A stretch of DNA of 64,000 bases, from the NCBI RefSeq assembly GCF_947496725.1, contig NZ_CANMDS010000002.1:186001-250000 (forward strand), in the 5' to 3' direction. The notes beneath the pieces are model-generated. The model made no database searches and had not been told where the DNA came from. It was given only the letters and a program-made list of their open reading frames with translations. The position numbers were made by a program, and so were the translations under genes. Positions 1 through 64,000 of the stretch are shown piece after piece (position 1 is the stretch's first letter; each line of letters begins with the position of its first letter). The DNA comes from an uncultured Dokdonia sp. Lineage in GTDB: Bacteria > Bacteroidota > Bacteroidia > Flavobacteriales > Flavobacteriaceae.

Positions 1-1631
1 GAAAGGTTACCATCTAGTGGCGCGTCTATACTAGTAACACCAGTATCATTAGGAAGGTTTGGTGCTAGTTGAAAAACTCCCAAAACATTAGCACGACCAC
101 CTGTTCCTACATATTCATTTAAGAACCAGAATCCTTTATCATTAGATGGATCTACATCCATTTTACCGTAATCTCCGTAACGAGTACCAGGTATATCTCC
201 AGATCCTTTTGCGATTAACGTTTCCTCAACCGTCATTGTACCAGGTGCATCTGCTGCAAATCTTCCAGTATAATAAGAGCTCAACGTCAAATCAGCTGAT
301 CCATCTGTAGGCGTAGTAGGACCCGCCATACCAGAATAACCCATACCAATGTTACCGTTTTGATCCATTGCCATAGACGCGTGCCACGCGTGCTTTCCGT
401 CTGGTGCTGTATAAGTACCCTCTTGAAAAAGTGTCCAAGCACCTCCATCTGCAGCTTGACGTATTTCTATCCAGCGTATACCCGCAAGTTCTCCTGCAGT
501 ATCATCTGTATCAACTACAAAGTTAAAAACACCACTGTTATGGCTTCCAAATTTTCTAAACTGTGCTTGGTTCATTATAGTTGCCTGTAACGCATCAATA
601 TCTGATCCACCTCCAGGTTGAGATAAGTTCACAAAAGAACCTCCATCAAATACTGATGTGAAATCTGTTACTGCAATTTCTAAAGGTGCAGAAACTGTTG
701 AGTTGGCTGTATTGTCCCAATCCATTGTTGCTTCCCATAATTTTACGTGGTCTGTCGCTACACCTCCCCAGGCGTCATCTTGAAGATATACAATTGGACA
801 TCCTCCCGTTGTAGGGTGATTATCATCTGTGATATTAAGTGCTTGTGGACTGTGGAAACCGCTAGTTACGATACCTGGCAATTCAAATCCAGCCATCTGT
901 GCAGCAGGATCTGGTGATCCATCTCCAAGAAATGCTCTCTCAAGAACCCATAGCTTAGTTGAGCCACTTGTATTTTCTGTTACATAGTATCCGTCTCTCC
1001 AAACTGAAAGTTTATTGTAGTCAGATATGTTTGGAAAACTATACACGGTCCAGTCTGATGTTACAGGATCTGGCCCATTTGAGATTGCTACTTGAACTCC
1101 GCCTCCTAAAAATGAAACTACCCAACGATCTGCTAGGTTATCATATGATACGGTAAGATCACAACATCCAGATGCAGGAAAAATATTATCTGTACCTAAT
1201 TGTGCTGTAAGAGGTGTTCCATCTTTATCAAATATTCTAAATCCAGTATTAAATACTGCAAAATAGTGATCTGGACCTACGGCTCCAGATGGATCTGTAG
1301 GCTGTGAGTTTGATAAAGCCGTTTCTATAACAAGACTAGGTGTTCTACCAGGTACGGTACCTGCAGAACGGTGCTGAGATTGTGCAAGTGCATCAGGACC
1401 AGAGCTACCCTTTCCGATTAATATTTTATTTTTTGTTGCACGACCATCTTGCATAGGCACTGGCTTATCTACAGAAGGGATAAGTTCTGAGCGCGAAGCT
1501 ATAGATGGCATTTGTGTTACTGTAGCTGCTGTTGATACAGTAAAGGGACCCACTGGCTCCACTTGCTGAGCAGAAACTCCAAAGCCAAAGGCTAAGAGTG
1601 CAATGCACAACAGAAGGTTAATTTTTTTCAT
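1..1631 (-). CDS. Secreted protein of unknown function, 3' end missing
   Basis: An open frame on the minus strand starts with ATG at 1631 and stays open for about 543 codons to the window edge, so the C-terminus lies outside. The N-terminus is a classic signal peptide (MKKINLLLCIALLAFGFG, then VSAQQ), so the mature protein begins near Gln24. The body is rich in Asp, Gly and Thr with repeated Trp and aromatic strands (SDWTVY, WIEIRQ, GFWFLNEY), as in extracellular beta-rich proteins of Flavobacteriia. Such proteins often end in a type IX secretion sorting domain; that part cannot be seen here. No catalytic motif was recognised. The gene is last in its direction and is separated from glyS by a terminator. 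Confidence 0.8.
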   Translation of the reverse strand, partial: MKKINLLLCIALLAFGFGVSAQQVEPVGPFTVSTAATVTQMPSIASRSELIPSVDKPVPMQDGRATKNKILIGKGSSGPDALAQSQHRSAGTVPGRTPSLVIETALSNSQPTDPSGAVGPDHYFAVFNTGFRIFDKDGTPLTAQLGTDNIFPASGCCDLTVSYDNLADRWVVSFLGGGVQVAISNGPDPVTSDWTVYSFPNISDYNKLSVWRDGYYVTENTSGSTKLWVLERAFLGDGSPDPAAQMAGFELPGIVTSGFHSPQALNITDDNHPTTGGCPIVYLQDDAWGGVATDHVKLWEATMDWDNTANSTVSAPLEIAVTDFTSVFDGGSFVNLSQPGGGSDIDALQATIMNQAQFRKFGSHNSGVFNFVVDTDDTAGELAGIRWIEIRQAADGGAWTLFQEGTYTAPDGKHAWHASMAMDQNGNIGMGYSGMAGPTTPTDGSADLTLSSYYTGRFAADAPGTMTVEETLIAKGSGDIPGTRYGDYGKMDVDPSNDKGFWFLNEYVGTGGRANVLGVFQLAPNLPNDTGVTSIDAPLDGNL

Positions 1632-1706
1632 TGTGTAGTTTTTGGTTATATAAATAATTTGTTAAAAAGTTCCTAAAAATAACAAAAACACACCTTAAAG
1701 CATAAA

Positions 1707-1731
1707 AAAACGCCCACTAAATGGGCGTTTT
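1707..1731 (-). terminator. Rho-independent terminator of glyS
   Basis: A 10-bp stem (AAAACGCCCA / TGGGCGTTTT) with a 5-base loop. On the minus strand it is followed by a run of seven T. It lies 23 bases past the glyS stop codon. Confidence 0.85.
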
Positions 1732-1753
1732 AACAGTGTATGCATAATAAATA

Positions 1754-3289
1754 CTATGCTATCCAGTGCTTAAAATTTACTTCCTTATCAATTATTGCTG
1801 CGAGGTCTGTGATAAGAACACGCTTTTGTTCCATCGTATCTCTGTGGCGTATGGTCACCATTTTATCTTCTAGCGTATCGTGGTCTACAGTAATACAAAA
1901 AGGTGTTCCGTTTGCGTCTTGTCTTCTGTAACGCTTACCTACAGCATCTTTTTCGTCATAAAACACATTAAAGTCATACTTAAGATCATCTATAATTTGC
2001 TTTGCTACTTCTGGTAAACCATCTTTCTTTACAAGCGGAAAAACAGCTGCTTTTACAGGCGCAAGTACAGCAGGTAATTTAAGTACTGTTCTTGTTGTGT
2101 TGTTTTCTAACTCTTCCTCAACGAGAGAATTAGAAAATACTGCAAGAAACATACGATCAAGACCTATTGATGTTTCTAAAACATAAGGTGTATAACTCGC
2201 ATTATCTTCGTGATCAAAATATTGTAGCTTTTTACCAGAGTGCTCTTCGTGTGCCTTAAGGTCAAAATCTGTACGAGAGTGTATACCCTCTAGCTCTTTA
2301 AACCCAAAAGGGAATTTAAACTCAATATCTGCCGCAGCATCTGCATAGTGAGCAAGCTTCTCGTGATCGTGAAAACGGTAATTATCCTCACCCATACCTA
2401 GAGATAAGTGCCACTTCATTCTGGTTTCTTTCCAGTGTTTGTACCACTCCCCTTGTGTTCCAGGTTTTATAAAAAATTGCATCTCCATTTGCTCAAACTC
2501 ACGCATTCTAAAGATAAACTGTCTTGCAACAATCTCATTTCTAAAAGCCTTTCCCGTTTGTGCAATTCCAAAAGGAATCTTCATACGTCCCGTTTTCTGA
2601 ACGTTTAAGAAGTTTACAAAAATACCCTGAGCAGTTTCTGGTCGCAAATAAAGATCCATAGCGCTCTCTGCACTAGCACCTAGCTTAGTTCCAAACATAA
2701 GGTTAAACTGTTTTACATCTGTCCAGTTCTTACTACCACTTAGCGGGCAACCTATGCCTAACTCTTCTATGAGCAGTTTTACATCTGCCAGGTCTTCTTT
2801 TTCTAGTGACTTACCTAGGCGAGATAAAATTGTATCTATCTTTTCTTGATATCCAAGTACACGTGGGTTTGTGCTTAAAAACTCTTCTTTATTAAACGCA
2901 TCCCCAAAACGCTTTTGAGCCTTCTTTACTTCCTTTTCGATTTTTGTTTCAATCTTAAGGCAGTAATCTTCTACTAGCACGTCTGCTCTGTAACGTTTTT
3001 TTGAGTCCTTATTATCTATTAACGGATCACTAAAAGCATCCACGTGACCAGATGCTTTCCAGGTAGTAGGATGCATAAAGATTGCCGCGTCAAGACCCAC
3101 TATATTATCGTGCATTTGCACCATAGATTTCCACCAGTAATCGCGTATATTTTTCTTTAACTCTACACCGTTTTGACCGTAATCGTAAACAGCGCTTAGT
3201 CCGTCATATATTTCGCTACTTTGAAAAACGTAGCCATATTCCTTTGCGTGGGAGATTACTTTTTTAAATTGATCGTCTTGTTGAGCCAT
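1754..3289 (-). CDS. glyS: Glycine--tRNA ligase (single-chain dimeric type)
   Basis: Class II aminoacyl-tRNA synthetase that charges tRNA-Gly in the cytoplasm. At 511 residues it matches the alpha2 type rather than the two-subunit enzyme. Visible signatures are SGHVDAFSDP near residue 75, the family insertion at about 90-165, the ETAQG glycine-site segment near residue 217, motif 2 with FRNEI at 248-252, and motif 3 with ETSIGLDR near 371-378. The C-terminal anticodon-binding domain (LAPVKAAVFPLV onward) is complete. Transcribed alone: a terminator follows, and 164 bases with one palindromic repeat precede it. Confidence 0.97.
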   Translation of the reverse strand: MAQQDDQFKKVISHAKEYGYVFQSSEIYDGLSAVYDYGQNGVELKKNIRDYWWKSMVQMHDNIVGLDAAIFMHPTTWKASGHVDAFSDPLIDNKDSKKRYRADVLVEDYCLKIETKIEKEVKKAQKRFGDAFNKEEFLSTNPRVLGYQEKIDTILSRLGKSLEKEDLADVKLLIEELGIGCPLSGSKNWTDVKQFNLMFGTKLGASAESAMDLYLRPETAQGIFVNFLNVQKTGRMKIPFGIAQTGKAFRNEIVARQFIFRMREFEQMEMQFFIKPGTQGEWYKHWKETRMKWHLSLGMGEDNYRFHDHEKLAHYADAAADIEFKFPFGFKELEGIHSRTDFDLKAHEEHSGKKLQYFDHEDNASYTPYVLETSIGLDRMFLAVFSNSLVEEELENNTTRTVLKLPAVLAPVKAAVFPLVKKDGLPEVAKQIIDDLKYDFNVFYDEKDAVGKRYRRQDANGTPFCITVDHDTLEDKMVTIRHRDTMEQKRVLITDLAAIIDKEVNFKHWIA

Positions 3290-3335
3290 AGTATGTAGAT
3301 GGTTATGATACTGATGATTTATGTGGAGCTGTTTC

Positions 3336-3351
3336 CGCTTTCGCGAAAGCG
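3336..3351. repeat. CGCTTTCGCGAAAGCG palindrome, copy 1 (intergenic)
   Basis: Exact 16-bp palindrome, 46 bases upstream of the glyS start codon, in the gap between glyS and the coiled-coil gene. Confidence 0.95.
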
Positions 3352-3453
3352 TAATAAAAACCCTTTAAATCTCAATAATTGAGAGTAATATTTACTTATT
3401 TAACTAGGCGTAAAAATAGCAATCCATCTGTAGTTATGGAAATTGCAAGCAAC

Positions 3454-4335
3454 CTATTTTAAGGTAAGGGTTGTAGAGAGCAACATTGCTTGATCGTGGA
3501 AAATGCGCACAGTATATGCACCTCTATCTATTTGCTGTACAGGAAGCACTAGCTCGCATATGGTATAGGCCTTATTTGAGTAAGGGATTTTAGTTTTTGT
3601 ATTGTACACAATCTCTTCTCCACTAGGCCACTTTTCTGATCGCTCTACACCTAGCATTTTACCTTGCTCGTTAAGAACTTGTACATAAAAGATTTTATCA
3701 CCTGCTACTGCCAGTTGATTATCATTTACCGTAAAACATACTTGTATCATCTCTACACGACTGGCGCGAGAGGTGATTACAAATTTACCACTGTTGCGTT
3801 GTATAACGCCGCGTGCAGCGAGGTTACTCACGGTGAGCTTTGCTCCTTGTGTAAGCCTGTCTGCAAGCTCTCTATTAGATTTTTGAATACTGTCTTGAGA
3901 CTTCTTTGCATCATCTAGTGCTTTTTGTGTCTCTTGCTGGAGTGTTGCCAGCCTTTTAGTTTCTAGCGTAAGGCTGTCATTTTCGGTAATAAAGTACTCA
4001 CGCTCTCTACGCAGTTTTTGTATCTCGAGCTGAAATTGTCGCATCTTTGACCTAGTAACATCTTCTCCTTGAAGTGTCTTTTTGAGCTCTATAAGTCTTA
4101 CTTGTGCTTGTTTGAGGTTTGCCTTTAGCGCATCACGTTCTTCTAGCAGTGTGCTATATTTTGATATTTCTTGCTCAAGCTGCGTAGCTATTTGTGCTTT
4201 CTCTGTGAGTAATTGTGCTTCTCTCTTTTGCACCTCACTTTGAAAATCATACGTATAATACCCTAACCCAGCGACAACTAGACATAGCAGTATAACAAGA
4301 ATTAGTAAAGTATTATTGGTACTTTTAGTACGCAT
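3454..4335 (-). CDS. Membrane-anchored coiled-coil protein, function unknown
   Basis: A 293-residue protein with one N-terminal membrane segment (about residues 9-27, LLILVILLCLVVAGLGYY), then a long heptad-rich coiled coil (about 30-165, high in Glu, Gln, Leu, Lys), then a globular, probably beta-rich domain (about 170-293). The topology suggests an inner-membrane anchor with the coiled coil and C-terminal domain in the periplasm; this is inferred. Similar proteins are common hypothetical genes in Flavobacteriia. It is divergent from comF, with only 2 bases between the two proposed start codons, so one start may be wrong. Confidence 0.8.
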   Translation of the reverse strand: MRTKSTNNTLLILVILLCLVVAGLGYYTYDFQSEVQKREAQLLTEKAQIATQLEQEISKYSTLLEERDALKANLKQAQVRLIELKKTLQGEDVTRSKMRQFQLEIQKLRREREYFITENDSLTLETKRLATLQQETQKALDDAKKSQDSIQKSNRELADRLTQGAKLTVSNLAARGVIQRNSGKFVITSRASRVEMIQVCFTVNDNQLAVAGDKIFYVQVLNEQGKMLGVERSEKWPSGEEIVYNTKTKIPYSNKAYTICELVLPVQQIDRGAYTVRIFHDQAMLLSTTLTLK

Positions 4336-4337
4336 AG

Positions 4338-5069
4338 ATGGTCTATTATTCGCTCAAAGGCGTTAAATTAGAAAAAAAAAGTAAAACCTTGCTACAATCT
4401 TTACGATCTCTGTTTTTTCCTGAAAGTTGTAAATCTTGCGACAATGAGCTTCTTGAGGCAGAAATTATGATTTGCACACAATGCAGACATACACTCCCTC
4501 TTACAGATTTTCATAGGTACAACGACCCTGCAATAAAAAAAGTATTTTACGGGCGTCTCAATCTTGAAGAAGCGACAGCCTTATTTTATTTTGAGAAAAA
4601 AGGTTCCGTACAAGAACTCTTACATAACTTAAAGTATAGAGGTCACAAAAACATAAGTGAGTTTTTAGGCAACTGGCTAGGTGCAGACCTTGCTATTCTT
4701 GACAACTATAAAGAAATAGATTGTATTGTGCCCGTACCTATACACCCTAAAAAGAAGAAAACAAGAGGGTACAATCAAGTAGCCGGTTTTGGTAAAGCGC
4801 TTGCAAAGTCACTTACTGCAACATATAGAGATGATGTGCTTATAAAGTCTAAGAATACGAAGACTCAAGTTTTTAAAGGCCGTTTTACTCGCAGTGACGA
4901 GGTGCTAGATGCTTTTAAAGTAGCGGTATACAACTCGCTAGAAGGAAAGCATATTTTACTATGTGATGATATACTCACTACGGGAGCCACGCTGGAGGCC
5001 TGCGCTTTGCAGTTGCTTAAAATCCCTAATATTAAGTTAAGTATTGCTGTTATGGCAATAGCGCAATAG
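4338..5069 (+). CDS. comF: ComF family phosphoribosyltransferase-like protein
   Basis: A 243-residue ComF-family protein. The N-terminus has a zinc-ribbon-like pair of cysteine motifs (CKSC near residue 33 and CTQC near residue 46). The C-terminal half is a type I phosphoribosyltransferase fold with the PRPP loop LLCDDILTTGATLEA. ComF is needed for DNA transfer into the cytosol in naturally transformable bacteria; the biochemical activity is not established. The ATG at 4338 lies 2 bases from the divergent gene. Family members usually start just before the LFFPxxC segment, so TTG at 4389 is a possible alternative start. Confidence 0.88.
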   Translation: MVYYSLKGVKLEKKSKTLLQSLRSLFFPESCKSCDNELLEAEIMICTQCRHTLPLTDFHRYNDPAIKKVFYGRLNLEEATALFYFEKKGSVQELLHNLKYRGHKNISEFLGNWLGADLAILDNYKEIDCIVPVPIHPKKKKTRGYNQVAGFGKALAKSLTATYRDDVLIKSKNTKTQVFKGRFTRSDEVLDAFKVAVYNSLEGKHILLCDDILTTGATLEACALQLLKIPNIKLSIAVMAIAQ

Positions 5070-5134
5070 GTATTTCGTTTTGGGTAAATTAATTGTTTCT
5101 TTGCAAATAGATGAGAGATAACCCTTGGTACTTT

Positions 5135-6775
5135 ATGAACTTAAAAAGAGCAACCGTTTTTGCTCTTGTAATCGTGGGTATGGCACTCACTCTGGTAAAT
5201 TGTGCAAAACGCGGCTCACCAGACGGAGGGCCTATGGATAGCCTACCTCCTGTGTTTGTAAAAGCGACACCGCCTAACTTTACAACCAACTTTGATGGAG
5301 ATGAGATACGCATCTACTTTGATGAATATGTAAAGCTTAAAGACTTGCGCAAGCAGCTTATCATCTCGCCTCCTATTGTAAATAGGGTCATCTCACCGCA
5401 GGGAACTGCTTCAAAATATATCAAAATTGACATTCAAGATACGCTAGCTCCTAACACCACTTATGTATTTAACTTTGGGCTAAGTATTGTAGATAATAAT
5501 GAAGGAAACCCTTTCCCGTCATTTAAATATGTGATGTCTACTGGAGACTATATAGATAGCCTCAAAGTATCCGGGAAAATTATAGATGCAGTGGCAGAAA
5601 AGCCAGACAACTTTGTTACTGTAATGCTTTACGAAGCAGATAGTACTTATACAGACTCAACGGTTTATAACAAACCTCCTCTATATGTTACTAATACACT
5701 AGATAGTTTAGACACTTTTACACTAGACTACCTCAAGCCTGGAAAGTATGCGCTTATAGGTCTCAAAGATGAGGATGCAAACTATACCTTCCAGCCTAAA
5801 AAGGATAAAATTGCCTTTATAGAAGAGTTTATTAATGTTCCTACAGACTCTTCTTATACATTAAAGTTATTTACAGAGGCTCCTGCTTATAAAGTCTCAA
5901 GACCTAAGCACGCAGCAGAAGGTAGAATAGCCTTTGGAACCACGGGATATAGAGATAGTATTGCTATTAATCTTCTAACAGATGCAGGAGACAAACACAC
6001 CTCAACAATTACTAAAAAAGGTGAAGACACCCTTTACTACTGGTACAAGCCTAAGCTGGCAATAGACTCTCTTATATTTAACGCTACTGCTCCTGGATAC
6101 TCAGACACCTTACAAGCACGTATAAGAAAACCAAGATTAGACTCGCTCTCATTTTCATCTAAGTACCGAAATGTAGTTTTATTTAATAAAGCTTATCGTA
6201 TACAGAGTAATATCCCCATAGATAGTATAAACAAAGACCTTATTACCGTTATAAAAGACTCTACAGAAATAGAGTTTGACTACGCCCTTGCAGAGAATAG
6301 TACAGCTATTGATTTTGACTTCAAGAAGGAAGAAAAAACGAAATATAGTATCACGGTCTTACCAAATGCGATTACAGATTACTTTGGACAGAAGAATGAC
6401 ACCTTGCGCTACAAAGCCCAAACTAAGGAAATAGGTGATTACGGTGATATAGAGCTCACACTAGTAAATGCACAAGCATTCCCATATATCGTACAGTTGC
6501 TCGATAGTCAAGAAAAGGTGGTAGAAGAGCGCTTTAGTACAAAAGAAACGGTATTTGAGTTTAAGCTTCTCAAGCCTGGTAAGTACAAAGTGCGCCTTGT
6601 AGAAGATGCAAATAACAATAAAGTTTTTGACTCTGGTAACTTTTTACTAAAGAGACAGCCAGAAATTATAATAAACTACCCTGGTGAGATAGAGGTGCGA
6701 CCTAGCTGGTTTGCAAAGGAGCGATTTGAGCTACTCCCTAAAGAACAGCCACTAGAAATTCCTACCCCAGAGTAA
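5135..6775 (+). CDS. Lipoprotein with N-terminal Ig-like (Big_5) domain
   Basis: Outer-membrane-type lipoprotein. From the ATG at 5135 the protein has a basic start, a hydrophobic stretch and the lipobox LVNC, with Cys at residue 23. An in-frame ATG at 5111 exists, but the longer version puts a polar stretch before the signal peptide and a promoter-like box lies right in front of it, so I prefer 5135. The mature N-terminus (PPVFVKATPPNFTTNF, then DEIRIYFDEYV) is typical of bacterial Ig-like domains of the SbsA/Big_5 kind. The rest is beta-rich, with a carboxypeptidase-regulatory-like stretch (LKPGKYKVRLVEDANNN) near the end. The 3' end overlaps the convergent amidase gene by 14 bases. Confidence 0.85.
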   Translation: MNLKRATVFALVIVGMALTLVNCAKRGSPDGGPMDSLPPVFVKATPPNFTTNFDGDEIRIYFDEYVKLKDLRKQLIISPPIVNRVISPQGTASKYIKIDIQDTLAPNTTYVFNFGLSIVDNNEGNPFPSFKYVMSTGDYIDSLKVSGKIIDAVAEKPDNFVTVMLYEADSTYTDSTVYNKPPLYVTNTLDSLDTFTLDYLKPGKYALIGLKDEDANYTFQPKKDKIAFIEEFINVPTDSSYTLKLFTEAPAYKVSRPKHAAEGRIAFGTTGYRDSIAINLLTDAGDKHTSTITKKGEDTLYYWYKPKLAIDSLIFNATAPGYSDTLQARIRKPRLDSLSFSSKYRNVVLFNKAYRIQSNIPIDSINKDLITVIKDSTEIEFDYALAENSTAIDFDFKKEEKTKYSITVLPNAITDYFGQKNDTLRYKAQTKEIGDYGDIELTLVNAQAFPYIVQLLDSQEKVVEERFSTKETVFEFKLLKPGKYKVRLVEDANNNKVFDSGNFLLKRQPEIIINYPGEIEVRPSWFAKERFELLPKEQPLEIPTPE

Positions 6776-7541
6776 ATACATCTTTGTCTTGAAGAAACGG
6801 CAACTTTACTCTTGTCTCTTTAATGTGGTTTTTTGAAAGTGTAGCAAGCACTACCTTTTCTTCAACTCTTGCAATAGCCATAGTTTTACCCAGCACATCA
6901 TATGCAGCGGTGTGACCTACATAATTGAGATTATTTGCATCTGTACCTACTCGATTTACACCTATGGTATAAGCCATATTTTCTATAGCGCGCGCTTGTA
7001 ATAAAGTATCCCACGCTCCTACTCTAGCCTCTGGCCAGTTTGCTACATATAAGACCACATCATAGCCTGAGGTATTTCTTGCAAAAACAGGAAATCTCAA
7101 ATCGTAACAAACTTGCAATAGTATTTTCCACCCTAGGTAGGTCACAGTGATGGGAGCATCACCAGCTTGATATTTTTCACCCTCACCTGCCATATTAAAG
7201 GTGTGCCTTTTATTGTAATAATCTACCGTACCCTCTGGAGTTACAAAAACAAAACGATTATAGTACAAATCGTTTTCCTCTATAATGAGACTACCACAAA
7301 TAGCCGTTTTATATTTTTTTGCTTGTGCTTTCATCCACTGCACTGTGATGCCATCCATAGTCTCTGCTAGAGGTCCTGGATTCATAGAGAAACCGGTTGT
7401 AAACATTTCTGGCAAGATGGCGAGATCACAGTTTTCTGGTAATTGTGTAAAGTGCTTTTCAAAGGCTAGGCGATTTTGAGCGGGTTGCTCCCAGATTAAA
7501 TCGCTTTGTATCATTGCTACATTAAGTTGATCTCTTTCCAT
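6762..7541 (-). CDS. Omega-amidase, nitrilase superfamily (YafV type)
   Basis: Carbon-nitrogen hydrolase that in this subfamily deamidates 2-oxoglutaramate or 2-oxosuccinamate in the cytoplasm, supporting transaminase-linked salvage such as methionine recycling. The catalytic triad is visible: Glu45 in LPEMFTTGF, the Lys in YNKRHTF and the Cys in QVCYDLRFP. I chose the start at 7541 (MERDQLNVAM) because the upstream 12 codons from 7577 do not fit the family N-terminus. The methionine aminotransferase at 12153 is its natural metabolic partner, but it is not in the same operon. Confidence 0.9.
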   Translation of the reverse strand: MERDQLNVAMIQSDLIWEQPAQNRLAFEKHFTQLPENCDLAILPEMFTTGFSMNPGPLAETMDGITVQWMKAQAKKYKTAICGSLIIEENDLYYNRFVFVTPEGTVDYYNKRHTFNMAGEGEKYQAGDAPITVTYLGWKILLQVCYDLRFPVFARNTSGYDVVLYVANWPEARVGAWDTLLQARAIENMAYTIGVNRVGTDANNLNYVGHTAAYDVLGKTMAIARVEEKVVLATLSKNHIKETRVKLPFLQDKDVFTLG

Positions 7542-7634
7542 AGCATAAAGATAAAACGTATGCCTATATAAAACCACCGTACTATTATAAAAGCTAGCAA
7601 CTCATTATTATCTTTACGTACCATCGCACTGTCT

Positions 7635-9545
7635 ATGCAAAACACAATCGCAACACGTATATATGATTTTTTAAAACAGTTCCCGCCTTTTCAGTTTATG
7701 GCGAGTGACGATCTCTTTAAAATATCTACGCTGGCAAATGTGCTCTATCTAGATAAAGATCAGATTCTTTTCTCTCGAGACGAGCTCTATAGTGATCGCT
7801 TTTATATCGTTCAGCAAGGCGCCATAAAACTCACCAGACCTTCTGGCAATAAGACAAAGGTGGTAGACATTTGTGATGAGGGCGATTTATTTGGCCTTAA
7901 AGTAACAAGTGAGAACACCTACCGTACGACAGCAACGGCAAATGAGGAAACTATTATCTACACGATACCGGTAGAAGCGTTTTCCGCTTTCGCGAAAGCG
8001 AACAAAGCCATCTCAAATTACCTCATCGCCAGCTTTGCTTCAAACATAAAGGATCCCTATACCTTACAACAAAACGGATCCTTACTTAACACCTATGAGC
8101 CCAATCGCAATCAAGACTTGCTAGGCTTGCAGCAAGCAAACTACAGTAAGAATGTAGTAAGCTGTGACCCAAGTGCTACTGTGCAAGAGGCAGCACAACT
8201 TATGCAATCTAGCAGGATAGGTAGTCTGGTTGTAACTAGCAACGAGCTACCTGTTGGGATTTTGACTAATAGAGAACTGCGCAACGCTATTGCAAGTGGT
8301 ACAGACACTACAAGCACACTTACAAGGGATATAATGATTCATCCCGTGGTGTGCGCTCCTGGAGATATAACGGTAGGGCAGGCGCAGCTTATGCTTATAA
8401 AGTACGGAGTAAATCATCTCGTAATTACAAAAGATGGAACAGACAGAAGCGCTATAATAGGGATACTAAGCAAGCACGATATTGTAGTCTCATTTGGTAA
8501 TAGTCCTGCAGAGCTTATTAAAGAAATCAAAAGAGCAGAAAAGACTAAACTCCTACGTATGTCTTGGGAGAAAGCAACGGTAATACTTACAAACTACCTT
8601 GACCAAGGCTTACCACTATCGCACATACTCAATATCTTCTCTGAGCTCAAGGGTGCCCTCATATATCGCACGATGGAACTCTCACTAGCCAAAATGAGTG
8701 AACCACCTCCAGTGCCTTTTACTTGGCTAGCATTAGGGAGTCAAGGCAGGGAAGAGCAGTTGTTATATACGGATCAAGATAATGCCCTTGTTTATGAAAA
8801 TGTCCCCGCAGAAAAAGAGGAAGCCACAAAAGCTTATTTCTTAAGACTGGCAAACCGTATGAACAAACGCCTGCATAAAATAGGCTATGATTATTGTCCT
8901 GCAGATATGATGGGGAGCAACCCTTTGTATTGTTTACCCATAAGTGAGTGGAAAGAAAAATTTAAAGGCTGGATATACGACCCCTCACCAGAGAGTATGC
9001 TACTCTCTGGTATCTTTTTCGATTACAGGCGTACTTTTGGAAGCCAGCAACTCGTTGAAGAGCTCACTACTCACATTTACAGTTTACTAGGTGACAGCTC
9101 CATTTTTTATCGATTTATGGCAAAAGATGCGCTTAAAAATCCGCCGCCGGTGAGTTTTTTTAGAAACTTTCTGGTAGAAAGTGATGGAGCTCACAAAGAT
9201 GGATTTGATATAAAAAACAGAGCAATGGCACCTCTTATAGGTGCGGCAAGAGTACTTTCTCTATATCACGGTCTCAAAAATGTAAATAGAACTTCTACTA
9301 GATACGAGCAACTCGCAATGCTAGAACCAGAAAACCGAGAGTTATATGAAAGTTGTGCTTATGCATTTAAAGCACTACTTAAATTTAGAGTACAACAAGG
9401 TTTAAAAAACGGGGATAGTGGTCGCTTTATACAACTAGAGTCATTATCAAAATCTGATAAACTTAAACTCAAGAGATGTTTTAAACCCTTACGAGATGTA
9501 CAAGAAGTACTACGTGTACGATTTCAAACTCAAAACTTAAGCTAG
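7635..9545 (+). CDS. cNMP-binding / CBS / nucleotidyltransferase (DUF294) signalling protein
   Basis: A 636-residue cytoplasmic protein with an N-terminal cyclic-nucleotide-binding-like domain (about 10-130), two CBS domains (about 165-300), a DUF294 nucleotidyltransferase domain and its C-terminal partner. The nucleotidyltransferase signature GSQGREEQLLYTDQDN begins near residue 369. The family is thought to regulate partner enzymes by sensing nucleotides; the substrate is unknown. The stop codon directly abuts the next ATG, so it is translationally coupled to an exonuclease, a pairing often seen for this family. A palindromic repeat encodes AFAKA in the linker between the cNMP and CBS domains (near residue 118). 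Confidence 0.92.
   Translation: MQNTIATRIYDFLKQFPPFQFMASDDLFKISTLANVLYLDKDQILFSRDELYSDRFYIVQQGAIKLTRPSGNKTKVVDICDEGDLFGLKVTSENTYRTTATANEETIIYTIPVEAFSAFAKANKAISNYLIASFASNIKDPYTLQQNGSLLNTYEPNRNQDLLGLQQANYSKNVVSCDPSATVQEAAQLMQSSRIGSLVVTSNELPVGILTNRELRNAIASGTDTTSTLTRDIMIHPVVCAPGDITVGQAQLMLIKYGVNHLVITKDGTDRSAIIGILSKHDIVVSFGNSPAELIKEIKRAEKTKLLRMSWEKATVILTNYLDQGLPLSHILNIFSELKGALIYRTMELSLAKMSEPPPVPFTWLALGSQGREEQLLYTDQDNALVYENVPAEKEEATKAYFLRLANRMNKRLHKIGYDYCPADMMGSNPLYCLPISEWKEKFKGWIYDPSPESMLLSGIFFDYRRTFGSQQLVEELTTHIYSLLGDSSIFYRFMAKDALKNPPPVSFFRNFLVESDGAHKDGFDIKNRAMAPLIGAARVLSLYHGLKNVNRTSTRYEQLAMLEPENRELYESCAYAFKALLKFRVQQGLKNGDSGRFIQLESLSKSDKLKLKRCFKPLRDVQEVLRVRFQTQNLS
7985..8000. repeat. Palindrome copy 2 (coding, AFAKA frame)
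   Basis: Exact copy inside the cNMP/CBS/DUF294 gene, read as Ala-Phe-Ala-Lys-Ala. Confidence 0.95.
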
Positions 9546-10235
9546 ATGTCCTTATTCTCAAAAAATAATGACTCACTACCAGAGTTTTGGATAAAATATC
9601 TTGACGCTTTCGCGAAAGAAAAAAAGGAAAAAAGCTTCTTTAAAAAAACCGCAGACAGCAAGGGTTTACAAAACACAAGATTTGTAGTTTTTGATACAGA
9701 GACCACGGGTTTAGATTATAAAAAAGATCGCATTCTTTCCCTAGGTGGTGTTGCTGTGGTAGGCAATCAAGTTATTATGGCAGACACGCTCGAGCTGTTT
9801 TTAAAACAAGACTTTTACAATCCAGACAGCGCACAAATACACGGGATCTTAAAACAAGGCAATTACCTCAAGGTAAATGAAAAAGAAGCCATTGCCCAGT
9901 GTCTAGATTTTATAGGTACAGATATTCTGGTAGGGCATCACGTAGGCTTTGACGTAGCAGTGGTAAATCAATCACTTAAAAGAGCTGGTCTAGGCAGACT
10001 AAAAAACAGACAACTCGATACAGAGATTTTATACAAGAGACTAGTACACCCAGTAAACAGACCACTACAAGACAAGCGCTACACCCTAGATGAGCTTGCC
10101 GAAGCGCTTAAAATACCACTACACGACAGGCATACCGCAGCAGGAGACTCTTTAATCACGGCGCTTGCTTTTATAAAAATTGTTCATAAGCTCAACAGCG
10201 ATGGCGAGATGAAATTAAAACACCTTTTTAGATGA
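9546..10235 (+). CDS. DEDDh 3'-5' exonuclease, DNA polymerase III epsilon-like
   Basis: A 229-residue exonuclease of the DnaQ fold. The Exo I motif is VFDTETTGLD (about residues 48-57), Exo II lies in LVGHHVGFDVAV, and Exo III is RHTAAGDSLITA near the end, giving the DEDDh type. It could proofread or process DNA or RNA ends. It is not the main epsilon subunit by obvious context, as it sits between a nucleotide-sensing DUF294 protein and a HAD phosphatase. It starts directly after the upstream stop codon and overlaps the next gene by ATGA. The N-terminal 45 residues are a basic extension containing a degenerate palindrome copy. Confidence 0.92.
   Translation: MSLFSKNNDSLPEFWIKYLDAFAKEKKEKSFFKKTADSKGLQNTRFVVFDTETTGLDYKKDRILSLGGVAVVGNQVIMADTLELFLKQDFYNPDSAQIHGILKQGNYLKVNEKEAIAQCLDFIGTDILVGHHVGFDVAVVNQSLKRAGLGRLKNRQLDTEILYKRLVHPVNRPLQDKRYTLDELAEALKIPLHDRHTAAGDSLITALAFIKIVHKLNSDGEMKLKHLFR
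9605..9620. repeat. Palindrome copy 3, degenerate (coding)
   Basis: Matches 14 of 16 bases; the last two bases of the right arm are changed. Read as AFAKE in the N-terminal extension of the exonuclease. Confidence 0.8.
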
Positions 10236-10894
10236 TTAATCAAGACACACTTATTGTATTTGACATAGACGGTACACTTACTGACAGCATACCAACCTAT
10301 TTACCGGTAATAACCAAAGTACTTGCAGATATAGGTCTTAAAGATATAGATACAGACTATGACAACTACCTGCATCATACAGACCGCTATGCACTAGAGT
10401 ATAATTATGAGCGCAATTTTGGCAAGAAAGCACCACAAGATTTACGGTACACACTAGATACACTCTTGGGAGAAGAGCTCATAAAACACCCTTCTGTTCC
10501 AGAGATAAAAGGTGCTACAACATTACTTGAGATTCTCATAAACGAAAAAATTCCTTTTGCATATGGTACGGGAGCTTTCCCAAAAGCAACAGTGGTAAAG
10601 ATGGAAGGCTCTGGTGTGCCATTTATACCAGAAGTACTCGCTACCTCGCTAGAAAATGTATCACGAGTAGGTTTTGTAAAAGAAGCCATAGAGAAGTCTA
10701 AGGCACATTATGGTCACTCTAGTTTTGAGCGCATCATTGCTGTGGGCGATGGTCTCTGGGATCTCAAAGCTGCACAAGATCTTGAGATAGATTTTTTAGG
10801 AATAGGCACAAAAAACAAAGACGCAATGTTTAAAAATGGATGCACGCATTGGGTAAAAGACTATGCAAATTTTGACCTCTCGCAATTTGGATAG
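10232..10894 (+). CDS. HAD family hydrolase, probable phosphatase
   Basis: A 220-residue haloacid dehalogenase superfamily protein. Motif I is FDIDGTLTDS (residues 9-18) with the nucleophile Asp and the acid Asp two residues on. Motif II is in PFAYGTGAFP and motif IV is VGDGLWDLKAA. The cap inserted after motif I resembles phosphoglycolate-phosphatase-like members, so a small phosphometabolite is the likely substrate; which one cannot be told. The ATG overlaps the exonuclease stop (ATGA), making this the third gene of the operon starting at 7635. Confidence 0.88.
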   Translation: MINQDTLIVFDIDGTLTDSIPTYLPVITKVLADIGLKDIDTDYDNYLHHTDRYALEYNYERNFGKKAPQDLRYTLDTLLGEELIKHPSVPEIKGATTLLEILINEKIPFAYGTGAFPKATVVKMEGSGVPFIPEVLATSLENVSRVGFVKEAIEKSKAHYGHSSFERIIAVGDGLWDLKAAQDLEIDFLGIGTKNKDAMFKNGCTHWVKDYANFDLSQFG

Positions 10895-10926
10895 ATTAAA
10901 AATGCGTGAGTAAAGATGGAGAATTA

Positions 10927-10942
10927 CGCTTTCGCGAAAGCG
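10927..10942. repeat. Palindrome copy 4 (intergenic)
   Basis: Exact copy between the convergent HAD and ankyrin genes. The symmetry extends to 20 bp (10925-10944). Confidence 0.95.
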
Positions 10943-10950
10943 TAAACCTG

Positions 10951-11421
10951 CTACTTGCCTTCTAAAATAGCCATTAGCTTTTCTGCTCCTTGCATTTTTG
11001 CGTGATCATAAGCGGTGTTTCCTTTTTCGTCTACGTGGCTTGCGTCTGCGCCATTATCTATAAGTAGCTGTGCAATTTCTGACTGTGCAAAAGTTGCTGC
11101 ATAAATCAAAGCGGTTGCACTATTTAAATTTTGAGCATTTACATCTGCACCGTGGTCTATAAGTAGTTTTGCGATGGACGCATATCCCTTAAAACAAACA
11201 CCCATAAGAGCCGTATTACCAGAAGCATCTTTTGCATTAAGATCTGGTTTGTGCTTAAGCATAGCCTCTGCCATATCTTGATTACCGTAATAAGTCGCAA
11301 GTAAGAGTGGCGTTGAACCACGTTGATCTTTTATATTAATAAGCTCTGGGTGTGCCGTTATAATTGCTTTTACCATCTCTACATCTCCGTTGCGTATGGC
11401 ATCAAAAAGTTTGTCATTCAT
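10951..11421 (-). CDS. Ankyrin repeat protein
   Basis: A 156-residue protein made almost entirely of four ankyrin repeats, visible as recurring G(S/N)TPLLLAT, GNTALMGV, SATALIYAA and GNTAYDHA segments about 33 residues apart. There is no signal peptide, so it is probably cytoplasmic and a protein-binding module. In bacteria such short proteins sometimes accompany catalase genes; katG is 4.3 kb away here, which is too far for a functional link. Single-gene unit, convergent with the HAD phosphatase. Confidence 0.9.
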   Translation of the reverse strand: MNDKLFDAIRNGDVEMVKAIITAHPELINIKDQRGSTPLLLATYYGNQDMAEAMLKHKPDLNAKDASGNTALMGVCFKGYASIAKLLIDHGADVNAQNLNSATALIYAATFAQSEIAQLLIDNGADASHVDEKGNTAYDHAKMQGAEKLMAILEGK

Positions 11422-11643
11422 AATATGCTGTGCTATCTAACTTAATGTATAAATATAATCACAAAACAAATATCGCACTCACAAGCAGTCATAATATTTA
11501 CCTATAATATGATTTAAGTAATCATTGTAAAAACATTTGGTCATCTAGTAGGCTCGCTAAAATCTTGTTAATTACAATTCTCTTAAGACCCTAAGCTCAA
11601 GTTCTAAACTATATTTAAAAACACTAACCAAAACTATATTACA

Positions 11644-12156
11644 ATGAGCAACTCTGCATTATCAAACTGGCTAGAAAAAGACACAATGGCATTTAACGCT
11701 TCGAGAGGAGTTATCTCTGGTGTACTAGGTGGACTTGCAGGTACTATTGTAAAAACAGTAATCGAACGTTTTTTACCAGTAAGACAACCTAACACAGAAA
11801 GCGCGCAACTAAAACTTGTAGATAATATTTCTGAAAAACTCACGGGTGAACCCGTAAGTGCTTCAAACCGGGATCTAGCAGAACAACTAGTAAACATCCC
11901 AATAGGGGTGACACTAGGCGCGAGTCTAGGCTATGCAAAACGTGACAGACCAGAGACTAATGTGGTAGAGGGCGCCCTCTTCGGAACGACAGCATATCTT
12001 GCTACACACGAGACATCATTACCACTTATGGGTCTAGAAGAAGCTCCAGAAGACATCCCAGTAAAGTTACAAGCAAATGAGTTTCTGGCTCACGTAGCCT
12101 TTGGTATAACTGCAGAGCTTGTGAGAGGCTGGGTGGCTAGAAGACTAGATGATTAA
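11644..12156 (+). CDS. DUF1440/YagU-like membrane protein
   Basis: A 170-residue protein with Gly- and Ala-rich hydrophobic segments (RGVISGVLGGLAGTIVKTV near residue 20; NIPIGVTLGASLGYA near 85; EGALFGTTAYLA near 115). The pattern fits the DUF1440/YagU family of inner-membrane proteins linked to acid resistance in E. coli; this assignment is from memory and moderate. The 222-base region in front shows no structured element. The last 4 bases overlap the convergent aminotransferase gene. Confidence 0.65.
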   Translation: MSNSALSNWLEKDTMAFNASRGVISGVLGGLAGTIVKTVIERFLPVRQPNTESAQLKLVDNISEKLTGEPVSASNRDLAEQLVNIPIGVTLGASLGYAKRDRPETNVVEGALFGTTAYLATHETSLPLMGLEEAPEDIPVKLQANEFLAHVAFGITAELVRGWVARRLDD

Positions 12157-13295
12157 ATCTCACATAAAATAGTTGCTGCTTTTTTAAGGGTTTCATCATC
12201 TTTTGCAAAGCAAAAACGGAGCATTTTAAAATCTTCTTGATGAAGATTAAAAACTGAGGTTGGTATCGACGCTACTTTATGGTCTTTTGTGAGCCTCTTT
12301 GCAAATTCTACATCTTCCTCCTGCGTTATCTCGCTATAATCTAGCATTTGAAAATAAGTACCAGCCGCGGGTGTTACTTTAAAACGTGAGTCTTTAATTA
12401 GGTCTAAAAATAAATCCCTCTTTTGCTGAAAGAAATCATTGAGTCTCAAATAATGTTCTGGTTCTTTAAGATATGTTGCAAAGGCTTTTTGTGATGGGTG
12501 ATGCACAGAAAAAACATTAAACTGGTGTACTTTCCGAAACTCCTCCATTAATGCCTTAGGCGCTACTGTATATCCCATTTTCCACCCTGTGTTGTGAAAG
12601 GTTTTTCCAAAAGATGCAGTAATAAAACTACGCGCTCGTAGCTCTGGATATCTAGCTACACTCTCGTGTTTTTTACCATCAAAAACAATATGCTCATACA
12701 CCTCATCACTTAGCAAGATAATATCTGTGCCTTTTAGTATTCTAGACAGCTCCATCATATCCTCCTTATCAAGTATAGTACCTGTAGGGTTATGCGGCGT
12801 GTTTATAAAAAGCATCTTAGTCTTAGGCGTTATAGCACTCTCTACCGCACTCCAGTTTACTTTATACAATGGTGCCTTGAGTTGTATAGGGACTATAGTT
12901 CCTCCATTTACTGTTACTGCTGGCTCATAACAATCATATGCTGGTTTAAGAACAATTACCTCATCTCCTGGTCTTATAAAAGCAGATACAATGGTATAAA
13001 TAGCTTGTGTGGCCCCAGCCGTCACAGTTACCTCACTCTCTGGATGATAATCACTGCCGTATAATGCATTTATCTTATTGGCTATTTGCTCGCGTAGGCC
13101 ATATACTCCAGGCATAGGTGCATACTGATTATACCCATCACTCATAGCCTTAGTTACCAGTTGTTGTAACTTGGGATCACTATCAAACCCAGGAAAACCT
13201 TGAGCAAGATTAATAGCTCCTTCTTGATGAGCAAGCTTACTCATCACTGTAAAAATGGTGGTACCTACATCTGGGAGTTTTGAAGTAAAGTGCAT
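12153..13295 (-). CDS. Methionine aminotransferase, PLP class I (YbdL type)
   Basis: Fold-type I aminotransferase of 380 residues. It shows the N-terminal AQGFPGFDSDP loop, the NTPHNPTG motif near residue 165, the cofactor-binding SDEVYEH near 196, and the PLP lysine Lys231 in SFGKTFHNTGWK. The substrate specificity (methionine and aromatic amino acids with oxo acids) follows the YbdL/kynurenine-aminotransferase-like subfamily and is inferred. With the omega-amidase at 6762 it could form a glutamine-transaminase/omega-amidase methionine salvage pair. Confidence 0.92.
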   Translation of the reverse strand: MHFTSKLPDVGTTIFTVMSKLAHQEGAINLAQGFPGFDSDPKLQQLVTKAMSDGYNQYAPMPGVYGLREQIANKINALYGSDYHPESEVTVTAGATQAIYTIVSAFIRPGDEVIVLKPAYDCYEPAVTVNGGTIVPIQLKAPLYKVNWSAVESAITPKTKMLFINTPHNPTGTILDKEDMMELSRILKGTDIILLSDEVYEHIVFDGKKHESVARYPELRARSFITASFGKTFHNTGWKMGYTVAPKALMEEFRKVHQFNVFSVHHPSQKAFATYLKEPEHYLRLNDFFQQKRDLFLDLIKDSRFKVTPAAGTYFQMLDYSEITQEEDVEFAKRLTKDHKVASIPTSVFNLHQEDFKMLRFCFAKDDETLKKAATILCEI

Positions 13296-13369
13296 TGCAG
13301 TCTCTTTTTCTTTATGATGACTAAAGATAAGACAACTATACTACAGATAAGGCCACGGTTACCTTACTC

Positions 13370-13945
13370 TTATTTACCCATTTCTGCAGCAGTAGTTTCT
13401 AGCTCTGCATACCATTCTTCGCCAAATTTACGTACGAGCGCATCTTTAGTAAACTTGTAAACAGGTACTTTAAGTTCTTGCCCCAGTGTACAGGCATCAT
13501 CACAAATAGGCCAGCGATGATAATTTACTGCCGAAAATGAGCTGTACTTTTGTACCCTCACAGGGTATAAATGACAAGAAATAGGTTTTTTCCAGTCTAC
13601 TTTACCAGCATTATATGCATCTTCTATACCGCAACTTGCCCAGCCTTTATCATTAAAAGTAACATAGGCACACTCTGCACCATTTACAAGTGGGGTCTCA
13701 AGCTCACCATCACGCACGATTGATGTACCTTGTGCTTCAATAGCAGCGATACCTTCTGGGCGTAAAAATGGTTTTACCTCCTCATAAATGTCTGCCATAA
13801 TCTTCACCTCATCTTCCTCCAGTGGTGCGCCAGCCTCTCCAGCTATACAGCACTCACCCTTGCAGGCATTAAGATTACAGACAAAATCTTTTTCGATGAT
13901 GTCTTCAGAAACGATGGTTTTTTTGAGTTGAAACATAGATGGCAA
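13370..13945 (-). CDS. DUF3109 family cysteine-rich protein
   Basis: A 191-residue protein with an N-terminal Cys cluster (Cys23, Cys28, Cys32, Cys33 in CNLNACKGECC) and later cysteines in GAECAYV, ASCGIEDAY, ISCHLYPVR and ICDDACTLG. The pattern is that of DUF3109, a Bacteroidota family distantly like the YkgJ zinc/iron-cluster proteins. Metal binding is likely; the function is unknown. It lies just upstream of the aminotransferase on the same strand with a 74-base gap. Confidence 0.85.
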   Translation of the reverse strand: MPSMFQLKKTIVSEDIIEKDFVCNLNACKGECCIAGEAGAPLEEDEVKIMADIYEEVKPFLRPEGIAAIEAQGTSIVRDGELETPLVNGAECAYVTFNDKGWASCGIEDAYNAGKVDWKKPISCHLYPVRVQKYSSFSAVNYHRWPICDDACTLGQELKVPVYKFTKDALVRKFGEEWYAELETTAAEMGK

Positions 13946-14086
13946 AGATACTGCCTTGTGCTTAAAACTATAAGATATTTTTCACCCCACCTTTAGTATT
14001 TGTCATATGGTTTAATTTGCACTTAGTTTTAGAAACCACACTTTTTACACATTGTCCTATTGTGTATCTTTCTAGAGTGATAAGTA

Positions 14087-14102
14087 CGCTTTCGCGAAAG
14101 CG
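14087..14102. repeat. Palindrome copy 5 (intergenic)
   Basis: Exact copy in the divergent region, 31 bases upstream of the M20 peptidase ATG. The symmetry extends to 20 bp (14085-14104). Confidence 0.95.
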
Positions 14103-14133
14103 TAAACCTAATGCCAACATATAATCTAAGCCT

Positions 14134-15633
14134 ATGAAAACGCTCTTGTACATATTATGTCTAGTCCCACTTTTTGCACTATCCCAAAGTAACTATGATG
14201 CAGTTATAGATGAACGTCTTAGAGTAACCTTATTACAGCACAAAGATTTTGTGAGCATTCCTAATCTCCCAGAAAGTCCAGAGCTTATGCTCGAAAACAT
14301 TGCTTGGGTAGAAAAAAAATATGAGGCACTAGGCTTTACAACTACGCGTCTTAAAAGCGAGACATTGCCTATACTACTTGCAGAAAAAATATACGACCCT
14401 GCGCTTAAAACAATTCTCTTTTATGTGCACATAGACGGGCAACCGGTAAATCCCGCAGTCTGGGATCAAGAAGATCCTTTTACCCCTGTGTTAAAAAAAC
14501 AAGACCCATCTGGAACTTGGACGGCAATGGGCTGGGATGCATTAAACCAAAAAATAAATGATGAATGGCGCATATATGGAAGAGCCGCAGCAGATGATAA
14601 AGCGCCTATCCTAATGTTTATTACCGCATTAGAAATATTACAGGAGCAAGGCAAAACACCAAATTTTAATATCAAAGTAATTTTTGACCCTCAAGAAGAG
14701 TATGGCTCTACTGCTCTACTAGGCACTCTTGACACTTATAAAAATCGCTATGCTGCAGACTATTTTATAGTGATGGATGGCCCTGCGCATAGTTCTAATA
14801 AGCCTACACTCACCTTTGGGTGTCGTGGTATAGCCACTTGTGAGATTACAACCTATGGCGCAGCTTTACCACAGCATAGTGGTCACTATGGTAATTATGT
14901 ACCTAACCCAGCTTTTAGACTATCCCATTTACTCTCAAGTATGAAAGATGATGATGGCAAGGTACTTATAGATGGTTATTATGATGGTATTACTATAAGC
15001 CCAGAAGAAGCTCTTGTTATGCAGTCTGTGCCATTTACCGCTGCTAGCTTTAATAAAAAACTAGGCTTACACAGCGCCGAAAAAGTAGGTGAAAATTATC
15101 AAGAAGCGCTACAATATCCTACACTTAATGTGAGACAGCTCAACACCTCTTGGACAGGTAAAGGGCTCAAGACCGTAGTACCTAGCACCGCAACTGCACA
15201 CCTTGATGTGCGCCTTGTACCAGAAATAAATGGAGATGACCAGCTAGATAAAATTAAAAAGCATATAAGCAATGAGGGGTATTTTGTACTAGACAGACTC
15301 CCTACTGCACAAGAACGCCTTACTCACAAGCGCATAGCAACAGTTAAGACTAAAACCCTTGTAAATGCTTTTAGAACAAGTCCACAGGGAGATTTTGGTA
15401 TAAAAATGAGGCAGCGATTAACACAAGTTTTTAATGAAGAGCCCGTAACGATACGTATGATGGGTGGCACGGTGCCTATTGTACCGCTTATTAACACCTT
15501 AAATCTTCCTACCCTTATCTTGCCTCTTGTTAATATGGACAACAACCAGCATAATCCTAATGAGAATATACGCATAGGTAATATGAGACAAGGTATTAAG
15601 GTGTGTCTAGGTCTTTTTGAAACCAATTTCTAG
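14134..15633 (+). CDS. Secreted M20 family metallopeptidase
   Basis: A 499-residue peptidase with an N-terminal signal peptide (LLYILCLVPLFALSQS, cleavage near residue 18). M20 motifs are present: YVHIDGQPV around residue 92 with the first metal ligands, GRAAADDKAP near residue 150, DPQEEYGST with the catalytic Glu near 188, and a C-terminal His in MDNNQHNPNEN. This subgroup includes dipeptidases and carboxypeptidases, and export suggests peptide scavenging in the periplasm. Transcribed alone; a terminator follows. Confidence 0.9.
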   Translation: MKTLLYILCLVPLFALSQSNYDAVIDERLRVTLLQHKDFVSIPNLPESPELMLENIAWVEKKYEALGFTTTRLKSETLPILLAEKIYDPALKTILFYVHIDGQPVNPAVWDQEDPFTPVLKKQDPSGTWTAMGWDALNQKINDEWRIYGRAAADDKAPILMFITALEILQEQGKTPNFNIKVIFDPQEEYGSTALLGTLDTYKNRYAADYFIVMDGPAHSSNKPTLTFGCRGIATCEITTYGAALPQHSGHYGNYVPNPAFRLSHLLSSMKDDDGKVLIDGYYDGITISPEEALVMQSVPFTAASFNKKLGLHSAEKVGENYQEALQYPTLNVRQLNTSWTGKGLKTVVPSTATAHLDVRLVPEINGDDQLDKIKKHISNEGYFVLDRLPTAQERLTHKRIATVKTKTLVNAFRTSPQGDFGIKMRQRLTQVFNEEPVTIRMMGGTVPIVPLINTLNLPTLILPLVNMDNNQHNPNENIRIGNMRQGIKVCLGLFETNF

Positions 15634-15652
15634 CTTATAAAAAATTCAATAA

Positions 15653-15681
15653 AAAAGCCGACTTATGATAAGTCGGCTTTT
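15653..15681. terminator. Bidirectional terminator between M20 peptidase and katG
   Basis: A 13-bp stem (AAAAGCCGACTTA / TAAGTCGGCTTTT) with a 3-base loop, flanked by an A tract on the left and a T tract on the right, so it can serve both convergent genes. Confidence 0.88.
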
Positions 15682-15692
15682 GTTTTTTGTTT

Positions 15693-15708
15693 CGCTTTCG
15701 CGAAAGCG
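15693..15708. repeat. Palindrome copy 6 (intergenic)
   Basis: Exact copy between the shared terminator and the katG stop codon, 8 bases beyond the gene end. Confidence 0.95.
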
Positions 15709-15716
15709 TAATTATA

Positions 15717-17933
15717 TTACTTCACATCAAAACGATCGGCATCCATCACTTTTGCAAAGGCGCTTACAAAGGTGTTTACAAAACGTTCTTCACCATCATT
15801 TGCTCCATATACTTCTGCAATAGCTCTTAGCTCTGTGTTTGATCCAAAAATAAGATCTACTCTTGAGCCTGTAAACTTCATATCTCCTGTACGTCTATCT
15901 GTTCCAGAAAATAATGTATCGTCTGATGATAGTGCTTTCCAAGTATATGTGAAGTCTAATAGGTTCTCAAAGAAATCATTAGTAAGGGCTCCTACTTTAT
16001 CTGTAAACACTCCTACTTTAGACCCGTCATAGTTACAACCTATCACACGCATACCTCCTACTAAGGCAGTCATCTCTGGTATAGAAAGTCCCATAAGATT
16101 TGCTCTATCTATAAGAAGTTCCTCTGCAGCTGTTTCCATACCACCTTTCTGATAGTTTCTAAAACCATCTGCTCTAGGCTCTAGGTAACCAAAAGAGTCA
16201 ATATCTGTTTGTTCTTGACTTGCATCAGTTCGTCCTGGGGTAAAAGGCACCGTTACTTTATGGCCAGCATTGTGAGCAGCACGCTCAACACCTACTCCAC
16301 CTGCAAGTACAATAAGGTCTGCCATAGATACATCAAACCCAGCATTATCTTGTACATCTTTAAGTTCATTAAGCACTCTTCTTAATTGTTCTGGGTTATT
16401 TACTTCCCAGTTATTTTGTGGTGCTAGACGTATACGAGCACCATTTGCTCCACCACGTTTATCACTATTTCTAAATGTAGAAGCAGATGCCCAGGCTACG
16501 CTTACCATATCTGAAGCAGATAAATCTGTTGTGTCGATAGCCGTTTTAAGTATTTCCACCTGACTATCTGATAATGTATATCCGTTTGCTTCTGGGATAG
16601 GATCTTGCCATAATAATTCTTCTTTTGGCAATTCTGGTCCTAAGTAACGTGATAATGGTCCCATATCACGGTGTGTCAATTTATACCAAGCTCTTGCAAA
16701 TGCATCTTCAAATGCTTTATGATCTTTATGGAACTTCTCAGAAATCTTGCGATATTCTGGATCCATTTTAAGGGCCATATCTGCTGTAGACATCATTATG
16801 CCTTGAGTACCATTTCCTCCTGCAGCTGGTGCTTGTGGTGCATCTGGATTAGATGGTTTCCACTGGTGTGCCCCTGCTGGACTTGTAGTAAGCTCCCAGT
16901 CTAAGTTTAGTAATACGTCAAAGTACTCTGCATCCCAACGTGTAGGATTAGGTGTCCAGGCTCCTTCAAGACCAGAAGTAATAGTATCATCTAGTACCCC
17001 GCTCTTGTATGTGTTTTTCCACCCAGTACTCATCTCTTCTAGAGTTGCTCCGTGTGGCTCTGCGCCTACATACTTCTCTGGGTCTGCCGCTCCGTGTGCT
17101 TTTCCGAAGGTATGCCCTCCAGCAACGAGTGCCACTGTTTCTTCATCATTCATTGCCATACGGCCAAAGGTCTCTCTGATATCATATGCACTTCCTATAG
17201 GGTCTGGCTTACCGCTAGGTCCTTCTGGATTTACATAAATAAGTCCCATATGAGTAGCACCTAAAAATCCTTTAAGCTCTCTATCTCCCTCGTGACGCTC
17301 TTTTTCTCCTAGCCACTCATCTTCATAACCCCAGTTAATATCTTGTTCTGGCTCCCATACATCTTCTCTTCCTCCAGAAAAACCGAATGTTTTAAAGCCC
17401 ATAGACTCTAAAGCTGCATTACCTGCAAGGATAAATAAATCTGCCCAAGAGAGATTTTTACCATATTTCTTTTTAATAGGCCACAAAAGTAAACGTGCCT
17501 TATCTAAGTTACCGTTATCTGGCCAGCTGTTAAGTGGTGCAAAACGCTGTGATCCCGAACTAGAACCTCCACGGCCATCACCTATTCTATAAGTACCAGC
17601 ACTGTGCCAAGCCATACGTATCATAAATGGCCCGTAGTGACCATAATCTGCAGGCCACCAGTCTTGCGAATCTGTCATTAAATCTATAACCTCTTGCTTT
17701 AAAGTCGCAAAATCTAGACTATTAAAAGCTGCGGCATAATCAAAATCTTTATCCATAGGGTCACTACTTGTACCGTTTTGACGCAGGATATTTAATTTTA
17801 ACTCATTAGGCCACCAGTCTCTATTTGTTGTACCCTTACCGGCTACTAACTGATCTGGATTACCAAGAAATGGACATTTTGCTGCTGCACTGGGATCATT
17901 TATGTCCCATACGTTTGTGTGTTTACTACTCAT
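15717..17933 (-). CDS. katG: Catalase-peroxidase
   Basis: Haem enzyme that removes hydrogen peroxide by catalase and peroxidase activity. It has the two-domain architecture of KatG. The distal site [11 protein letters not shown] carries the Arg, Trp and His, and the Tyr of the Trp-Tyr-Met crosslink is in GLIYVNPEG. The proximal His is in [12 protein letters not shown]. The degenerate C-terminal domain is complete. I start at 17933 ([10 protein letters not shown]) since the 11 codons upstream of it (from 17966) are not typical. No OxyR-like gene is adjacent. The protein is about 738 residues, the usual length. Confidence 0.97.
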
Positions 17934-18153
17934 TATTAGGTGTTTTAAGACTTTTACTTTTACCAAAGATATTTAAAGACTTTCTTGACAACTATAGTTT
18001 ATGATTAATTTATAAAAACAAACTATCAATAATATTTATAGCTAGACAACAAAGTTACTGTCTGATAGGTATTAAAGATAAACCATATAACCTCAACACA
18101 AAACTAGTATATGGTTGGTTTTAAATATCTTGCATAAAAATAATTAAGAATTA

Positions 18154-18169
18154 CGCTTTCGCGAAAGCG
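18154..18169. repeat. Palindrome copy 7 (intergenic, longest symmetry)
   Basis: Exact 16-bp core; perfect symmetry continues through AATTA/TAATT flanks to 26 bp (18149-18174). It lies about 92 bases upstream of marC. Confidence 0.95.
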
Positions 18170-18229
18170 TAATTAAAACTTTACAATTTATTCACACCAA
18201 AAGTGAAAGATGCAGGCTCTAATATGAAG

Positions 18230-18237
18230 TATCTTTG
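18230..18237 (+). promoter_or_regulatory. -7 box of the marC promoter
   Basis: TATCTTTG fits the Bacteroidota TAnnTTTG consensus and sits 23 bases before the ATG. A clear TTG -33 box at the right distance was not found. Confidence 0.5.
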
Positions 18238-18260
18238 CGCCGTCTTAAAAAAGAGCACAA

Positions 18261-18845
18261 ATGAAAATAGATTTAAAAGAAATTCTTACGGCTACAATGG
18301 TCCTTTTTGCAGTTATCGACATAGTAGGAAGTATCCCTATTGTTCTAAAATTACGTAAGAAGGCTGGACATATACAAAGTGAGAAGGCAGCGCTAGTTGC
18401 GCTCATTGTGATGACCTTATTTGTTTTTGTAGGAGAGAGTATACTAGGCGTTATAGGTATTAATGTTTATGAGTTTGCCGTTGCAGGTTCATTTATCCTC
18501 TTTTTTATAGCCATAGAGATGATACTGGGTGTAAGTCTTTTTAAGGATGATGATACGCTTAGTAAGAAGACGGTATCTGTTTTTCCGCTAGCGTTCCCAC
18601 TTATTGCTGGGCCTGGTACCCTTACCTCATTACTAGCACTACGAGCAGAGTATGACCTTATGAATATACTTATAGCTGTACTTCTTAACATCTTGCTTGT
18701 TTATGTGGTTCTTAAAACATCAAGACATATAGAACGCTTTTTAGGAAAGAATGGGATTGCTATTATACATAAAGTTTTTGGTGTAATTTTGTTAGCAATA
18801 GCTGTAAAGTTATTTACTGCAAACATTCAAGAACTTTTCAAATAG
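18261..18845 (+). CDS. MarC family integral membrane protein
   Basis: A 194-residue inner-membrane protein with six predicted hydrophobic segments. Family-typical pieces are the N-terminal FAVIDIVGSIPIVL, the central IEMILGVSLF and the FPLAFPLIAGPGTLTS segment near residue 115. MarC proteins were once linked to multiple antibiotic resistance but their function is unsettled; transport is assumed. The next small membrane gene follows after 4 bases, so the two form one unit. Confidence 0.9.
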   Translation: MKIDLKEILTATMVLFAVIDIVGSIPIVLKLRKKAGHIQSEKAALVALIVMTLFVFVGESILGVIGINVYEFAVAGSFILFFIAIEMILGVSLFKDDDTLSKKTVSVFPLAFPLIAGPGTLTSLLALRAEYDLMNILIAVLLNILLVYVVLKTSRHIERFLGKNGIAIIHKVFGVILLAIAVKLFTANIQELFK

Positions 18846-18849
18846 ACGT

Positions 18850-19047
18850 ATGAAATATATTATCCCTATAGGTATTTTACTAGCACTAGGACTACTTATT
18901 TATAACCTTACATTGCTTGATTTTTCTAATCCGTTACAGGGAGATAGTAGTATTGCCCTCATAGGTGTTATTGCTTGTACCTGTGCTATATTGCTACTTT
19001 TAATCTTGCGTACTTCTCGCAAGATTGCTGAGAAACACGGTAAATAG
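18850..19047 (+). CDS. Small two-helix membrane protein
   Basis: A 65-residue protein with two hydrophobic segments (about 4-22 and 36-55) joined by a short polar loop, ending in a basic tail (RTSRKIAEKHGK). Family not recognised. It is the second gene of the marC unit, with a 4-base gap, and ends head-on against the minus-strand gene at 19049 with one base between the stop codons. Confidence 0.7.
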   Translation: MKYIIPIGILLALGLLIYNLTLLDFSNPLQGDSSIALIGVIACTCAILLLLILRTSRKIAEKHGK

Positions 19048-19048
19048 T

Positions 19049-19342
19049 TTACATCAAGTAAATAATATATGGGTTATATATTTCATATATAATACCTACA
19101 ATTAGTGTGAGTATCGCTAAGACTGTAAAAGCTATATGCAGCTTTTGGTACCATAAATTACGGTGTAGCTTACGTATGAGTTTTTTATCTTCAAGCTGTT
19201 CTATTTGCTCGAGTATAATGGGAGGTTTTAAATAAAAAGGACTTACAGATATACCGTGACGTATAAGCAGCCCTGCACTATTATCCAGCAACCTGAATAT
19301 GATGGCTATTATATACACAAATACCGCTACTACCATTAACAT
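19049..19342 (-). CDS. Small two-helix membrane protein, function unknown
   Basis: A 97-residue protein with an N-terminal helix (about 1-18), a polar loop containing a Glu/Lys-rich stretch (LEQIEQLEDKKLIRKLHRN), and a second helix (about 69-88). Family not recognised. It lies 3 bases downstream of ctpA on the same strand, so it is probably the last gene of the dCMP deaminase-ctpA unit. Confidence 0.7.
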   Translation of the reverse strand: MLMVVAVFVYIIAIIFRLLDNSAGLLIRHGISVSPFYLKPPIILEQIEQLEDKKLIRKLHRNLWYQKLHIAFTVLAILTLIVGIIYEIYNPYIIYLM

Positions 19343-19345
19343 AGT

Positions 19346-20935
19346 TTACTCTTCTTTTGTGAGACTAATGACTTTTTGAATCACATCATCTTCTTGATTA
19401 ACCATCATCTCAAAAGCATTGTTACCAAATAACTGTCCAGCCATAGTAGCCTTGAGATATCTTCTGTACAATTCTTTATACTTACTTGCCTTTAAAGTAA
19501 TCTTTCTAAAACGAGCGAAAGATATAAAATCTTCTATAACAGCGTCTGAGATAGTTACTTCATTTTTAAACTGCTCCATAGACAGGGCGTTATAGTAAGG
19601 TCTATCTTTTTCTAACTGTTCAAATATAAAAAGACGCATATAACCAGAGCGCAACACATAGTTAAGATGCTCTACTTCATAATCTGTATTTTTAGGCACA
19701 AATACGTCTGGTATAATACCGCCACCGCCATAAACTATCTTACCCTTTGGAGTTCTAAACTTGAGTGAGTCTGCTACTTTTATACTATCTACGCTGCGTA
19801 GTTCTCCATTCTCATATCTATTGAGGTAATCTTCAAAATAGTCTTTATCACCTAGCTCATATGGTTTTTGTATAGACCTACCCGTAGGTGTGTAATAGCG
19901 CGCAATGGTAAGTCTTACAGCACTACCATCACCTAGGTCCATCTCTCGTTGCACAAGACCTTTACCAAAGGACCTACGCCCCACAATGGTTCCCTTGTCA
20001 TTATCTTGAAGAGCACCCGCGACAATCTCACTAGCACTTGCAGAGTTTTCATTTATGAGTACAAAAACTTCTCCGTCTTCAAAAAGACCTCCACTATCTG
20101 TATAACTATTAGATATATTACCAGATTTATTTTTAGTAAATAAAATGAGTTTGTCTTCTTCTAAAAACTCATCTACCACGCCTTCTGCGCTTGAGATATA
20201 GCCTCCCGGGTTATCTCTTAGATCTAAAGCAATGCTAGTAGCTCCTTGACTTTTTAAGTCTGTTAACGCTTCTTCAAATTCTTGATGTGTAGACTCTGCA
20301 AAGCGGTTAATTTTTACATAGCCTAATTCATCAGTAAGCATATAACTACCTATCACACTAGAGATAGGTACCCGATCTCTTTTAAAATTAAAAGTAAGTA
20401 AGTCTTCCTCTCCTGGTCTTTTAATTTTTATCTCTATAGGTGTTCTTACTTTTCCTTTAAGAATACGAGAAAGCGAGTCATCTGTAATTGCATTTTGTGA
20501 TAAGTCTATCCCATCTGCATATACTATGCGGTCACCTCCTTTTACACCAGCTCGTGCACTAGGGCCTCCTTTTATAGCCTGTATCACTGCAATGGAGTCG
20601 TTATATGGGTAAAAACTCACTCCTATACCTACAAAGTCGCCTTTCATACTTTCTTCTACTGCTAGGTACTCATCTGGTGGTATATAACTTGAGTGAGGAT
20701 CCAAGTTGTCTAATATCCCGTTTACGGTTACATCTACAATGCTGTCTGTATTAATTGCATCTACATACTCGTAATCTATGTAATCTATGAGTTTGTTAAG
20801 TTTTTCTTTTTTTGAATTTGAGGTGGCAAAAAGTGCCGTGTCATTGTATCCAAAATCGAGCAAACTCCCCAAAAGGATGCCTAGAGCAATGCCTAGCCCA
20901 AATAAAATGGGAATATATTTGCGCTGTATTTTCAT
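19346..20935 (-). CDS. ctpA: C-terminal processing peptidase, S41 family
   Basis: Periplasmic serine protease of 529 residues that trims C-termini of exported proteins. An N-terminal membrane anchor (ILFGLGIALGILLGSLL) is followed by a PDZ domain (about 95-175, with GIGVSFYP and GGPSARAGVKGGDRI). The S41 catalytic core has the Ser in ENSASASEIVAGAL and the Lys in RRSFGKGLVQ, and a C-terminal helical part follows. The ATG overlaps the upstream dCMP deaminase stop codon as TAATG, so translation is coupled. Confidence 0.95.
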   Translation of the reverse strand: MKIQRKYIPILFGLGIALGILLGSLLDFGYNDTALFATSNSKKEKLNKLIDYIDYEYVDAINTDSIVDVTVNGILDNLDPHSSYIPPDEYLAVEESMKGDFVGIGVSFYPYNDSIAVIQAIKGGPSARAGVKGGDRIVYADGIDLSQNAITDDSLSRILKGKVRTPIEIKIKRPGEEDLLTFNFKRDRVPISSVIGSYMLTDELGYVKINRFAESTHQEFEEALTDLKSQGATSIALDLRDNPGGYISSAEGVVDEFLEEDKLILFTKNKSGNISNSYTDSGGLFEDGEVFVLINENSASASEIVAGALQDNDKGTIVGRRSFGKGLVQREMDLGDGSAVRLTIARYYTPTGRSIQKPYELGDKDYFEDYLNRYENGELRSVDSIKVADSLKFRTPKGKIVYGGGGIIPDVFVPKNTDYEVEHLNYVLRSGYMRLFIFEQLEKDRPYYNALSMEQFKNEVTISDAVIEDFISFARFRKITLKASKYKELYRRYLKATMAGQLFGNNAFEMMVNQEDDVIQKVISLTKEE

Positions 20936-21363
20936 TATGAGTCTATATCTTGAAGGTGCACTATCTCAACGCCAGCTTTTTCTAAAAATTTTACACCGGT
21001 AAGATCTTTATAGGCGCTATGATAAACTACGCGCTTTATACCAGCTTGATGAACCAACTTGCTACAATCTTTACAAGGACTTAAGGTAATATACAGTGTC
21101 GCGCCGTGACAAGATTGTGTGGAGCTTGCAACTTTTAAAATAGCATTTGCCTCTGCGTGTAAAACGTACCATTTTGTATTATTCTCATCATCTTCACACA
21201 CATTTTCAAACCCTGTAGGCGTACCGTTATAACCATCTGAGATAATCATTTTATCCTTCACGATTATGGCACCTACCTGCTTGCGATTACAGTAGGATAA
21301 TTTCCCCCACTCACGAGCCATTCTAAGGTATGCGATATCGTATTTGTGTTGTTTTGAAGCCAT
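20935..21363 (-). CDS. dCMP deaminase (cytidine/deoxycytidylate deaminase family)
   Basis: A 142-residue zinc enzyme. The zinc-site signatures are HAEANAIL (His ligand and proton-shuttling Glu) and SPCKDCSKL (two Cys ligands). An additional His/Cys-rich N-terminal part (SYCNRKQVGAIIVKD) is typical of dCMP deaminases and of ComEB. It would convert dCMP to dUMP for thymidylate synthesis. It is the first gene of a unit with ctpA. Confidence 0.93.
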   Translation of the reverse strand: MASKQHKYDIAYLRMAREWGKLSYCNRKQVGAIIVKDKMIISDGYNGTPTGFENVCEDDENNTKWYVLHAEANAILKVASSTQSCHGATLYITLSPCKDCSKLVHQAGIKRVVYHSAYKDLTGVKFLEKAGVEIVHLQDIDS

Positions 21364-21385
21364 TAACTATGTGTGGTTATGAGTA

Positions 21386-21401
21386 CGCTTTCGCGAAAGC
21401 G
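21386..21401. repeat. Palindrome copy 8 (intergenic)
   Basis: Exact copy 22 bases upstream of the dCMP deaminase start codon; symmetry extends to 24 bp (21382-21405). Confidence 0.95.
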
Positions 21402-21437
21402 TACTAAGAACTTTTACAGCTCTAAAATACAGTTTTA

Positions 21438-22031
21438 CTAGAAATTAATATTAGATAATGCACTTTGAAACACAGGTATAGCAACTCCTATTACGATAGA
21501 TGATATAACCATTACCCAATCACGTAGTGAAAACCTAAAAATAGATTGCCCAATAAAGCTTACTATTAATACTACTAGCACTATAATAATCTGAGCGCTC
21601 TCTATACCTAAAGTATACTCCAGCAGTGGCAATAACTTACTGTCTGTGCTAGCTGTCATCATTTTAAAGTATGTTGAAAAACCAAGACCGTGTATAAGTC
21701 CAAAAAATAATGCTGCAAAAATGTGTATCCCTATCTTTTGATTTCTATTTTTCTTGCCAGCTGTAAATATGTTATACAAAGCGGTTATAAGTATAGTTAC
21801 TGGTATAAGAATCTCTACCAGCGATGAGTTTACTCGTATCACTCCATAGGCAGACATTGCAAGTGTAAGCGTGTGCCCTATGGTAAACACTGTTACTAGT
21901 GTGAAGAGTTTTTTCCAGTTTGATATAAGGTAGGGTACAGTAAGTACTACTAAGAAAAGAATATGGTCATAAGCGTTCCAATCCAACACGTGGAAAAGGC
22001 CTTCTTTAAAATAAAACAAGAATGAATCCAT
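21438..22031 (-). CDS. HupE/UreJ family membrane protein
   Basis: A 197-residue integral membrane protein with about six helices. Family markers are the N-terminal AYDHILFLVVL, the HTLTLAMSAYG segment near residue 52 and GLIHGLGFSTYF near residue 117; the conserved Asp and His residues suggest metal, usually nickel or cobalt, binding or uptake. No hydrogenase or urease gene is nearby, so the substrate is open. Confidence 0.88.
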   Translation of the reverse strand: MDSFLFYFKEGLFHVLDWNAYDHILFLVVLTVPYLISNWKKLFTLVTVFTIGHTLTLAMSAYGVIRVNSSLVEILIPVTILITALYNIFTAGKKNRNQKIGIHIFAALFFGLIHGLGFSTYFKMMTASTDSKLLPLLEYTLGIESAQIIIVLVVLIVSFIGQSIFRFSLRDWVMVISSIVIGVAIPVFQSALSNINF

Positions 22032-22089
22032 CTAAAAAAATTAGGGGGTTTTTATCAAATGTACAAATTAAAAATCTTGATTAAATAGC

Positions 22090-22097
22090 TATCTTTG
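22090..22097 (+). promoter_or_regulatory. -7 box of the TerB-like gene
   Basis: TATCTTTG, 26 bases before the ATG at 22124, matches the Bacteroidota TAnnTTTG consensus; no clear -33 box. Confidence 0.45.
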
Positions 22098-22123
22098 AGA
22101 CTTACTTTTAATACATAAGAAAT

Positions 22124-22552
22124 ATGTCTTTTGCAGATTTATATGATAGCGGTTTCCGCCAAAGAAATGAAGATCACTTTGCAGCTATAGTGCGTGTCGC
22201 TATGGATGATGGTGTGATCTCTGATAAAGAAAAAGCATTTTTAGATAGACTTGCTCGTAACCTCTCTATCTCTGCAGAGGATTATGAAATCATCCTTAAG
22301 GATTATATGACGCACCCTATTAACCCTCCTACTACGTATGATAGAAGATTAGAGCGTTTATATGACCTTACTCGTATGGTGCACATAGATCACGAGTTTG
22401 AAGAAGAAGAGCCATTACTAGAACGTCTTGCTATAGGCTTAGGTTTTAATACAAAAAATGCGAGCTATGTTGTGCATAAAGCACTTACACTAGTTAAAGA
22501 AAACGCAGATCTTGATACTTTTCAAGAAGAAATCAAGAATATGAATCGCTAG
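22124..22552 (+). CDS. TerB-like domain protein
   Basis: A 142-residue all-helical acidic protein. The segments IVRVAMDDGVISDKEKAFLDRLA and RMVHIDHEFEEEEPLLERLA (each about a helical hairpin with Asp/Glu) match the duplicated TerB/DjlA-N fold, a probable metal-binding module of tellurite-resistance and co-chaperone proteins. There is no J domain and no other ter gene nearby, so the role is unknown. Single gene with its own promoter and terminator. Confidence 0.8.
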   Translation: MSFADLYDSGFRQRNEDHFAAIVRVAMDDGVISDKEKAFLDRLARNLSISAEDYEIILKDYMTHPINPPTTYDRRLERLYDLTRMVHIDHEFEEEEPLLERLAIGLGFNTKNASYVVHKALTLVKENADLDTFQEEIKNMNR

Positions 22553-22568
22553 TTTTAAATCGATTTAG

Positions 22569-22616
22569 ATAAAATAAAAAGGGTCAAAAATTAATTTTTG
22601 ACCCTTTTTATTTTAT
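22569..22616. terminator. Bidirectional terminator, 48-bp perfect palindrome
   Basis: A perfect 48-base palindrome centred between 22592 and 22593, with GGGTC/GACCC in the middle of each arm and A/T tracts outside. It ends both the TerB-like gene and the minus-strand kinase operon. Confidence 0.88.
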
Positions 22617-22629
22617 AACATATATCCTT

Positions 22630-24201
22630 CTACTCTTCTTCTTCTGATATCTCAAGCACTTTATCCTTGCGCTTGTATCTAGATAAGAGTCGCTCTATAG
22701 TAGAAAATAGTAAATCTGCATCTATAGGCTTAGTAAGATAGGCATTCATACCAGCTTCTTTTGCCGCGTCTTGCTCTTCTTGAGATGTTCTCGCTGTGAG
22801 GGCTATAATAGGTAACTTACTTACTTTTTTATTACTACTGTTTCTTATTTGTACAGCTGCATCTAGACCATCCATCACAGGCATAGTAAGATCAAGAATA
22901 ACTAGGTCATAAGGAAACCTATCTAGGTACTCTACTACTCTTTCACCATTCTTTGCTATGTCTAGGCTATAAGCACCATAATCTGCAAAGAGTCTCATCA
23001 TTAGTAACTGGTTAACCTCAACGTCTTCTCCTAGAAGAATACGTGGTCTTTTTGCACCTTTTAAATCTTTTTTATCTCGTTTCTTTTTGGCTACTTTTTC
23101 TTTTTTCTGGTTATGAGAAACTCCCATAAACACTGTAAAGCTAAAGGTTGACCCTTCTCCCTCAACACTCTTTACCTCCAAATCACTCTCTAGCAAGTCT
23201 GTGAGCTGCTTTACGATACTAAGTCCTAGGCCTGAACCTCCAAAAAGACCTCTTTTTTCTAATTGAGTAAAACTGTCAAAGATGCTGTCTAACTTTTCTT
23301 TAGGAATACCTATACCCGTATCTGTAACCTCAAATGTTACTGGAATACGTCGAGCATTTACAGACGAGGTAGTTACACTAAACTTAATGCCTCCTTGATG
23401 CGTATATTTTAATGCGTTTTCAAGTAGATTTACTATAACTTGATTGATACGCAAGTGATCACCTACTAGAAAGCGAGGAATCTTAGAACTAAGTTCAAAA
23501 TCAAACGATAATCTCTTATCATCTGTGCGTATTTGATAGGTCTTTGCTAGTTTTTCAACAAACTCTCTAAAGTCAAATCGTCGTTTCTTAATATCTAACT
23601 TACCAGCTTCAATTTTTGAGATATCCATTAAGTCATCTAAGATGGTGACTAAATTTTTTGAACTATCCTTTATAATATGTAATACATCCAGTTGCTCTCT
23701 CGATATCTCTGTGTTTTCTAACACAGAAATGAAACCTACTATACTATTAAGTGGAGTCCTAATCTCGTGACTTACGTTTGCAAGAAATTTATTTTTAAAA
23801 CTACGCTGTATCTCAAGTTGTTGATTGAGCTCTTGAGAGATATTAAAGTTTATTATAGACTCGTTGCGCACCTGCTTGATTTGATGCACTGTTTTATAGT
23901 GATCTGTAAGATCGTTAAGTATAAGTACGAGTGTATCTCCATCTTCACCTATATAGGTCTTTATGTCTATAAAGTAATGTTTACCCAGCACTTCCATCTG
24001 CACACAGAAGAAGGTCTCCTCTTGAAGTTCTTCATCAAATATGGTGGTAAGAGCAAAAAAGAACGGATGAAAATCCGTGATATCAGAGTTTTTACTAATG
24101 TCAAAAAGATTGTTGTCTGAGTCTACAACCTCTAATTCTCTATTTACTACAACCAGTTGTGTAGTTTTATTTATAAAATCTTGTCTGAGATTATCAAGCA
24201 T
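22630..24201 (-). CDS. Hybrid sensor histidine kinase / response regulator
   Basis: A 523-residue cytoplasmic hybrid kinase with no membrane segment. The N-terminal 1-125 is PAS-like (LVLILNDLTDHYK at its end). The dimerisation domain carries the phosphoacceptor His145 in NVSHEIRTPLNS. The ATPase domain follows with N box (NLLENALKYT) and G boxes (DTGIGIP, GGSGLGLSI). A C-terminal receiver has Asp near 437 in ILDLTMPVMDG and the Lys in YLTKPID. It is the last gene of an operon and overlaps the GTPase gene by 8 bases, which suggests that the soluble kinase reads out or controls the GTPase module. Confidence 0.95.
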   Translation of the reverse strand: MLDNLRQDFINKTTQLVVVNRELEVVDSDNNLFDISKNSDITDFHPFFFALTTIFDEELQEETFFCVQMEVLGKHYFIDIKTYIGEDGDTLVLILNDLTDHYKTVHQIKQVRNESIINFNISQELNQQLEIQRSFKNKFLANVSHEIRTPLNSIVGFISVLENTEISREQLDVLHIIKDSSKNLVTILDDLMDISKIEAGKLDIKKRRFDFREFVEKLAKTYQIRTDDKRLSFDFELSSKIPRFLVGDHLRINQVIVNLLENALKYTHQGGIKFSVTTSSVNARRIPVTFEVTDTGIGIPKEKLDSIFDSFTQLEKRGLFGGSGLGLSIVKQLTDLLESDLEVKSVEGEGSTFSFTVFMGVSHNQKKEKVAKKKRDKKDLKGAKRPRILLGEDVEVNQLLMMRLFADYGAYSLDIAKNGERVVEYLDRFPYDLVILDLTMPVMDGLDAAVQIRNSSNKKVSKLPIIALTARTSQEEQDAAKEAGMNAYLTKPIDADLLFSTIERLLSRYKRKDKVLEISEEEE

Positions 24202-24691
24202 TTTCTAACAATTGCGCTGCTACATCCTTAAACAGCTGTTCAACATTTTCGCCAGTTTTGGCACTTGAAAGATAACTATGTTGAACTTCTTGCTCTTCTA
24301 GAGCTTTCTTAATTTCATTAGCATCGACTAAATCCACTTTATTACCGATAATGTGCACAGGCACGTTAGGGTGTTTTTCTTTTAAATGACCTAAGTTGAA
24401 CTTTAGATCACCATAAGTTACCGGCCTAGATGCATCAAAAACATATACAAAGCTAGAAGCCCCCATAAGATATGATGGCCTATACTTAGTAAAATCATCA
24501 GTACCCTCTACATCCCATATAATAAGGGTAACCTTATTACTTGCATCAACAACTACTTCCTTTTTCATTATGTGAACACCTATGGTTACCACATAATTAT
24601 CTGAGAATGTATTTTCTACAAACCTGCGAAGAAGTGAAGATTTACCTACACCAAAATGTCCTAACAATACAATTTTCTTAGATACGCTCAT
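24194..24691 (-). CDS. Ras/Rab-like small GTPase
   Basis: A 165-residue protein with all guanine-nucleotide motifs: G1 GHFGVGKSS (11-19), a switch I Thr at 36, G3 WDVEG (59-63), G4 NKVD (117-120) and G5 SAK (143-145). There is no C-terminal lipidation signal. The residue after the G3 glycine, the catalytic Gln61 of Ras, is Thr64 here, so intrinsic hydrolysis may be slow and a partner GAP may be needed. It overlaps the upstream gene by 14 bases and the kinase by 8. Bacterial relatives such as MglA work with roadblock-type partners, and the upstream neighbour has such a segment. Confidence 0.93.
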   Translation of the reverse strand: MSVSKKIVLLGHFGVGKSSLLRRFVENTFSDNYVVTIGVHIMKKEVVVDASNKVTLIIWDVEGTDDFTKYRPSYLMGASSFVYVFDASRPVTYGDLKFNLGHLKEKHPNVPVHIIGNKVDLVDANEIKKALEEQEVQHSYLSSAKTGENVEQLFKDVAAQLLENA

Positions 24692-25478
24692 CAGTAAAAA
24701 ACTCTTTTAATTTTTTTGCAAATATAATATTATCATCTAAGTCTTCCTTGTTTATTACATATTGAGCAAAATCAAGTAAAACATCTTCAAGTTTATCCTT
24801 AAACTTATCATCATATATACCACTTACAATAACAGCAATATAATACTTTGAGAAATTCTGTAGATGTATAGTAAAAAGTTGATAATCTATGCGCTCAAGC
24901 TCCATCTCACCTTTCTCAAAAGCATCTTCTGCAAAGCTTTTAATAGCTGTAAGCATACCCGCCATCATATCTTCATCCATTGTCTGGTTCTTAGCAAAAT
25001 TTGCTTTGAGTATTCCAGAACCTTTTTCAACTACAAGTACTTGTTCAATATACGCTTTATATTCTTCTTTAAGCATCATTGCAGCCGTAGGCCTTTCTTT
25101 TGACTTTGACTTAAATATGCTTTTAAATGAAAAGGTAGCATTTATTTTTTCATTTATGGAGTCACTTAGTTTTGCGACCTCAGCTTGAACGTACTTCTTA
25201 ATCATCTTTCCCATAATAGGAAAAAGTGCCTCTGCTACAGCATCTTGAGATTTTTTAATCTCATTTTTAAGTGTTTCTGTTATCACCGGGCCAAGTGTTT
25301 CTGGCATTGTGGTCACAAATTGCTGTAAGCGCTCGTCTAGTAAGGGGTCTATTCTATCAGATAAGTTTTTCTGACTGTTTTCTAATGCTTTAATCTTCTT
25401 ATATACGTCTTTTTCAGGCTCTTTCTCATTAGTGAGTAAAAGTTCCTTTAAAATTTCAAGACGCTCATCTGTAGTCAT
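24678..25478 (-). CDS. Protein with possible roadblock/longin-like domain, GTPase partner
   Basis: A 266-residue soluble protein. The N-terminal half is helical and Glu/Lys-rich, with a conserved-looking AEALFPIMGKMIKKYV near residue 83. The C-terminal half (about 135-235) has the pattern EQVLVVEKGSGIL, then DEDMMAGMLTAIKSFAED, then a strand-rich end (YYIAVIVSGIY). That pattern resembles roadblock/LC7 or longin-like regulators; the match is from memory and needs a profile search. The same order of segments occurs, as far as I recall, in proteins of other phyla that carry an OmpA domain. Tight overlap with the GTPase supports a role as its regulator. Confidence 0.6.
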   Translation of the reverse strand: MTTDERLEILKELLLTNEKEPEKDVYKKIKALENSQKNLSDRIDPLLDERLQQFVTTMPETLGPVITETLKNEIKKSQDAVAEALFPIMGKMIKKYVQAEVAKLSDSINEKINATFSFKSIFKSKSKERPTAAMMLKEEYKAYIEQVLVVEKGSGILKANFAKNQTMDEDMMAGMLTAIKSFAEDAFEKGEMELERIDYQLFTIHLQNFSKYYIAVIVSGIYDDKFKDKLEDVLLDFAQYVINKEDLDDNIIFAKKLKEFFTDERI

Positions 25479-25494
25479 TTAAAGATGTTACCTA

Positions 25495-25845
25495 TTACTC
25501 TTTAATATTTTTACCTAAACGTATAAGTAGATCACCAAGGGTATCACGACTCACTTTTTTATTATCTAGATCTTCTGTCTTATCGTTTAAAGACTGTTCA
25601 AGGTCAGATATGCGTATATTAACATCAGTACTGAGGTTATCTACGGCAGTCATAATTTCCTTACGAGCCTCATCTACATAAGCAAGCATCTCCTCACGCT
25701 TTTGCGTGATATCAGATTTTAACGCCTCAAACTCGTGATCATACTCTTGTATGTTTTCACCAAAAATGAGGTTCTTGATTGCCTCAATTTTTGAGTTTGC
25801 TACATCTTGAGGTTGCTGGTCGTCTGCTTTTGTATTTTTAGCCAT
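25495..25845 (-). CDS. Small coiled-coil protein, first gene of the GTPase operon
   Basis: A 116-residue, acidic, entirely helical protein. A short motif IEAIKNLIFGENIQEYDHEF (residues 23-42) is followed by heptad-rich coiled coil to about residue 100 and a C-terminal LGDLLIRLGKNIK helix. No membrane segment or catalytic residues. The next gene begins 17 bases downstream, so it is likely a structural or scaffold part of the same module. Family not recognised with certainty. Confidence 0.75.
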   Translation of the reverse strand: MAKNTKADDQQPQDVANSKIEAIKNLIFGENIQEYDHEFEALKSDITQKREEMLAYVDEARKEIMTAVDNLSTDVNIRISDLEQSLNDKTEDLDNKKVSRDTLGDLLIRLGKNIKE

Positions 25846-25873
25846 AATAGGGTTTAGCCTTATAGTTGTATTT

Positions 25874-25881
25874 CAAATATA
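25874..25881 (-). promoter_or_regulatory. -7 box of the GTPase operon promoter
   Basis: TATATTTG on the minus strand, 28 bases before the ATG at 25845. No convincing TTG box upstream. Confidence 0.45.
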
Positions 25882-25928
25882 AAAAAAATACACTTTGTTT
25901 AATCCATATTATTGCCTTATGTTAACTT

Positions 25929-26933
25929 TTAGTCGTTATTCATAAAACTTTCTGCTTTTTCAACCATTAGTTTACTTCCACAAAAGAAGGGAACACGTTC
26001 GTGTAACTCGGTTGGTTTTAGATCTAAAATACGTGTAAATCCATCACTAGCTTTACCGCCAGCTTGCTCTGCTATAAATGCCATAGGGTTACACTCGTAA
26101 AGCAGCCTGAGTTTACCGTTTGTAGCCTTAGAACTTTTTGGGTACATATAGACACCACCCTTTATCATATTTCTATGTATATCAGACACTAACGACCCTA
26201 TGTAACGTGATGTATAAGGACGCCCCTCTCCTTCCTCTTGACAATATTTAATGTACTTTTTAACTCCTTCTGGAAAGTGCACATAATTACCCTCATTTAC
26301 AGAATAAATATTCCCCATTTCTGGAAACTGCATATTAGGATGCGACAAGTAAAAAGTACCTATCGCCGGGTTAAGTGTAAATCCATTCACACCGTGACCC
26401 GTTGTGTAAACAATCATAGTAGACGTACCATAAACAATATATCCTGCGGCCACTTGCTCTCTACCAGGCTGTAAAAAATCATCAATTGTAACTGGGGTAC
26501 CTGGTGGTGTTACTCGTCTATAGATAGAAAAAATGGTACCTACAGAGACATTTACATCTATGTTTGATGAGCCGTCTAGTGGGTCCATAAGTAAGATGTA
26601 CTTATTGTTATTATCCCCATTTTGACCTTCTAGTGAAATAAAATCATCATTTTCTTCGCTGGCAATACCACAAAGAATGTTACGATTAGTAAGCGTTCTA
26701 ATAAAGGTGTCATTTGCCATTACATCCAGCTTTTGCTGGTCTTCACCCTGTATATTTGTTTCTCCTACGGCTCCTACTATATCTACGAGACCTGCTTTAT
26801 TTACCTCGTGATTTACCACTTTGGCAGCCAGCCTTATAGAGTTTATTAATCGAGAGAGTTCTCCAGATGAGTACTGGAATTCTGCTTGATTTTCAATTAT
26901 AAATTCGCCTAGAGTTTGATTTTTACGTGACAC
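25929..26933 (-). CDS. fbp: Fructose-1,6-bisphosphatase, class I
   Basis: Gluconeogenic enzyme of 334 residues that hydrolyses fructose-1,6-bisphosphate. The metal-site signatures are [10 protein letters not shown] and [20 protein letters not shown] (near residue 120), and the substrate site is [20 protein letters not shown]. The C-terminal [18 protein letters not shown] is complete. It is divergent from an acetyltransferase and aspartate kinase. Confidence 0.97.
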
Positions 26934-27051
26934 AATAGTGTTTTTAAAATTTATGTAAAAGTAGGTTTAAAATGGAGTTACGACAACGTTTTCGCACAAG
27001 AATAGTTGCTGTAATTATATACCTTAGCTATTTACTACAAAAAACACCCGT

Positions 27052-27543
27052 ATGAACCTTACCATTACAAGGGCAGTCCCGCAAGATATGCCTGCTGTAT
27101 TATCACTCATAAATGAGCTCGCTATTTTTGAAAAAGAGCCAGACGCAGTAAAGATTAATGAAGAGGTGCTACTAGAAAATGGTTTTGGTGATAATCCTCT
27201 TTTTTATTGTTTTGTGGCAAAAGAAAATGACACCGTTATCGGTATGGCTTTATGCTATTATCGCTTTTCTACTTGGGAGGGTAAATCATTACACCTAGAA
27301 GATCTTGTTGTAAAGGAAGCCTATCGCAACAAAGGTGTAGGTAAAAAATTATATGACCAAGTAATGACTTTTGGTAAAGAAAACGGCGTCAAAAGAGTAG
27401 AGTGGGTTGTACTTGACTGGAACAAAAATGCTATTGCTTTTTATAAAAAAAGCGGTGCTCAGTTTTTAAAAGATTGGTATCTCGTGCAGATGGACGAGGG
27501 TAGACTACACAAATACGTCAAAACTCTAGAAACTAACCTTTAA
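27052..27543 (+). CDS. GNAT acetyltransferase, diamine/thialysine N-acetyltransferase-like
   Basis: A 163-residue GNAT protein. Motif A is EDLVVKEAYRNKGVGKKL, with the acetyl-CoA pyrophosphate loop RNKGVG. The preceding YRFSTWEGKSLHLEDL and the closing DWNKNAIAFYKKSGAQ match the SAT1-like subgroup that acetylates polyamines or thialysine; the substrate is inferred. lysC follows after one palindrome copy. Confidence 0.85.
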   Translation: MNLTITRAVPQDMPAVLSLINELAIFEKEPDAVKINEEVLLENGFGDNPLFYCFVAKENDTVIGMALCYYRFSTWEGKSLHLEDLVVKEAYRNKGVGKKLYDQVMTFGKENGVKRVEWVVLDWNKNAIAFYKKSGAQFLKDWYLVQMDEGRLHKYVKTLETNL

Positions 27544-27559
27544 CTCATCATTTTAATTA

Positions 27560-27575
27560 CGCTTTCGCGAAAGCG
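27560..27575. repeat. Palindrome copy 9 (intergenic)
   Basis: Exact copy between the acetyltransferase stop and the lysC start, 29 bases before the ATG. Confidence 0.95.
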
Positions 27576-27604
27576 CAAAAAACCACAATGCAATAAATTA
27601 TACT

Positions 27605-28855
27605 ATGCAGGTATTTAAATTTGGAGGAGCCTCAGTAAAAGATTCGGCGGGCGTAAGAAACATAGTAACAGTACTTCAAGAAACAGGTACGACGCATAAA
27701 CTTGTGGTTATCTCTGCAATGGGAAAAACCACAAATGCTATGGAAGCTATCATAGATGCCTATTTTAATGATAAATCTTCCATATCAGATCAACTTAAAA
27801 AAACAGTAGATTATCATACTGAAATAGCCCAAGACCTCTTTACAACTGGTCACCCCATCTTTAAGGCCATAAAAACCCTTTTTGACGAATTAAAAGGTTT
27901 TCTAGCGTGGAACAAATCTCCAAAATATGATTTTGTTTATGACCAGATTGTATGTTATGGGGAGTTATTATCTACAACTATTGTGAGCGCATACCTCAGT
28001 GAGCAAGGAATTACAAATACCTGGCTAGATGCACGCGCAATCATAAAGACCGATGATAGTTATCGTGATGCCCGTGTAGATTGGGATACAACACAAACGG
28101 CTATAAAAGCATCTATAGACCCAAAAGCACTTTCTATCACCCAAGGTTTTATTGCCTCAGATAGTAATAACTTTACGACCACACTAGGTCGCGAAGGTTC
28201 AGATTATACAGGAGGTATTTTTGCTTACTGTCTTAATGCGCAAAATCTCACTATCTGGAAAGATGTGCCAGGAGTCTTAAACGGTGATCCTCGTGTGTTT
28301 AACAATACAGAGTTACTACACCAGATTCCTTATGAAGAAGCTATAGAGCTGGCTTTTTATGGAGCCTCAGTCATACACCCTAAAACCTTGCAACCACTAC
28401 AACGCAAGGAGATACCACTTTATGTTAAATCATTTTTGAATCCAAAAGATTCAGGCACAAAAGTAAGTGCAGTCGCATCACTGGTACCAGAGGTGCCCTG
28501 TTATATTGTAAAAAAGAATCAAGTATTGATATCGCTATCCTCACTAGATTTTTCATTTATGGTAGAAGATAATATTGCAGAGGTTTTCCAGCTGCTGTCT
28601 CAATTTAAGCTTAAGGTTGATCTCATACAGAACTCTGCCATAAGTTTCTCTGTTTGTGTAGATAATAAATTCAACGGTTTAGAAAAGCTAGTTAATCAAC
28701 TTAAAGGAAAATTTAAAGTTCAAGTCAATCCGGAAGTAGATTTATATACCATTAGACATTTTAACCAGAAAGCGCTAGATAAGTTTCAAGAGGATAAAAA
28801 GATACTTCTCAAGCAAGTAGCACAAAATACAGTCCAGCTTGTGACACAAAATTAA
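27605..28855 (+). CDS. lysC: Aspartate kinase, monofunctional
   Basis: First enzyme of the aspartate family pathway (lysine, threonine, methionine). The N-terminal KFGGASVKD binds ATP; GREGSDYTGGIFA near residue 198 and WKDVPGVLNGDPR near 218 complete the active site. The C-terminal 120 residues are a pair of divergent ACT domains (VLISLSSLDFSFM and beyond), where feedback inhibitors would bind. It is 416 residues with no homoserine dehydrogenase fusion. Confidence 0.94.
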   Translation: MQVFKFGGASVKDSAGVRNIVTVLQETGTTHKLVVISAMGKTTNAMEAIIDAYFNDKSSISDQLKKTVDYHTEIAQDLFTTGHPIFKAIKTLFDELKGFLAWNKSPKYDFVYDQIVCYGELLSTTIVSAYLSEQGITNTWLDARAIIKTDDSYRDARVDWDTTQTAIKASIDPKALSITQGFIASDSNNFTTTLGREGSDYTGGIFAYCLNAQNLTIWKDVPGVLNGDPRVFNNTELLHQIPYEEAIELAFYGASVIHPKTLQPLQRKEIPLYVKSFLNPKDSGTKVSAVASLVPEVPCYIVKKNQVLISLSSLDFSFMVEDNIAEVFQLLSQFKLKVDLIQNSAISFSVCVDNKFNGLEKLVNQLKGKFKVQVNPEVDLYTIRHFNQKALDKFQEDKKILLKQVAQNTVQLVTQN

Positions 28856-28907
28856 ATTTGTATTGTCCATAGGTTAAACAAAGTTTAATTACAGAACACC
28901 TATTTGT

Positions 28908-28915
28908 TATATTTG
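28908..28915 (+). promoter_or_regulatory. -7 box of the olsF-like gene
   Basis: TATATTTG, 27 bases before the ATG at 28943, fits TAnnTTTG. Confidence 0.45.
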
Positions 28916-28942
28916 CCATCTTAACAAGCTACCAATAATTTT

Positions 28943-30757
28943 ATGGGTCTAGTCACCTCAAAAGAAGTTGCCCGCGCTATCAATGTCGATAAATTCGGTT
29001 TTGTAGGCACCTTTCTTGGGTGGTCATTAATGAAGGTTCTAAAAATCTCTACGGCAAATAAAATCTATGACCGCAACAAGCACCTAGGCGATCTTGAATT
29101 TCTCAATGCCCTACTAGACGAGTTTAAGATCAAATTTGAAATCCCAGAAGAAGACCTCAAGAGACTCCCAAAGAGCGGAGCATACGTTACTATTTCAAAT
29201 CATCCGCTAGGTGGCATAGACGGCATACTATTGCTCAAACTTATGCTTGAGCAACGTCCAGACTTTAAAATCATAGCAAATTTCTTATTACATCGCATAG
29301 AGCCACTTAAGCCTTATGTGATGCCTGTAAATCCTTTTGAAAATAAAAAAGACGTAAAATCTAGTATTGCAGGTTTTAAGAGCGCCATCTCACACCTGCG
29401 AGACGGCCACCCTCTAGGTGTATTTCCTGCAGGAGAGGTATCTACCTATAAAGATGATAAGCTCATTATAGACAAGCCGTGGGAAGAAGCAGCAATGAAG
29501 CTTATTAAAAAAGCAGAGGTTCCAGTTGTCCCTATCTATTTTCACGCAAAAAATAGCAGGCTCTTTTATCAATTATCACGACTAAGCGACACACTACGTA
29601 CCGCAAAGTTGCCTAGCGAACTGCTTACACAAAAGCATAGAGTCATAAAAGTACGTATAGGTAATCCTATTAAAGTTGCTGCACAAAAGGAGCACGAGAC
29701 ACTTACAGATTTTACAGAGTTCTTACGCAAGAAAACATATATGCTTGCAAACTCTTTTGAAAAAAACAGCTTACTTAAAGATATCCCACAAAAGCTCAAG
29801 GTTACAAAAGAACCAAAAGAGATTGTAACCGAAATAAGTAGCGATCTCATAGAAGATGAAATTTTACGCTTGCGCGAAAAAGACCGTCGTTTACTACAAA
29901 GTAAAAACTACGAAGTATACCTAGCACCTGCTCAAGAAATGCCTAACATCTTACGAGAGATAGGCCGCTTAAGAGAGATCACATTTAGAGCCATTGGGGA
30001 AGGAACAAATGAAGCCATAGACCTTGATAAATTTGACAGGTATTATTACCATATGTTTTTATGGGATAATAAAGAAAACACCCTTGCCGGAGCATACAGA
30101 ATGGGGTTAGGATCAAAAATTTATAAGGAATATGGAATTGACGGTTTTTACCTTCAAGATCTTTTTCGTTTTGAACCAGAGCTTCACAAAATGATGAGCG
30201 AGAGCATAGAGATGGGTCGTGCTTTTATTACAAAAGAGTATCAACAAAAGCCTATGCCACTCTTTCTATTATGGAAAGGGATTGTACACACCACACTACG
30301 TTTTCCGGAGCACAAATATCTTATAGGAGGTGTAAGTATCTCAAACCAGTTTTCTAACTTCTCTAAGTCACTTATGATTGAGTTTATGAAGTCACACTAC
30401 TACGACCCATATATCGCTCAATACATTCGTCCCAAAAAAGAATGGAAAGTGAACCTCAAAGACGCAGATAAAGAATTTGTTTTTGATGAAAGTAAGGCAG
30501 ATCTCAATAAGTTTGATAAGCTTATAGAAGAGGTTGAGCCAGGTTCTTTACGTCTCCCTGTTCTTATTAAAAAGTATATAAAACAAAATGCAAAGGTTAT
30601 AGCCTTTAACGTAGACCCGCTCTTTAACAATGCCATAGACGGCTTGATGTACATACGCATATCAGATCTTCCAGAAAGCACGGTAAAACCAGTTATGGAA
30701 GAGTTTCAAGCAGAGCTAGAAAAAAAGTACGGGCAACGCACCCCAGAAGAGGAGTAG
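28943..30757 (+). CDS. olsF: Bifunctional acyltransferase, ornithine-lipid type (OlsF-like)
   Basis: A 604-residue fusion. The N-terminal half is a PlsC/LPLAT-type acyltransferase with the catalytic pattern NHPLGGIDG (residues 84-92) and FPAGEVSTY near residue 158. The C-terminal half (about 310-520) matches the OlsB/hemolysin-type N-acyltransferase, with REITFRAIGEGTNEA, YRMGLGS and EMGRAFI. This is the domain order described for OlsF, which makes ornithine lipid by N-acylation and then O-acylation. Ornithine as substrate is inferred; Bacteroidota also make glycine and serine-glycine lipids. Membrane-peripheral at the inner face. Confidence 0.82.
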   Translation: MGLVTSKEVARAINVDKFGFVGTFLGWSLMKVLKISTANKIYDRNKHLGDLEFLNALLDEFKIKFEIPEEDLKRLPKSGAYVTISNHPLGGIDGILLLKLMLEQRPDFKIIANFLLHRIEPLKPYVMPVNPFENKKDVKSSIAGFKSAISHLRDGHPLGVFPAGEVSTYKDDKLIIDKPWEEAAMKLIKKAEVPVVPIYFHAKNSRLFYQLSRLSDTLRTAKLPSELLTQKHRVIKVRIGNPIKVAAQKEHETLTDFTEFLRKKTYMLANSFEKNSLLKDIPQKLKVTKEPKEIVTEISSDLIEDEILRLREKDRRLLQSKNYEVYLAPAQEMPNILREIGRLREITFRAIGEGTNEAIDLDKFDRYYYHMFLWDNKENTLAGAYRMGLGSKIYKEYGIDGFYLQDLFRFEPELHKMMSESIEMGRAFITKEYQQKPMPLFLLWKGIVHTTLRFPEHKYLIGGVSISNQFSNFSKSLMIEFMKSHYYDPYIAQYIRPKKEWKVNLKDADKEFVFDESKADLNKFDKLIEEVEPGSLRLPVLIKKYIKQNAKVIAFNVDPLFNNAIDGLMYIRISDLPESTVKPVMEEFQAELEKKYGQRTPEEE

Positions 30758-30773
30758 GCCCGTACAAGAGTCT

Positions 30774-31517
30774 CTATCTATATTCTGGATTTTCAAAATT
30801 CCATCTTGTCCCATCATCCCAATCACCTCTAGAATTACCATAAGCAGGATATCCACCCTGATCCTTAAGCATTTTTGCAAGATGCAATAAGTTATACGTC
30901 ATAAATGTGGTATTACGATTTGTAAAGTCATTATTCTTTGCACCACTTTCCTCATCATTATAGCTAGCACCTGGTCCTGCCTCACCTATCCATCCACAAT
31001 CTGCTTGAGGAGGAATACTGTAACCTATATGTTGTAAAGCATAAAGTGTTCCCATAGCAACGTGCTTTATACCATCCTCATTACCTGTAATAATACAACC
31101 ACCTACTTTACCGTAAAAATAGTATTGCCCTTTTTCATTACGGTTACCACTCTCTCCATACAAGCGCTCAATTAATTTTGTCGCTACAGAAGATTTTTCT
31201 CCCAGCCATATAGGGCTACCTATTACAAGAATATCTGCTTCTTCTATTTTTTTAAAAATAGCTGGCCATTCATCTTTATGCTCACCGTGTTCTGTCATAT
31301 CGTGATAGACACCATAAGCAACGTCGTGATCTACAAAGCGTAGATGCTCCACCTCCACTCCTTCAGATTTCATAATATCCATTGATACATCCATAAGAGC
31401 TCGAGTATGGCTCATACGTGGTGTCTTTTTAAGAGTACAGTTAATGTACAAAGCTTTTAATGTTGAGAAGTCGTTTGTATTTTTCATATGGTAGGTTTTG
31501 TCGTATAAGTTACTCAT
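30774..31517 (-). CDS. NADPH-dependent FMN reductase-like flavoprotein
   Basis: A 247-residue flavodoxin-fold protein. After a short extension it has ALYINCTLKKTPRMSHTRAL, the phosphate-binding loop region, then IGSPIWLGEKSSVATKLIER and GGCIITGNEDG, as in the iron-sulfur-flavoprotein/NAD(P)H-quinone reductase superfamily. No iron-sulfur Cys cluster is visible. The start could be ATG 31487 (MKNTNDFSTL) instead of 31517. It is on the same strand as the decarboxylase cluster but with an 80-base gap. Confidence 0.85.
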   Translation of the reverse strand: MSNLYDKTYHMKNTNDFSTLKALYINCTLKKTPRMSHTRALMDVSMDIMKSEGVEVEHLRFVDHDVAYGVYHDMTEHGEHKDEWPAIFKKIEEADILVIGSPIWLGEKSSVATKLIERLYGESGNRNEKGQYYFYGKVGGCIITGNEDGIKHVAMGTLYALQHIGYSIPPQADCGWIGEAGPGASYNDEESGAKNNDFTNRNTTFMTYNLLHLAKMLKDQGGYPAYGNSRGDWDDGTRWNFENPEYR

Positions 31518-31597
31518 TACTTACAAATCCATTGATAATGAGTTCTTAACCCTCATCAAAACACCATTCTAGAGAGTCTCCTATTCCCTTATCCTAC

Positions 31598-32080
31598 CTA
31601 AAACAGCTCACTCCTTTTCTCAAGAAGCACATTGTCGTGCCATATACCATCTCTCATCGCTAACTTCTCACGTACACCCACTATTCTAAAACCACATTTT
31701 TGAAATAAGGCCATACTAGCCTCATTTTGAGCAAAAATTTTGGCTTGTAAAGTCCAGAATCCCGCTCGCTCACTTTCCTTTATTGCGGTCATAAGTAATG
31801 CTCGTCCTATCCCTTTGCCCCTGGCAATTTTAGAAATATATAAGGTAAGCTCTGCTACACCCTTATAAACTTCACGCGTAGAAAACGGGGTGAGTGCTAC
31901 CCAACCTAGTATAACCTCTTCTTTAATTGCTACAAATCTACACTGCTCTAAAAACTTAGCATCCCAACTTATCCAGTCTGGGACTATTGTCTCAAAAGTT
32001 GCCATACCTGTATCTAACCCATCTTGATAAATCTGAGCGCAATGGGTATAATCTTGTTCTAACAAAGGTCTAATGGTCAC
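31598..32080 (-). CDS. GNAT acetyltransferase, phosphinothricin acetyltransferase-like
   Basis: A 160-residue GNAT protein. The N-terminus (TIRPLLEQDYTHCAQIYQDG) with FETIVPDWISWDAKF, the central VAELTLYISKIARGKGIGRAL and the ending ALFQKCGFRIVGVREKLA match the Pat/ArsN/MddA group that acetylates small amino-compound substrates such as methionine sulfone or phosphinothricin. The substrate is unknown. It follows the PLP decarboxylase after 50 bases and could be under the same ArsR control. Confidence 0.85.
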   Translation of the reverse strand: MTIRPLLEQDYTHCAQIYQDGLDTGMATFETIVPDWISWDAKFLEQCRFVAIKEEVILGWVALTPFSTREVYKGVAELTLYISKIARGKGIGRALLMTAIKESERAGFWTLQAKIFAQNEASMALFQKCGFRIVGVREKLAMRDGIWHDNVLLEKRSELF

Positions 32081-32130
32081 CGCATAAAACTTTACAACAT
32101 ATCACATATCAATCTCTTATAAAGATGCTC

Positions 32131-33555
32131 TTAAAAACTGGTAGCTGCAATAACTCGTATTTTTTTGAGTAACCCAGCTGTATGCGCTTCTGTAGTAAAA
32201 GGATTCATAAACGTAGTGCGTAAGTAATACTCACCACGCAGCGTGGTAGCTACTATATAAAACTCTCCATCTTCTAGAAGAACTCTTCTTATACGCTTAT
32301 TTACTTCATTTACATCCTCTTGATTAGAAGGTTTATATCTAAAGCAAACAATATTTGACACCGGCTCAAGAGCAATTTCAAAATCTTGCTGAGCAGCTAT
32401 GAGATCGCTAAATTGCTGTGCAGCATCATAAAGTGTCGTTACAAAATCGTCAAAAAACTGCAGGCCGTATGCATTTATAATAACATAAAAGCGCACACTC
32501 ATCATACTCTTTGTGCACTCAAAGGTTCTCTTTGCCATATTAAACCAGTCTGCATCGTCATTTTTCTCCCATAGGTATTGTGCTTTTTGCTCAAAGGTAG
32601 CATAGCTATCTGTGCTATTTTTAAAAATAACGGCTGTAGTGATGGCGCTAGTTCCCATCATTTTGTGACCATCTATAATTATAGAATCTGCGTTATGGGC
32701 TCCATTAAGAAGGTGTTTATACTTTTTAGAAAATATGGCCGCACCGCCGTGTGCAGCATCTATATGAAACCATATTTTTTTTGCTTTCGCGAAAGCGTAA
32801 ACCTTCTCCAAATCATCATACACTCCCGTACTTGTACTTGGCGCACTGCCTACAATGGCAATTACCTCAAAACCATTTTTTATCGCCGAAGTATAATACG
32901 ACTCTAAAGCATCTGTCTGTATCTGGTAATTATCGCCTGCTGGTACTTTTATGATTCCGTCACTTCCCAGTCCCATTATACGAGCGGCTCTATCTACACA
33001 ATAATGTGCCTCTTCTGAAACCATAATGGCTAGTTTCTTACTGTGACCTTCATTCCACACATCATCTGTAGCCTTAGCCCTGCGTGCTGCAAGAAGCGCA
33101 GTGAGGTTTGCAAGGGTACCGCCAGAGGTGAGAAATCCATCTCCGTTTGTGTAGCCTATGGCCCTACAAAAGGTGTCTATAACGAGGCGTTCTATTGCCG
33201 TGGCAGCAGCTCCCATCTCATACACTGCCATCCCGTTATTAAGTTGTGCGCTCAATAATGTTGCAAGAGCAGACACTGGTACAGTGGGTGCAACTTGATG
33301 ACCAATATATTTAGGGTGATGCGTGTGTATAGATCGCTCTAGTACTTCTTTAAAAAAGTCTGAAGTGCTATGTGATGTTGAGAGATATTGTTGCCAAAAT
33401 GTGTACTCATCTTCTGGCTCAGTCCATCTAAGCACTTTATCTGAACCACCCGTTGTTGTAGTATGTAGATAGTTTGCTAGCAAACTAACAAGTTGCTCTC
33501 CTTCATTTTTAAAGAGCGCACTATCATAAGCTTTATGCAGTAGTGGTGTGCTCAT
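32131..33555 (-). CDS. Pyridoxal-dependent decarboxylase, group II
   Basis: A 474-residue cytoplasmic fold-type I decarboxylase related to aromatic-amino-acid, glutamate and diaminobutyrate decarboxylases. It shows TSGGTLANLTALLAAR near residue 142, the PLP-stacking His in SEEAHYCVDRA, the cofactor Asp in HIDAAHGGA, and the PLP lysine in IIDGHKMMGTS. Substrate not determinable from sequence. Its ATG overlaps the ArsR stop codon as TAATG, so it is directly coupled to that regulator, an unusual partnership for such an enzyme. Confidence 0.93.
   Translation of the reverse strand: MSTPLLHKAYDSALFKNEGEQLVSLLANYLHTTTTGGSDKVLRWTEPEDEYTFWQQYLSTSHSTSDFFKEVLERSIHTHHPKYIGHQVAPTVPVSALATLLSAQLNNGMAVYEMGAAATAIERLVIDTFCRAIGYTNGDGFLTSGGTLANLTALLAARRAKATDDVWNEGHSKKLAIMVSEEAHYCVDRAARIMGLGSDGIIKVPAGDNYQIQTDALESYYTSAIKNGFEVIAIVGSAPSTSTGVYDDLEKVYAFAKAKKIWFHIDAAHGGAAIFSKKYKHLLNGAHNADSIIIDGHKMMGTSAITTAVIFKNSTDSYATFEQKAQYLWEKNDDADWFNMAKRTFECTKSMMSVRFYVIINAYGLQFFDDFVTTLYDAAQQFSDLIAAQQDFEIALEPVSNIVCFRYKPSNQEDVNEVNKRIRRVLLEDGEFYIVATTLRGEYYLRTTFMNPFTTEAHTAGLLKKIRVIAATSF
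32782..32797. repeat. Palindrome copy 10, one mismatch (coding)
   Basis: 15 of 16 bases; first base T instead of C on the plus strand. Read on the minus strand as AFAKA in the decarboxylase just before the HIDAAHGG cofactor segment. Confidence 0.9.
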
Positions 33556-33884
33556 TACTTATCTGCCATTTTTGATTTTGTAAGCTCAAAAAAGTCATTA
33601 AACAAGGTCTGTAGTTGCCCCCATTTACGTGCATCTATACTGTAGTATTGCGCCTTCCCTTTAAACTGACTTTTTAAAACTCCAGTTCTCTTTATAACCT
33701 GCAAGTGCTGAGAGGTTGTAGGTTGTGATAATCGTATCTTGTCTGATATATCTTGACACAAACAGCCATCACAATCTCCTATATATTCTATAATTGCCAC
33801 TCTAGCAGGATTAGAAAGAATCTTTGCAACATCTGCAATTTGATTTGCTCTCATAGAGTGTATATGTCTCTTTGTAACTCCCAT
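33555..33884 (-). CDS. ArsR family transcriptional regulator
   Basis: A 109-residue winged-helix repressor. The recognition region is SDKIRLSQPTTSQHLQVIKRTGVLKSQ, and the wing is FKGKAQYYSID. The helix before it holds three cysteines (CDGCLCQD), close to the ELCVCDL metal-sensing motif of classic ArsR/SmtB proteins, so metal, metalloid or redox sensing is plausible. A strong inverted repeat lies just upstream, indicating autoregulation. It leads an operon with the PLP decarboxylase (TAATG overlap). Confidence 0.92.
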   Translation of the reverse strand: MGVTKRHIHSMRANQIADVAKILSNPARVAIIEYIGDCDGCLCQDISDKIRLSQPTTSQHLQVIKRTGVLKSQFKGKAQYYSIDARKWGQLQTLFNDFFELTKSKMADK

Positions 33885-33902
33885 AATACATTTTATTTGA
33901 AT

Positions 33903-33924
33903 ATGTAATATCGCAATATTACAT
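33903..33924 (-). promoter_or_regulatory. Probable ArsR operator
   Basis: Perfect 9-bp inverted repeat ATGTAATAT with a 4-base spacer and ATATTACAT, 18 bases upstream of the ArsR start codon. Size and AT-rich composition fit ArsR/SmtB dimer sites. Confidence 0.75.
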
Positions 33925-33940
33925 TAAAATAGAAAATAAA

Positions 33941-33967
33941 AAAAGCTCAGTCTTAAACTGAGCTTTT
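33941..33967 (-). terminator. Terminator of the TM2 gene
   Basis: An 11-bp stem (AAAAGCTCAGT / ACTGAGCTTTT) with a 5-base loop, followed by a T-rich run on the minus strand. It isolates the ArsR promoter from upstream transcription. Confidence 0.82.
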
Positions 33968-33975
33968 AAATTATA

Positions 33976-34416
33976 CTAGAACCAAGGTTTTCTACCCGCT
34001 TGGTACGTGTTATAAAATTCTTCGTCAGATTTTGTGAGGTACATTATACCTTCTATCACCCCTACTGCCCATACCACTAGACTAGGTATACCGCATAAAA
34101 ACCAGCCTACAATGTTTACTGCAAGCATTATAATACCCTCTTTTTGATATCCTAAAATAAACTTATGAATACCGAAGCCTCCTAGAACAATGGCAAGTAT
34201 CCCAGCAAGTACTTTTTTATTTTCTGTACTTCCTGTCATTTTATTCCACTCTTCTTTTACATTGCCAGCGGCTTCTTTTGCACTATCGCCAAATTCTTTT
34301 GCAGTCTCCTTAGCATCTTCTGCAAAGTCATTTACGGCGTCTTTTGCATCGTCTGCCATACGTTTGCCATCATTTTCGGGCTTGTCGCCTGGTATTTTGT
34401 TGTCTTCTGTACTCAT
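33976..34416 (-). CDS. TM2 domain protein with Ala/Lys/Asp-rich N-terminus
   Basis: A 146-residue protein. Residues 1-68 are low complexity, with repeated DDAKDAVNDFAEDAKETAKE-like units as in CsbD/YtxH-type stress proteins. Residues 70-130 form a TM2 domain with two helices and the GGFGIHKFILG motif, ending in GRKPWF. TM2 proteins are inner-membrane proteins of unknown role. Own terminator downstream. Confidence 0.88.
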   Translation of the reverse strand: MSTEDNKIPGDKPENDGKRMADDAKDAVNDFAEDAKETAKEFGDSAKEAAGNVKEEWNKMTGSTENKKVLAGILAIVLGGFGIHKFILGYQKEGIIMLAVNIVGWFLCGIPSLVVWAVGVIEGIMYLTKSDEEFYNTYQAGRKPWF

Positions 34417-34476
34417 ATTATTGGTTGTTAGTTTGTTGCCCTTAAAACTACAAAAAAGATGTACGTGATTATCGTG

Positions 34477-34869
34477 CTAATTATCTTTTTCAAAAACACT
34501 ATCTATAGGCTCCCAGAGTTCGATTTTATTTCCTTCTGGATCTAGTATCCAGCCAAATTTACCATAGCTATACTCCTCTACCTCTCCTACTATAGTAACA
34601 CCTTCCTCCTTAAGTACTTTAAGTAACTCTATGAGATTCTCTACCCTAAAATTAAACATAAACTGTTTCTTGCTGGGAGAAAAGTATTCTGTATCCGCAT
34701 TCATAGGGCTCCATTGGGTAGAGCACTTATTACCATTTTCATCACGCCACCAGAATGTCCAGCCGTATTGATCTGTAGGAATGCCTAGGTGATTTTTATA
34801 CCACTCCTTTTGTGCATCTGGATCTTCACTTTTGAAAAACATCCCTCCTATGCCTGTTACTCTTTTCAT
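34477..34869 (-). CDS. VOC (glyoxalase/bleomycin-resistance) family protein
   Basis: A 130-residue VOC-fold protein with two beta-alpha-beta-beta-beta units. It has the typical FFKSEDPDAQKEWYKNHLGI opening and the closing FGWILDPEGNKIELWEP with the terminal Glu metal ligand. Substrate unknown. It is 25 bases downstream of the DUF4199 gene on the same strand. Confidence 0.88.
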   Translation of the reverse strand: MKRVTGIGGMFFKSEDPDAQKEWYKNHLGIPTDQYGWTFWWRDENGNKCSTQWSPMNADTEYFSPSKKQFMFNFRVENLIELLKVLKEEGVTIVGEVEEYSYGKFGWILDPEGNKIELWEPIDSVFEKDN

Positions 34870-34894
34870 AATTAAAGTATTATCGTATGGTGAA

Positions 34895-35407
34895 CTATTT
34901 TTTCTTTAAAATCACAGCAGCAAGTAAGCTCACCACAAAACCAAGTATAAACGTCATTACAAACATCATAAGTCCGGCTATAAAAGACATCTCTGTACCG
35001 CTATAATCCTCATACATCTCTCGCTGGCGAGCAAGTTGATCTATCGCAGCTTGATTATTAGACTGCTCTGCTAGATCTCTAGCATAATCATTGTATTCAA
35101 GAAAAAAAGATGGATTTACAAATAAGGTATACACTATATCTGCAAGTGCTACACCTAAACCGCCCAAAGCAGCAATAATAATTCCTGTTTTTAAAGCGCT
35201 ACCAAAAGAGATTTTACCCGCATTAACCGTGTCACGCTGGTAAGCCACCCCAAAGTACACCATCGCTGCCGTCATACCCATAACTCCCCAACCTACGAGT
35301 TCTTGCGTACCGTAATCTAAGCTCTTACCTAAATACAGTGCGATCGTAAATCCTAGGAGACCTAAAAAGAATGCAATCGCACCAAATTTCTTTATCACTA
35401 AACTCAT
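34895..35407 (-). CDS. DUF4199 family membrane protein
   Basis: A 170-residue inner-membrane protein with four helices. The family pattern is visible in ISFGSALKTGIIIAALGGLG near the middle and the C-terminal FIAGLMMFVMTFILGFVVSL helix before the KKK tail. DUF4199 is common in Bacteroidota and has no known function. It is followed closely by the VOC gene and preceded by the dehydrogenase gene (24-base gap), all on the same strand. Confidence 0.85.
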   Translation of the reverse strand: MSLVIKKFGAIAFFLGLLGFTIALYLGKSLDYGTQELVGWGVMGMTAAMVYFGVAYQRDTVNAGKISFGSALKTGIIIAALGGLGVALADIVYTLFVNPSFFLEYNDYARDLAEQSNNQAAIDQLARQREMYEDYSGTEMSFIAGLMMFVMTFILGFVVSLLAAVILKKK

Positions 35408-35431
35408 ATACTTATCTTTTAAAACATCAAT

Positions 35432-36379
35432 TTAAGAAAAACGCTGCAGTATCTTATCTACTATGGTTTGCGCTAGCTTTATTTTACTCTCAACCGTCCA
35501 CCCTGCAATGTGTGGCGTGAGGAGTACATTATCTTGCTCTATAAGATATTGTAAGGGTTCTGGAAGGTTTGAATTTCCGTCTGTGGTAAATAAATTCTCA
35601 AAAGATAACTTTTCATACTCAAGTACATCCAGTCCAGCTCCTAGTACTTTTTTTGCTTTCATAGCTGCTACAAGATCCCTTGTCACAACAGATTTCCCTC
35701 TTGCGGTATTTATGAGATAAAATGGTTTTGTAAAAGCATTTATAAAAGCAGCATCTACCATTTTATCTGTTTGTGGAGTCCAAGGCGTGTGTAAACTCAC
35801 AACATCAACCTCTTTTTGAAATTGGCTCAGTGACACCTGCTTAGCATTACTATCACCCACCTTTTCTTTTATATCATAACAAAGCACTTTACAGTCAAAA
35901 CCTTGCAGTTTTCTAGCAAAGGCTTTCCCCATATTACCATAGCCTATGATCCCCACGGTTTTTCCTTCTAGCTCAACACCCCGATTAGGCTCCCGGTTCC
36001 AGTGACCTGCTTTTACTTGGGCATCTGCTCTATTTAAATTATTAAAAAGACTAAGCAGCATTCCTAGTGATTGCTCGCCTACGGCATTACGGTTACCCTC
36101 TGGCGCACTGATGAGATAAATGCCCTTACTCTCAGCATAAGGAATATCGATACTCTCTAGGCCTGCGCCTACGCGAGCAATAAACTTAAGGTGAGGAGCA
36201 GCGTCTATAAACTGCTTATCTATTTTAAAACGACTGCGTATTACAATACCCTCATAATCTGCTATGATAGCCTCTGTCTCTTCTTTTGAGATAGTAACAT
36301 TTTCAACATTAGTATGACCTGCTTCTTCAAGTTGCTTTACCAGTAGCGGGTGATTATTATCTAGATGGAGTATTTTCAT
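35432..36379 (-). CDS. D-isomer 2-hydroxyacid dehydrogenase
   Basis: A 315-residue NAD(P)-dependent dehydrogenase of the phosphoglycerate dehydrogenase family. The Rossmann motif is GIIGYGNMGKAFARKL, with a substrate Arg in NTARGKSVV near residue 229 and a catalytic His in LLTPHIAGWT. There is no ACT domain, so it is the short type. It could be a phosphoglycerate dehydrogenase or a hydroxypyruvate/glyoxylate reductase. The ATG overlaps a small upstream membrane gene as TAATG. Confidence 0.9.
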   Translation of the reverse strand: MKILHLDNNHPLLVKQLEEAGHTNVENVTISKEETEAIIADYEGIVIRSRFKIDKQFIDAAPHLKFIARVGAGLESIDIPYAESKGIYLISAPEGNRNAVGEQSLGMLLSLFNNLNRADAQVKAGHWNREPNRGVELEGKTVGIIGYGNMGKAFARKLQGFDCKVLCYDIKEKVGDSNAKQVSLSQFQKEVDVVSLHTPWTPQTDKMVDAAFINAFTKPFYLINTARGKSVVTRDLVAAMKAKKVLGAGLDVLEYEKLSFENLFTTDGNSNLPEPLQYLIEQDNVLLTPHIAGWTVESKIKLAQTIVDKILQRFS

Positions 36380-36549
36380 TACTTAGTTTTATTTTTTCTC
36401 ACGGGAATCCAACCTAAAAAGAGACCTAATCCTATTGCCATCATTGCACCAGTTACAAAACCTATGCCTCCAGATGTGTCATCAAATGCGTATAATAATA
36501 TCCCCGCGATGGCCATAACAATAATTCCTACTATCTTGTTCTTATTCAT
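36379..36549 (-). CDS. Small membrane protein of 56 residues
   Basis: Starts at ATG 36549 (MNKNKIVGIIVMAIAG), has two hydrophobic segments (about 6-21 and 29-48) and a basic tail (PVRKNKTK), then TAA. The stop overlaps the dehydrogenase ATG by one base, and a cupin gene lies 9 bases upstream, so it fits neatly into the operon. Family not recognised; similar short proteins precede this dehydrogenase in other Flavobacteriia as far as I recall. Confidence 0.75.
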   Translation of the reverse strand: MNKNKIVGIIVMAIAGILLYAFDDTSGGIGFVTGAMMAIGLGLFLGWIPVRKNKTK

Positions 36550-36558
36550 ATTTCTCTT

Positions 36559-36951
36559 TTAAATTTTAGGATAATCTGTTTGAGTTTTGGCGTTTGTTAC
36601 TTCTCCCGTGTGAGCCGTACTTAATTTTTCAAAAAGCAGTAGGTGTACCTCTTCTCCATTTTTGGTAGTTGGGCAATGTTCTACGCCTTTAGGTACAACT
36701 ATGATTTCACCTTGATGTACCGTTTCAGACCACTCTTTTTCTCGGTTTCCGCTTTCGCGAAAGCGCATTTCTAACACCCCTTTTTGCACAAAAAACAACT
36801 CATCTTCATCCTTATGACTGTGCCATACAAACTCACCCGAAACCTTTGCTAGAAGTACTTGCATATCATCTACCGTAGCAATCTGGTGTGGATGCCATTG
36901 CTTATCAAATTTGCCTAATTTCTCGTGGATATTAATGGGTTTCATATGCAT
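36559..36951 (-). CDS. Cupin domain protein
   Basis: A 130-residue single cupin barrel. Metal-ligand motif 1 is WHSHKDEDELFFVQKG (two His and a Glu) and motif 2 lies in VPKGVEHCPTT (His). Family members are often isomerases or binding proteins; the substrate is unknown. A palindrome copy encodes RFRES in the loop between the two motifs, at the site where cupins vary in length. Confidence 0.88.
   Translation of the reverse strand: MHMKPINIHEKLGKFDKQWHPHQIATVDDMQVLLAKVSGEFVWHSHKDEDELFFVQKGVLEMRFRESGNREKEWSETVHQGEIIVVPKGVEHCPTTKNGEEVHLLLFEKLSTAHTGEVTNAKTQTDYPKI
36750..36765. repeat. Palindrome copy 11 (coding, RFRES frame)
   Basis: Exact copy in the inter-motif loop of the cupin gene. Confidence 0.95.
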
Positions 36952-36990
36952 TTCCTATGATATAAAGATACACATAAGGACCTCTTTATA

Positions 36991-37419
36991 CTACGCAAAT
37001 AATTGGGATACCTCCACCGGTACTCGCATAGGTCGTCCTTGGGGCATTTTGAGCAAGCACCAGTTTGTAACTGCACTCACCAGTACTTTTTCTTCTCCCT
37101 TGCGTTTTATGGTGGTGTTTCTCTGCGAGGTTGCACCAGAGATTTGAACCACCGTAGTTGTTACGACAACCTCGTCATCTTTAAATGCCTGGCCGTGATA
37201 CTTTATATGGTGATCCATCACCACCCAAGCCATTTTATTGATGCCTAGTCGCTCTTCGGCTGGGTCTTCGTCTTTAAAATAGTCTCTCGTTACGTGGTTC
37301 CAATGTTTTGATGCAGCAATTTGCACCCAGTCTAAGTACACGACATTGTTTACGTGATTGAGCACATCTATAGCAGATGCTGGTACGGTGAGGTGATATT
37401 CATAGCTTTTCTGGCTCAA
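36991..37419 (-). CDS. Acyl-CoA thioesterase, hotdog fold (4HBT/YbgC type)
   Basis: A 142-residue single hotdog domain. The catalytic region is IDVLNHVNNVVYLDWVQIA near residue 20, with the Asp and Asn/His pattern of 4-hydroxybenzoyl-CoA thioesterase-like enzymes. It likely hydrolyses acyl-CoA in fatty-acid metabolism. The start overlaps the mgtE stop by 4 bases (ATGA type). Confidence 0.88.
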   Translation of the reverse strand: MSQKSYEYHLTVPASAIDVLNHVNNVVYLDWVQIAASKHWNHVTRDYFKDEDPAEERLGINKMAWVVMDHHIKYHGQAFKDDEVVVTTTVVQISGATSQRNTTIKRKGEEKVLVSAVTNWCLLKMPQGRPMRVPVEVSQLFA

Positions 37420-38765
37420 ATACCTAGTATAAGTTTTGCGATATAGAGGTAAATAAGTATCCCAAATATATCATTACTTGTAGTAATAAACGGCCCAGTT
37501 GCAATGGCAGGATCAATCCCTCTTTTATGCAAAAACAACGGAATAAACGTACCTATAATCCCGGCAACAATGATTACAACAAATAGCGAAATTGATATAG
37601 ACGTCGCATAGTCTACCGCACTTTCTGATATCCATACGTAAAAGAACAATACAATGGCCAGCGCAGCACCGTTAAGCATTGCGAGCAGCATTTCCTTAAT
37701 TAATCTGTTACCTATGCTTCCTTTTACATCATCATTTGCAAGACCTTGTACAATAATCGCACTAGATTGTACCCCTACATTTCCAGCCATTGCAGCAATA
37801 AGCGGTGTAAATAGTAAAAGAATAACGTGATCATTTAACACCTCTTCAAAACCGCCCATAATAGCCGCAGCTCCTACACCACCTAGTAATCCTAAAAATA
37901 GCCAAGGCAACCTCGCACGAGTGAGTTGTAGTATGCTATCATCTGCCTCTACATCTTGAGAGATACCTGCTGCCATCTGGTAATCTTTTTCGGCCTCTTC
38001 TTTTATAAAATCTACAATATCATCTATTGTAATGCGTCCTTGCAGCACACCATTATCATCTACAACGGGTATAGCCTCTAGGTCATACTTTTGCATCACC
38101 TTTGCAACATCTTCTGCTGGGTCATTTACATTTACAGAGTCTACTTTAGGTATATAGATTTCAGATATTTTTGTTCTCGTATCTGAGGTAAGAAGGTCTT
38201 TGAGCGATAGTCTCCCTATGAGTTCATTCTCTTTTGTAACCACGTAGATAGAGTGCACTCGAGTCACCTCTTCTGCCTGGCGACGCATCTCACGCACACA
38301 CCCTGCCACTGTCCAGGTTTCTTTTACCTTAATAAGCTCCTTTGCCATAAGACCACCAGCACTATTCTCATCATATTGCAGCATCTCACGTATGTCTGCC
38401 TTATGCTCTTCGTCTTCTATCTGGTTTATAACTGCTAGCTGTATATCATCATCTAGCTCACCTATCATATCTACCGCATCATCGGTATCCATTTCTTCTA
38501 CCTCATCTGCAATTTCGGCAGGAGTTAGGTTTTCTAGAAGTTTTTCTCGCACATCTTCATCTAGCTCCATAAGAGCCTCAGAAGTTTGCTCACTATCTAA
38601 GAGAAGTACTAGGTAGGCAGCCTCATCTGCATCTACCTCATCAAGGATCTCTGCAATATCTGCGTGGTGAAGATCTGTAAGCAATTCTTTGAGGGCTACC
38701 TCATCTTGAACAGCTACGTGTGCTTGTATCTGGTCTATGAGATTGCTTGTGAGTTGAAATTGCAT
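37416..38765 (-). CDS. mgtE: Magnesium transporter MgtE
   Basis: A 449-residue magnesium channel. An acidic N-domain (about 1-130) is followed by two CBS domains (about 130-255) that sense cytosolic magnesium, a plug helix, and five membrane helices with the pore motif PLIAAMAGNVGVQSSAI. No repeat copies lie within it. Located in the inner membrane, with the sensor domains in the cytoplasm. Confidence 0.95.
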   Translation of the reverse strand: MQFQLTSNLIDQIQAHVAVQDEVALKELLTDLHHADIAEILDEVDADEAAYLVLLLDSEQTSEALMELDEDVREKLLENLTPAEIADEVEEMDTDDAVDMIGELDDDIQLAVINQIEDEEHKADIREMLQYDENSAGGLMAKELIKVKETWTVAGCVREMRRQAEEVTRVHSIYVVTKENELIGRLSLKDLLTSDTRTKISEIYIPKVDSVNVNDPAEDVAKVMQKYDLEAIPVVDDNGVLQGRITIDDIVDFIKEEAEKDYQMAAGISQDVEADDSILQLTRARLPWLFLGLLGGVGAAAIMGGFEEVLNDHVILLLFTPLIAAMAGNVGVQSSAIIVQGLANDDVKGSIGNRLIKEMLLAMLNGAALAIVLFFYVWISESAVDYATSISISLFVVIIVAGIIGTFIPLFLHKRGIDPAIATGPFITTSNDIFGILIYLYIAKLILGI

Positions 38766-38787
38766 AGGTTTGTTTTTACTAGTAGTA

Positions 38788-38795
38788 CAAATATA
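38788..38795 (-). promoter_or_regulatory. -7 box of the mgtE promoter
   Basis: TATATTTG on the minus strand, 22 bases before the mgtE ATG. The nearest TTG upstream is 26 bases away, longer than usual. Confidence 0.4.
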
Positions 38796-38836
38796 GGAAA
38801 ACCCCTTGCGCAGAGTAATTACAATGCCTAGAGATT

Positions 38837-39703
38837 TTACTGCTCTTGTATATCTTTTGTGATTGCTGCTGTAAGTTCTATAAAGCCTTGTACAGAGATT
38901 TGCTCTGGGCGTTTATTAAGAATTTCGCTTTCGCGAAAGCGGTCACTTAACCCCATACCCTTAAGACTGTTTCTCAACGTCTTTCGGCGCTGCTGAAATG
39001 CCATTTTTACGACCTTAAATAACATCTCTTCTGTGCAACCTATGTCTTTAAAGTTTTCTTTTCGCTTTAAGCGTAAAACTCCACTATCTACTTTAGGTGG
39101 CGGAATAAAAACGGTAGGAGGTACTGTAAATAAGTATTCTGCATCATAAAATGCTTGTGCCAGTACAGATAAAATGCCGTAGGTCTTGCTCCCGTGATCT
39201 GCACAAATGCGTGCGGCAACTTCTTTTTGAAACATTCCCGTAAACTCTGGGATGCGCTCTTTATGCTCAATAGTTTTAAAAACTATTTGCGTACTAATGT
39301 TATATGGAAAGTTTCCCGTAATTGCTAGTGGCTCTCCAGGGTAAATAGTGTCTAGGTCGTACTTTAAAAAATCGGCTTCTAGTACGGTAAACTTCTCATC
39401 ATTGAGCTTATGCTCTAGCGTAAACGAACTTCTTAAATACTCAATAGACTCGGTATCTAGATCCATCACCGTGAGTTGTGCTGGTTTTGCTAGAATATAC
39501 TTGGTGAGTACTCCCGTACCAGGTCCTATCTCTAAGATGTGTTTATACCCTTCTAATGTGAGCGTGTCCCCAATATCTCTTGCCACAGACTCGTCACCTA
39601 AGAAGTGTTGCCCCAAGTGCTTTTTTGCCTTCACCCCTTGATCGCGATGACCACGGTTTGCGTGCGGCTTTTCAAATTTTCTCTTCTTTTGTTGTTTTGA
39701 CAT
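38837..39703 (-). CDS. rsmA: 16S rRNA dimethyladenosine transferase
   Basis: SAM-dependent enzyme that dimethylates two adjacent adenines near the 3' end of 16S rRNA. Signatures are the KKHLGQHFL start, the SAM motif [13 protein letters not shown] and the catalytic NFPYNIS. The protein carries about 24 basic residues before the usual start. An in-frame GTG at 39634 (VKAKKHLGQ) is an equally good start, so the true N-terminus is uncertain. The C-terminal domain has a palindrome copy as RFRES. Confidence 0.95.
38926..38941. repeat. Palindrome copy 12 (coding, RFRES frame)
   Basis: Exact copy in the variable loop of the rsmA C-terminal domain. Confidence 0.95.
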
Positions 39704-39752
39704 CGTAGTGGAGCTAGTGAGTAGGTGTTACTTGTATTTCCTTGCCTGAAAA

Positions 39753-40061
39753 CTAGTGCTGCGAGATTACCTCGAGCTCTGTTCTAAAAGCGACAAATTT
39801 ACCCGCAAACTTGTTAATAGACGCTTGCATTCTTTCTTGATCTTCTGCATAGTAGGCATCAAGGTGCTGCTGGCTCGGGCAACCATATTGTACAGAGTAT
39901 GTGACTCCGCCCATTTCCTCTTCGGCGCGTACTTTTGTCATAAGTGCTTTTTCAAACTTTCCGGTTGCAATCACTTCTGGTATGTGTACTTCTTGCATCC
40001 AGGTAAGCCATTCTTTCTCAACAGACTCTTCTATGTTTATGGTAACGTTGTATATAAGCAT
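39753..40061 (-). CDS. DUF4286 family protein
   Basis: A 102-residue ferredoxin-like small protein. The opening LIYNVTINIEESVEKEWLTW with EVHIPEVIATG and the aromatic-rich SVQYGCPSQQHLDAYY are the DUF4286 pattern, a Bacteroidota family without known function. It sits between rsmA and the TPR gene and is coupled to the upstream gene by TAATG. Confidence 0.88.
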   Translation of the reverse strand: MLIYNVTINIEESVEKEWLTWMQEVHIPEVIATGKFEKALMTKVRAEEEMGGVTYSVQYGCPSQQHLDAYYAEDQERMQASINKFAGKFVAFRTELEVISQH

Positions 40062-40714
40062 TAGTTCTTTTTATATTTTTCTAAAAATTCTTGAATTACA
40101 TTATCAAGATCCTCTTGTTTTTTAATTCGTTCTCTTAAAGCGTATCCATATGAAGCTAGAATATTCTTAAATTTCTGAGTCTCATAAGGAGCTGGGTTTT
40201 CCAGTGTATCCGAAGTCATATTTGAATAATCTATCAGATAAGGATAATAATACTCTGTCATTGTACTCCGGCTCTGTTCATCTACTCCCTCTGCCCAGCC
40301 ATAATATTCATAAATACCTACAATATCATTTTGAAGTACTGGATTTTCTATAAATCTAACGTCGCCAGTAGCCATAAGTGTATTGTAAGCATTCTTTTTA
40401 ATATAAAGATAATCTGCCGCAAGTAACTTAAAACTTAGCCAGTACTCACCTTTAAGGCGTTGTTTATCATTTACAACTACAGCTAGAGTATCTACTAGCG
40501 CTAGCATAGCATTAGAAGACTTTAAACTCCTCTTTACGTTATTCTGATTGTAAACAGTTTCATCAATTATACTCTCAATGTGTCTATCAACAAGCTCCCC
40601 CTCTTTCTTTGCTTGAGAACACGTATTGAGCTGAAAAGCAAGCAAAATACCAATGACAACCACAATAAATTCCAGAAAATGGTTGAGCCAGTCTATTTTT
40701 TTCTTCTTTGCCAT
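40061..40714 (-). CDS. DUF6090-like membrane-anchored protein
   Basis: A 217-residue protein with one N-terminal helix (about 11-28, FLEFIVVVIGILLAFQLN) and a largely helical extracytoplasmic part. The start KKKIDWLNHFLEFIVVVIGI and the segment YNTLMATGDVRFIENP fit DUF6090, a family of unknown function common in Flavobacteriia; assigned from memory. The next gene downstream (DUF4286) starts in the overlapping stop codon, and the TPR gene upstream ends 1 base away, so all three probably form one transcript. Confidence 0.72.
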   Translation of the reverse strand: MAKKKKIDWLNHFLEFIVVVIGILLAFQLNTCSQAKKEGELVDRHIESIIDETVYNQNNVKRSLKSSNAMLALVDTLAVVVNDKQRLKGEYWLSFKLLAADYLYIKKNAYNTLMATGDVRFIENPVLQNDIVGIYEYYGWAEGVDEQSRSTMTEYYYPYLIDYSNMTSDTLENPAPYETQKFKNILASYGYALRERIKKQEDLDNVIQEFLEKYKKN

Positions 40715-40715
40715 G

Positions 40716-42509
40716 TCAATTTATTGCATCTCCTCTCAAATTCCTAAATCGCTTCTGTGCCTCTACATAATAGATACTGTCTGCAAGGTCAAAAATGATG
40801 CGCTCATAATTATTTTTTGCCTTTTCTGGCTCATTGAGCGGTCCTTCGTATAATCTTGCTAGACGATAATAAGCATCATCTGCCAGTACGCCATCGCTAT
40901 AATATTCTATGATTGTGAGGTAGTTTTTTTCGGCTTTTTTGAAATCTTTCTTAGCTTCAAGAAGTTTTGCTTGAGATAGTAGTGCCTCGTCTTCTATCTT
41001 TTCTCCCTTATGAACCTCTAGTATATCATCATATAGCGTGATAGCCTCTTCGGTCTTGTTTTGATATGCACGCAGGCTTGCCGTAGCATACTTTTTGAGC
41101 GCCGTTTGCAAGCTATCATCCATAGAGTTATCTCGTATTACGAGTAGCAACTCTAGGGCATCATTTGCAATGAGTTGTGTGGCTCCCGCTTTAAGCACAT
41201 TGAGCTGCGCCTCTGCCCAGTCAAAATCTGCTTTATAGTAACTCGTCTGTGCCACTTTAAATCGTGCCTCTTGTGAGATGACATTGTTTTTAATCTTGTT
41301 CTGGATCTGTGAGTAATAGATAAGTGCCTGGTTAAACTTCTCTTTGAGCACGAGTACATCTGCAAGCTCCATCTTGAGTCGCGCTTCATCAAATCTTCTT
41401 AACGGTGACTTAAGTGATTTTTTGAGATACGTAATCGCGGCATCTGGCTGCTCCATATTAAAAGCTAAATAATGCGCATAATCTATCTGTAGCGGTATGG
41501 TAAATGGTGTTTGACCATACTCATCAAGAATTGCTTCATACCTGTTTTTTATAGCTTCTTGCGCATCTGCAGTGCTAGCACTAGCGATGTCTATCTTTAT
41601 AAGTTTTTGTTCGGCTTCTAGCTTTACATCTTCATTTGCGATGTTTTCTTTTAAAAACAGTAAAATCTCTCTAGCATCTTCTAGCTCGCCTTCTTCTATC
41701 GCAATATCTGCAAGATTTTCTAAACCTTCGTACCTACCGTCTGTTCGGCGGTAAATAGCTTTTTCTTGAGCAAAGGCTTTGTTATACTGCTTTTGCTGGA
41801 TAAATAGCCAACTAAGCAAATCATTATAAAGTACGTTTTGCTCAGACTGTAATCGCTTGAGTAGTGTTTTTCTAAAAATGATATTTGCATCATTAAGCGG
41901 GTCATCATTTATATAAATTGAGAAATTGCGTTGTGCCACCTGCACATACTTCCCGCTTCTATTTATAAGGTTGAGATAGGCATCAAACATCTTTTGCACT
42001 TCGCCTAGCTCCCCATATAGTTTTGCTAGCTGTATATTAAAATTTGAATTAGGGTTACTCTCCATACCCACCTCATAAGTACGCACGGCTTCTTCTAGCA
42101 AGCTATGCTGTTGCAAGGTGCGAGCGGCGCGATAAGGATTCATTGTACCCTGTGCCACACCTTCAATTACCTGATCATAATAACTTCTGGCTATAGAGTC
42201 TTGCGCTTGTAACTGGTGGTTATAACCTAACTCTACAAGTAAAAACCCTTTATCTCTCGTGGTTTTAAGATTTTGACTTATCACCTCTTCGGCTTTATTA
42301 TACTGCTCTAGTTGCTGGTAACTTTTTATGAGGCCAGCGAGTAGCACACTGTTTCCGCGTTGTTTTACTAGGGCTTTTTTGTAAGAGATAATGGCTTTTT
42401 GATACTCGCCTTGGTCTGCATAATTGCGCGCTAGCTGTTCTGATTGCGCTTTCGCGAAAGCGGAAACCAGCAACAACATAACAACTTGTAGTAACAAACT
42501 CTTCTTCAT
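40716..42509 (-). CDS. Exported tetratricopeptide repeat protein
   Basis: A 597-residue TPR protein. The signal peptide ends in SAFAKA before Gln, a good signal-peptidase I site, encoded by a palindrome copy. TPR units run through the whole protein, clear at ARNYADQGEYQKAIISYKKA, ALIYYSQI and KAEKNYLTIIEYYSDGVLAD. The C-terminal repeats resemble the BamD/YbgF type, so an envelope assembly role is possible. Lies upstream of, and nearly touches, the DUF6090-like gene. Confidence 0.9.
   Translation of the reverse strand: MKKSLLLQVVMLLLVSAFAKAQSEQLARNYADQGEYQKAIISYKKALVKQRGNSVLLAGLIKSYQQLEQYNKAEEVISQNLKTTRDKGFLLVELGYNHQLQAQDSIARSYYDQVIEGVAQGTMNPYRAARTLQQHSLLEEAVRTYEVGMESNPNSNFNIQLAKLYGELGEVQKMFDAYLNLINRSGKYVQVAQRNFSIYINDDPLNDANIIFRKTLLKRLQSEQNVLYNDLLSWLFIQQKQYNKAFAQEKAIYRRTDGRYEGLENLADIAIEEGELEDAREILLFLKENIANEDVKLEAEQKLIKIDIASASTADAQEAIKNRYEAILDEYGQTPFTIPLQIDYAHYLAFNMEQPDAAITYLKKSLKSPLRRFDEARLKMELADVLVLKEKFNQALIYYSQIQNKIKNNVISQEARFKVAQTSYYKADFDWAEAQLNVLKAGATQLIANDALELLLVIRDNSMDDSLQTALKKYATASLRAYQNKTEEAITLYDDILEVHKGEKIEDEALLSQAKLLEAKKDFKKAEKNYLTIIEYYSDGVLADDAYYRLARLYEGPLNEPEKAKNNYERIIFDLADSIYYVEAQKRFRNLRGDAIN
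42447..42462. repeat. Palindrome copy 13 (coding, signal peptide)
   Basis: Exact copy encoding AFAKA at the end of the signal peptide of the TPR protein. Confidence 0.95.
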
Positions 42510-42637
42510 AGCCTAAAGATAACGAAAAACGTGCCATAGCATTGCTGCAGCACGTTTCTATATTATAATAGTGTTCCATTACAAAGGCTACACTCCTTCT
42601 CATTAAAGAAATGGCTTTGCGTGGGAAGTGATTTTTT

Positions 42638-43909
42638 TTAATCTATCATATCAAAACCACAGTACGGCACAAGTGCCTTAGGGATTTTTATCCCTTCTGG
42701 AGTTTGGCAATTTTCTAAAATCCCTGCGAGTACACGTGGTAATGCAAGGGCACTACCGTTAAGTGTGTGTGCAAGCTTGTTTTGTCCATCTTGGTCTTTA
42801 AAACGAAGTTTTAAACGATTTGCCTGAAAGGTCAAAAAGTTAGACACAGAGCTTATCTCTAGCCAGCGATCTTGTGCTGTACTAAAGAGTTCAAAATCAT
42901 ACGTAAGGTGACTGGTAAACCCAAGATCACCACCACAAAGACGCAAGATTCTGTATGGCAATTCTAGTTCTTGCAAAATTGTCTTTACGTGATCTACCAT
43001 CCCGTCTAGCGCAGCAGCACTCTTATCTGGGTGCTCGATACGCACAATCTCTACTTTATCAAACTGGTGCAACCTGTTAAGCCCACGTACGTGCGCTCCA
43101 TAAGATCCTGCCTCTCTTCTAAAACAAGGTGTGTACCCAGTACAAGTAATAGGTAACTCACTATGACTGCGCAAATCACCACGGAACATATTAGTCACCG
43201 GCACCTCTGCCGTAGGGATTAAATATAAGTCGTCTTCTGTCACGTGATACATTTGCCCTTCCTTATCTGGAAGTTGCCCTGTACCAAAACCAGAAGCCTC
43301 ATTTACAAGGTGTGGCACCTGGTACTCTGTGTAGCCTGCGGCTGTATTTTTATCTAAAAAATAAGAGATAAGCGCGCGCTGTAAGCGAGCTCCCTTACCC
43401 TTATATACCGGAAAACCTGCTCCCGTAATTTTTGTACCTAGCTCAAAGTCTATAATGTCATACTTTTTTGCAAGCTCCCAGTGTGGTAGCGCCGCATCGT
43501 GTAGTACTGGGATGTCTCCTTCTCTAAAGATCTCCTCATTATCCTCATCACTATTACCTTCTGGTACGCTATCGTGAGGCACGTTAGGTAGTTGATATAG
43601 TAAATTTTGAAGCTCTTCTGTAGCCGCATTAAGCTGCTCCTGTAGTGTTTTAGACTGCTCTTTGAGACCGGCTGTTTTCTCCTTTAAGAGATTTGCCTTT
43701 TGAGCTTCTCCGCTCTTAAAAAGCATCCCAATTTCCTTAGAAAACTTATTACTATCTGCAAGTACTTCATCTAACTGTGACTGGGAATTACGACGTAACT
43801 CATCTGCAGCAATTACTTGATCTAGCAAGGTTGCGGCGTCTATGTTCCTTTTAGATAACGCTTTCGCGAAAGCTTCTTTGTTTTCTCTAATGTGTGCTAC
43901 TTCTAGCAT
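42638..43909 (-). CDS. serS: Serine--tRNA ligase
   Basis: Class II synthetase of 423 residues. An N-terminal antiparallel coiled coil (about 25-105) that grips tRNA-Ser is followed by the catalytic core with motif 2 (TPCFRREAGSYG) and motif 3 (LNGSALALPRVLAGILEN). The C-terminus is the usual KALVPYCGFDMID type. A near-copy of the palindrome encodes AFAKA at residues 13-17, before the coiled coil. Confidence 0.97.
   Translation of the reverse strand: MLEVAHIRENKEAFAKALSKRNIDAATLLDQVIAADELRRNSQSQLDEVLADSNKFSKEIGMLFKSGEAQKANLLKEKTAGLKEQSKTLQEQLNAATEELQNLLYQLPNVPHDSVPEGNSDEDNEEIFREGDIPVLHDAALPHWELAKKYDIIDFELGTKITGAGFPVYKGKGARLQRALISYFLDKNTAAGYTEYQVPHLVNEASGFGTGQLPDKEGQMYHVTEDDLYLIPTAEVPVTNMFRGDLRSHSELPITCTGYTPCFRREAGSYGAHVRGLNRLHQFDKVEIVRIEHPDKSAAALDGMVDHVKTILQELELPYRILRLCGGDLGFTSHLTYDFELFSTAQDRWLEISSVSNFLTFQANRLKLRFKDQDGQNKLAHTLNGSALALPRVLAGILENCQTPEGIKIPKALVPYCGFDMID
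43859..43874. repeat. Palindrome copy 14, one mismatch (coding)
   Basis: 15 of 16 bases; last base T instead of G on the plus strand. Encodes AFAKA near the SerS N-terminus. Confidence 0.9.
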
Positions 43910-44023
43910 AGTAAATGGGTTTTAAAAACGAAAGGGTAAATTTAAGGAAATGCCTGCAAGTAAAAGGAAAGCCACCACCTAGTTTTTACAAGCTGCTAGA
44001 GAAATTTTAAAAAATATCGCCCG

Positions 44024-44043
44024 TTTTACGGAAATCCGTAAAA
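44024..44043. promoter_or_regulatory. Inverted repeat upstream of the secreted-protein island
   Basis: TTTTACGGAAATCCGTAAAA: 9-bp arms with a 2-base spacer, about 118 bases before the first gene of the island. It is not followed by a T tract, so an operator is more likely than a terminator. The binding protein is unknown. Confidence 0.5.
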
Positions 44044-44161
44044 TTGTAGCCGCGAGTGGTTGTAATTTTGCAGTCATTCATCAATCAAAAAACCGAGCAG
44101 TACTTTTTACTCCTCATATTTTAGGTGGGTTTATAGTGACTCACTTCTACAAACGAGTCTT

Positions 44162-44785
44162 GTGAATATACTAAGGACCTTAACTTATCTTTTATTACTT
44201 ATAATACTGTCATCTTGCCAAGTAGAAAGAAAAGCAGAAGATAAAAACGCGCTCAAGATTTTTGAAAAGGTCATTAAAGATTATCAGGCAAATTATAAAG
44301 ACACCCCATTAGTTTACTCAACAGAGAGAAAATTCAAAAAAGTTTGTTTGGGCGAATACAAAGGAAACTTAGAGAAGTTCCGTAAATCCGATAGTCTTTG
44401 CAAAGAAGTGCTTACAAAATACAAAGACTCTAGCAGTGCTGTTCCTTGTGTTCTAAGAAACAATTATATTAAGTATAATGACATTCTTACTAATAAAGAT
44501 TTAGAATTTTTTGCGTCTGATAAAGTGGTTGCAACTCCATTAAATTCTGAAATAAAGGCTATGTTAGAATCAGATCTTTTACTCGATTATGATGCAGAAA
44601 ATATAGAGGCTAAGGTTTATAGACTGATTACAGGAGTATATAGAAATCCATCTAAGCAAATAGCATTTGTACAGTGGTCTGATTACAACTCAAATCTATC
44701 TGGAATTACGAGCCAATGCGCGTTATATGTGTACAAAGATAACGACTGGTTTAAAATAGGAAATCTCAATTATGGATATTGGTAA
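44162..44785 (+). CDS. Lipoprotein of unknown function
   Basis: Starts with GTG at 44162. A short signal peptide ends in the lipobox LSSC with Cys at residue 19. The mature part of about 190 residues is charged, with paired cysteines (VCLGEY, SLCKEV, AVPCVL), and ends with QCALYVYKDNDWFKIGN, a pattern often seen near small immunity or stress lipoproteins. Family not recognised. First gene of an AT-rich island; overlaps the next gene by 14 bases. Confidence 0.72.
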   Translation: MNILRTLTYLLLLIILSSCQVERKAEDKNALKIFEKVIKDYQANYKDTPLVYSTERKFKKVCLGEYKGNLEKFRKSDSLCKEVLTKYKDSSSAVPCVLRNNYIKYNDILTNKDLEFFASDKVVATPLNSEIKAMLESDLLLDYDAENIEAKVYRLITGVYRNPSKQIAFVQWSDYNSNLSGITSQCALYVYKDNDWFKIGNLNYGYW

Positions 44786-45374
44786 ACACCTCTCATATAT
44801 CATTGCATTTGCTTGCTTAGCATTAAGCTGTAAAGCACAAATTACGCCCTTGTGGCAGGCAGATCCAGATGCTCCTGACGGTTCATATTTTAAAGACCTA
44901 GATAATGATTTAGATAATTTTGAAGGAGTGTGGGAATGGACTGATGGCACCAAAACACTAACCATTAGACTACTAAAAAAAGAGAATATTACAAATTCTT
45001 TTGAAACGACTAGCGAAGATTTAATCGTAGGAGAATATAAATATGTTGAAGATGGTCAAACTATAATGGATTACCTCCCTTTACTTGACGATCCAACAAT
45101 TATCGGACATAAGCATTATGTATCAGGTAATTTATTAATGGCAAATTACCACAGACCACCTTGCGGTAATTGCCAGCCGGATGATAGAAGATTGATGCTT
45201 TTCTGGATTGATCCAGAAAAACGTAATCTTAGAAGTTCATCTGTATTAAGACGTTTTCAAGAAAATGGGGTTGAAAAATTAGAAATGCGGCATTATCTTA
45301 CCTATGGCGAGGGGAGTGACCAAGATTTAATTCCTAGAATACCGTATCAAACCTACATTATGACGTTGCAATAA
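44772..45374 (+). CDS. Secreted DUF6705-like protein, paralogue A
   Basis: A 200-residue exported protein with signal peptide (YIIAFACLALSCKAQ; the Cys could also be a lipid site). The mature start has the pattern DLDNDLDNFEGVWEWTDGTK, shared with the next gene, and fits DUF6705 (assigned from memory). A CGNC pair lies near residue 135. Function unknown. The start lies inside the upstream lipoprotein gene. Confidence 0.7.
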   Translation: MDIGKHLSYIIAFACLALSCKAQITPLWQADPDAPDGSYFKDLDNDLDNFEGVWEWTDGTKTLTIRLLKKENITNSFETTSEDLIVGEYKYVEDGQTIMDYLPLLDDPTIIGHKHYVSGNLLMANYHRPPCGNCQPDDRRLMLFWIDPEKRNLRSSSVLRRFQENGVEKLEMRHYLTYGEGSDQDLIPRIPYQTYIMTLQ

Positions 45375-45398
45375 CAAATGTGTTTTCAAGACAGATAA

Positions 45399-45932
45399 AT
45401 GAAAAATTTTTTAATCATAATACTGGCTTCAATAACTTCTACGCTAACAGCTCAAGAAATATTCCCATTAGGAACTAGTGTTCTTGATTGGCCTGATAAC
45501 AATTACTACGTAAAGGATATAAATAATGATCTAACTCAACTTGAAGGAGAATGGTTATATACAGACGGCTCAAGCTCATTTGAAGTAACTTTTGAGAAAT
45601 TTGAAATGGTATCTCATCCAATTAAGAGTAACACATTTTATGATGCCCTAAATGGCAAATATAAGTACATTAATAATGGCGTTATAATTTCTGAAAGAAC
45701 AACAATTACCGCTGGTATGGATAATGACTTTAGCCTGTATTATGAAAGTCCAACCGCTTATGGATTAGTTATTAAAGATGCGGCAAGTAATAGAGTGAGA
45801 ATAGGTAAATTTATACTAACATCCCCTACAGAAGCAGAGGTATCTTTTTATACTAGTGAAGGTGTTAAAATTTATACAAACTACACAGGTGAGTGGTCAT
45901 TACCAACAGAGATGACATTGACTAAGCAGTAA
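45399..45932 (+). CDS. Secreted DUF6705-like protein, paralogue B
   Basis: A 177-residue exported protein (signal peptide ending in LTAQE). It shares with its neighbour the order PL, then a DxPDxxY(Y/F) turn, then D(I/L)(N/D)NDLxxxEGxWxxTDG. The two are tandem paralogues that have diverged widely in the second half. Function unknown. Confidence 0.7.
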   Translation: MKNFLIIILASITSTLTAQEIFPLGTSVLDWPDNNYYVKDINNDLTQLEGEWLYTDGSSSFEVTFEKFEMVSHPIKSNTFYDALNGKYKYINNGVIISERTTITAGMDNDFSLYYESPTAYGLVIKDAASNRVRIGKFILTSPTEAEVSFYTSEGVKIYTNYTGEWSLPTEMTLTKQ

Positions 45933-45995
45933 GAAATAATTTAAAATCTATTTTTCATCTAGCGACCACCACAGAGATAGAACAAATCACTATTA

Positions 45996-46673
45996 ATGAG
46001 AGAACTAATAACGAAGATGCGCTGGATAAAGGTTGTTAACATAATTATTCTATTTACACTTGGTAGTTCAGGAGCGTTTGCACAGGAGAAACTTTCCTCA
46101 ACATACAACGCATTAATAGATGGTCACTCGAATGACCTTTTGATATTTGAAACGAACGGATCATTTACGAGAGAAAAGGGAAGTAGTCTGGGTATTAAAC
46201 AAATAAGTGTAGGTAAATATACGTTTACCGAAGATGAACTCTTAATAGTTAATTATAACAATAAACCTGTGCTATTAGGCTACTATAAAGATCGTCAAAA
46301 TAGAATAACCCAAAATGATTCTACATTTATTGCAATATCTATTAGGGATCAAGAAACATTGGAATATATTCCTTTGACAAACGTAATTCTTGCAGGAAGG
46401 AAAAGTGGTAAAGTGGCAGATCATCTCGGAAAGTGTTTATTTGAGTTAGAAAATTCGGAAAAATACCTAGTTTTTGAAATTTCACATCCTGGTTATCATA
46501 ATTTATATGTGAGCGTAAAAAACAATGGTCAGCACTTTATTGACATATATCTAGCCAATAAACTAACCAAAGGACTCCCATTTATAGAAGCTAGAGATAC
46601 TCTTGATTTTTCAAATAGTAAAATGTATTTGACTTCAAGGAGGTCTGGAATAACTTGGAAAAAAGTAGAATAG
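45996..46673 (+). CDS. Secreted protein with carboxypeptidase-like regulatory domain
   Basis: A 225-residue exported protein. The signal peptide ends in GAFAQE; translation could begin at the internal ATG 46017 (MRWIKVVNII) rather than 45996. Residues about 115-190 (ISIRDQETLEYIPLTNVILA, then a beta-sandwich with ENSEKYLVFEISHPGYH) match the CarboxypepD_reg-like fold found at the start of TonB-dependent receptors, but no receptor follows. Last gene of the island. Confidence 0.7.
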   Translation: MRELITKMRWIKVVNIIILFTLGSSGAFAQEKLSSTYNALIDGHSNDLLIFETNGSFTREKGSSLGIKQISVGKYTFTEDELLIVNYNNKPVLLGYYKDRQNRITQNDSTFIAISIRDQETLEYIPLTNVILAGRKSGKVADHLGKCLFELENSEKYLVFEISHPGYHNLYVSVKNNGQHFIDIYLANKLTKGLPFIEARDTLDFSNSKMYLTSRRSGITWKKVE

Positions 46674-46747
46674 AGTCCTAATTTTAGAAAAAATATGAAA
46701 AAAATCATAGCAACTTTACCAAGCTCTGAGATAAATTAAGTAGACTA

Positions 46748-46786
46748 TAATTCTAAAACCGCTCCCCCAGAGCGGTTTTAGAATTA
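46748..46786 (+). terminator. Strong terminator at the end of the island
   Basis: A 17-bp perfect stem (outer TAATTCTAAAA, inner CCGCTC / GAGCGG) with loop CCCCA, followed by a T-rich run. It separates the island from the glutaredoxin-like gene. Confidence 0.82.
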
Positions 46787-46806
46787 TTTTTATAAAAAAG
46801 ACTCAA

Positions 46807-47430
46807 ATGAAATTAACACTAGTACTACTCCTCATTACCACTACGTTTACAACCGCTCAAAACCAACCTGTAAAAATAGAAGCAACAGAGCAGGGTCAAA
46901 AGCTAGTATTTATTTGCACAAATAACTCTGCTATAACACAAGAGGTAACACTTACACTCACGCAGCGAAAAGGGTTGCGCGGCTATACCAGACCTATCAC
47001 AAAAAAGGTTGCTCCTAGCACTACAACTACACTTGCATCATTTACCATCGCAGGCGCTTACAATTACAAATATAGCACGAGCTGGAAGGAAGTGCCTAAC
47101 ATCAAAGAACAACAGGTCAGAAAAGAGGTCATTGCTGCCAGAACGAAAGGCAAAGTATTAAGAGATCTCTCAAAGATTAATACAGGTATTGTGATTTTTG
47201 ATAATACATATTGCCCTCGCTGCCAGCGATCTACCGCATATTTACTAGATAATAATGTGCCATTTAAGCTTCTCAATATAACAGACAATAAAAAGAACCA
47301 TAAATTAATGTGGGACCTGCTAGAGGCACAAGGTGTAACTGGTACGATTAACACTCCTGTTATCTTAGTGGAGGGCGAACTCTCGTGGAGTCACGAAGAT
47401 CTTCCTGCTTTTCTAAAGAGCCTACATTAG
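46807..47430 (+). CDS. Exported glutaredoxin-like protein
   Basis: A 207-residue protein with a signal peptide (LVLLLITTTFTTAQ), a beta-rich N-terminal domain (about 20-110), and a C-terminal thioredoxin-fold domain with redox motif CPRC near residue 137 (TYCPRCQRSTAYL) and the cis-Pro loop GTINTPVILVEG. Probably periplasmic thiol-disulfide activity; the substrate is unknown. Its 3' end overlaps the convergent HTTM gene by 71 bases, unusually long for two real genes. Confidence 0.82.
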   Translation: MKLTLVLLLITTTFTTAQNQPVKIEATEQGQKLVFICTNNSAITQEVTLTLTQRKGLRGYTRPITKKVAPSTTTTLASFTIAGAYNYKYSTSWKEVPNIKEQQVRKEVIAARTKGKVLRDLSKINTGIVIFDNTYCPRCQRSTAYLLDNNVPFKLLNITDNKKNHKLMWDLLEAQGVTGTINTPVILVEGELSWSHEDLPAFLKSLH

Positions 47431-48784
47431 GAAAAAATGGTTTGTCGTTGAGATAATCCTCACTTTCTAGCACCCAGCTATTATGCTCAAACCATTGCCA
47501 GCTCACGCTCGCAATATCTACCTTGGGATCAATCAATAATTTAGAACGGCGTCCATTAATACGCACTCTACAGCGCACATAGATAGCCACATCTTCTCCT
47601 TGAGTAGCTTTAAGACGTTTTATATGCTGTGCAAATTGCCAAATCACATCTGGCTTAGAACGTATGTTGCGCTGTTGGTTTTTAGTAAGATATTCTTTGT
47701 GGTCTAGCGGAGTACGTTTTCCTGTTGCCTTGTCTTCTATCGTAAACTTTACTGTACCGCTTTTAGAACGTAGCATCATACGCCAGCTCAAGCGATGTCC
47801 CTCCTCGCTCCACAGAACATTATCTGGTATAAAATGCTGGCGCAGTGGCAAACCTACTTGAAAGATAAAATACACGGCAAACACCGCTAGAAGAACTCCT
47901 TTATACTTAGGTAGTATAACCTCGCCACTTGTGTTGTCATAATAAGGTTTCCACCTTTTTAAGAAAATACGGTGTATGGTTTTTGGCTCAAAAAAGAACA
48001 CGGTAAACGCCAGTGACATATATGGGAAAATCCCAATTTGAAAGACAAACGAGTTAAAGAGATGAAAGAAAATAGAGATAAAAAATGCCCACTTACGCGT
48101 CTTTTTCCAAAGCAATGCTGGGATAATTAATCCGTCAAAAAGGATTCCTACGTAGGCAATCACCCAGTGTGTCCACTTTTGTTGCAATACACCACCCACG
48201 AGCCAGTAATCTTTCTTACCGCGCATTAATATTTCTGGCACCGTAGCATCTAGCCAGTCAGGATATATTTTGGCAATAGAGGCGTAGGTATAGACAATCC
48301 ACAGCTGTAATATTATAAATAGTGTGACCCATCGTGGCATAGAGAGGTCTCTTACGCTTTCGCGAAAGCGTGCATCTAGTGAGAAAGATCTGTGCGCAGG
48401 CAGTATAGCCATAATCCAGAGCAATAACATCAAGAGGTAGTAGTGGTTATTATATGCGGTTTTTTGCATAAAATATACCGTGCTCCACATAATCGCATAG
48501 CCTACAATCGCCACACGATACTTAAAGCCTAGCATTACCATCACCCCAAAAATGCCCATTAACCCAAACCAAGCATACATTTGTGGTCCAGGGCCAGGGA
48601 AGGTTTGTAAAAAGTCAAAGCCTATGAAGTTAAATGTAAAATCTGGTGCAACAAGTATGCGACGTACCCAGCCAGTAATGAGTGCTCCCCAAGCCTCACA
48701 AGTAATAAGAAAACCAAAAAACACTCTAAAAACGATGAGTGCGCTGTTATCTATTCTTGTAAAGAGTAGCTTGTTAATTCCCAT
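47360..48784 (-). CDS. HTTM domain membrane protein (vitamin-K gamma-carboxylase-like)
   Basis: A 474-residue protein. The N-terminal region has about six membrane helices with the HTTM pattern (IDNSALIVFRVFFGFLITCE near residue 12 and YNNHYYLLMLLLWIMAILPAHRSFSLD near 100), followed by an extracytoplasmic C-terminal part (about 300-474) with RCRVRINGRRS. The bacterial role is unknown. A palindrome copy encodes RFRES right after a helix. The 3' end overlaps the glutaredoxin-like gene. Confidence 0.88.
   Translation of the reverse strand: MGINKLLFTRIDNSALIVFRVFFGFLITCEAWGALITGWVRRILVAPDFTFNFIGFDFLQTFPGPGPQMYAWFGLMGIFGVMVMLGFKYRVAIVGYAIMWSTVYFMQKTAYNNHYYLLMLLLWIMAILPAHRSFSLDARFRESVRDLSMPRWVTLFIILQLWIVYTYASIAKIYPDWLDATVPEILMRGKKDYWLVGGVLQQKWTHWVIAYVGILFDGLIIPALLWKKTRKWAFFISIFFHLFNSFVFQIGIFPYMSLAFTVFFFEPKTIHRIFLKRWKPYYDNTSGEVILPKYKGVLLAVFAVYFIFQVGLPLRQHFIPDNVLWSEEGHRLSWRMMLRSKSGTVKFTIEDKATGKRTPLDHKEYLTKNQQRNIRSKPDVIWQFAQHIKRLKATQGEDVAIYVRCRVRINGRRSKLLIDPKVDIASVSWQWFEHNSWVLESEDYLNDKPFFPNVGSLEKQEDLRDSTRVRPPLR
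48355..48370. repeat. Palindrome copy 15 (coding, RFRES frame)
   Basis: Exact copy in a loop of the HTTM protein. Confidence 0.95.
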
Positions 48785-48787
48785 TTG

Positions 48788-49741
48788 TTAAGCGTTTTGA
48801 GAATTTGATTCTTCTAGTGATGCTATGTAGTTACGAGAAAACGCTTCGTCAGTTTTCATCGCTGCGACAAGTTCATCTATAGTGTCAAAGGTTTTTTCTT
48901 CTCTTATACGTTCTAGTAGTTGTATCTCCAGCTGTTGCCCATAAAGGTCTTCATCAAAATCAAAGAAGTAGGTCTCTATAGTTTGCTTCTCTCCTCCTAC
49001 CGTAGGGTTTGTACCTATATTCATCATCCCGAATACTGGCTTACCGTTTATGATTGCTTTTACGACATAAACGCCTTGTGCAGGGATGAGTTTATAATCT
49101 TCGGCTATTTCTAGGTTTGCAGTGGGGTAGCCTATGGTTCTACCTAGGCTTTTACCTTTTACCACAACTCCATTAAGCATAAAAGGCGCACTGAGATAAC
49201 TATTTGCCAGTGCAACATTACCACTTACTAGTGCCTTGCGCACCTTAGTAGAGCTTATGGCTACATCTTCTAGTTCTTGCTTTGAGATTTCCTCTACCTC
49301 AAAGCCCAGCGTTTTTCCAAAACGCTTTAGATCTTCAATATTTGCATTACGATTACGGCCAAAACGGTGGTCATACCCTATAATCACTTTTTTTGCATTA
49401 AGACTGTTTACCAGTATTTCTTCTACAAAAGTCTCTGCGTGATAACGAGAGAAATCTAGTGTAAAAGGGTGTATTACCAGGTGATCAAGGTCTAAACTCT
49501 CAAGCAGTTGCTCACGCTCTGCAATGGTGTTTATAAGCTTGAGCGAGGTGTCTTTTTGTAACACCATACGCGGGTGCGGAAAAAAAGTAAGTACGCACGA
49601 CTCCCAGCCGTTTGCGCGGGCGCTCTCATTAATTCTGTTTATAATCTTTCTGTGACCTAGGTGCAAGCCATCAAAGGTGCCTATAGTCACCACGGTTCCT
49701 TTTTGAGAGGTAAATGTATGTGCGCTGTTATGAGTTTTCAC
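48788..49741 (-). CDS. ribF: Bifunctional riboflavin kinase / FAD synthetase
   Basis: Makes FMN and FAD from riboflavin and ATP. The N-terminal nucleotidyltransferase domain carries GTFDGLHLGHRKI (residues 22-34), and the ISSTKVRKAL segment precedes the C-terminal flavokinase domain with GRTIGYPTANLEI (near 202) and MNIGTNPTVGG. 317 residues is the usual length. It is 3 bases upstream of the HTTM gene and 2 bases downstream of pth. Confidence 0.96.
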   Translation of the reverse strand: MKTHNSAHTFTSQKGTVVTIGTFDGLHLGHRKIINRINESARANGWESCVLTFFPHPRMVLQKDTSLKLINTIAEREQLLESLDLDHLVIHPFTLDFSRYHAETFVEEILVNSLNAKKVIIGYDHRFGRNRNANIEDLKRFGKTLGFEVEEISKQELEDVAISSTKVRKALVSGNVALANSYLSAPFMLNGVVVKGKSLGRTIGYPTANLEIAEDYKLIPAQGVYVVKAIINGKPVFGMMNIGTNPTVGGEKQTIETYFFDFDEDLYGQQLEIQLLERIREEKTFDTIDELVAAMKTDEAFSRNYIASLEESNSQNA

Positions 49742-49743
49742 TA

Positions 49744-50373
49744 CTATTTTCCGTTGTAGGCGTTCATTGTATTATTTATCCCAGCTTTTACAAACGAGGC
49801 TATGACCTCGCTGGCTTTATCTAGTCGTTCTGGTAGTGCTGCGTTCTCATCTGCCGTCCACTCACCTAGCACATAATCTACCTGCCTCCCTTTTGAAAAC
49901 TGATCACTTATCCCAAAACGGAATCTATTATACTTAGTGGTATTGAGCTGTGCTTGCGTATCCTTAAGACCGTTGTGTCCTCCGTCTGAGCCTTTGGTTT
50001 TTACACGTATGGTTCCAAACTCTAGGTTAAGATCATCTGTGATAACTAGTAGGTTTTCTACAGGGACTTTTTCTTGTTGTAGCCAGTAACGTATGGCTTT
50101 ACCGCTTAGATTCATAAAGGTATTAGGCTTCAGCAGTATTACTGTTTTACCTTTTACTCTAGTGCGCGCGATGTCACCTAGCTTTTCGGTTTCAAAGGTG
50201 GTTTCTTGCGCTTTCGCGAAAGCGTCTACTACTTTAAAACCTATATTGTGACGTGTGTTTTCATATTTGGGACCAATGTTACCCAAACCAACGATGAGAA
50301 ATTTTTTCATAGGGTCTACTGCTGCTTCATCTTCTTTAGATTTATTAAAAAGTCTTCCAAAAAAAGCGAGCAT
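49744..50373 (-). CDS. pth: Peptidyl-tRNA hydrolase
   Basis: Releases tRNA from stalled peptidyl-tRNAs. Motifs are the VGLGNIGPKYENTRHNIGF start with catalytic His, LKPNTFMNLSGKAI, and DDLNLEFGTIRVKTKGSDGG with the active Asp. 21 residues precede the usual start Met22 (MKKFLIVGLGN); this extension is common in Flavobacteriia, so I kept it, but ATG 50310 is possible. A palindrome encodes AFAKA in the helix after TRHN. Confidence 0.95.
   Translation of the reverse strand: MLAFFGRLFNKSKEDEAAVDPMKKFLIVGLGNIGPKYENTRHNIGFKVVDAFAKAQETTFETEKLGDIARTRVKGKTVILLKPNTFMNLSGKAIRYWLQQEKVPVENLLVITDDLNLEFGTIRVKTKGSDGGHNGLKDTQAQLNTTKYNRFRFGISDQFSKGRQVDYVLGEWTADENAALPERLDKASEVIASFVKAGINNTMNAYNGK
50209..50224. 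repeat. Palindrome copy 16 (coding, AFAKA frame)
   Basis: Exact copy in the first helix of Pth, read on the minus strand. Confidence 0.95.
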
Positions 50374-50450
50374 AGTTAGGAGTTTAATAGCAATGACAAG
50401 GTAATCGCTTTGTTATGGGATACCGATAGTCACTAATGTATAAAAATAAA

Positions 50451-50479
50451 AAAAGCATCTCGAAGAACGAGATGCTTTT
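50451..50479 (-). terminator. Terminator of rplY
   Basis: A 12-bp stem (AAAAGCATCTCG / CGAGATGCTTTT) with a 5-base loop and a T-rich run on the minus strand, 23 bases past the rplY stop. It separates prs-rplY from pth-ribF. Confidence 0.87.
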
Positions 50480-50501
50480 GTATAAATATAACAGGCTTTG
50501 C

Positions 50502-51125
50502 TTATTCTGCAACTGCAGCAGCGTCATCTGTTTCTGTTGATGGAACATCATCCTCATCCTCATCCTCATCGTCAACAACGGCAGTACGTGAAGTTCTCAC
50601 TTGACATACAACTGTGTTGTCTGGGTGCATAAGTGTAAGGTTCTCTTGTGGAAGTTCTCCTATGTATAATTTACTTCCAATTTTAAGTTCAGTAATATCT
50701 GCCTCAAGAAAATCTGGAAGATCTTTAGGAAGTGCTTTCACACGTAGTACACGGTTTGTTTTACGTAAAACACCACCATTACGAACACCTTTAGAGTTAC
50801 CTGTAAAGTGTACTGGGATGTTCATAGTTACTTCTTTACCTTCAAAAATCTGGTAGAAGTCTATGTGTAAGATACGATCAGTTACCGGGTGAAACTGTAT
50901 GTCTTGTAAGATAGCTTGTACGGTTACACCGTCTAGCTCTATCTCTACAGTGTGCGCGTCTGGAGTGTAAACCAAATTTTTAAACGCTAGTTCTGGTGCG
51001 CTGAAATGTAATGGCTCGTCCCCTCCGTATACTACGCAAGGTACCAGTCCAGCATTACGTAAGGCTTTTGTAGCTTTCTTGCCTACGCTTTCTCTTTTAG
51101 ATCCTTGGATCGAAACTGATTTCAT
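50502..51125 (-). CDS. rplY: 50S ribosomal protein L25/Ctc
   Basis: A 207-residue long-form L25 that binds 5S rRNA. The N-terminal domain has [20 protein letters not shown] and a CTC-type C-terminal domain follows ([15 protein letters not shown]). The last 25 residues are a very acidic tail of Asp/Glu, typical of the Bacteroidota form. It follows prs after 29 bases on the same strand. Confidence 0.96.
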
Positions 51126-51154
51126 TGTTAAATAATTATAGTTAAAAAAATATA

Positions 51155-52096
51155 TTACATAATAAACTTAGATGCGATACTCGTGTTACTGTTAACACGG
51201 TGCATTACATCTGCAAAAAGTGGGGCGCAAGTTAATACCTTTACCTTATCACTTTTATGGTCTCTCGGGATTGAATCTGTTACGATCAATTCTGCCAGTT
51301 GACTATTTTCTATTTTATCATAAGCGTTACCACTTAAGATGGCGTGTGTACATATTGCACGTACGCTTAATGCTCCTTTTTCCATCATTAGGTCTGCAGC
51401 TTTTGTAAGTGTTCCGGCAGTATCTACCATATCATCTACAAGTACTACGTGCTGTCCTTCTACACTACCTATAAGCTCCATATGTGAGATAACATTTGCC
51501 TTTGCACGTTGCTTGTAACAAATAACTACGTCACTCTCCATTGCTTTACTATATGCATAAGCTCTCTTACTACCTCCCATATCTGGAGATGCGATGGTAA
51601 GATTTTCTAATCCTAACCCCTTTAAATAAGGAAGGAAAATTGTACTTGCAAATAGATGATCTACTGGCTTCTCAAAAAATCCTTGTATTTGATCTGCGTG
51701 TAAATCCATTGTGATAATACGTGTAGCACCTGCTGTTTCTAGTAGGCTTGCCATAAGCTTTGCAGCAATAGGCACACGTGGCTTATCCTTACGATCTTGT
51801 CGCGCCCACCCAAAATAAGGTATCACGGCAGTAATGTGTCTTGCACTTGCACGCTTTGCAGCATCTAGCATCAATAACATTTCCATCATATTATCTGATG
51901 ATGGCATCGTACTCCCTATAATAAACACACGTGATCCACGTACAGACTCTTCAAAAGAAGGCTGAAACTCACCGTCGCTATATGTTGATGTGATTACGTT
52001 TCCTAATGGTTGCCCAAAAGCTTTTGCAATCTTTTCAGCCAGTGGCTTGCTTTGTTGACAAGCAAAAATCTTCGGTTGCGGTGCGGTAGCAGTCAT
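51155..52096 (-). CDS. prs: Ribose-phosphate pyrophosphokinase
   Basis: Makes PRPP from ribose-5-phosphate and ATP for nucleotide, histidine and tryptophan synthesis. Motifs are [12 protein letters not shown], the flexible loop [17 protein letters not shown] near residue 98, and the PRPP loop [12 protein letters not shown]. 313 residues is standard. First gene of the prs-rplY unit. Confidence 0.97.
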
Positions 52097-52137
52097 TTAT
52101 AATGAGTTACGGTTGTTATGTTTCCTCTAAGGAGGTG

Positions 52138-52145
52138 CAAAAATA
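52138..52145 (-). promoter_or_regulatory. -7 box of the prs promoter
   Basis: TATTTTTG on the minus strand, 41 bases before the prs ATG, fits TAnnTTTG. Confidence 0.4.
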
Positions 52146-52184
52146 GTAATTAAAAATGAGTGCAGCAGTACAAAAAGCGTGCTT

Positions 52185-52219
52185 TTGTGGTGGGTAGATA
52201 AAAATATTCTTTAATTTTG
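52185..52219 (+). promoter_or_regulatory. Promoter of tRNA-Leu
   Basis: TTG at 52185-52187 and TAATTTTG at 52212-52219, spaced 24 bases, with the tRNA starting 35 bases further on. Spacing is slightly long for the Bacteroidota consensus. Confidence 0.5.
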
Positions 52220-52254
52220 TGCTCTCTAAACAACCCAAGCGGTTGTTTCCACTA

Positions 52255-52335
52255 GCCGAAATGGCGGAATTGGTAGACGCGCGCGACTCAAACTCGCGTT
52301 CCTTTGGAGTGTGGGTTCGATTCCCACTTTCGGTA
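52255..52335 (+). tRNA. tRNA-Leu (anticodon CAA)
   Basis: A full cloverleaf with long variable arm. The acceptor stem is GCCGAAA / TTTCGGT, the anticodon stem CGCGA / TCGCG encloses loop CTCAAAC giving anticodon CAA, and the T arm contains GGTTCGATTCC. Discriminator A at 52335; CCA is not encoded. Position 1-72 is a G-U pair. Confidence 0.95.
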
Positions 52336-52339
52336 CAAG

Positions 52340-52371
52340 AAAGCCTTTATCTCACAGATAGGGGCTTTTTT
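52340..52371 (+). terminator. Terminator of tRNA-Leu
   Basis: A 13-bp stem with some G-T pairs (AAAGCCTTTATCT / AGATAGGGGCTTT), a 3-base loop and a T run, 5 bases after the tRNA. It touches the 3' end of the convergent gene at 52370. Confidence 0.75.
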
Positions 52372-52759
52372 ATTGCTCCATATCTTTAAGTTGTATACTC
52401 AACGCTTTTGTAGACAACTGCACCTCTACAAGTGACAAAATAAGGGAGGTCATAAGAGCAACCAGACTTACAGCAAACACTAAGTTTGCCCAGAAGGTGA
52501 TATCTATATAAATAAGAAACATCGTTATCACCGCTAGTAAAAAGCTTACAATCGCCACCGCCTGCATATTTTTAATGATAGATAGACGCTTTCTTAACTT
52601 AGTTACTTGAAGACGCACGTCTTCAGAGCCTGTCTCTTGGTAAGAGGCGTGCAAGTTTCTAATAAGTGCTGCAATAGCGAGATAGCGAGCGTTATATGCA
52701 AGCATTGTTAAAGAGATTGCAGGAAACAAAAGAGCCGGTATACTTAAGGTAAGATTCAT
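52370..52759 (-). CDS. DUF2721-like membrane protein
   Basis: About 129 residues from ATG 52759 (MNLTLSIPALLFPAISLTML). The first helix is followed by YLAIAALIRNLHASYQ and a basic linker, then two helices (AVAIVSFLLAVITMFLIYI and LVFAVSLVALMTSLILSLVEV). The order matches DUF2721, a membrane family without known function. A longer frame starts at 52795 with 12 extra polar codons. Confidence 0.72.
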   Translation of the reverse strand: MNLTLSIPALLFPAISLTMLAYNARYLAIAALIRNLHASYQETGSEDVRLQVTKLRKRLSIIKNMQAVAIVSFLLAVITMFLIYIDITFWANLVFAVSLVALMTSLILSLVEVQLSTKALSIQLKDMEQ

Positions 52760-52808
52760 ATAGTAGTTACTTATCGTAAAGCTACGAGATTGCACTACAA
52801 CATAAAAA

Positions 52809-52833
52809 CCCTAGACTTCTTAAAAATCTAGGG
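52809..52833 (-). terminator. Terminator of the 46-residue gene
   Basis: A 7-bp stem (CCCTAGA / TCTAGGG) with an 11-base loop, followed by five T on the minus strand, 30 bases past the small gene's stop codon. Confidence 0.6.
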
Positions 52834-52862
52834 CTTTTAAAGCTAATTCAAATAATATATAT

Positions 52863-53003
52863 CTAGTGACGGTCTACAAATGTGAAAGCAGGATTTCTGA
52901 ACTTTTTCATATGCAGTAATCTACCGTATCTTTCAAGATTGCGCTTTATATTTTCGGTTGCCTGGTCATAATTAGACGGGCGATTTTTTACTGATGTGTT
53001 CAT
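52863..53003 (-). CDS. Small basic protein of 46 residues
   Basis: ATG at 53003 (MNTSVKNRPSNYDQATENI), stop TAG. It is rich in Arg, Lys and Asn and contains RNLERYGRLLHMKKFRNP, a helix likely to bind nucleic acid or ribosomes by charge; this is inferred. It is followed by its own terminator, which supports it as a real gene. Family not recognised. Confidence 0.65.
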   Translation of the reverse strand: MNTSVKNRPSNYDQATENIKRNLERYGRLLHMKKFRNPAFTFVDRH

Positions 53004-53063
53004 ACTGTTTTGCTTTTTGATTTACATAAGAGACACGTTCTTTTTTTGAATGTTACAAATCTG

Positions 53064-53207
53064 ATGCCAAAAGTTATTTATGTAATAAAAAAGAAGCATC
53101 CACAGCCACTTGTCTTTCACAAACCATTAACTAGCAGTCACAAAACCAGGTTAATAAATAAAATAAAAGCTACGCGCCTCCCTATCTTTATGATAGAAGA
53201 AGAGTAA
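53064..53207 (+). CDS. Possible small basic protein of 47 residues
   Basis: ATG at 53064 opens a 47-codon frame (MPKVIYVIKKKHPQPLVFHK start) ending in MIEEE. Codon choice resembles that of neighbouring genes, but no family, promoter or terminator supports it, so it remains uncertain. Confidence 0.3.
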   Translation: MPKVIYVIKKKHPQPLVFHKPLTSSHKTRLINKIKATRLPIFMIEEE

Positions 53208-53257
53208 CTTCTTCAAAACAATTGATAAAGAAAAGCTTATAACATAACACTACTATT

Positions 53258-53569
53258 ATGAAATCCATCATACTATTACTTACGACAGTCATCTCTTTTA
53301 CAATGCTCTCACCAGAGATTAGTACGAGCAAAAAAGAAGTACTTACAGAAACGCTCACTTTTGATGCTTATGAGGGAGGTTACTTCTTCTTTACAGATGA
53401 GCAACAAGAACCTCTCATTCTTGTGAGCGATTCACAAGCAAGCATCTCACTTAAGAAGTTGCAAGCAAATGAAGTAACAGGCGAGAAGTTTAAAGTTAAG
53501 TACAAGAACACTGCGACAGAAGGTGAGACCTCAAACCAAGGACTACTTCTACACGTGATATTTGACTAA
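53258..53569 (+). CDS. Small exported protein
   Basis: A 103-residue protein with a signal peptide (IILLLTTVISFTMLSPEIS). The mature part is beta-rich, with LTFDAYEGGYFFFTDEQQ and VSDSQASISLKKLQAN, resembling small Flavobacteriia proteins of unknown function. Ends 39 bases before the repair operon, so it might be transcribed with it. Confidence 0.72.
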   Translation: MKSIILLLTTVISFTMLSPEISTSKKEVLTETLTFDAYEGGYFFFTDEQQEPLILVSDSQASISLKKLQANEVTGEKFKVKYKNTATEGETSNQGLLLHVIFD

Positions 53570-53608
53570 TACATCTTCTCCCTTACCTTTACTAAAAAAC
53601 CCAACCCA

Positions 53609-54640
53609 GTGTTGAAAAAACCACTTCTAGAATTTACAGATAAGGGCATCTACTGCCCGCCCGCAAAGGTCTATCTAGACCCGTGGAAACCTGTAGATAA
53701 AGCACTCATCACGCACGGTCACGCAGACCATAGTCGGTGGGGACATAAACAGTACATCACTCACGAGAACAATGTGCCTATTATTTCTCATAGATTGGGA
53801 GATATCAATGTTTCTGGGGTACGCTTTCGCGAAAGCGTAAACATCAACAACGTAAAATTTACCTTTCATCCTGCAGGTCACATTCCTGGGTCTAGTCAGA
53901 TACGTGTAGAACACAAGGGCGAAGTATGGGTATTTACAGGCGATTATAAGACTGAAGTAGATGGTATCTCTCAACCCTACGAACCCGTAAAATGCAACAC
54001 TTTCATTACCGAATGCACCTTTGGACTCCCAGCCTTTAAGTGGACTCCACAAGCCGAAGTAATGCACGATATTAATACTTGGTGGGCGCAAAACAAAGCT
54101 GAAGGAAAGTGCTCTGTCCTTTTTGCTTACAGCTTAGGTAAAGCACAACGGCTATTGAAACACCTTGACCCGAGTATAGGCAAGATACTCACGCACGGCG
54201 CTATTGAAAAAATGACCGAAGTACTGCGCCCTATGATCGATATGCCAGCAACAGAATTAATCACTAGAGATACTAAAAAAGAAGATTTTAAAGGAAGTAT
54301 CGTCCTTGCACCACCAGCCACTCACGGCAGTACGTGGATACGCAAGATGGTGCCATACGTAACTGCAAGTGCAAGCGGCTGGATGGCTTTTAGAGGAGCA
54401 AGAAGACGCAGAGCGATTGACAAAGGCTTTGTGCTGAGTGATCACTGTGACTGGCCTAGCTTACTACAAAGTATAGAAGCTACAGGAGCAGAAAAAATTA
54501 TCTGTACACACGGCTATACAGATATTTTCTCACGCTATTTACGCGGTCGGGGTTATGATGCTCGTACAGAAGAAACGCAATATGAAGGCGAACTAGCAGA
54601 AGGAGATGCAAAAAAAGAGGAGGAGGAAACTAGCGTATGA
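53609..54640 (+). CDS. Ligase-associated DNA exonuclease, MBL fold
   Basis: A 343-residue metallo-beta-lactamase/CPSF-type nuclease. The zinc-site signature THGHADHSRWG is at about residues 35-45, HPAGHIPGSSQI near 89 gives further His ligands, and VLSDHCDWPS near 282 completes the beta-CASP-like core. It starts with GTG at 53609. With the downstream ligase (ATGA overlap) and Lhr-type helicase it forms the ligase-associated DNA-damage-response set. A palindrome encodes RFRES near residue 72. Confidence 0.9.
   Translation: MLKKPLLEFTDKGIYCPPAKVYLDPWKPVDKALITHGHADHSRWGHKQYITHENNVPIISHRLGDINVSGVRFRESVNINNVKFTFHPAGHIPGSSQIRVEHKGEVWVFTGDYKTEVDGISQPYEPVKCNTFITECTFGLPAFKWTPQAEVMHDINTWWAQNKAEGKCSVLFAYSLGKAQRLLKHLDPSIGKILTHGAIEKMTEVLRPMIDMPATELITRDTKKEDFKGSIVLAPPATHGSTWIRKMVPYVTASASGWMAFRGARRRRAIDKGFVLSDHCDWPSLLQSIEATGAEKIICTHGYTDIFSRYLRGRGYDARTEETQYEGELAEGDAKKEEEETSV
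53822..53837. repeat. Palindrome copy 17 (coding, RFRES frame)
   Basis: Exact copy in the MBL exonuclease gene, between strands of the core. Confidence 0.95.
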
Positions 54641-56280
54641 AACTTTTTGCAGCACTCATAAAAACACTAGATTCCACAAATAAGACTAACGAAAAGGTTA
54701 AGGCACTTGCGCGTTATTTTAGGGAAGCGCCAGATAAAGACAAGGTCTGGACGATTGCTATCTTATCGCACCGTCGCCCTCCAAGACCCGTAAACACAAC
54801 CTTACTTAGGGAGTGGGCGAGCGAACTATCAAACATCCCATTATGGCTTTTTGAAGAAAGTTATCACATCGTGGGTGACCTTGCAGAAACGATTGCACTT
54901 GTGGTTCCCGCAGCAACAGCATCTTCTGAGAAGTCGCTTACTCAGTTTCTGGAAGAGATGATTTCGCTTAAGCGAAAAACCGATGAAGAGAAAAAGGAAT
55001 ACCTCTTTGACAACTGGGCAAATCTCAATTATTATGAACGTTTTGTATTTACAAAGCTTATTACCGGAGGATTTAGAATAGGCGTGAGTCAAAAGTTGAT
55101 GACTCGTGCATTATCACAAGCAACAGATATAGAAGAAGACGTGCTTGCTTATAAATTAATGGGCGACTGGAAACCGCAGACGGTCACCTTTCACGATCTG
55201 GTTATCGAAGAAGATGCAAGTCAAGAGTTTTCAAGGCCGTATCCATTTTACCTTGCCTATGCAGTTGAAGATGAACCTTCGGCGCTGGGTGATGTGACAG
55301 ACTTTCTTGCCGAACATAAATGGGATGGTATACGCTCACAAACCATCTTTCGTAATGGCGAGATTTTTATCTGGAGCCGCGGTGAAGAGCTAGTTACAGA
55401 TAAGTACCCAGAACTAGAGATTCTCAAAGAACACATACCAGACGGAACGGTCATAGATGGTGAGTTACTGCCTTTTTATGATGGGCAGATTGGTACTTTT
55501 AACGACTTACAAGCGCGTATAGGACGTAAGACGGTGAGCAAGAAAATGCTCAAAGAAGTGCCTGTAATTATCAAGGCTTATGACATTTTAGAATGGGAAG
55601 GAAAAGACTTGCGTGAGACCGCTTTCGCGAAAAGGAGAACAATACTCGAATCGTTATATCGCAATATCACAGATAAAGGTCTACCTATAGGGATTTCTGA
55701 AACGATGGAGTTTGATAGTTGGGAAGCGATGGCACAAGAAAGAGACCGTAGTAGAGAGATGCGCTCTGAAGGATTAATGATTAAGCGTAAAGACAGCCCC
55801 TATCGCGTAGGTAGAAAAAAAGGCGACTGGTGGAAATGGAAAGTAGATCCGCTCACTATTGATGCGGTACTCACCTATGCAATGCGTGGTCACGGTAGAC
55901 GAAGTAATTTATTTACAGATTACACCTTTGGTTTATGGAATGAAGATAAAACCGAGCTCGTTACTTTTGCAAAAGCTTACTCAGGACTAACGGATGCCGA
56001 GTTTAGAAAAGTAGACAACTGGATTAAAAAAAACACGTTAGAACGTTTTGGCCCAGTGAGATCTGTAACTCCGCATCACGTGTTTGAAATTGCCTTTGAA
56101 GGTATAGCGTTATCCAAAAGACACAAAAGTGGTATAGCCACGCGCTTCCCAAGAATGCTGCGCTGGCGACACGACAAGAAGATAGAAGATGCAAATACAC
56201 TAGAGGATTTGAAAGGGATGATTCCGAGCAACGAGGCCGAAGGGCAAGTTGTGAAGGAATCTCTCCCGCCCACAAAATAA
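54637..56280 (+). CDS. ATP-dependent DNA ligase, repair type
   Basis: A 547-residue ligase with an N-terminal helical DNA-binding domain (about 1-200), the adenylation domain with nucleophile Lys in EHKWDGIRSQ (near residue 226), motif III (DILEWEGKDL), motif IV (SEGLMIKRKDSPYRVG), and a C-terminal OB domain containing motif V (WWKWKVD). It seals nicks in a repair pathway with the exonuclease upstream. A degenerate palindrome copy lies in the adenylation domain. Confidence 0.93.
   Translation: MKLFAALIKTLDSTNKTNEKVKALARYFREAPDKDKVWTIAILSHRRPPRPVNTTLLREWASELSNIPLWLFEESYHIVGDLAETIALVVPAATASSEKSLTQFLEEMISLKRKTDEEKKEYLFDNWANLNYYERFVFTKLITGGFRIGVSQKLMTRALSQATDIEEDVLAYKLMGDWKPQTVTFHDLVIEEDASQEFSRPYPFYLAYAVEDEPSALGDVTDFLAEHKWDGIRSQTIFRNGEIFIWSRGEELVTDKYPELEILKEHIPDGTVIDGELLPFYDGQIGTFNDLQARIGRKTVSKKMLKEVPVIIKAYDILEWEGKDLRETAFAKRRTILESLYRNITDKGLPIGISETMEFDSWEAMAQERDRSREMRSEGLMIKRKDSPYRVGRKKGDWWKWKVDPLTIDAVLTYAMRGHGRRSNLFTDYTFGLWNEDKTELVTFAKAYSGLTDAEFRKVDNWIKKNTLERFGPVRSVTPHHVFEIAFEGIALSKRHKSGIATRFPRMLRWRHDKKIEDANTLEDLKGMIPSNEAEGQVVKESLPPTK
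55620..55635. repeat. Palindrome copy 18, degenerate (coding)
   Basis: 14 of 16 bases; right arm altered. Read as AFAKR in the ligase. Confidence 0.75.
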
Positions 56281-56349
56281 TGATGCTAGAAAGCAACATA
56301 TAAATCTCCGCATAAGAGTAAGAACATTCACAATATCAACTTCATTAAG

Positions 56350-56676
56350 ATGCCATATTACACTTACATACTAACTAATAAGAATAAAACTGTTCTTTAT
56401 GTAGGAGCGACTCGCAATCTTAAAATACGAATGGTTCAACATAAGACTAAATATTACCCCAAGTCTTTTAGCGCGCAATACAATTGCTACAACTTGATGT
56501 ACTACGAATTATTTGAAACGCATAATGAAGCTCTCGCAAGAGAAAAGCAGTTAAAATCTGGAAATAGAAAACGGAAAATTTCATTAATCGAAAGTAAAAA
56601 TCCTGACTGGTTAGATTTGGCAAGTTCCTACGCTTCGCTTGGAAGTGAAGATTATTTAATAAAAGAAATATGGTAA
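56350..56676 (+). CDS. GIY-YIG nuclease domain protein
   Basis: A 108-residue single-domain protein of the UPF0213/YhbQ type. The GIY-YIG core reads YYTYILTNKNKTVLYVGATR, with the Arg in the following helix (LKIRMVQHK) and the Glu in EALAREKQLKS. It lies between the ligase and helicase genes, is more AT-rich than both, and has no palindrome. It may be a transferred or independently mobile element-derived gene; the activity is not shown. Confidence 0.9.
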   Translation: MPYYTYILTNKNKTVLYVGATRNLKIRMVQHKTKYYPKSFSAQYNCYNLMYYELFETHNEALAREKQLKSGNRKRKISLIESKNPDWLDLASSYASLGSEDYLIKEIW

Positions 56677-56737
56677 AAGGTGTATTTGGTTTGGTGGTTA
56701 TTGGATTGCAACAGATTACTTCGCTACACTCGTAATT

Positions 56738-59209
56738 ATGAATAATAAAGAACTACTCGATATCGCAAATAACTGGTTCCAGTCGCAAGACTGGAAACCT
56801 TTTCCGTTTCAAAAACAAACGTGGAAGGCGTTTCTGGCGGGTAAAAATGGATTGCTTAATGCGCCTACGGGTAGTGGTAAGACATATGCACTTTGGTTTC
56901 CGGTGGTTCTTAATTACATCAAGAAAAATCCTGATTACAAGACCAAACATAAAAAAGGATTAAAGGCCATTTGGATCACTCCGCTGCGCTCGCTTTCTAA
57001 TGAGATTGAGCTTTCGGCTTCTCGTATCACACAAGATCTCGGCACACAAATGACGGTGGGAATACGCAATGGCGATACTTCTCAGTCTAAACGTGCAAAG
57101 CAAAAGCGTTCTATGCCTGACTTGCTCATCACCACACCCGAGAGCTTGATGCTCTTAATTGCTTCCAAAGGGTATGAGAAAGTTTTCAAAAATTGTTCGG
57201 CTATAATTATTGACGAGTGGCACGAATTACTAGGCACAAAAAGAGGTGTACAGATGGAACTCGCGTTGAGCCGATTGAAAACAGTCGCTTCAGATATGCG
57301 TATCTGGGGAATTTCGGCAACGATTGGAAATCTTGAGCAAGCTCGAGAAGTATTGCTGGGTTATGAAAGTGACGCTTTTCGCGAAAGCGTAATTATCAAA
57401 GCAAACATCAACAAAAAAATTACTGTTAAGTCTATCATTCCAGACGAGATGGAAACCTTTCCTTGGCGTGGTCATTTGGGATTGCATTTGCTAGAATACG
57501 TCGTACCCATTATCAATAATAGTAAGACGACCTTACTGTTTACAAACACGCGAAGCCAGTGTGAGATCTGGTTTCAGCGTATTCTTGCGGCACATCCTGA
57601 GTATGCTGGTGAGATTGCAATGCATCACGGGAGTATCAATAAAGAGACGCGCACGTGGGTTGAGGGCGCCATTCGGAACGGATCTCTCAAGGCGGTAGTT
57701 TGTACTTCTAGCCTTGATCTAGGAGTAGACTTTGCGCCTGTTGAAACCATTATCCAAATAGGCGGCCCAAAGGGTGTCGCACGCTTTTTACAACGTGCTG
57801 GGCGATCTGGTCACAGCCCTGGCAAGGAGAGTGTGATTTACTTTTTGCCTACACACGCCATAGAGCTGGTAGAAGCCTCTGCTTTGCAGCGCGCCGTTAA
57901 GGAAAACACGGTAGAAGATAGAATTCCGTATCTCAATAGTTTTGACGTCCTGATTCAGTATCTCGTGACGCTAGCCGTGTCTGACGGATTTTTACCCGAA
58001 GATATCTGGCCAGAGATACAGACTACGTTTTGCTTTCAAGCAATGACAAAAGAGCAATGGAAATGGTGCCTTAATTTTATGACAATGGGTGCACAATCCC
58101 TGCAAGCTTATGATGAGTATAAGAAAGTGGAGATTCTTGAGGACGGCAGATTTAAAGTGAATTCTCGTATGGTGGCAATGCGTCATCGCCTGCAAATAGG
58201 GACGATTGTGAGCGATGCAAATCTTGTAGTCAAATATCAAAAAGGTGGTTACATAGGCACTATTGAGGAGTTTTTCATCAGTAAGTTAACGCGTGGTGAT
58301 GTGTTTACTTTTGCTGGTCGCAACCTAGAATTTATCCGTATTAAAAATATGGAAGTGCACGTGCGCAACAGCTCAAAGAAAACCAATAAAGTCCCCTCGT
58401 GGATGGGCGGAAGGCTCACTTTAAGTAGCCAGATGTCTCAACTGTTACGGGAGGAACTTTATACTGGTAATTCGCTTTCGCGAAAGCGGTCTCTAGAGAT
58501 TAATGCGCTAGAGCATATTTTTAGACAGCAAAAGGTAGAGAGCATCATCCCGAGTGATGAGCAACTGCTCATTGAGACTTTTAAAACGCGCGATGGCTAC
58601 CATCACGTTTTTTACCCTTTTGAAGGTCGTTTTGTGCACGAGGCTATGGGAAGTTTACTTGGGTACCGTCTTAGTTTGCTAGATCCTATCACCTTCTCTC
58701 TCGCCTTTAATGACTATGGTTTTGAGCTGCTTTCAGACCAACCTATAGACATACAGCAGCTACTAGATAACGACCTATTTACGACGGCATATATGCACGA
58801 TGACTTGCAAAATAGTCTCAATGCTACAGAGATGGCCAGGCGTAAATTTAGAGATATCGCGGTAATTTCTGGGCTTGTTTTTACTGGCTTCCCAAACAAG
58901 CAAATCAAGCAGAAACATCTACAAAGTAGTAGTCAGCTGTTTTTTGATGTGTTCCGTGATTATGAGGCAGATAATTTATTATTTCAACAAGCATTTACAG
59001 AGACTTTTGAGCATCAGCTAGAAGAAGGTCGATTGCAGCAAGCGCTTGAGCGTATAGAGACGCAAGAAATTGTCTGGATGGATTGCGAGCAACCTACGCC
59101 TTTATCTTTTCCAATAATTACAGACCGCTTACGCGAAAAATTGAGCAGCGAAAAACTAGCCGACAGAATCAAGAAGATGACTGCGAAGTTGATGCGAAAA
59201 AAGAAATAA
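56738..59209 (+). CDS. Ligase-associated DEXH-box helicase (Lhr type)
   Basis: An 823-residue superfamily 2 helicase. Walker A is APTGSGKTYA (residues 40-49), motif II is DEWHELLG near residue 164, and motif VI is QRAGRSGHSPG near 350. The C-terminal part is the Lhr-core type with a winged-helix region. It should unwind nicked or tailed DNA for the associated exonuclease and ligase. Two palindromes lie in the gene. The usual fourth partner, a metallophosphoesterase (PdeM), is not next to it here. Confidence 0.92.
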   Translation: MNNKELLDIANNWFQSQDWKPFPFQKQTWKAFLAGKNGLLNAPTGSGKTYALWFPVVLNYIKKNPDYKTKHKKGLKAIWITPLRSLSNEIELSASRITQDLGTQMTVGIRNGDTSQSKRAKQKRSMPDLLITTPESLMLLIASKGYEKVFKNCSAIIIDEWHELLGTKRGVQMELALSRLKTVASDMRIWGISATIGNLEQAREVLLGYESDAFRESVIIKANINKKITVKSIIPDEMETFPWRGHLGLHLLEYVVPIINNSKTTLLFTNTRSQCEIWFQRILAAHPEYAGEIAMHHGSINKETRTWVEGAIRNGSLKAVVCTSSLDLGVDFAPVETIIQIGGPKGVARFLQRAGRSGHSPGKESVIYFLPTHAIELVEASALQRAVKENTVEDRIPYLNSFDVLIQYLVTLAVSDGFLPEDIWPEIQTTFCFQAMTKEQWKWCLNFMTMGAQSLQAYDEYKKVEILEDGRFKVNSRMVAMRHRLQIGTIVSDANLVVKYQKGGYIGTIEEFFISKLTRGDVFTFAGRNLEFIRIKNMEVHVRNSSKKTNKVPSWMGGRLTLSSQMSQLLREELYTGNSLSRKRSLEINALEHIFRQQKVESIIPSDEQLLIETFKTRDGYHHVFYPFEGRFVHEAMGSLLGYRLSLLDPITFSLAFNDYGFELLSDQPIDIQQLLDNDLFTTAYMHDDLQNSLNATEMARRKFRDIAVISGLVFTGFPNKQIKQKHLQSSSQLFFDVFRDYEADNLLFQQAFTETFEHQLEEGRLQQALERIETQEIVWMDCEQPTPLSFPIITDRLREKLSSEKLADRIKKMTAKLMRKKK
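57373..57389. repeat. Palindrome copy 19 with one-base insertion (coding)
   Basis: One extra T in the left arm (17 bases). Read as AFRES: left arm in the AFAKA frame, right arm in the RFRES frame. Confidence 0.85.
58473..58488. repeat. Palindrome copy 20 (coding, third frame)
   Basis: Exact copy read as SLSRKR in the helicase C-terminal part, the only copy in this frame. Confidence 0.95.
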
Positions 59210-59229
59210 CAGCCCTACGAAAGATTGTT

Positions 59230-60132
59230 CTAAAAGTAAATATCTTGTGCCGTTCTAAAGGTATTTGCGTGGGCGTCAATTATCACTTTTATGTCTGGAG
59301 AATAGCCGCCGCCCATACTACATTGCACGGGGATTTTTAAATCATAACAGGTTTGCAAAACAAACCAATCGCGCTCTTTACAACCTTCTATGCTACACCC
59401 CAATTTACCCAATTTGTCACTCGCTAAAATATCGACTCCGCATAGGTAAAAGATGAAATCTGGTTGTTGTTCTTTAATGAGATTTGGCAATGTTTTTTTG
59501 AGAGTATCGAGATACTCCACATCGCCTGTATCAGTCTCTAATGCAATATCAAGATCTGAGATTTCTTTTCTAAAAGGATAGTTTGCCTTACCGTGCATAG
59601 AAAACGTAAACACCGAGTCATCACCCGTAAAAATCTCTGCCGTACCATTACCTTGATGTACATCGAGATCTACTATAAGTATCTTTTTAGCAAGTCTTTT
59701 TTCTTGTAAATATCTTGCAGCGACTGCTTGGTCGTTGAGAAGACAAAAAGCCTCTCCGTGATCTGTATAAGCGTGATGCGTACCACCAGCAATATTCATC
59801 GCAATTCCATTTTCAAGCGCGTAGTGACACCCATCAATGGTGCCTTGAGTGATAATTAATTCCCTGTCTACAAGTTCTTGTGAGAGCGGAAAACCGGTTT
59901 TTCGCTGTGCTCTTGGGTCAATAGTAAGTGCTTTAAGACTCTCTACATATTCTGTAGTGTGACATCGTACAATATGCTCGTTATCTACCTGTACCGGCTC
60001 AAAAAAGTTATCCTCTGTACACGTCCCTTCATACACTAACTGCTTAGGAAGCAAATCATACTTCTCCATAGGGAAGCGGTGTCCCTCCGGCAACGGGTGT
60101 TTGTAAATGGGGTGGAATGCGATTTTGAGCAA
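59230..60132 (-). CDS. Histone deacetylase-like hydrolase
   Basis: A 300-residue zinc deacetylase of the arginase/HDAC fold. Active-site motifs are GGTHHAYTDHGEAFCLLND (tandem His and Asp, near residue 115) and VDLDVHQGNGTAEIF (zinc Asp and His), with a final CGVDILASDKLG. Bacterial members deacetylate small compounds such as polyamines or acetoin; the substrate is unknown. Convergent with the helicase. Confidence 0.92.
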   Translation of the reverse strand: MLKIAFHPIYKHPLPEGHRFPMEKYDLLPKQLVYEGTCTEDNFFEPVQVDNEHIVRCHTTEYVESLKALTIDPRAQRKTGFPLSQELVDRELIITQGTIDGCHYALENGIAMNIAGGTHHAYTDHGEAFCLLNDQAVAARYLQEKRLAKKILIVDLDVHQGNGTAEIFTGDDSVFTFSMHGKANYPFRKEISDLDIALETDTGDVEYLDTLKKTLPNLIKEQQPDFIFYLCGVDILASDKLGKLGCSIEGCKERDWFVLQTCYDLKIPVQCSMGGGYSPDIKVIIDAHANTFRTAQDIYF

Positions 60133-60134
60133 GA

Positions 60135-61553
60135 CTAGAATTTTCTAATTACATACATATCTGCCTCTTTATAATACATTCCCAAAAAATAGTCGTCTTC
60201 TATATTGAAAAATGTCTCTGCTACATTTTTTATATCAGGACTAAGGAAGTCTCTTCTCTTCAACATAAGTGAAGAAGCTTCTACATCTGGCAAATGATTA
60301 AATGACTTATCAAACACACACTCTACACTAGTATAATGTGTTACAGAATTTGTATCCATCATCAAGAAAGAAGGATTAAATGCAAAAGTAAATGCTCCTA
60401 CTGAGGCAATTGGTATTCCTGCCGCAGGATTCATCATTGCTACTCCTCCGCCGCCATTCATAAGCTGTTTACCTCCTAAGGTGATTTGGTAATTTCCATT
60501 TACAGATGAGACAGCAATACCATTACGATCACTACTTATTTTTCTAAGAAATTGAGATGTTTTTTCAATTAATTTATCATCTTCTGTTTTTGCTAATATA
60601 ATTGAGGAATTAGTAAAATCCATTTTATCATCTTTTTCCACACCAAATTGTTTAACTAGCATGCTATCCCTTCTATTTGTAACAGTCACAATCATTTCCT
60701 TTTTAGAAGAAACAATTTGAAACAAATAATGATCTTTTAAAAATGAATTTGCCTTCCAGCCATATTCTTGAATTTTTGGTCTTGGCCTAAAAAAGGTTTG
60801 TTCCCTTACTTCAAAAGTCTTCAAAGAGATATCAAAAATATTGACTACAGTATTACTATAGTCTACGGTAAATACAAGATGATTATCATTAATTAAATAA
60901 AATTTAAGCAGTTCTGCCGCTTGCTTCATTGTCGTTTTATCATCGGGCAAAACTTTTGAAGTATACTTATTTCTAAGGATCTTCTTTAAATTCATCTCAA
61001 AACCCTTAGAGCTATAAAAAGTATTTTCTATTACAATCTCATTACGTGTCGCCACACCTTGATCATCAATACTGTAGTGTATTAAATTAGAAGAATTCTT
61101 ATCTAAGGTTAACAAGTACATTTTATCCCCTAAATTAAAAAACTCTATAAATGTTTGTTTCTTGAGATTTAGGTCTAAGGTTTTTGTTGTCACTTTATGA
61201 TTTTCAAAATCAAAAACCGTACTTGTGAGTGAACCCGTATCAAACCCTTTAGAAATTAGTTGATACTGGTTATTGCTTATCGTATAACCCATTACTGCAA
61301 CATCCTTTTTCAGGACTTTATCTCCTTTTATGGTAGAAACTTTCTTATAATCCTTATCATATAAAATTGCTTCAGTAGACCTTGACCCTAAAAGAAAAAG
61401 GACAAAAGAACCATCTTCCTTATTGACTACTGTCATTGATTCTTTTAATTTACCTTTTCCATCGCCTATTACATCTTTAATTTGCACAACGGCCTTCTGT
61501 GCTGAAACTAGTGAAACAATTAGTACAAATAGAATGGTGAAAAATGATTTCAT
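60135..61553 (-). CDS. Exported protein of unknown function
   Basis: A 472-residue exported protein with a signal peptide (FFTILFVLIVSLVSAQ). The mature part is beta-rich, with repeated blade-like units (SMTVVNKEDGSFVLFLL, TEAILYDKDYKKVSTIK), suggesting a beta-propeller, and a hydrophobic Gly-rich segment (MNGGGGVAMMNPAAGIP) in the middle. No conserved domain was recognised. Upstream there is a good promoter match. Nearly touches the HDAC-like gene on its 3' side. Confidence 0.78.
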   Translation of the reverse strand: MKSFFTILFVLIVSLVSAQKAVVQIKDVIGDGKGKLKESMTVVNKEDGSFVLFLLGSRSTEAILYDKDYKKVSTIKGDKVLKKDVAVMGYTISNNQYQLISKGFDTGSLTSTVFDFENHKVTTKTLDLNLKKQTFIEFFNLGDKMYLLTLDKNSSNLIHYSIDDQGVATRNEIVIENTFYSSKGFEMNLKKILRNKYTSKVLPDDKTTMKQAAELLKFYLINDNHLVFTVDYSNTVVNIFDISLKTFEVREQTFFRPRPKIQEYGWKANSFLKDHYLFQIVSSKKEMIVTVTNRRDSMLVKQFGVEKDDKMDFTNSSIILAKTEDDKLIEKTSQFLRKISSDRNGIAVSSVNGNYQITLGGKQLMNGGGGVAMMNPAAGIPIASVGAFTFAFNPSFLMMDTNSVTHYTSVECVFDKSFNHLPDVEASSLMLKRRDFLSPDIKNVAETFFNIEDDYFLGMYYKEADMYVIRKF

Positions 61554-61584
61554 AAATGATTTGATTGATTGATGTCTTAAAACT

Positions 61585-61616
61585 CAAATATAAACTGCAA
61601 AGGAGATACTTGACAA
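61585..61616 (-). promoter_or_regulatory. Promoter of the exported protein gene
   Basis: On the minus strand TTG (61614-61616), 21 bases, then TATATTTG (61585-61592), 31 bases before the ATG at 61553. Both Bacteroidota elements are present with good spacing, the best promoter match in the window. Confidence 0.65.
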
Positions 61617-61721
61617 CCTAAATCTAAAAACATCGTTTCTATAAGGTCAGATAAATAATATTACAAAAGTTGGTATGCCATCAACTATTATTTTGGTAAG
61701 TTTCAAAATGGATCTTAAATT

Positions 61722-63845
61722 CTACTTCTCCAACTTTAATTGTATCCTCTTTCTTGCGATATCTACTTCTAGCACTTTTACGATTACCTGCTGTTGTAAA
61801 CTTACGTGTGCACTTACATCACTCACAAACCCATCTGCCAAGTTTGAGATGTGTATGAGACCGCTTTCTTTAATACCAATGTCTACAAAAGCTCCAAAAG
61901 CTGTTACATTATTTACAATTCCTGGCAGTAACTGTCCAGGCTGTACATCTTCTATGGTGCGTATGTTTTGATTAAAAGTAAACACCTTTGCTTTTTCTCT
62001 AATGTCTAGCCCAGGCTTTTCTAGTTCGCTTATAATATCAGTGAGTGTAGGAAGTCCTACCTCATCGGTTACATATTTTTGAAGGTCTATCGATTTAAGA
62101 AGGCTTGTGTTTCCAATCATTTCGGCGACAGACACTTTTTGATCTTTGGCTATACTTGCAACCAATTTATATCTTTCTGGATGTACAGACGAGTTATCTA
62201 ATGGATTCTCGGCACCTGTGATTCTCAAGAAACCTGCGGCTTGTACGAATGCTTTTCCACCAAGACGTGGCACCTTTTTAATCTCTTGACGTGTTTTGAA
62301 GGGTCCTTCGCTTTCGCGAAAGCGTACTACACCTTCAGCAAGTTTTGGTCCAATACCTGACACATAGCTCAATAGCGGGGCACTTGCCGTATTTATATTG
62401 ACACCCACGGCATTTACACAGTTTTCTACCGTTTGATCTAGCGATTTTTGAAGTGCTGTCTGATCTACATCGTGCTGATATTGCCCGACGCCAATTGACT
62501 TTGCATCTATCTTCACCAGCTCTGCCAGCGGGTCTTGCAACCTACGACCTATAGAAACCGCGCCACGAACTGTCACATCATAATTAGGAAACTCATCACG
62601 GGCAATCTTGCTTGCACTGTAAATAGAAGCTCCTGCCTCACTCACTACAAAAACCTCCATTGCATTCTTAAAATGAATACGCTTTACGAGTCTTTCGGTC
62701 TCGCGGGAAGCCGTACCATTCCCGATGGCGATTGCTTCAATTTTATAAGCATCTGTAAGACTTGAGATCTTTTTTATCGCACCTTTGTCATCGTTTTTTG
62801 GTGCGTGTGGATAGATAGTTTCATTATGTAATAACTGCCCCTGTGCATCGAGGCACACCAGCTTACAACCTGTTCTAAAACCTGGGTCTAGCGCAAGAAT
62901 ACGCTTCTCACCTAGCGGTGAACCAAGGAGTAATTGTTTTAAATTTTTTGCAAAAACCTGAATAGCAGTTTCATCTGCTGTTTTCTTTGCTTCTGAGAGG
63001 CGCTCATTGCTCAAAGCAGTAAATAATAGTCGCTTGTAAGCATCTTTTATAGCAAGTTCAATCTGTGTGGCGCTGTCGCCACGAGAGCGTATGAGTTTGC
63101 GTTCTATTTTATCAAGCGCGCGCTCATCGTCAATGACAACCTTTACACGGATGTAACCTTCATTTTCAGCTCTTAAAATGGCAAGTAGTCTGTGTGACGG
63201 ACAGCGACTTAATGACTCAGACCAGTCAAAATAATCACGGAATTTCTGAGCTTTCTCATCGTTTGCCATTTTCTTAACCACCTTCGTCTCTATGGTGGCA
63301 AAACGTTTTAACTGCTCACGTATATTATTACGTATATCTGCACGCTCATTAATCCACTCGGCTATAATGTGACGTGCTCCTTCTAGCGCACTTTGTGCAT
63401 CTGGAACCTCCTTATTAGTATATCGATGCGCTAGTCCTTCTGGGTCTTGCGCATTTTGAGACATTATGATTTTGGCAAGTGGTTCTAGTCCGTTTACACG
63501 TGCTGTCTCGGCTTTCGTTTTACGCTTTTTCTTGTATGGTAAATACAAGTCTTCTAGCGTAGTAAGATCTTGCGTTTTTTCAATCTTATCTTTGAGTTGG
63601 CTAGTAAGAACGTCTTGCTCTTCTAGTGATTTAAGAATTGATTTTTTGCGCTTTTCTAAGGTTTCAAATTGCTCTTTGAGCTCGATAATCTTTCCTATCT
63701 CCACCTCATCAAGTCCACCCGTCGCTTCCTTGCGGTAGCGCGCTATAAAAGGGAGTGTGCAGTCTTCGTTGAGGAGATCTAGTGTATTTTTTACACCTTT
63801 TTCTGATAAGCCTGAGCTTTTGATTACGTATTGTAAAACCTCCAC
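61722..63845 (-). CDS. tex: Tex family transcription-associated RNA-binding protein
   Basis: A 707-residue protein with the full Tex layout: helical N-terminus (1-300), YqgF-like domain (about 320-450, LALDPGFRTGCKLVCLD), helix-hairpin-helix pair (about 490-560) and a C-terminal S1 domain (GAFVDIGIKESGLIHISNLA near 660). It binds nucleic acid and affects transcription termination or RNA turnover. A palindrome encodes RFRES in the HhH region where homologues have a similar W/F-R-(D/E)-E segment. Confidence 0.95.
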   Translation of the reverse strand: MEVLQYVIKSSGLSEKGVKNTLDLLNEDCTLPFIARYRKEATGGLDEVEIGKIIELKEQFETLEKRKKSILKSLEEQDVLTSQLKDKIEKTQDLTTLEDLYLPYKKKRKTKAETARVNGLEPLAKIIMSQNAQDPEGLAHRYTNKEVPDAQSALEGARHIIAEWINERADIRNNIREQLKRFATIETKVVKKMANDEKAQKFRDYFDWSESLSRCPSHRLLAILRAENEGYIRVKVVIDDERALDKIERKLIRSRGDSATQIELAIKDAYKRLLFTALSNERLSEAKKTADETAIQVFAKNLKQLLLGSPLGEKRILALDPGFRTGCKLVCLDAQGQLLHNETIYPHAPKNDDKGAIKKISSLTDAYKIEAIAIGNGTASRETERLVKRIHFKNAMEVFVVSEAGASIYSASKIARDEFPNYDVTVRGAVSIGRRLQDPLAELVKIDAKSIGVGQYQHDVDQTALQKSLDQTVENCVNAVGVNINTASAPLLSYVSGIGPKLAEGVVRFRESEGPFKTRQEIKKVPRLGGKAFVQAAGFLRITGAENPLDNSSVHPERYKLVASIAKDQKVSVAEMIGNTSLLKSIDLQKYVTDEVGLPTLTDIISELEKPGLDIREKAKVFTFNQNIRTIEDVQPGQLLPGIVNNVTAFGAFVDIGIKESGLIHISNLADGFVSDVSAHVSLQQQVIVKVLEVDIARKRIQLKLEK
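62309..62324. repeat. Palindrome copy 21 (coding, RFRES frame)
   Basis: Exact copy in the helix-hairpin-helix part of tex. Confidence 0.95.
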
Positions 63846-63849
63846 ACGT

Positions 63850-64000
63850 TTAACTTATCATATTCCCATTAACCACTCCTTCGGCATCAGGATTTACAAA
63901 AACCAATTTCCCACTAGCATCCTCTGTCATTAAGATCATTCCTTCACTCTCTACACCACGTAATGCTCTAGGAGCCAGGTTTACGAGTACGGTTACTTGT
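63850..64000 (-). CDS. metG: Methionine--tRNA ligase, C-terminal end only
   Basis: The last 49 codons of a gene running off the window, stop TAA at 63850-63852. The pattern VLVNLAPRALRGVESEGMIL, with VFVNPDAEGVVNGNMI near the end, is the C-terminal tRNA-binding (OB-fold) domain of Bacteroidota MetG. The tex ATG follows 4 bases downstream, suggesting a shared transcript. The domain also occurs in Arc1p-like and CsaA proteins, which are less likely given this ending. Confidence 0.8.
   Translation of the reverse strand, partial: QVTVLVNLAPRALRGVESEGMILMTEDASGKLVFVNPDAEGVVNGNMIS

Follow-up and report, generated by a model that had tools for sequence, protein, structure and literature searches.

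In the genome of a marine Dokdonia bacterium, four tightly packed genes make up a signalling unit that places a small GTPase next to a histidine kinase, raising the question of which known GTPase system the unit belongs to and how the GTPase and the kinase might be connected. We analysed the unit within its window, i.e., the whole 64,000-nucleotide stretch of DNA, from which all positions are counted. The four adjacent genes reported in a preliminary description of this DNA are indeed present, with all four open reading frames on the minus strand:

25874..25881, minus strand: TATATTTG, a Bacteroidota -7-like box upstream of gene 1 (match to consensus; weak)
25495..25845, minus strand: gene 1, coiled-coil (CC) protein, 116 aa (open reading frame)
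24678..25478, minus strand: gene 2, 266-aa protein with a helical N-terminal region and a predicted C-terminal longin-like domain (open reading frame, AF2 model)
24194..24691, minus strand: gene 3, Rab-like small GTPase of the Group 1 Rup type, 165 aa (Pfam Ras)
22630..24201, minus strand: gene 4, soluble hybrid histidine kinase, 523 aa (Pfam HisKA, HATPase_c, Response_reg)
22569..22616, no strand assigned: 22-pair hairpin between the kinase gene and a convergent TerB-like gene, likely terminator (folding)

The overlap lengths described before, 14 and 8 bases, are confirmed, and the first gap measures 16 bases (25479-25494) rather than 17; the overlap of genes 2 and 3 is 14 bases in 67 of 79 loci. 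A strong terminator had been placed behind the kinase, and the hairpin found there (-24.6 kcal/mol, z -8.3, equalled by none of 200 shuffles) is graded as a likely one. It is absent from the list of our terminator scan, probably because pairing within the A/T arms hides the T-run, and its position between convergent genes means that it may serve both strands. In front of gene 1, the promoter-like box that had been described is present at 25874-25881 and resembles the Bacteroidota -7 consensus, TAnnTTTG. It is weak evidence for a promoter, as 81 boxes of this kind occur across the two strands of the window and the 35 bases preceding this one contain no TTG. A sigma-70 scan of the window found 20 candidates, not above shuffles (mean 16.6, sd 3.8).

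The GTPase matches Pfam Ras at 4.6e-33, in agreement with its earlier designation as Ras-like, and its best PDB matches are Rabs, with Rab30 in first place (2.8e-22). Its nucleotide-binding motifs are strongly conserved among relatives:

24638..24661, minus strand: G1/P-loop GHFGVGKS, residues 11-18 (G11, G14, G16 and K17 invariant, 79/79)
24503..24517, minus strand: G3 motif WDVEG, residues 59-63 (D60, E62 and G63 in 79/79)
24332..24343, minus strand: G4 motif NKVD, residues 117-120 (N117, K118 and D120 in 79/79)

MglA proteins are recognized by replacement of the G3 Asp, according to the available text of Wuichet and Søgaard-Andersen (2014, PMC4316618), so that Asp60 in 79/79 sequences, together with the Rab matches in the PDB, speaks against an MglA-like identity; judged by its sequence, the GTPase is Rab-like, of the Rup type. 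Directly after the G3 motif, Thr64 replaces the catalytic Gln, at a position that is variable among relatives.

The same source offers a name for the whole arrangement, which the preliminary description had not recognized as a named system. In its available text, Group 1 Rup systems consist of a coiled coil, a protein with an 'unknown domain' that matched no Pfam model and often has a TM-OmpA part, a Rup GTPase, and an output with an invariant Gln, proposed to complete the GTPase site in trans; members are named from Bacteroidetes and Cyanobacteria, plus one from Mesorhizobium. Group 1 Rup GTPases are described there as prokaryotic proteins very similar to Rab/Ran/Ras/Rho; as of 2014, no Rup member had been characterized experimentally (PMC4316618). 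The Dokdonia unit fits these systems: all four component types are present, the CC gene adjoins (with a CC homologue in 79 of 80 loci), and the GTPase has no catalytic Gln in G3, although 14 of 79 relatives have one. The 266-aa domain is common to OmpA-type homologues, and we equate it with the paper's domain by position and OmpA. The Dokdonia unit differs in its second protein, which has no TM-OmpA half, and in its output, a hybrid kinase that is soluble.

The unit is conserved beyond chance. Among 149 genomes of the family (thresholds E <= 1e-10 for the GTPase and E <= 0.001 for the 266-aa protein), the two proteins occur together in 30 and the GTPase never without its partner; 118 of the remaining 119 genomes have neither, and one has a disrupted fragment of the 266-aa gene (Fisher p 1.2e-30, relatedness ignored). 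In all 30 family loci retrieved, the window's own included and corresponding to 30 of the 31 matches, gene 2 is flanked by the CC and GTPase genes, although the CC match in locus L031 is weak (24% identity, 3.7e-6). Co-occurrence, proposed in the preliminary description as a check, thus speaks for the unit. Among the best 80 of 441 relatives, the neighbours include CC in 79, GTPase in 79 and kinase in 78, and two of the exceptional loci are contig ends (L040, L089); in L093 the GTPase and kinase are missing beside the CC/266-aa pair. The gene order is repeated in Mesorhizobium, where the 266-aa counterpart is annotated as an OmpA family protein of 1021 aa, and in Nostoc, with a counterpart of 763 aa. 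Nine distant loci have a GTPase close by, and in four of them the GTPase and kinase genes are oriented divergently from the CC-longin pair. These data bear on the suggestion that the genes stay together merely through shared transcription and synteny, with GTPase and kinase in separate pathways. The FBPase and TerB-like genes around the unit are also often kept (38/80 and 55/80, respectively), so synteny alone proves little. Nevertheless, we consider this suggestion very improbable given the near-perfect co-occurrence of GTPase and 266-aa protein across genomes, the four-gene set in other phyla (Mesorhizobium, Nostoc), and the three genomes of one genus in which the CC-longin pair is unlinked and yet a related GTPase is found elsewhere (3/3).

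The 266-aa protein has no Pfam domain above cut-off. The TM-OmpA half is absent from it and from the family's form generally, whereas the relatives identified outside the window's class, 12 in number, are open frames of 598-738 aa, with OmpA present in all four that were tested. The AF2 model of the 266-aa protein is weak overall (pLDDT 60, pTM 0.47), with better block means (65-85) in the C-terminal region:

24693..25052, minus strand: predicted longin-like domain, residues 143-262 (AF2 model; Foldseek and VIA against the PDB)

The best VIA match in the PDB is AP2 sigma (Z 14.2, 116 residues, 2.3 A), alongside Mon1-Ccz1 (12.2), TRAPP (12.1), Fuzzy-Inturned (12.0) and a Lokiarchaeal longin (11.1). 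The longin fold runs β-β-α-β-β-β-α-α, the second C-terminal helix replacing the N-terminal helix of roadblock proteins (available text of PMC10933270); both C-terminal helices are in the model, and the VIA match runs through residue 266. Sequence signals are faint and below significance. In the PDB profile search, the TRAPP longin BET5 takes the first two places (E 0.13 and 0.9) ahead of an unrelated dethiobiotin synthetase (E 1.0), and the best match of a PAS control profile, a designed TIM barrel at E 0.24, comes close to BET5's value. Among Pfam families, Fuz_longin_1 and Intu_longin_1 were matched most often (by 7/94 members each, best 0.0038 and 0.015); neither is among the families listed (25 of 38) for the PAS-domain control, and the unrelated RPAP3_C was matched by 5/94 members in the same scan. 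No longin match reached E 0.001 in the PDB and Pfam profile searches, ten domains scanned singly (eight from distant Bacteroidota, plus Mesorhizobium and Nostoc) gave one longin match at E 0.19, and phmmer with the Nostoc domain found nothing. Altogether, the model points to a predicted longin-like fold rather than an MglB-type roadblock. Our literature search, which covered few subscription papers, turned up no mention of longin domains in connection with Rup systems.

The fold bears on the comparison with the MglA/MglB system of Myxococcus, i.e., on whether the 266-aa protein is a roadblock GAP within a module that controls gliding or polarity. As in MglA/MglB, a small GTPase is encoded beside a partner of the roadblock/longin superfamily, and the two folds are related. 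An MglB chain (6h5b_B) is among the Foldseek matches of the model at 9.7e-4, so a GAP role is possible, and a short low-confidence helix (132-139) precedes the sheet, in addition to the two helices after it, so that helix order alone is compatible with a roadblock-like start. MglB is not among the 50 VIA matches listed, a listing that by itself excludes nothing. On the other hand, longin chains match the model much better than MglB does, and the 266-aa protein has no Robl_LC7 match up to E 1; the roadblock reading of this protein was therefore rejected. In the PAS-domain control, Robl_LC7 was matched by one sequence of 76 (E 0.011). The protein had been described as roadblock/longin-like, and structure prediction named as the check: the superfamily fold is recovered in the predicted model, which matches longins better than MglB. 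In addition, the G3 Asp is retained in the Dokdonia GTPase, a signalling enzyme belongs to the unit, and Rup sequences coupled to MglB number 0/121 in the available text of PMC4316618. With the G3 Asp invariant and Robl_LC7 absent, the data do not support membership in MglA/MglB. Nor do they support the link to gliding or polarity that had been drawn: the gliding gene GldJ is present in this genome, yet it is above its curated cut-off in 143/149 family genomes (148/149 at E <= 0.001) as opposed to 30/149 for the unit, so that gliding cannot explain the unit's distribution. A polarity module of the MglA/MglB type is, in our estimation, improbable.

Actinobacterial conservons (CvnA-D) are a further point of comparison, since they likewise combine a GTPase, a kinase, a protein of the roadblock/longin superfamily and a fourth protein in one operon. 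In the available text of PMC4316618, CvnD and CvnB are homologues of MglA and MglB, respectively, CvnA is a membrane-spanning kinase, and the conservon is without a response regulator. We rejected conservon membership, as the Dokdonia unit does not combine an MglA-type GTPase with an MglB-type partner.

The 116-aa protein is called a coiled coil on the basis of weak Pfam matches and its sequence; no Pfam domain was found above cut-off, and the coiled-coil-type matches are all sub-threshold. The conserved columns of its relatives reveal an N-terminal motif, KIxAIKxLIFGE (residues 19-30). The CC and 266-aa proteins have a common N-terminal 'LR-x-LLxG' look, and a comparison of their profiles (probability 19-23%, E 2.5e-4 to 9e-4) is suggestive only.

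The soluble hybrid kinase, described as such before, is confirmed by its Pfam domains, and its N-terminal region is predicted to have a PAS-like fold:

23803..24201, minus strand: N-terminal PAS-like domain with signalling helix, residues 1-133, putatively GTPase-facing (AF2, Foldseek)
23872..23874, minus strand: codon of the conserved Gln110 in the signalling helix (alignments)
23131..23796, minus strand: HisKA and HATPase_c, residues 136-357, phosphoacceptor His145 (Pfam)
22696..23040, minus strand: receiver domain, residues 388-502, Asp437 intact (Pfam Response_reg)

The window's PAS-like domain has no Pfam match; its AF2 model has a mean pLDDT of 89.7, and its top Foldseek matches are PAS/LOV domains, three at E <= 0.001, from which a PAS fold is predicted for residues 14-97. 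Gln110 is kept in 90/90 kinases (80 loci and the window), in 99/100 sequences when stand-alone forms are included, and in 23/23 outputs of a hand-picked diverse set spanning three enzyme classes; the stand-alone PAS-like protein L141, outside that set, has Ser at this position. Gln110 is a putative counterpart of the invariant output Gln of 2014. Gln15 of the kinase was rejected as the system-wide Gln, being found in 90/90 kinases but not kept in distant outputs. The phosphoacceptor His is present in 88/90 kinases and the N-box and G-box residues in 90/90; the receiver Asp is kept in 62/90 and replaced in 27, with one row truncated. This genome has no Hpt above the Pfam cut-off and two sub-threshold Hpt matches. 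The PAS-like domain, with Gln110 retained, also heads sigma-54 activators and a nucleotide cyclase, outputs that are unnamed in the available text of PMC4316618. Added here to the 2014 description of Group 1 Rup are the predicted longin-like nature of the 'unknown domain', the form without TM-OmpA, the predicted PAS-like domain with its Gln at the N-terminus of the output, and the sigma-54 and cyclase outputs.

The order of events could also be reversed, with the kinase upstream of the GTPase, the longin-like protein serving as GTPase effector or scaffold and the PAS-like domain as GAP or regulator. The 2014 authors took the conservon GTPase as output (available text of PMC4316618), stand-alone PAS-like proteins without a kinase domain lie between two GTPase genes in three loci, the conserved Gln110 is compatible with a Gln supplied in trans, and the receiver Asp is often replaced. 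In contrast, the enzyme class of the fourth gene varies (kinase, sigma-54 activator, cyclase) while the PAS-like domain is constant, which resembles a set of interchangeable outputs. We regard this reversed order as possible but rather unlikely.

We favour, at a probability of roughly 0.55, a soluble version of Group 1 Rup in which a longin platform regulates a Rab-like GTPase, which in turn switches a PAS-gated hybrid histidine kinase. The proposal draws on gene order, co-occurrence and residues as observed and on the predicted longin-like and PAS-like folds, from which we infer the binding and regulatory steps. The CC protein and the 266-aa longin-like protein would form a scaffold, where the longin-like domain, probably as a dimer, would bind the Rup GTPase and govern its nucleotide state. 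A role as exchange platform, similar to that of TRAPP or Mon1-Ccz1, is more likely here than one as a GAP of the MglB type. Once loaded, the GTPase would then dock onto the PAS-like N-terminal domain of the kinase and switch autokinase activity via the signalling helix, with Gln110 either completing the GTPase site in trans or else carrying the signal, and phosphate may pass through the receiver to some Hpt or regulator. A link between GTPase and output is favoured by the PAS-like domain heading kinases, sigma-54 activators and a cyclase alike with Gln110 retained, and by its occurrence as a stand-alone protein between two GTPase genes in three loci. The G3 Gln of some relatives makes a strict requirement for a Gln in trans less likely, as does the Ser of L141. 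The weak model of the 266-aa protein, its faint longin signal in sequence, the divergent gene arrangement in distant loci, the replaced receiver Asp and the lack of an Hpt above the Pfam cut-off also count against the mechanism.

With the longin Rab-GEFs of eukaryotes (TRAPP, Mon1-Ccz1, Fuzzy-Inturned), the unit shares a longin-like domain beside a Rab-like GTPase, with a close predicted fold and a weak profile signal. The 266-aa protein differs in being bacterial, in having one longin-like domain per chain fused to a helical region, and in having OmpA-bearing relatives; its sequence similarity to these GEFs is not significant, and GEF activity here is putative. It is tempting to speculate that Group 1 Rup operons encode, in bacteria, an exchange module of Rab plus longin whose longin-like domain shares ancestry with these eukaryotic longins, in line with the described similarity of its GTPase to Rab/Ran/Ras/Rho. 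We consider this unlikely, as phylogeny leaves the relationship of prokaryotic and eukaryotic small GTPases unresolved (available text of PMC4915359) and longins are part of an extensive PAS/GAF superfamily that is represented in every domain of life (available text of PMC4917890). If true, genetic linkage of a GTPase with its activator platform would have existed in bacteria before membrane traffic or independently of it. In many such modules, OmpA would provide the anchor in the cell wall, and the signal would be passed to kinases, sigma-54 activators and cyclases. A longin-like partner, if confirmed, would place the longin-Rab pairing in bacteria and offer a concrete, testable idea of how Group 1 Rup GTPases are regulated, for which the soluble Dokdonia set should be well suited to reconstitution.

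The four minus-strand genes between 22630 and 25845 form one unit and were read from the open reading frames, in order of transcription, as follows.

25495-25845, minus strand: coiled-coil protein, 116 aa
24678-25478, minus strand: predicted longin-like protein, 266 aa
next gene, minus strand: GTPase, 165 aa
last gene, minus strand: hybrid kinase, 523 aa

The overlaps of 14 and 8 bases in the preliminary description were confirmed, and the gap ahead of them, given there as 17 bases, measures 16. The upstream neighbour, read in the same direction, is a fructose-bisphosphatase gene; a 22-pair hairpin separates the kinase gene from a TerB-like gene (142 aa, 22124-22552) that converges on the operon from downstream and adjoins it in 55 of 80 loci. 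The coiled-coil and longin-like proteins carry similar N-terminal helix motifs with an LR-x-LLxG look, which could reflect pairing or one partner for both. The closest named locus among the matches listed, also from Dokdonia, shares 99% identity across the 266-aa protein.

For the co-occurrence check suggested earlier, we used 149 genomes of the same family, 125 of them of good quality. Matches to the 266-aa protein occurred in 31 genomes (E <= 0.001) and matches to the GTPase in 30 (E <= 1e-10), each in 24 of the good-quality genomes, and the two sets are identical apart from one genome, whose sole match covers residues 13-123 of the 266-aa protein and is interrupted by a stop codon. The association (Fisher p 1.2e-30, shared ancestry ignored) confirmed that the two travel together, in 30 of 149 genomes, and in all 30 fetched family loci, the window's own among them, the 266-aa gene is flanked by the coiled-coil and GTPase genes. 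Among the best 80 of at least 441 relatives in a species-level genome collection, the coiled coil was present in 79, the GTPase in 79 and the kinase in 78; genes are missing from three loci, two of which are contig ends. The third, on a metagenome-assembled Flavobacteriaceae contig (L093:5586-6801), carries coiled-coil and longin genes with no adjoining GTPase or kinase. With start codons picked mechanically, 67 of 79 loci show the same 14-base overlap between genes 2 and 3.

By sequence comparison the GTPase is Rab-like: nearly all of the 60 best PDB matches listed are Rab or Ypt proteins, and none of the 79 GTPases deviates at the G1, G4 and G5 residues or at the G3 Asp. Where the catalytic Gln would stand, the window protein has Thr and the residue varies among relatives (Asn 25, His 24, Gln 14, Thr 13, Leu 2, Ser 1). 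The preliminary description did not recognise this gene combination as a named system; in its testable features the operon fits the Group 1 Rup class, in print since a 2014 survey. The available text of that survey describes these GTPases as very similar to Rab/Ran/Ras/Rho and finds none of 121 Rup sequences coupled to MglB (PMC4316618).

We then considered the fold of the 266-aa protein, for which a roadblock/longin fold had been suggested. The AlphaFold model is weak overall (pLDDT 60, pTM 0.47) and better over residues 141-266 (block means 65-85), where the secondary structure from residue 143 runs β-β-α-β-β-β-α-α, the same order as in longins. Roadblock domains, as described in PMC10933270 and PMC3521125, have a helix ahead of the sheet and lack the second C-terminal helix; because the model also places a short, low-confidence helix (132-139) ahead of the sheet, element order alone is not decisive. 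The best PDB fold matches are AP-complex longins; Mon1-Ccz1, TRAPP, Fuzzy-Inturned and a Lokiarchaeal longin appear lower in the ranking, and Z in VIA runs from 14.2 down to 11.1 across these, at an rmsd of 2.3 to 3.2 Å. MglB matched more poorly in Foldseek (rank 15, rmsd 12). Profile searches lean the same way, below significance. In the PDB search both top-ranking sequences were BET5, a TRAPP longin (E 0.13 and 0.9), ahead of unrelated proteins at E 1.0, while a control profile of the kinase's PAS-like domain reached a designed TIM barrel at E 0.24. Fuz_longin_1 and Intu_longin_1, absent among the families listed for the control, were the Pfam families matched by most members (7/94 each, below significance), an unrelated family being matched by 5/94 in the same scan; ten longin-like domains scanned singly gave one longin match (E 0.19). 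The longin claim is thus carried by the fold comparison. The predicted model favors the longin half of the earlier suggestion over an MglB-type fold, and the 'unknown domain' of the Group 1 Rup partner is predicted to be longin-like. No report of a longin fold in Group 1 Rup was found in the literature searched, beyond whose reach many papers lie.

The catalytic motifs of the window kinase are intact. Across 90 kinases the His is kept in 88 and the N- and G-box residues in all 90; the receiver Asp is kept in 62 and replaced in 27, one row being incomplete. Residues 1-133 are confidently predicted (pLDDT 89.7) to form a PAS-like domain from which a long helix exits; PAS and LOV rank first in Foldseek. 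Gln110 in this helix is present in 90/90 kinases, in 99/100 proteins once stand-alone and further forms are added, and in all 23 members of a diverse set chosen by hand, which comprises two stand-alone domains and a cyclase besides hybrid kinases, kinases and sigma-54 activators. The exception, a stand-alone protein with Ser (L141:5221-5640), adjoins a single GTPase and is perhaps a decaying relic. Three loci (L140, L142, L143) have the order coiled coil, longin-like protein, GTPase, stand-alone PAS-like protein (198-200 aa, conserved Gln15 and Gln110 kept), second GTPase and kinase. This suggests the PAS-like domain as the GTPase's point of contact. In 11 loci (L042-L045, L047-L049, L051, L052, L054, L055) a second hybrid kinase, also with a PAS-like domain, follows the first; in L042 and L043 this second copy no longer has the phosphoacceptor His. 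In L127:1902-3656 and L129:1895-3679 a Rup GTPase comes immediately before a PAS plus sigma-54 activator (Pfam); the available text of PMC4316618 does not mention this kind of output.

A phylum-wide search for relatives of the 266-aa protein gave matches in 14 of 395 genomes. The three members of the window's class, one from another family, are all short frames (266-283 aa); the 12 places outside it, in 11 genomes, are all open frames of 598-738 aa, and OmpA was present in all four proteins tested. The coiled coil adjoins 11 of these 12 genes, and a GTPase lies inside the fetched stretch at nine, in four of which GTPase and kinase are oriented away from the coiled-coil-longin pair; the other three belong to one genus, with a related GTPase elsewhere in each genome. 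In L152, L153 and L154 an unlinked Rup GTPase precedes two open frames that, by eye, resemble successive outputs with PAS-like N termini, and the same genomes hold an orphan coiled-coil-longin pair. Plasmids of Mesorhizobium, with a coiled-coil homologue, an 'OmpA family protein', a 'Rab family GTPase' and a cyclase, and of Nostoc have the gene order of the window operon. Compared with the available text of PMC4316618, the description of Group 1 Rup is extended by a soluble form and by sigma-54 and cyclase outputs.

A role in gliding, raised in the preliminary description, is not supported: the gliding gene GldJ exceeds its cut-off in 143 of the 149 genomes of the family.

Altogether, we propose that a longin-like platform would regulate Rup, which would meet the PAS-like domain of the output and so switch the kinase; we rate this whole mechanism slightly better than even (about 0.55), its signaling direction and any GEF/GAP role being putative. 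Where OmpA is part of the protein, the platform is probably anchored to the cell wall, and the signal may therefore originate at the envelope; the Dokdonia version, which has no OmpA anchor, would have to sense something cytoplasmic or be recruited another way.
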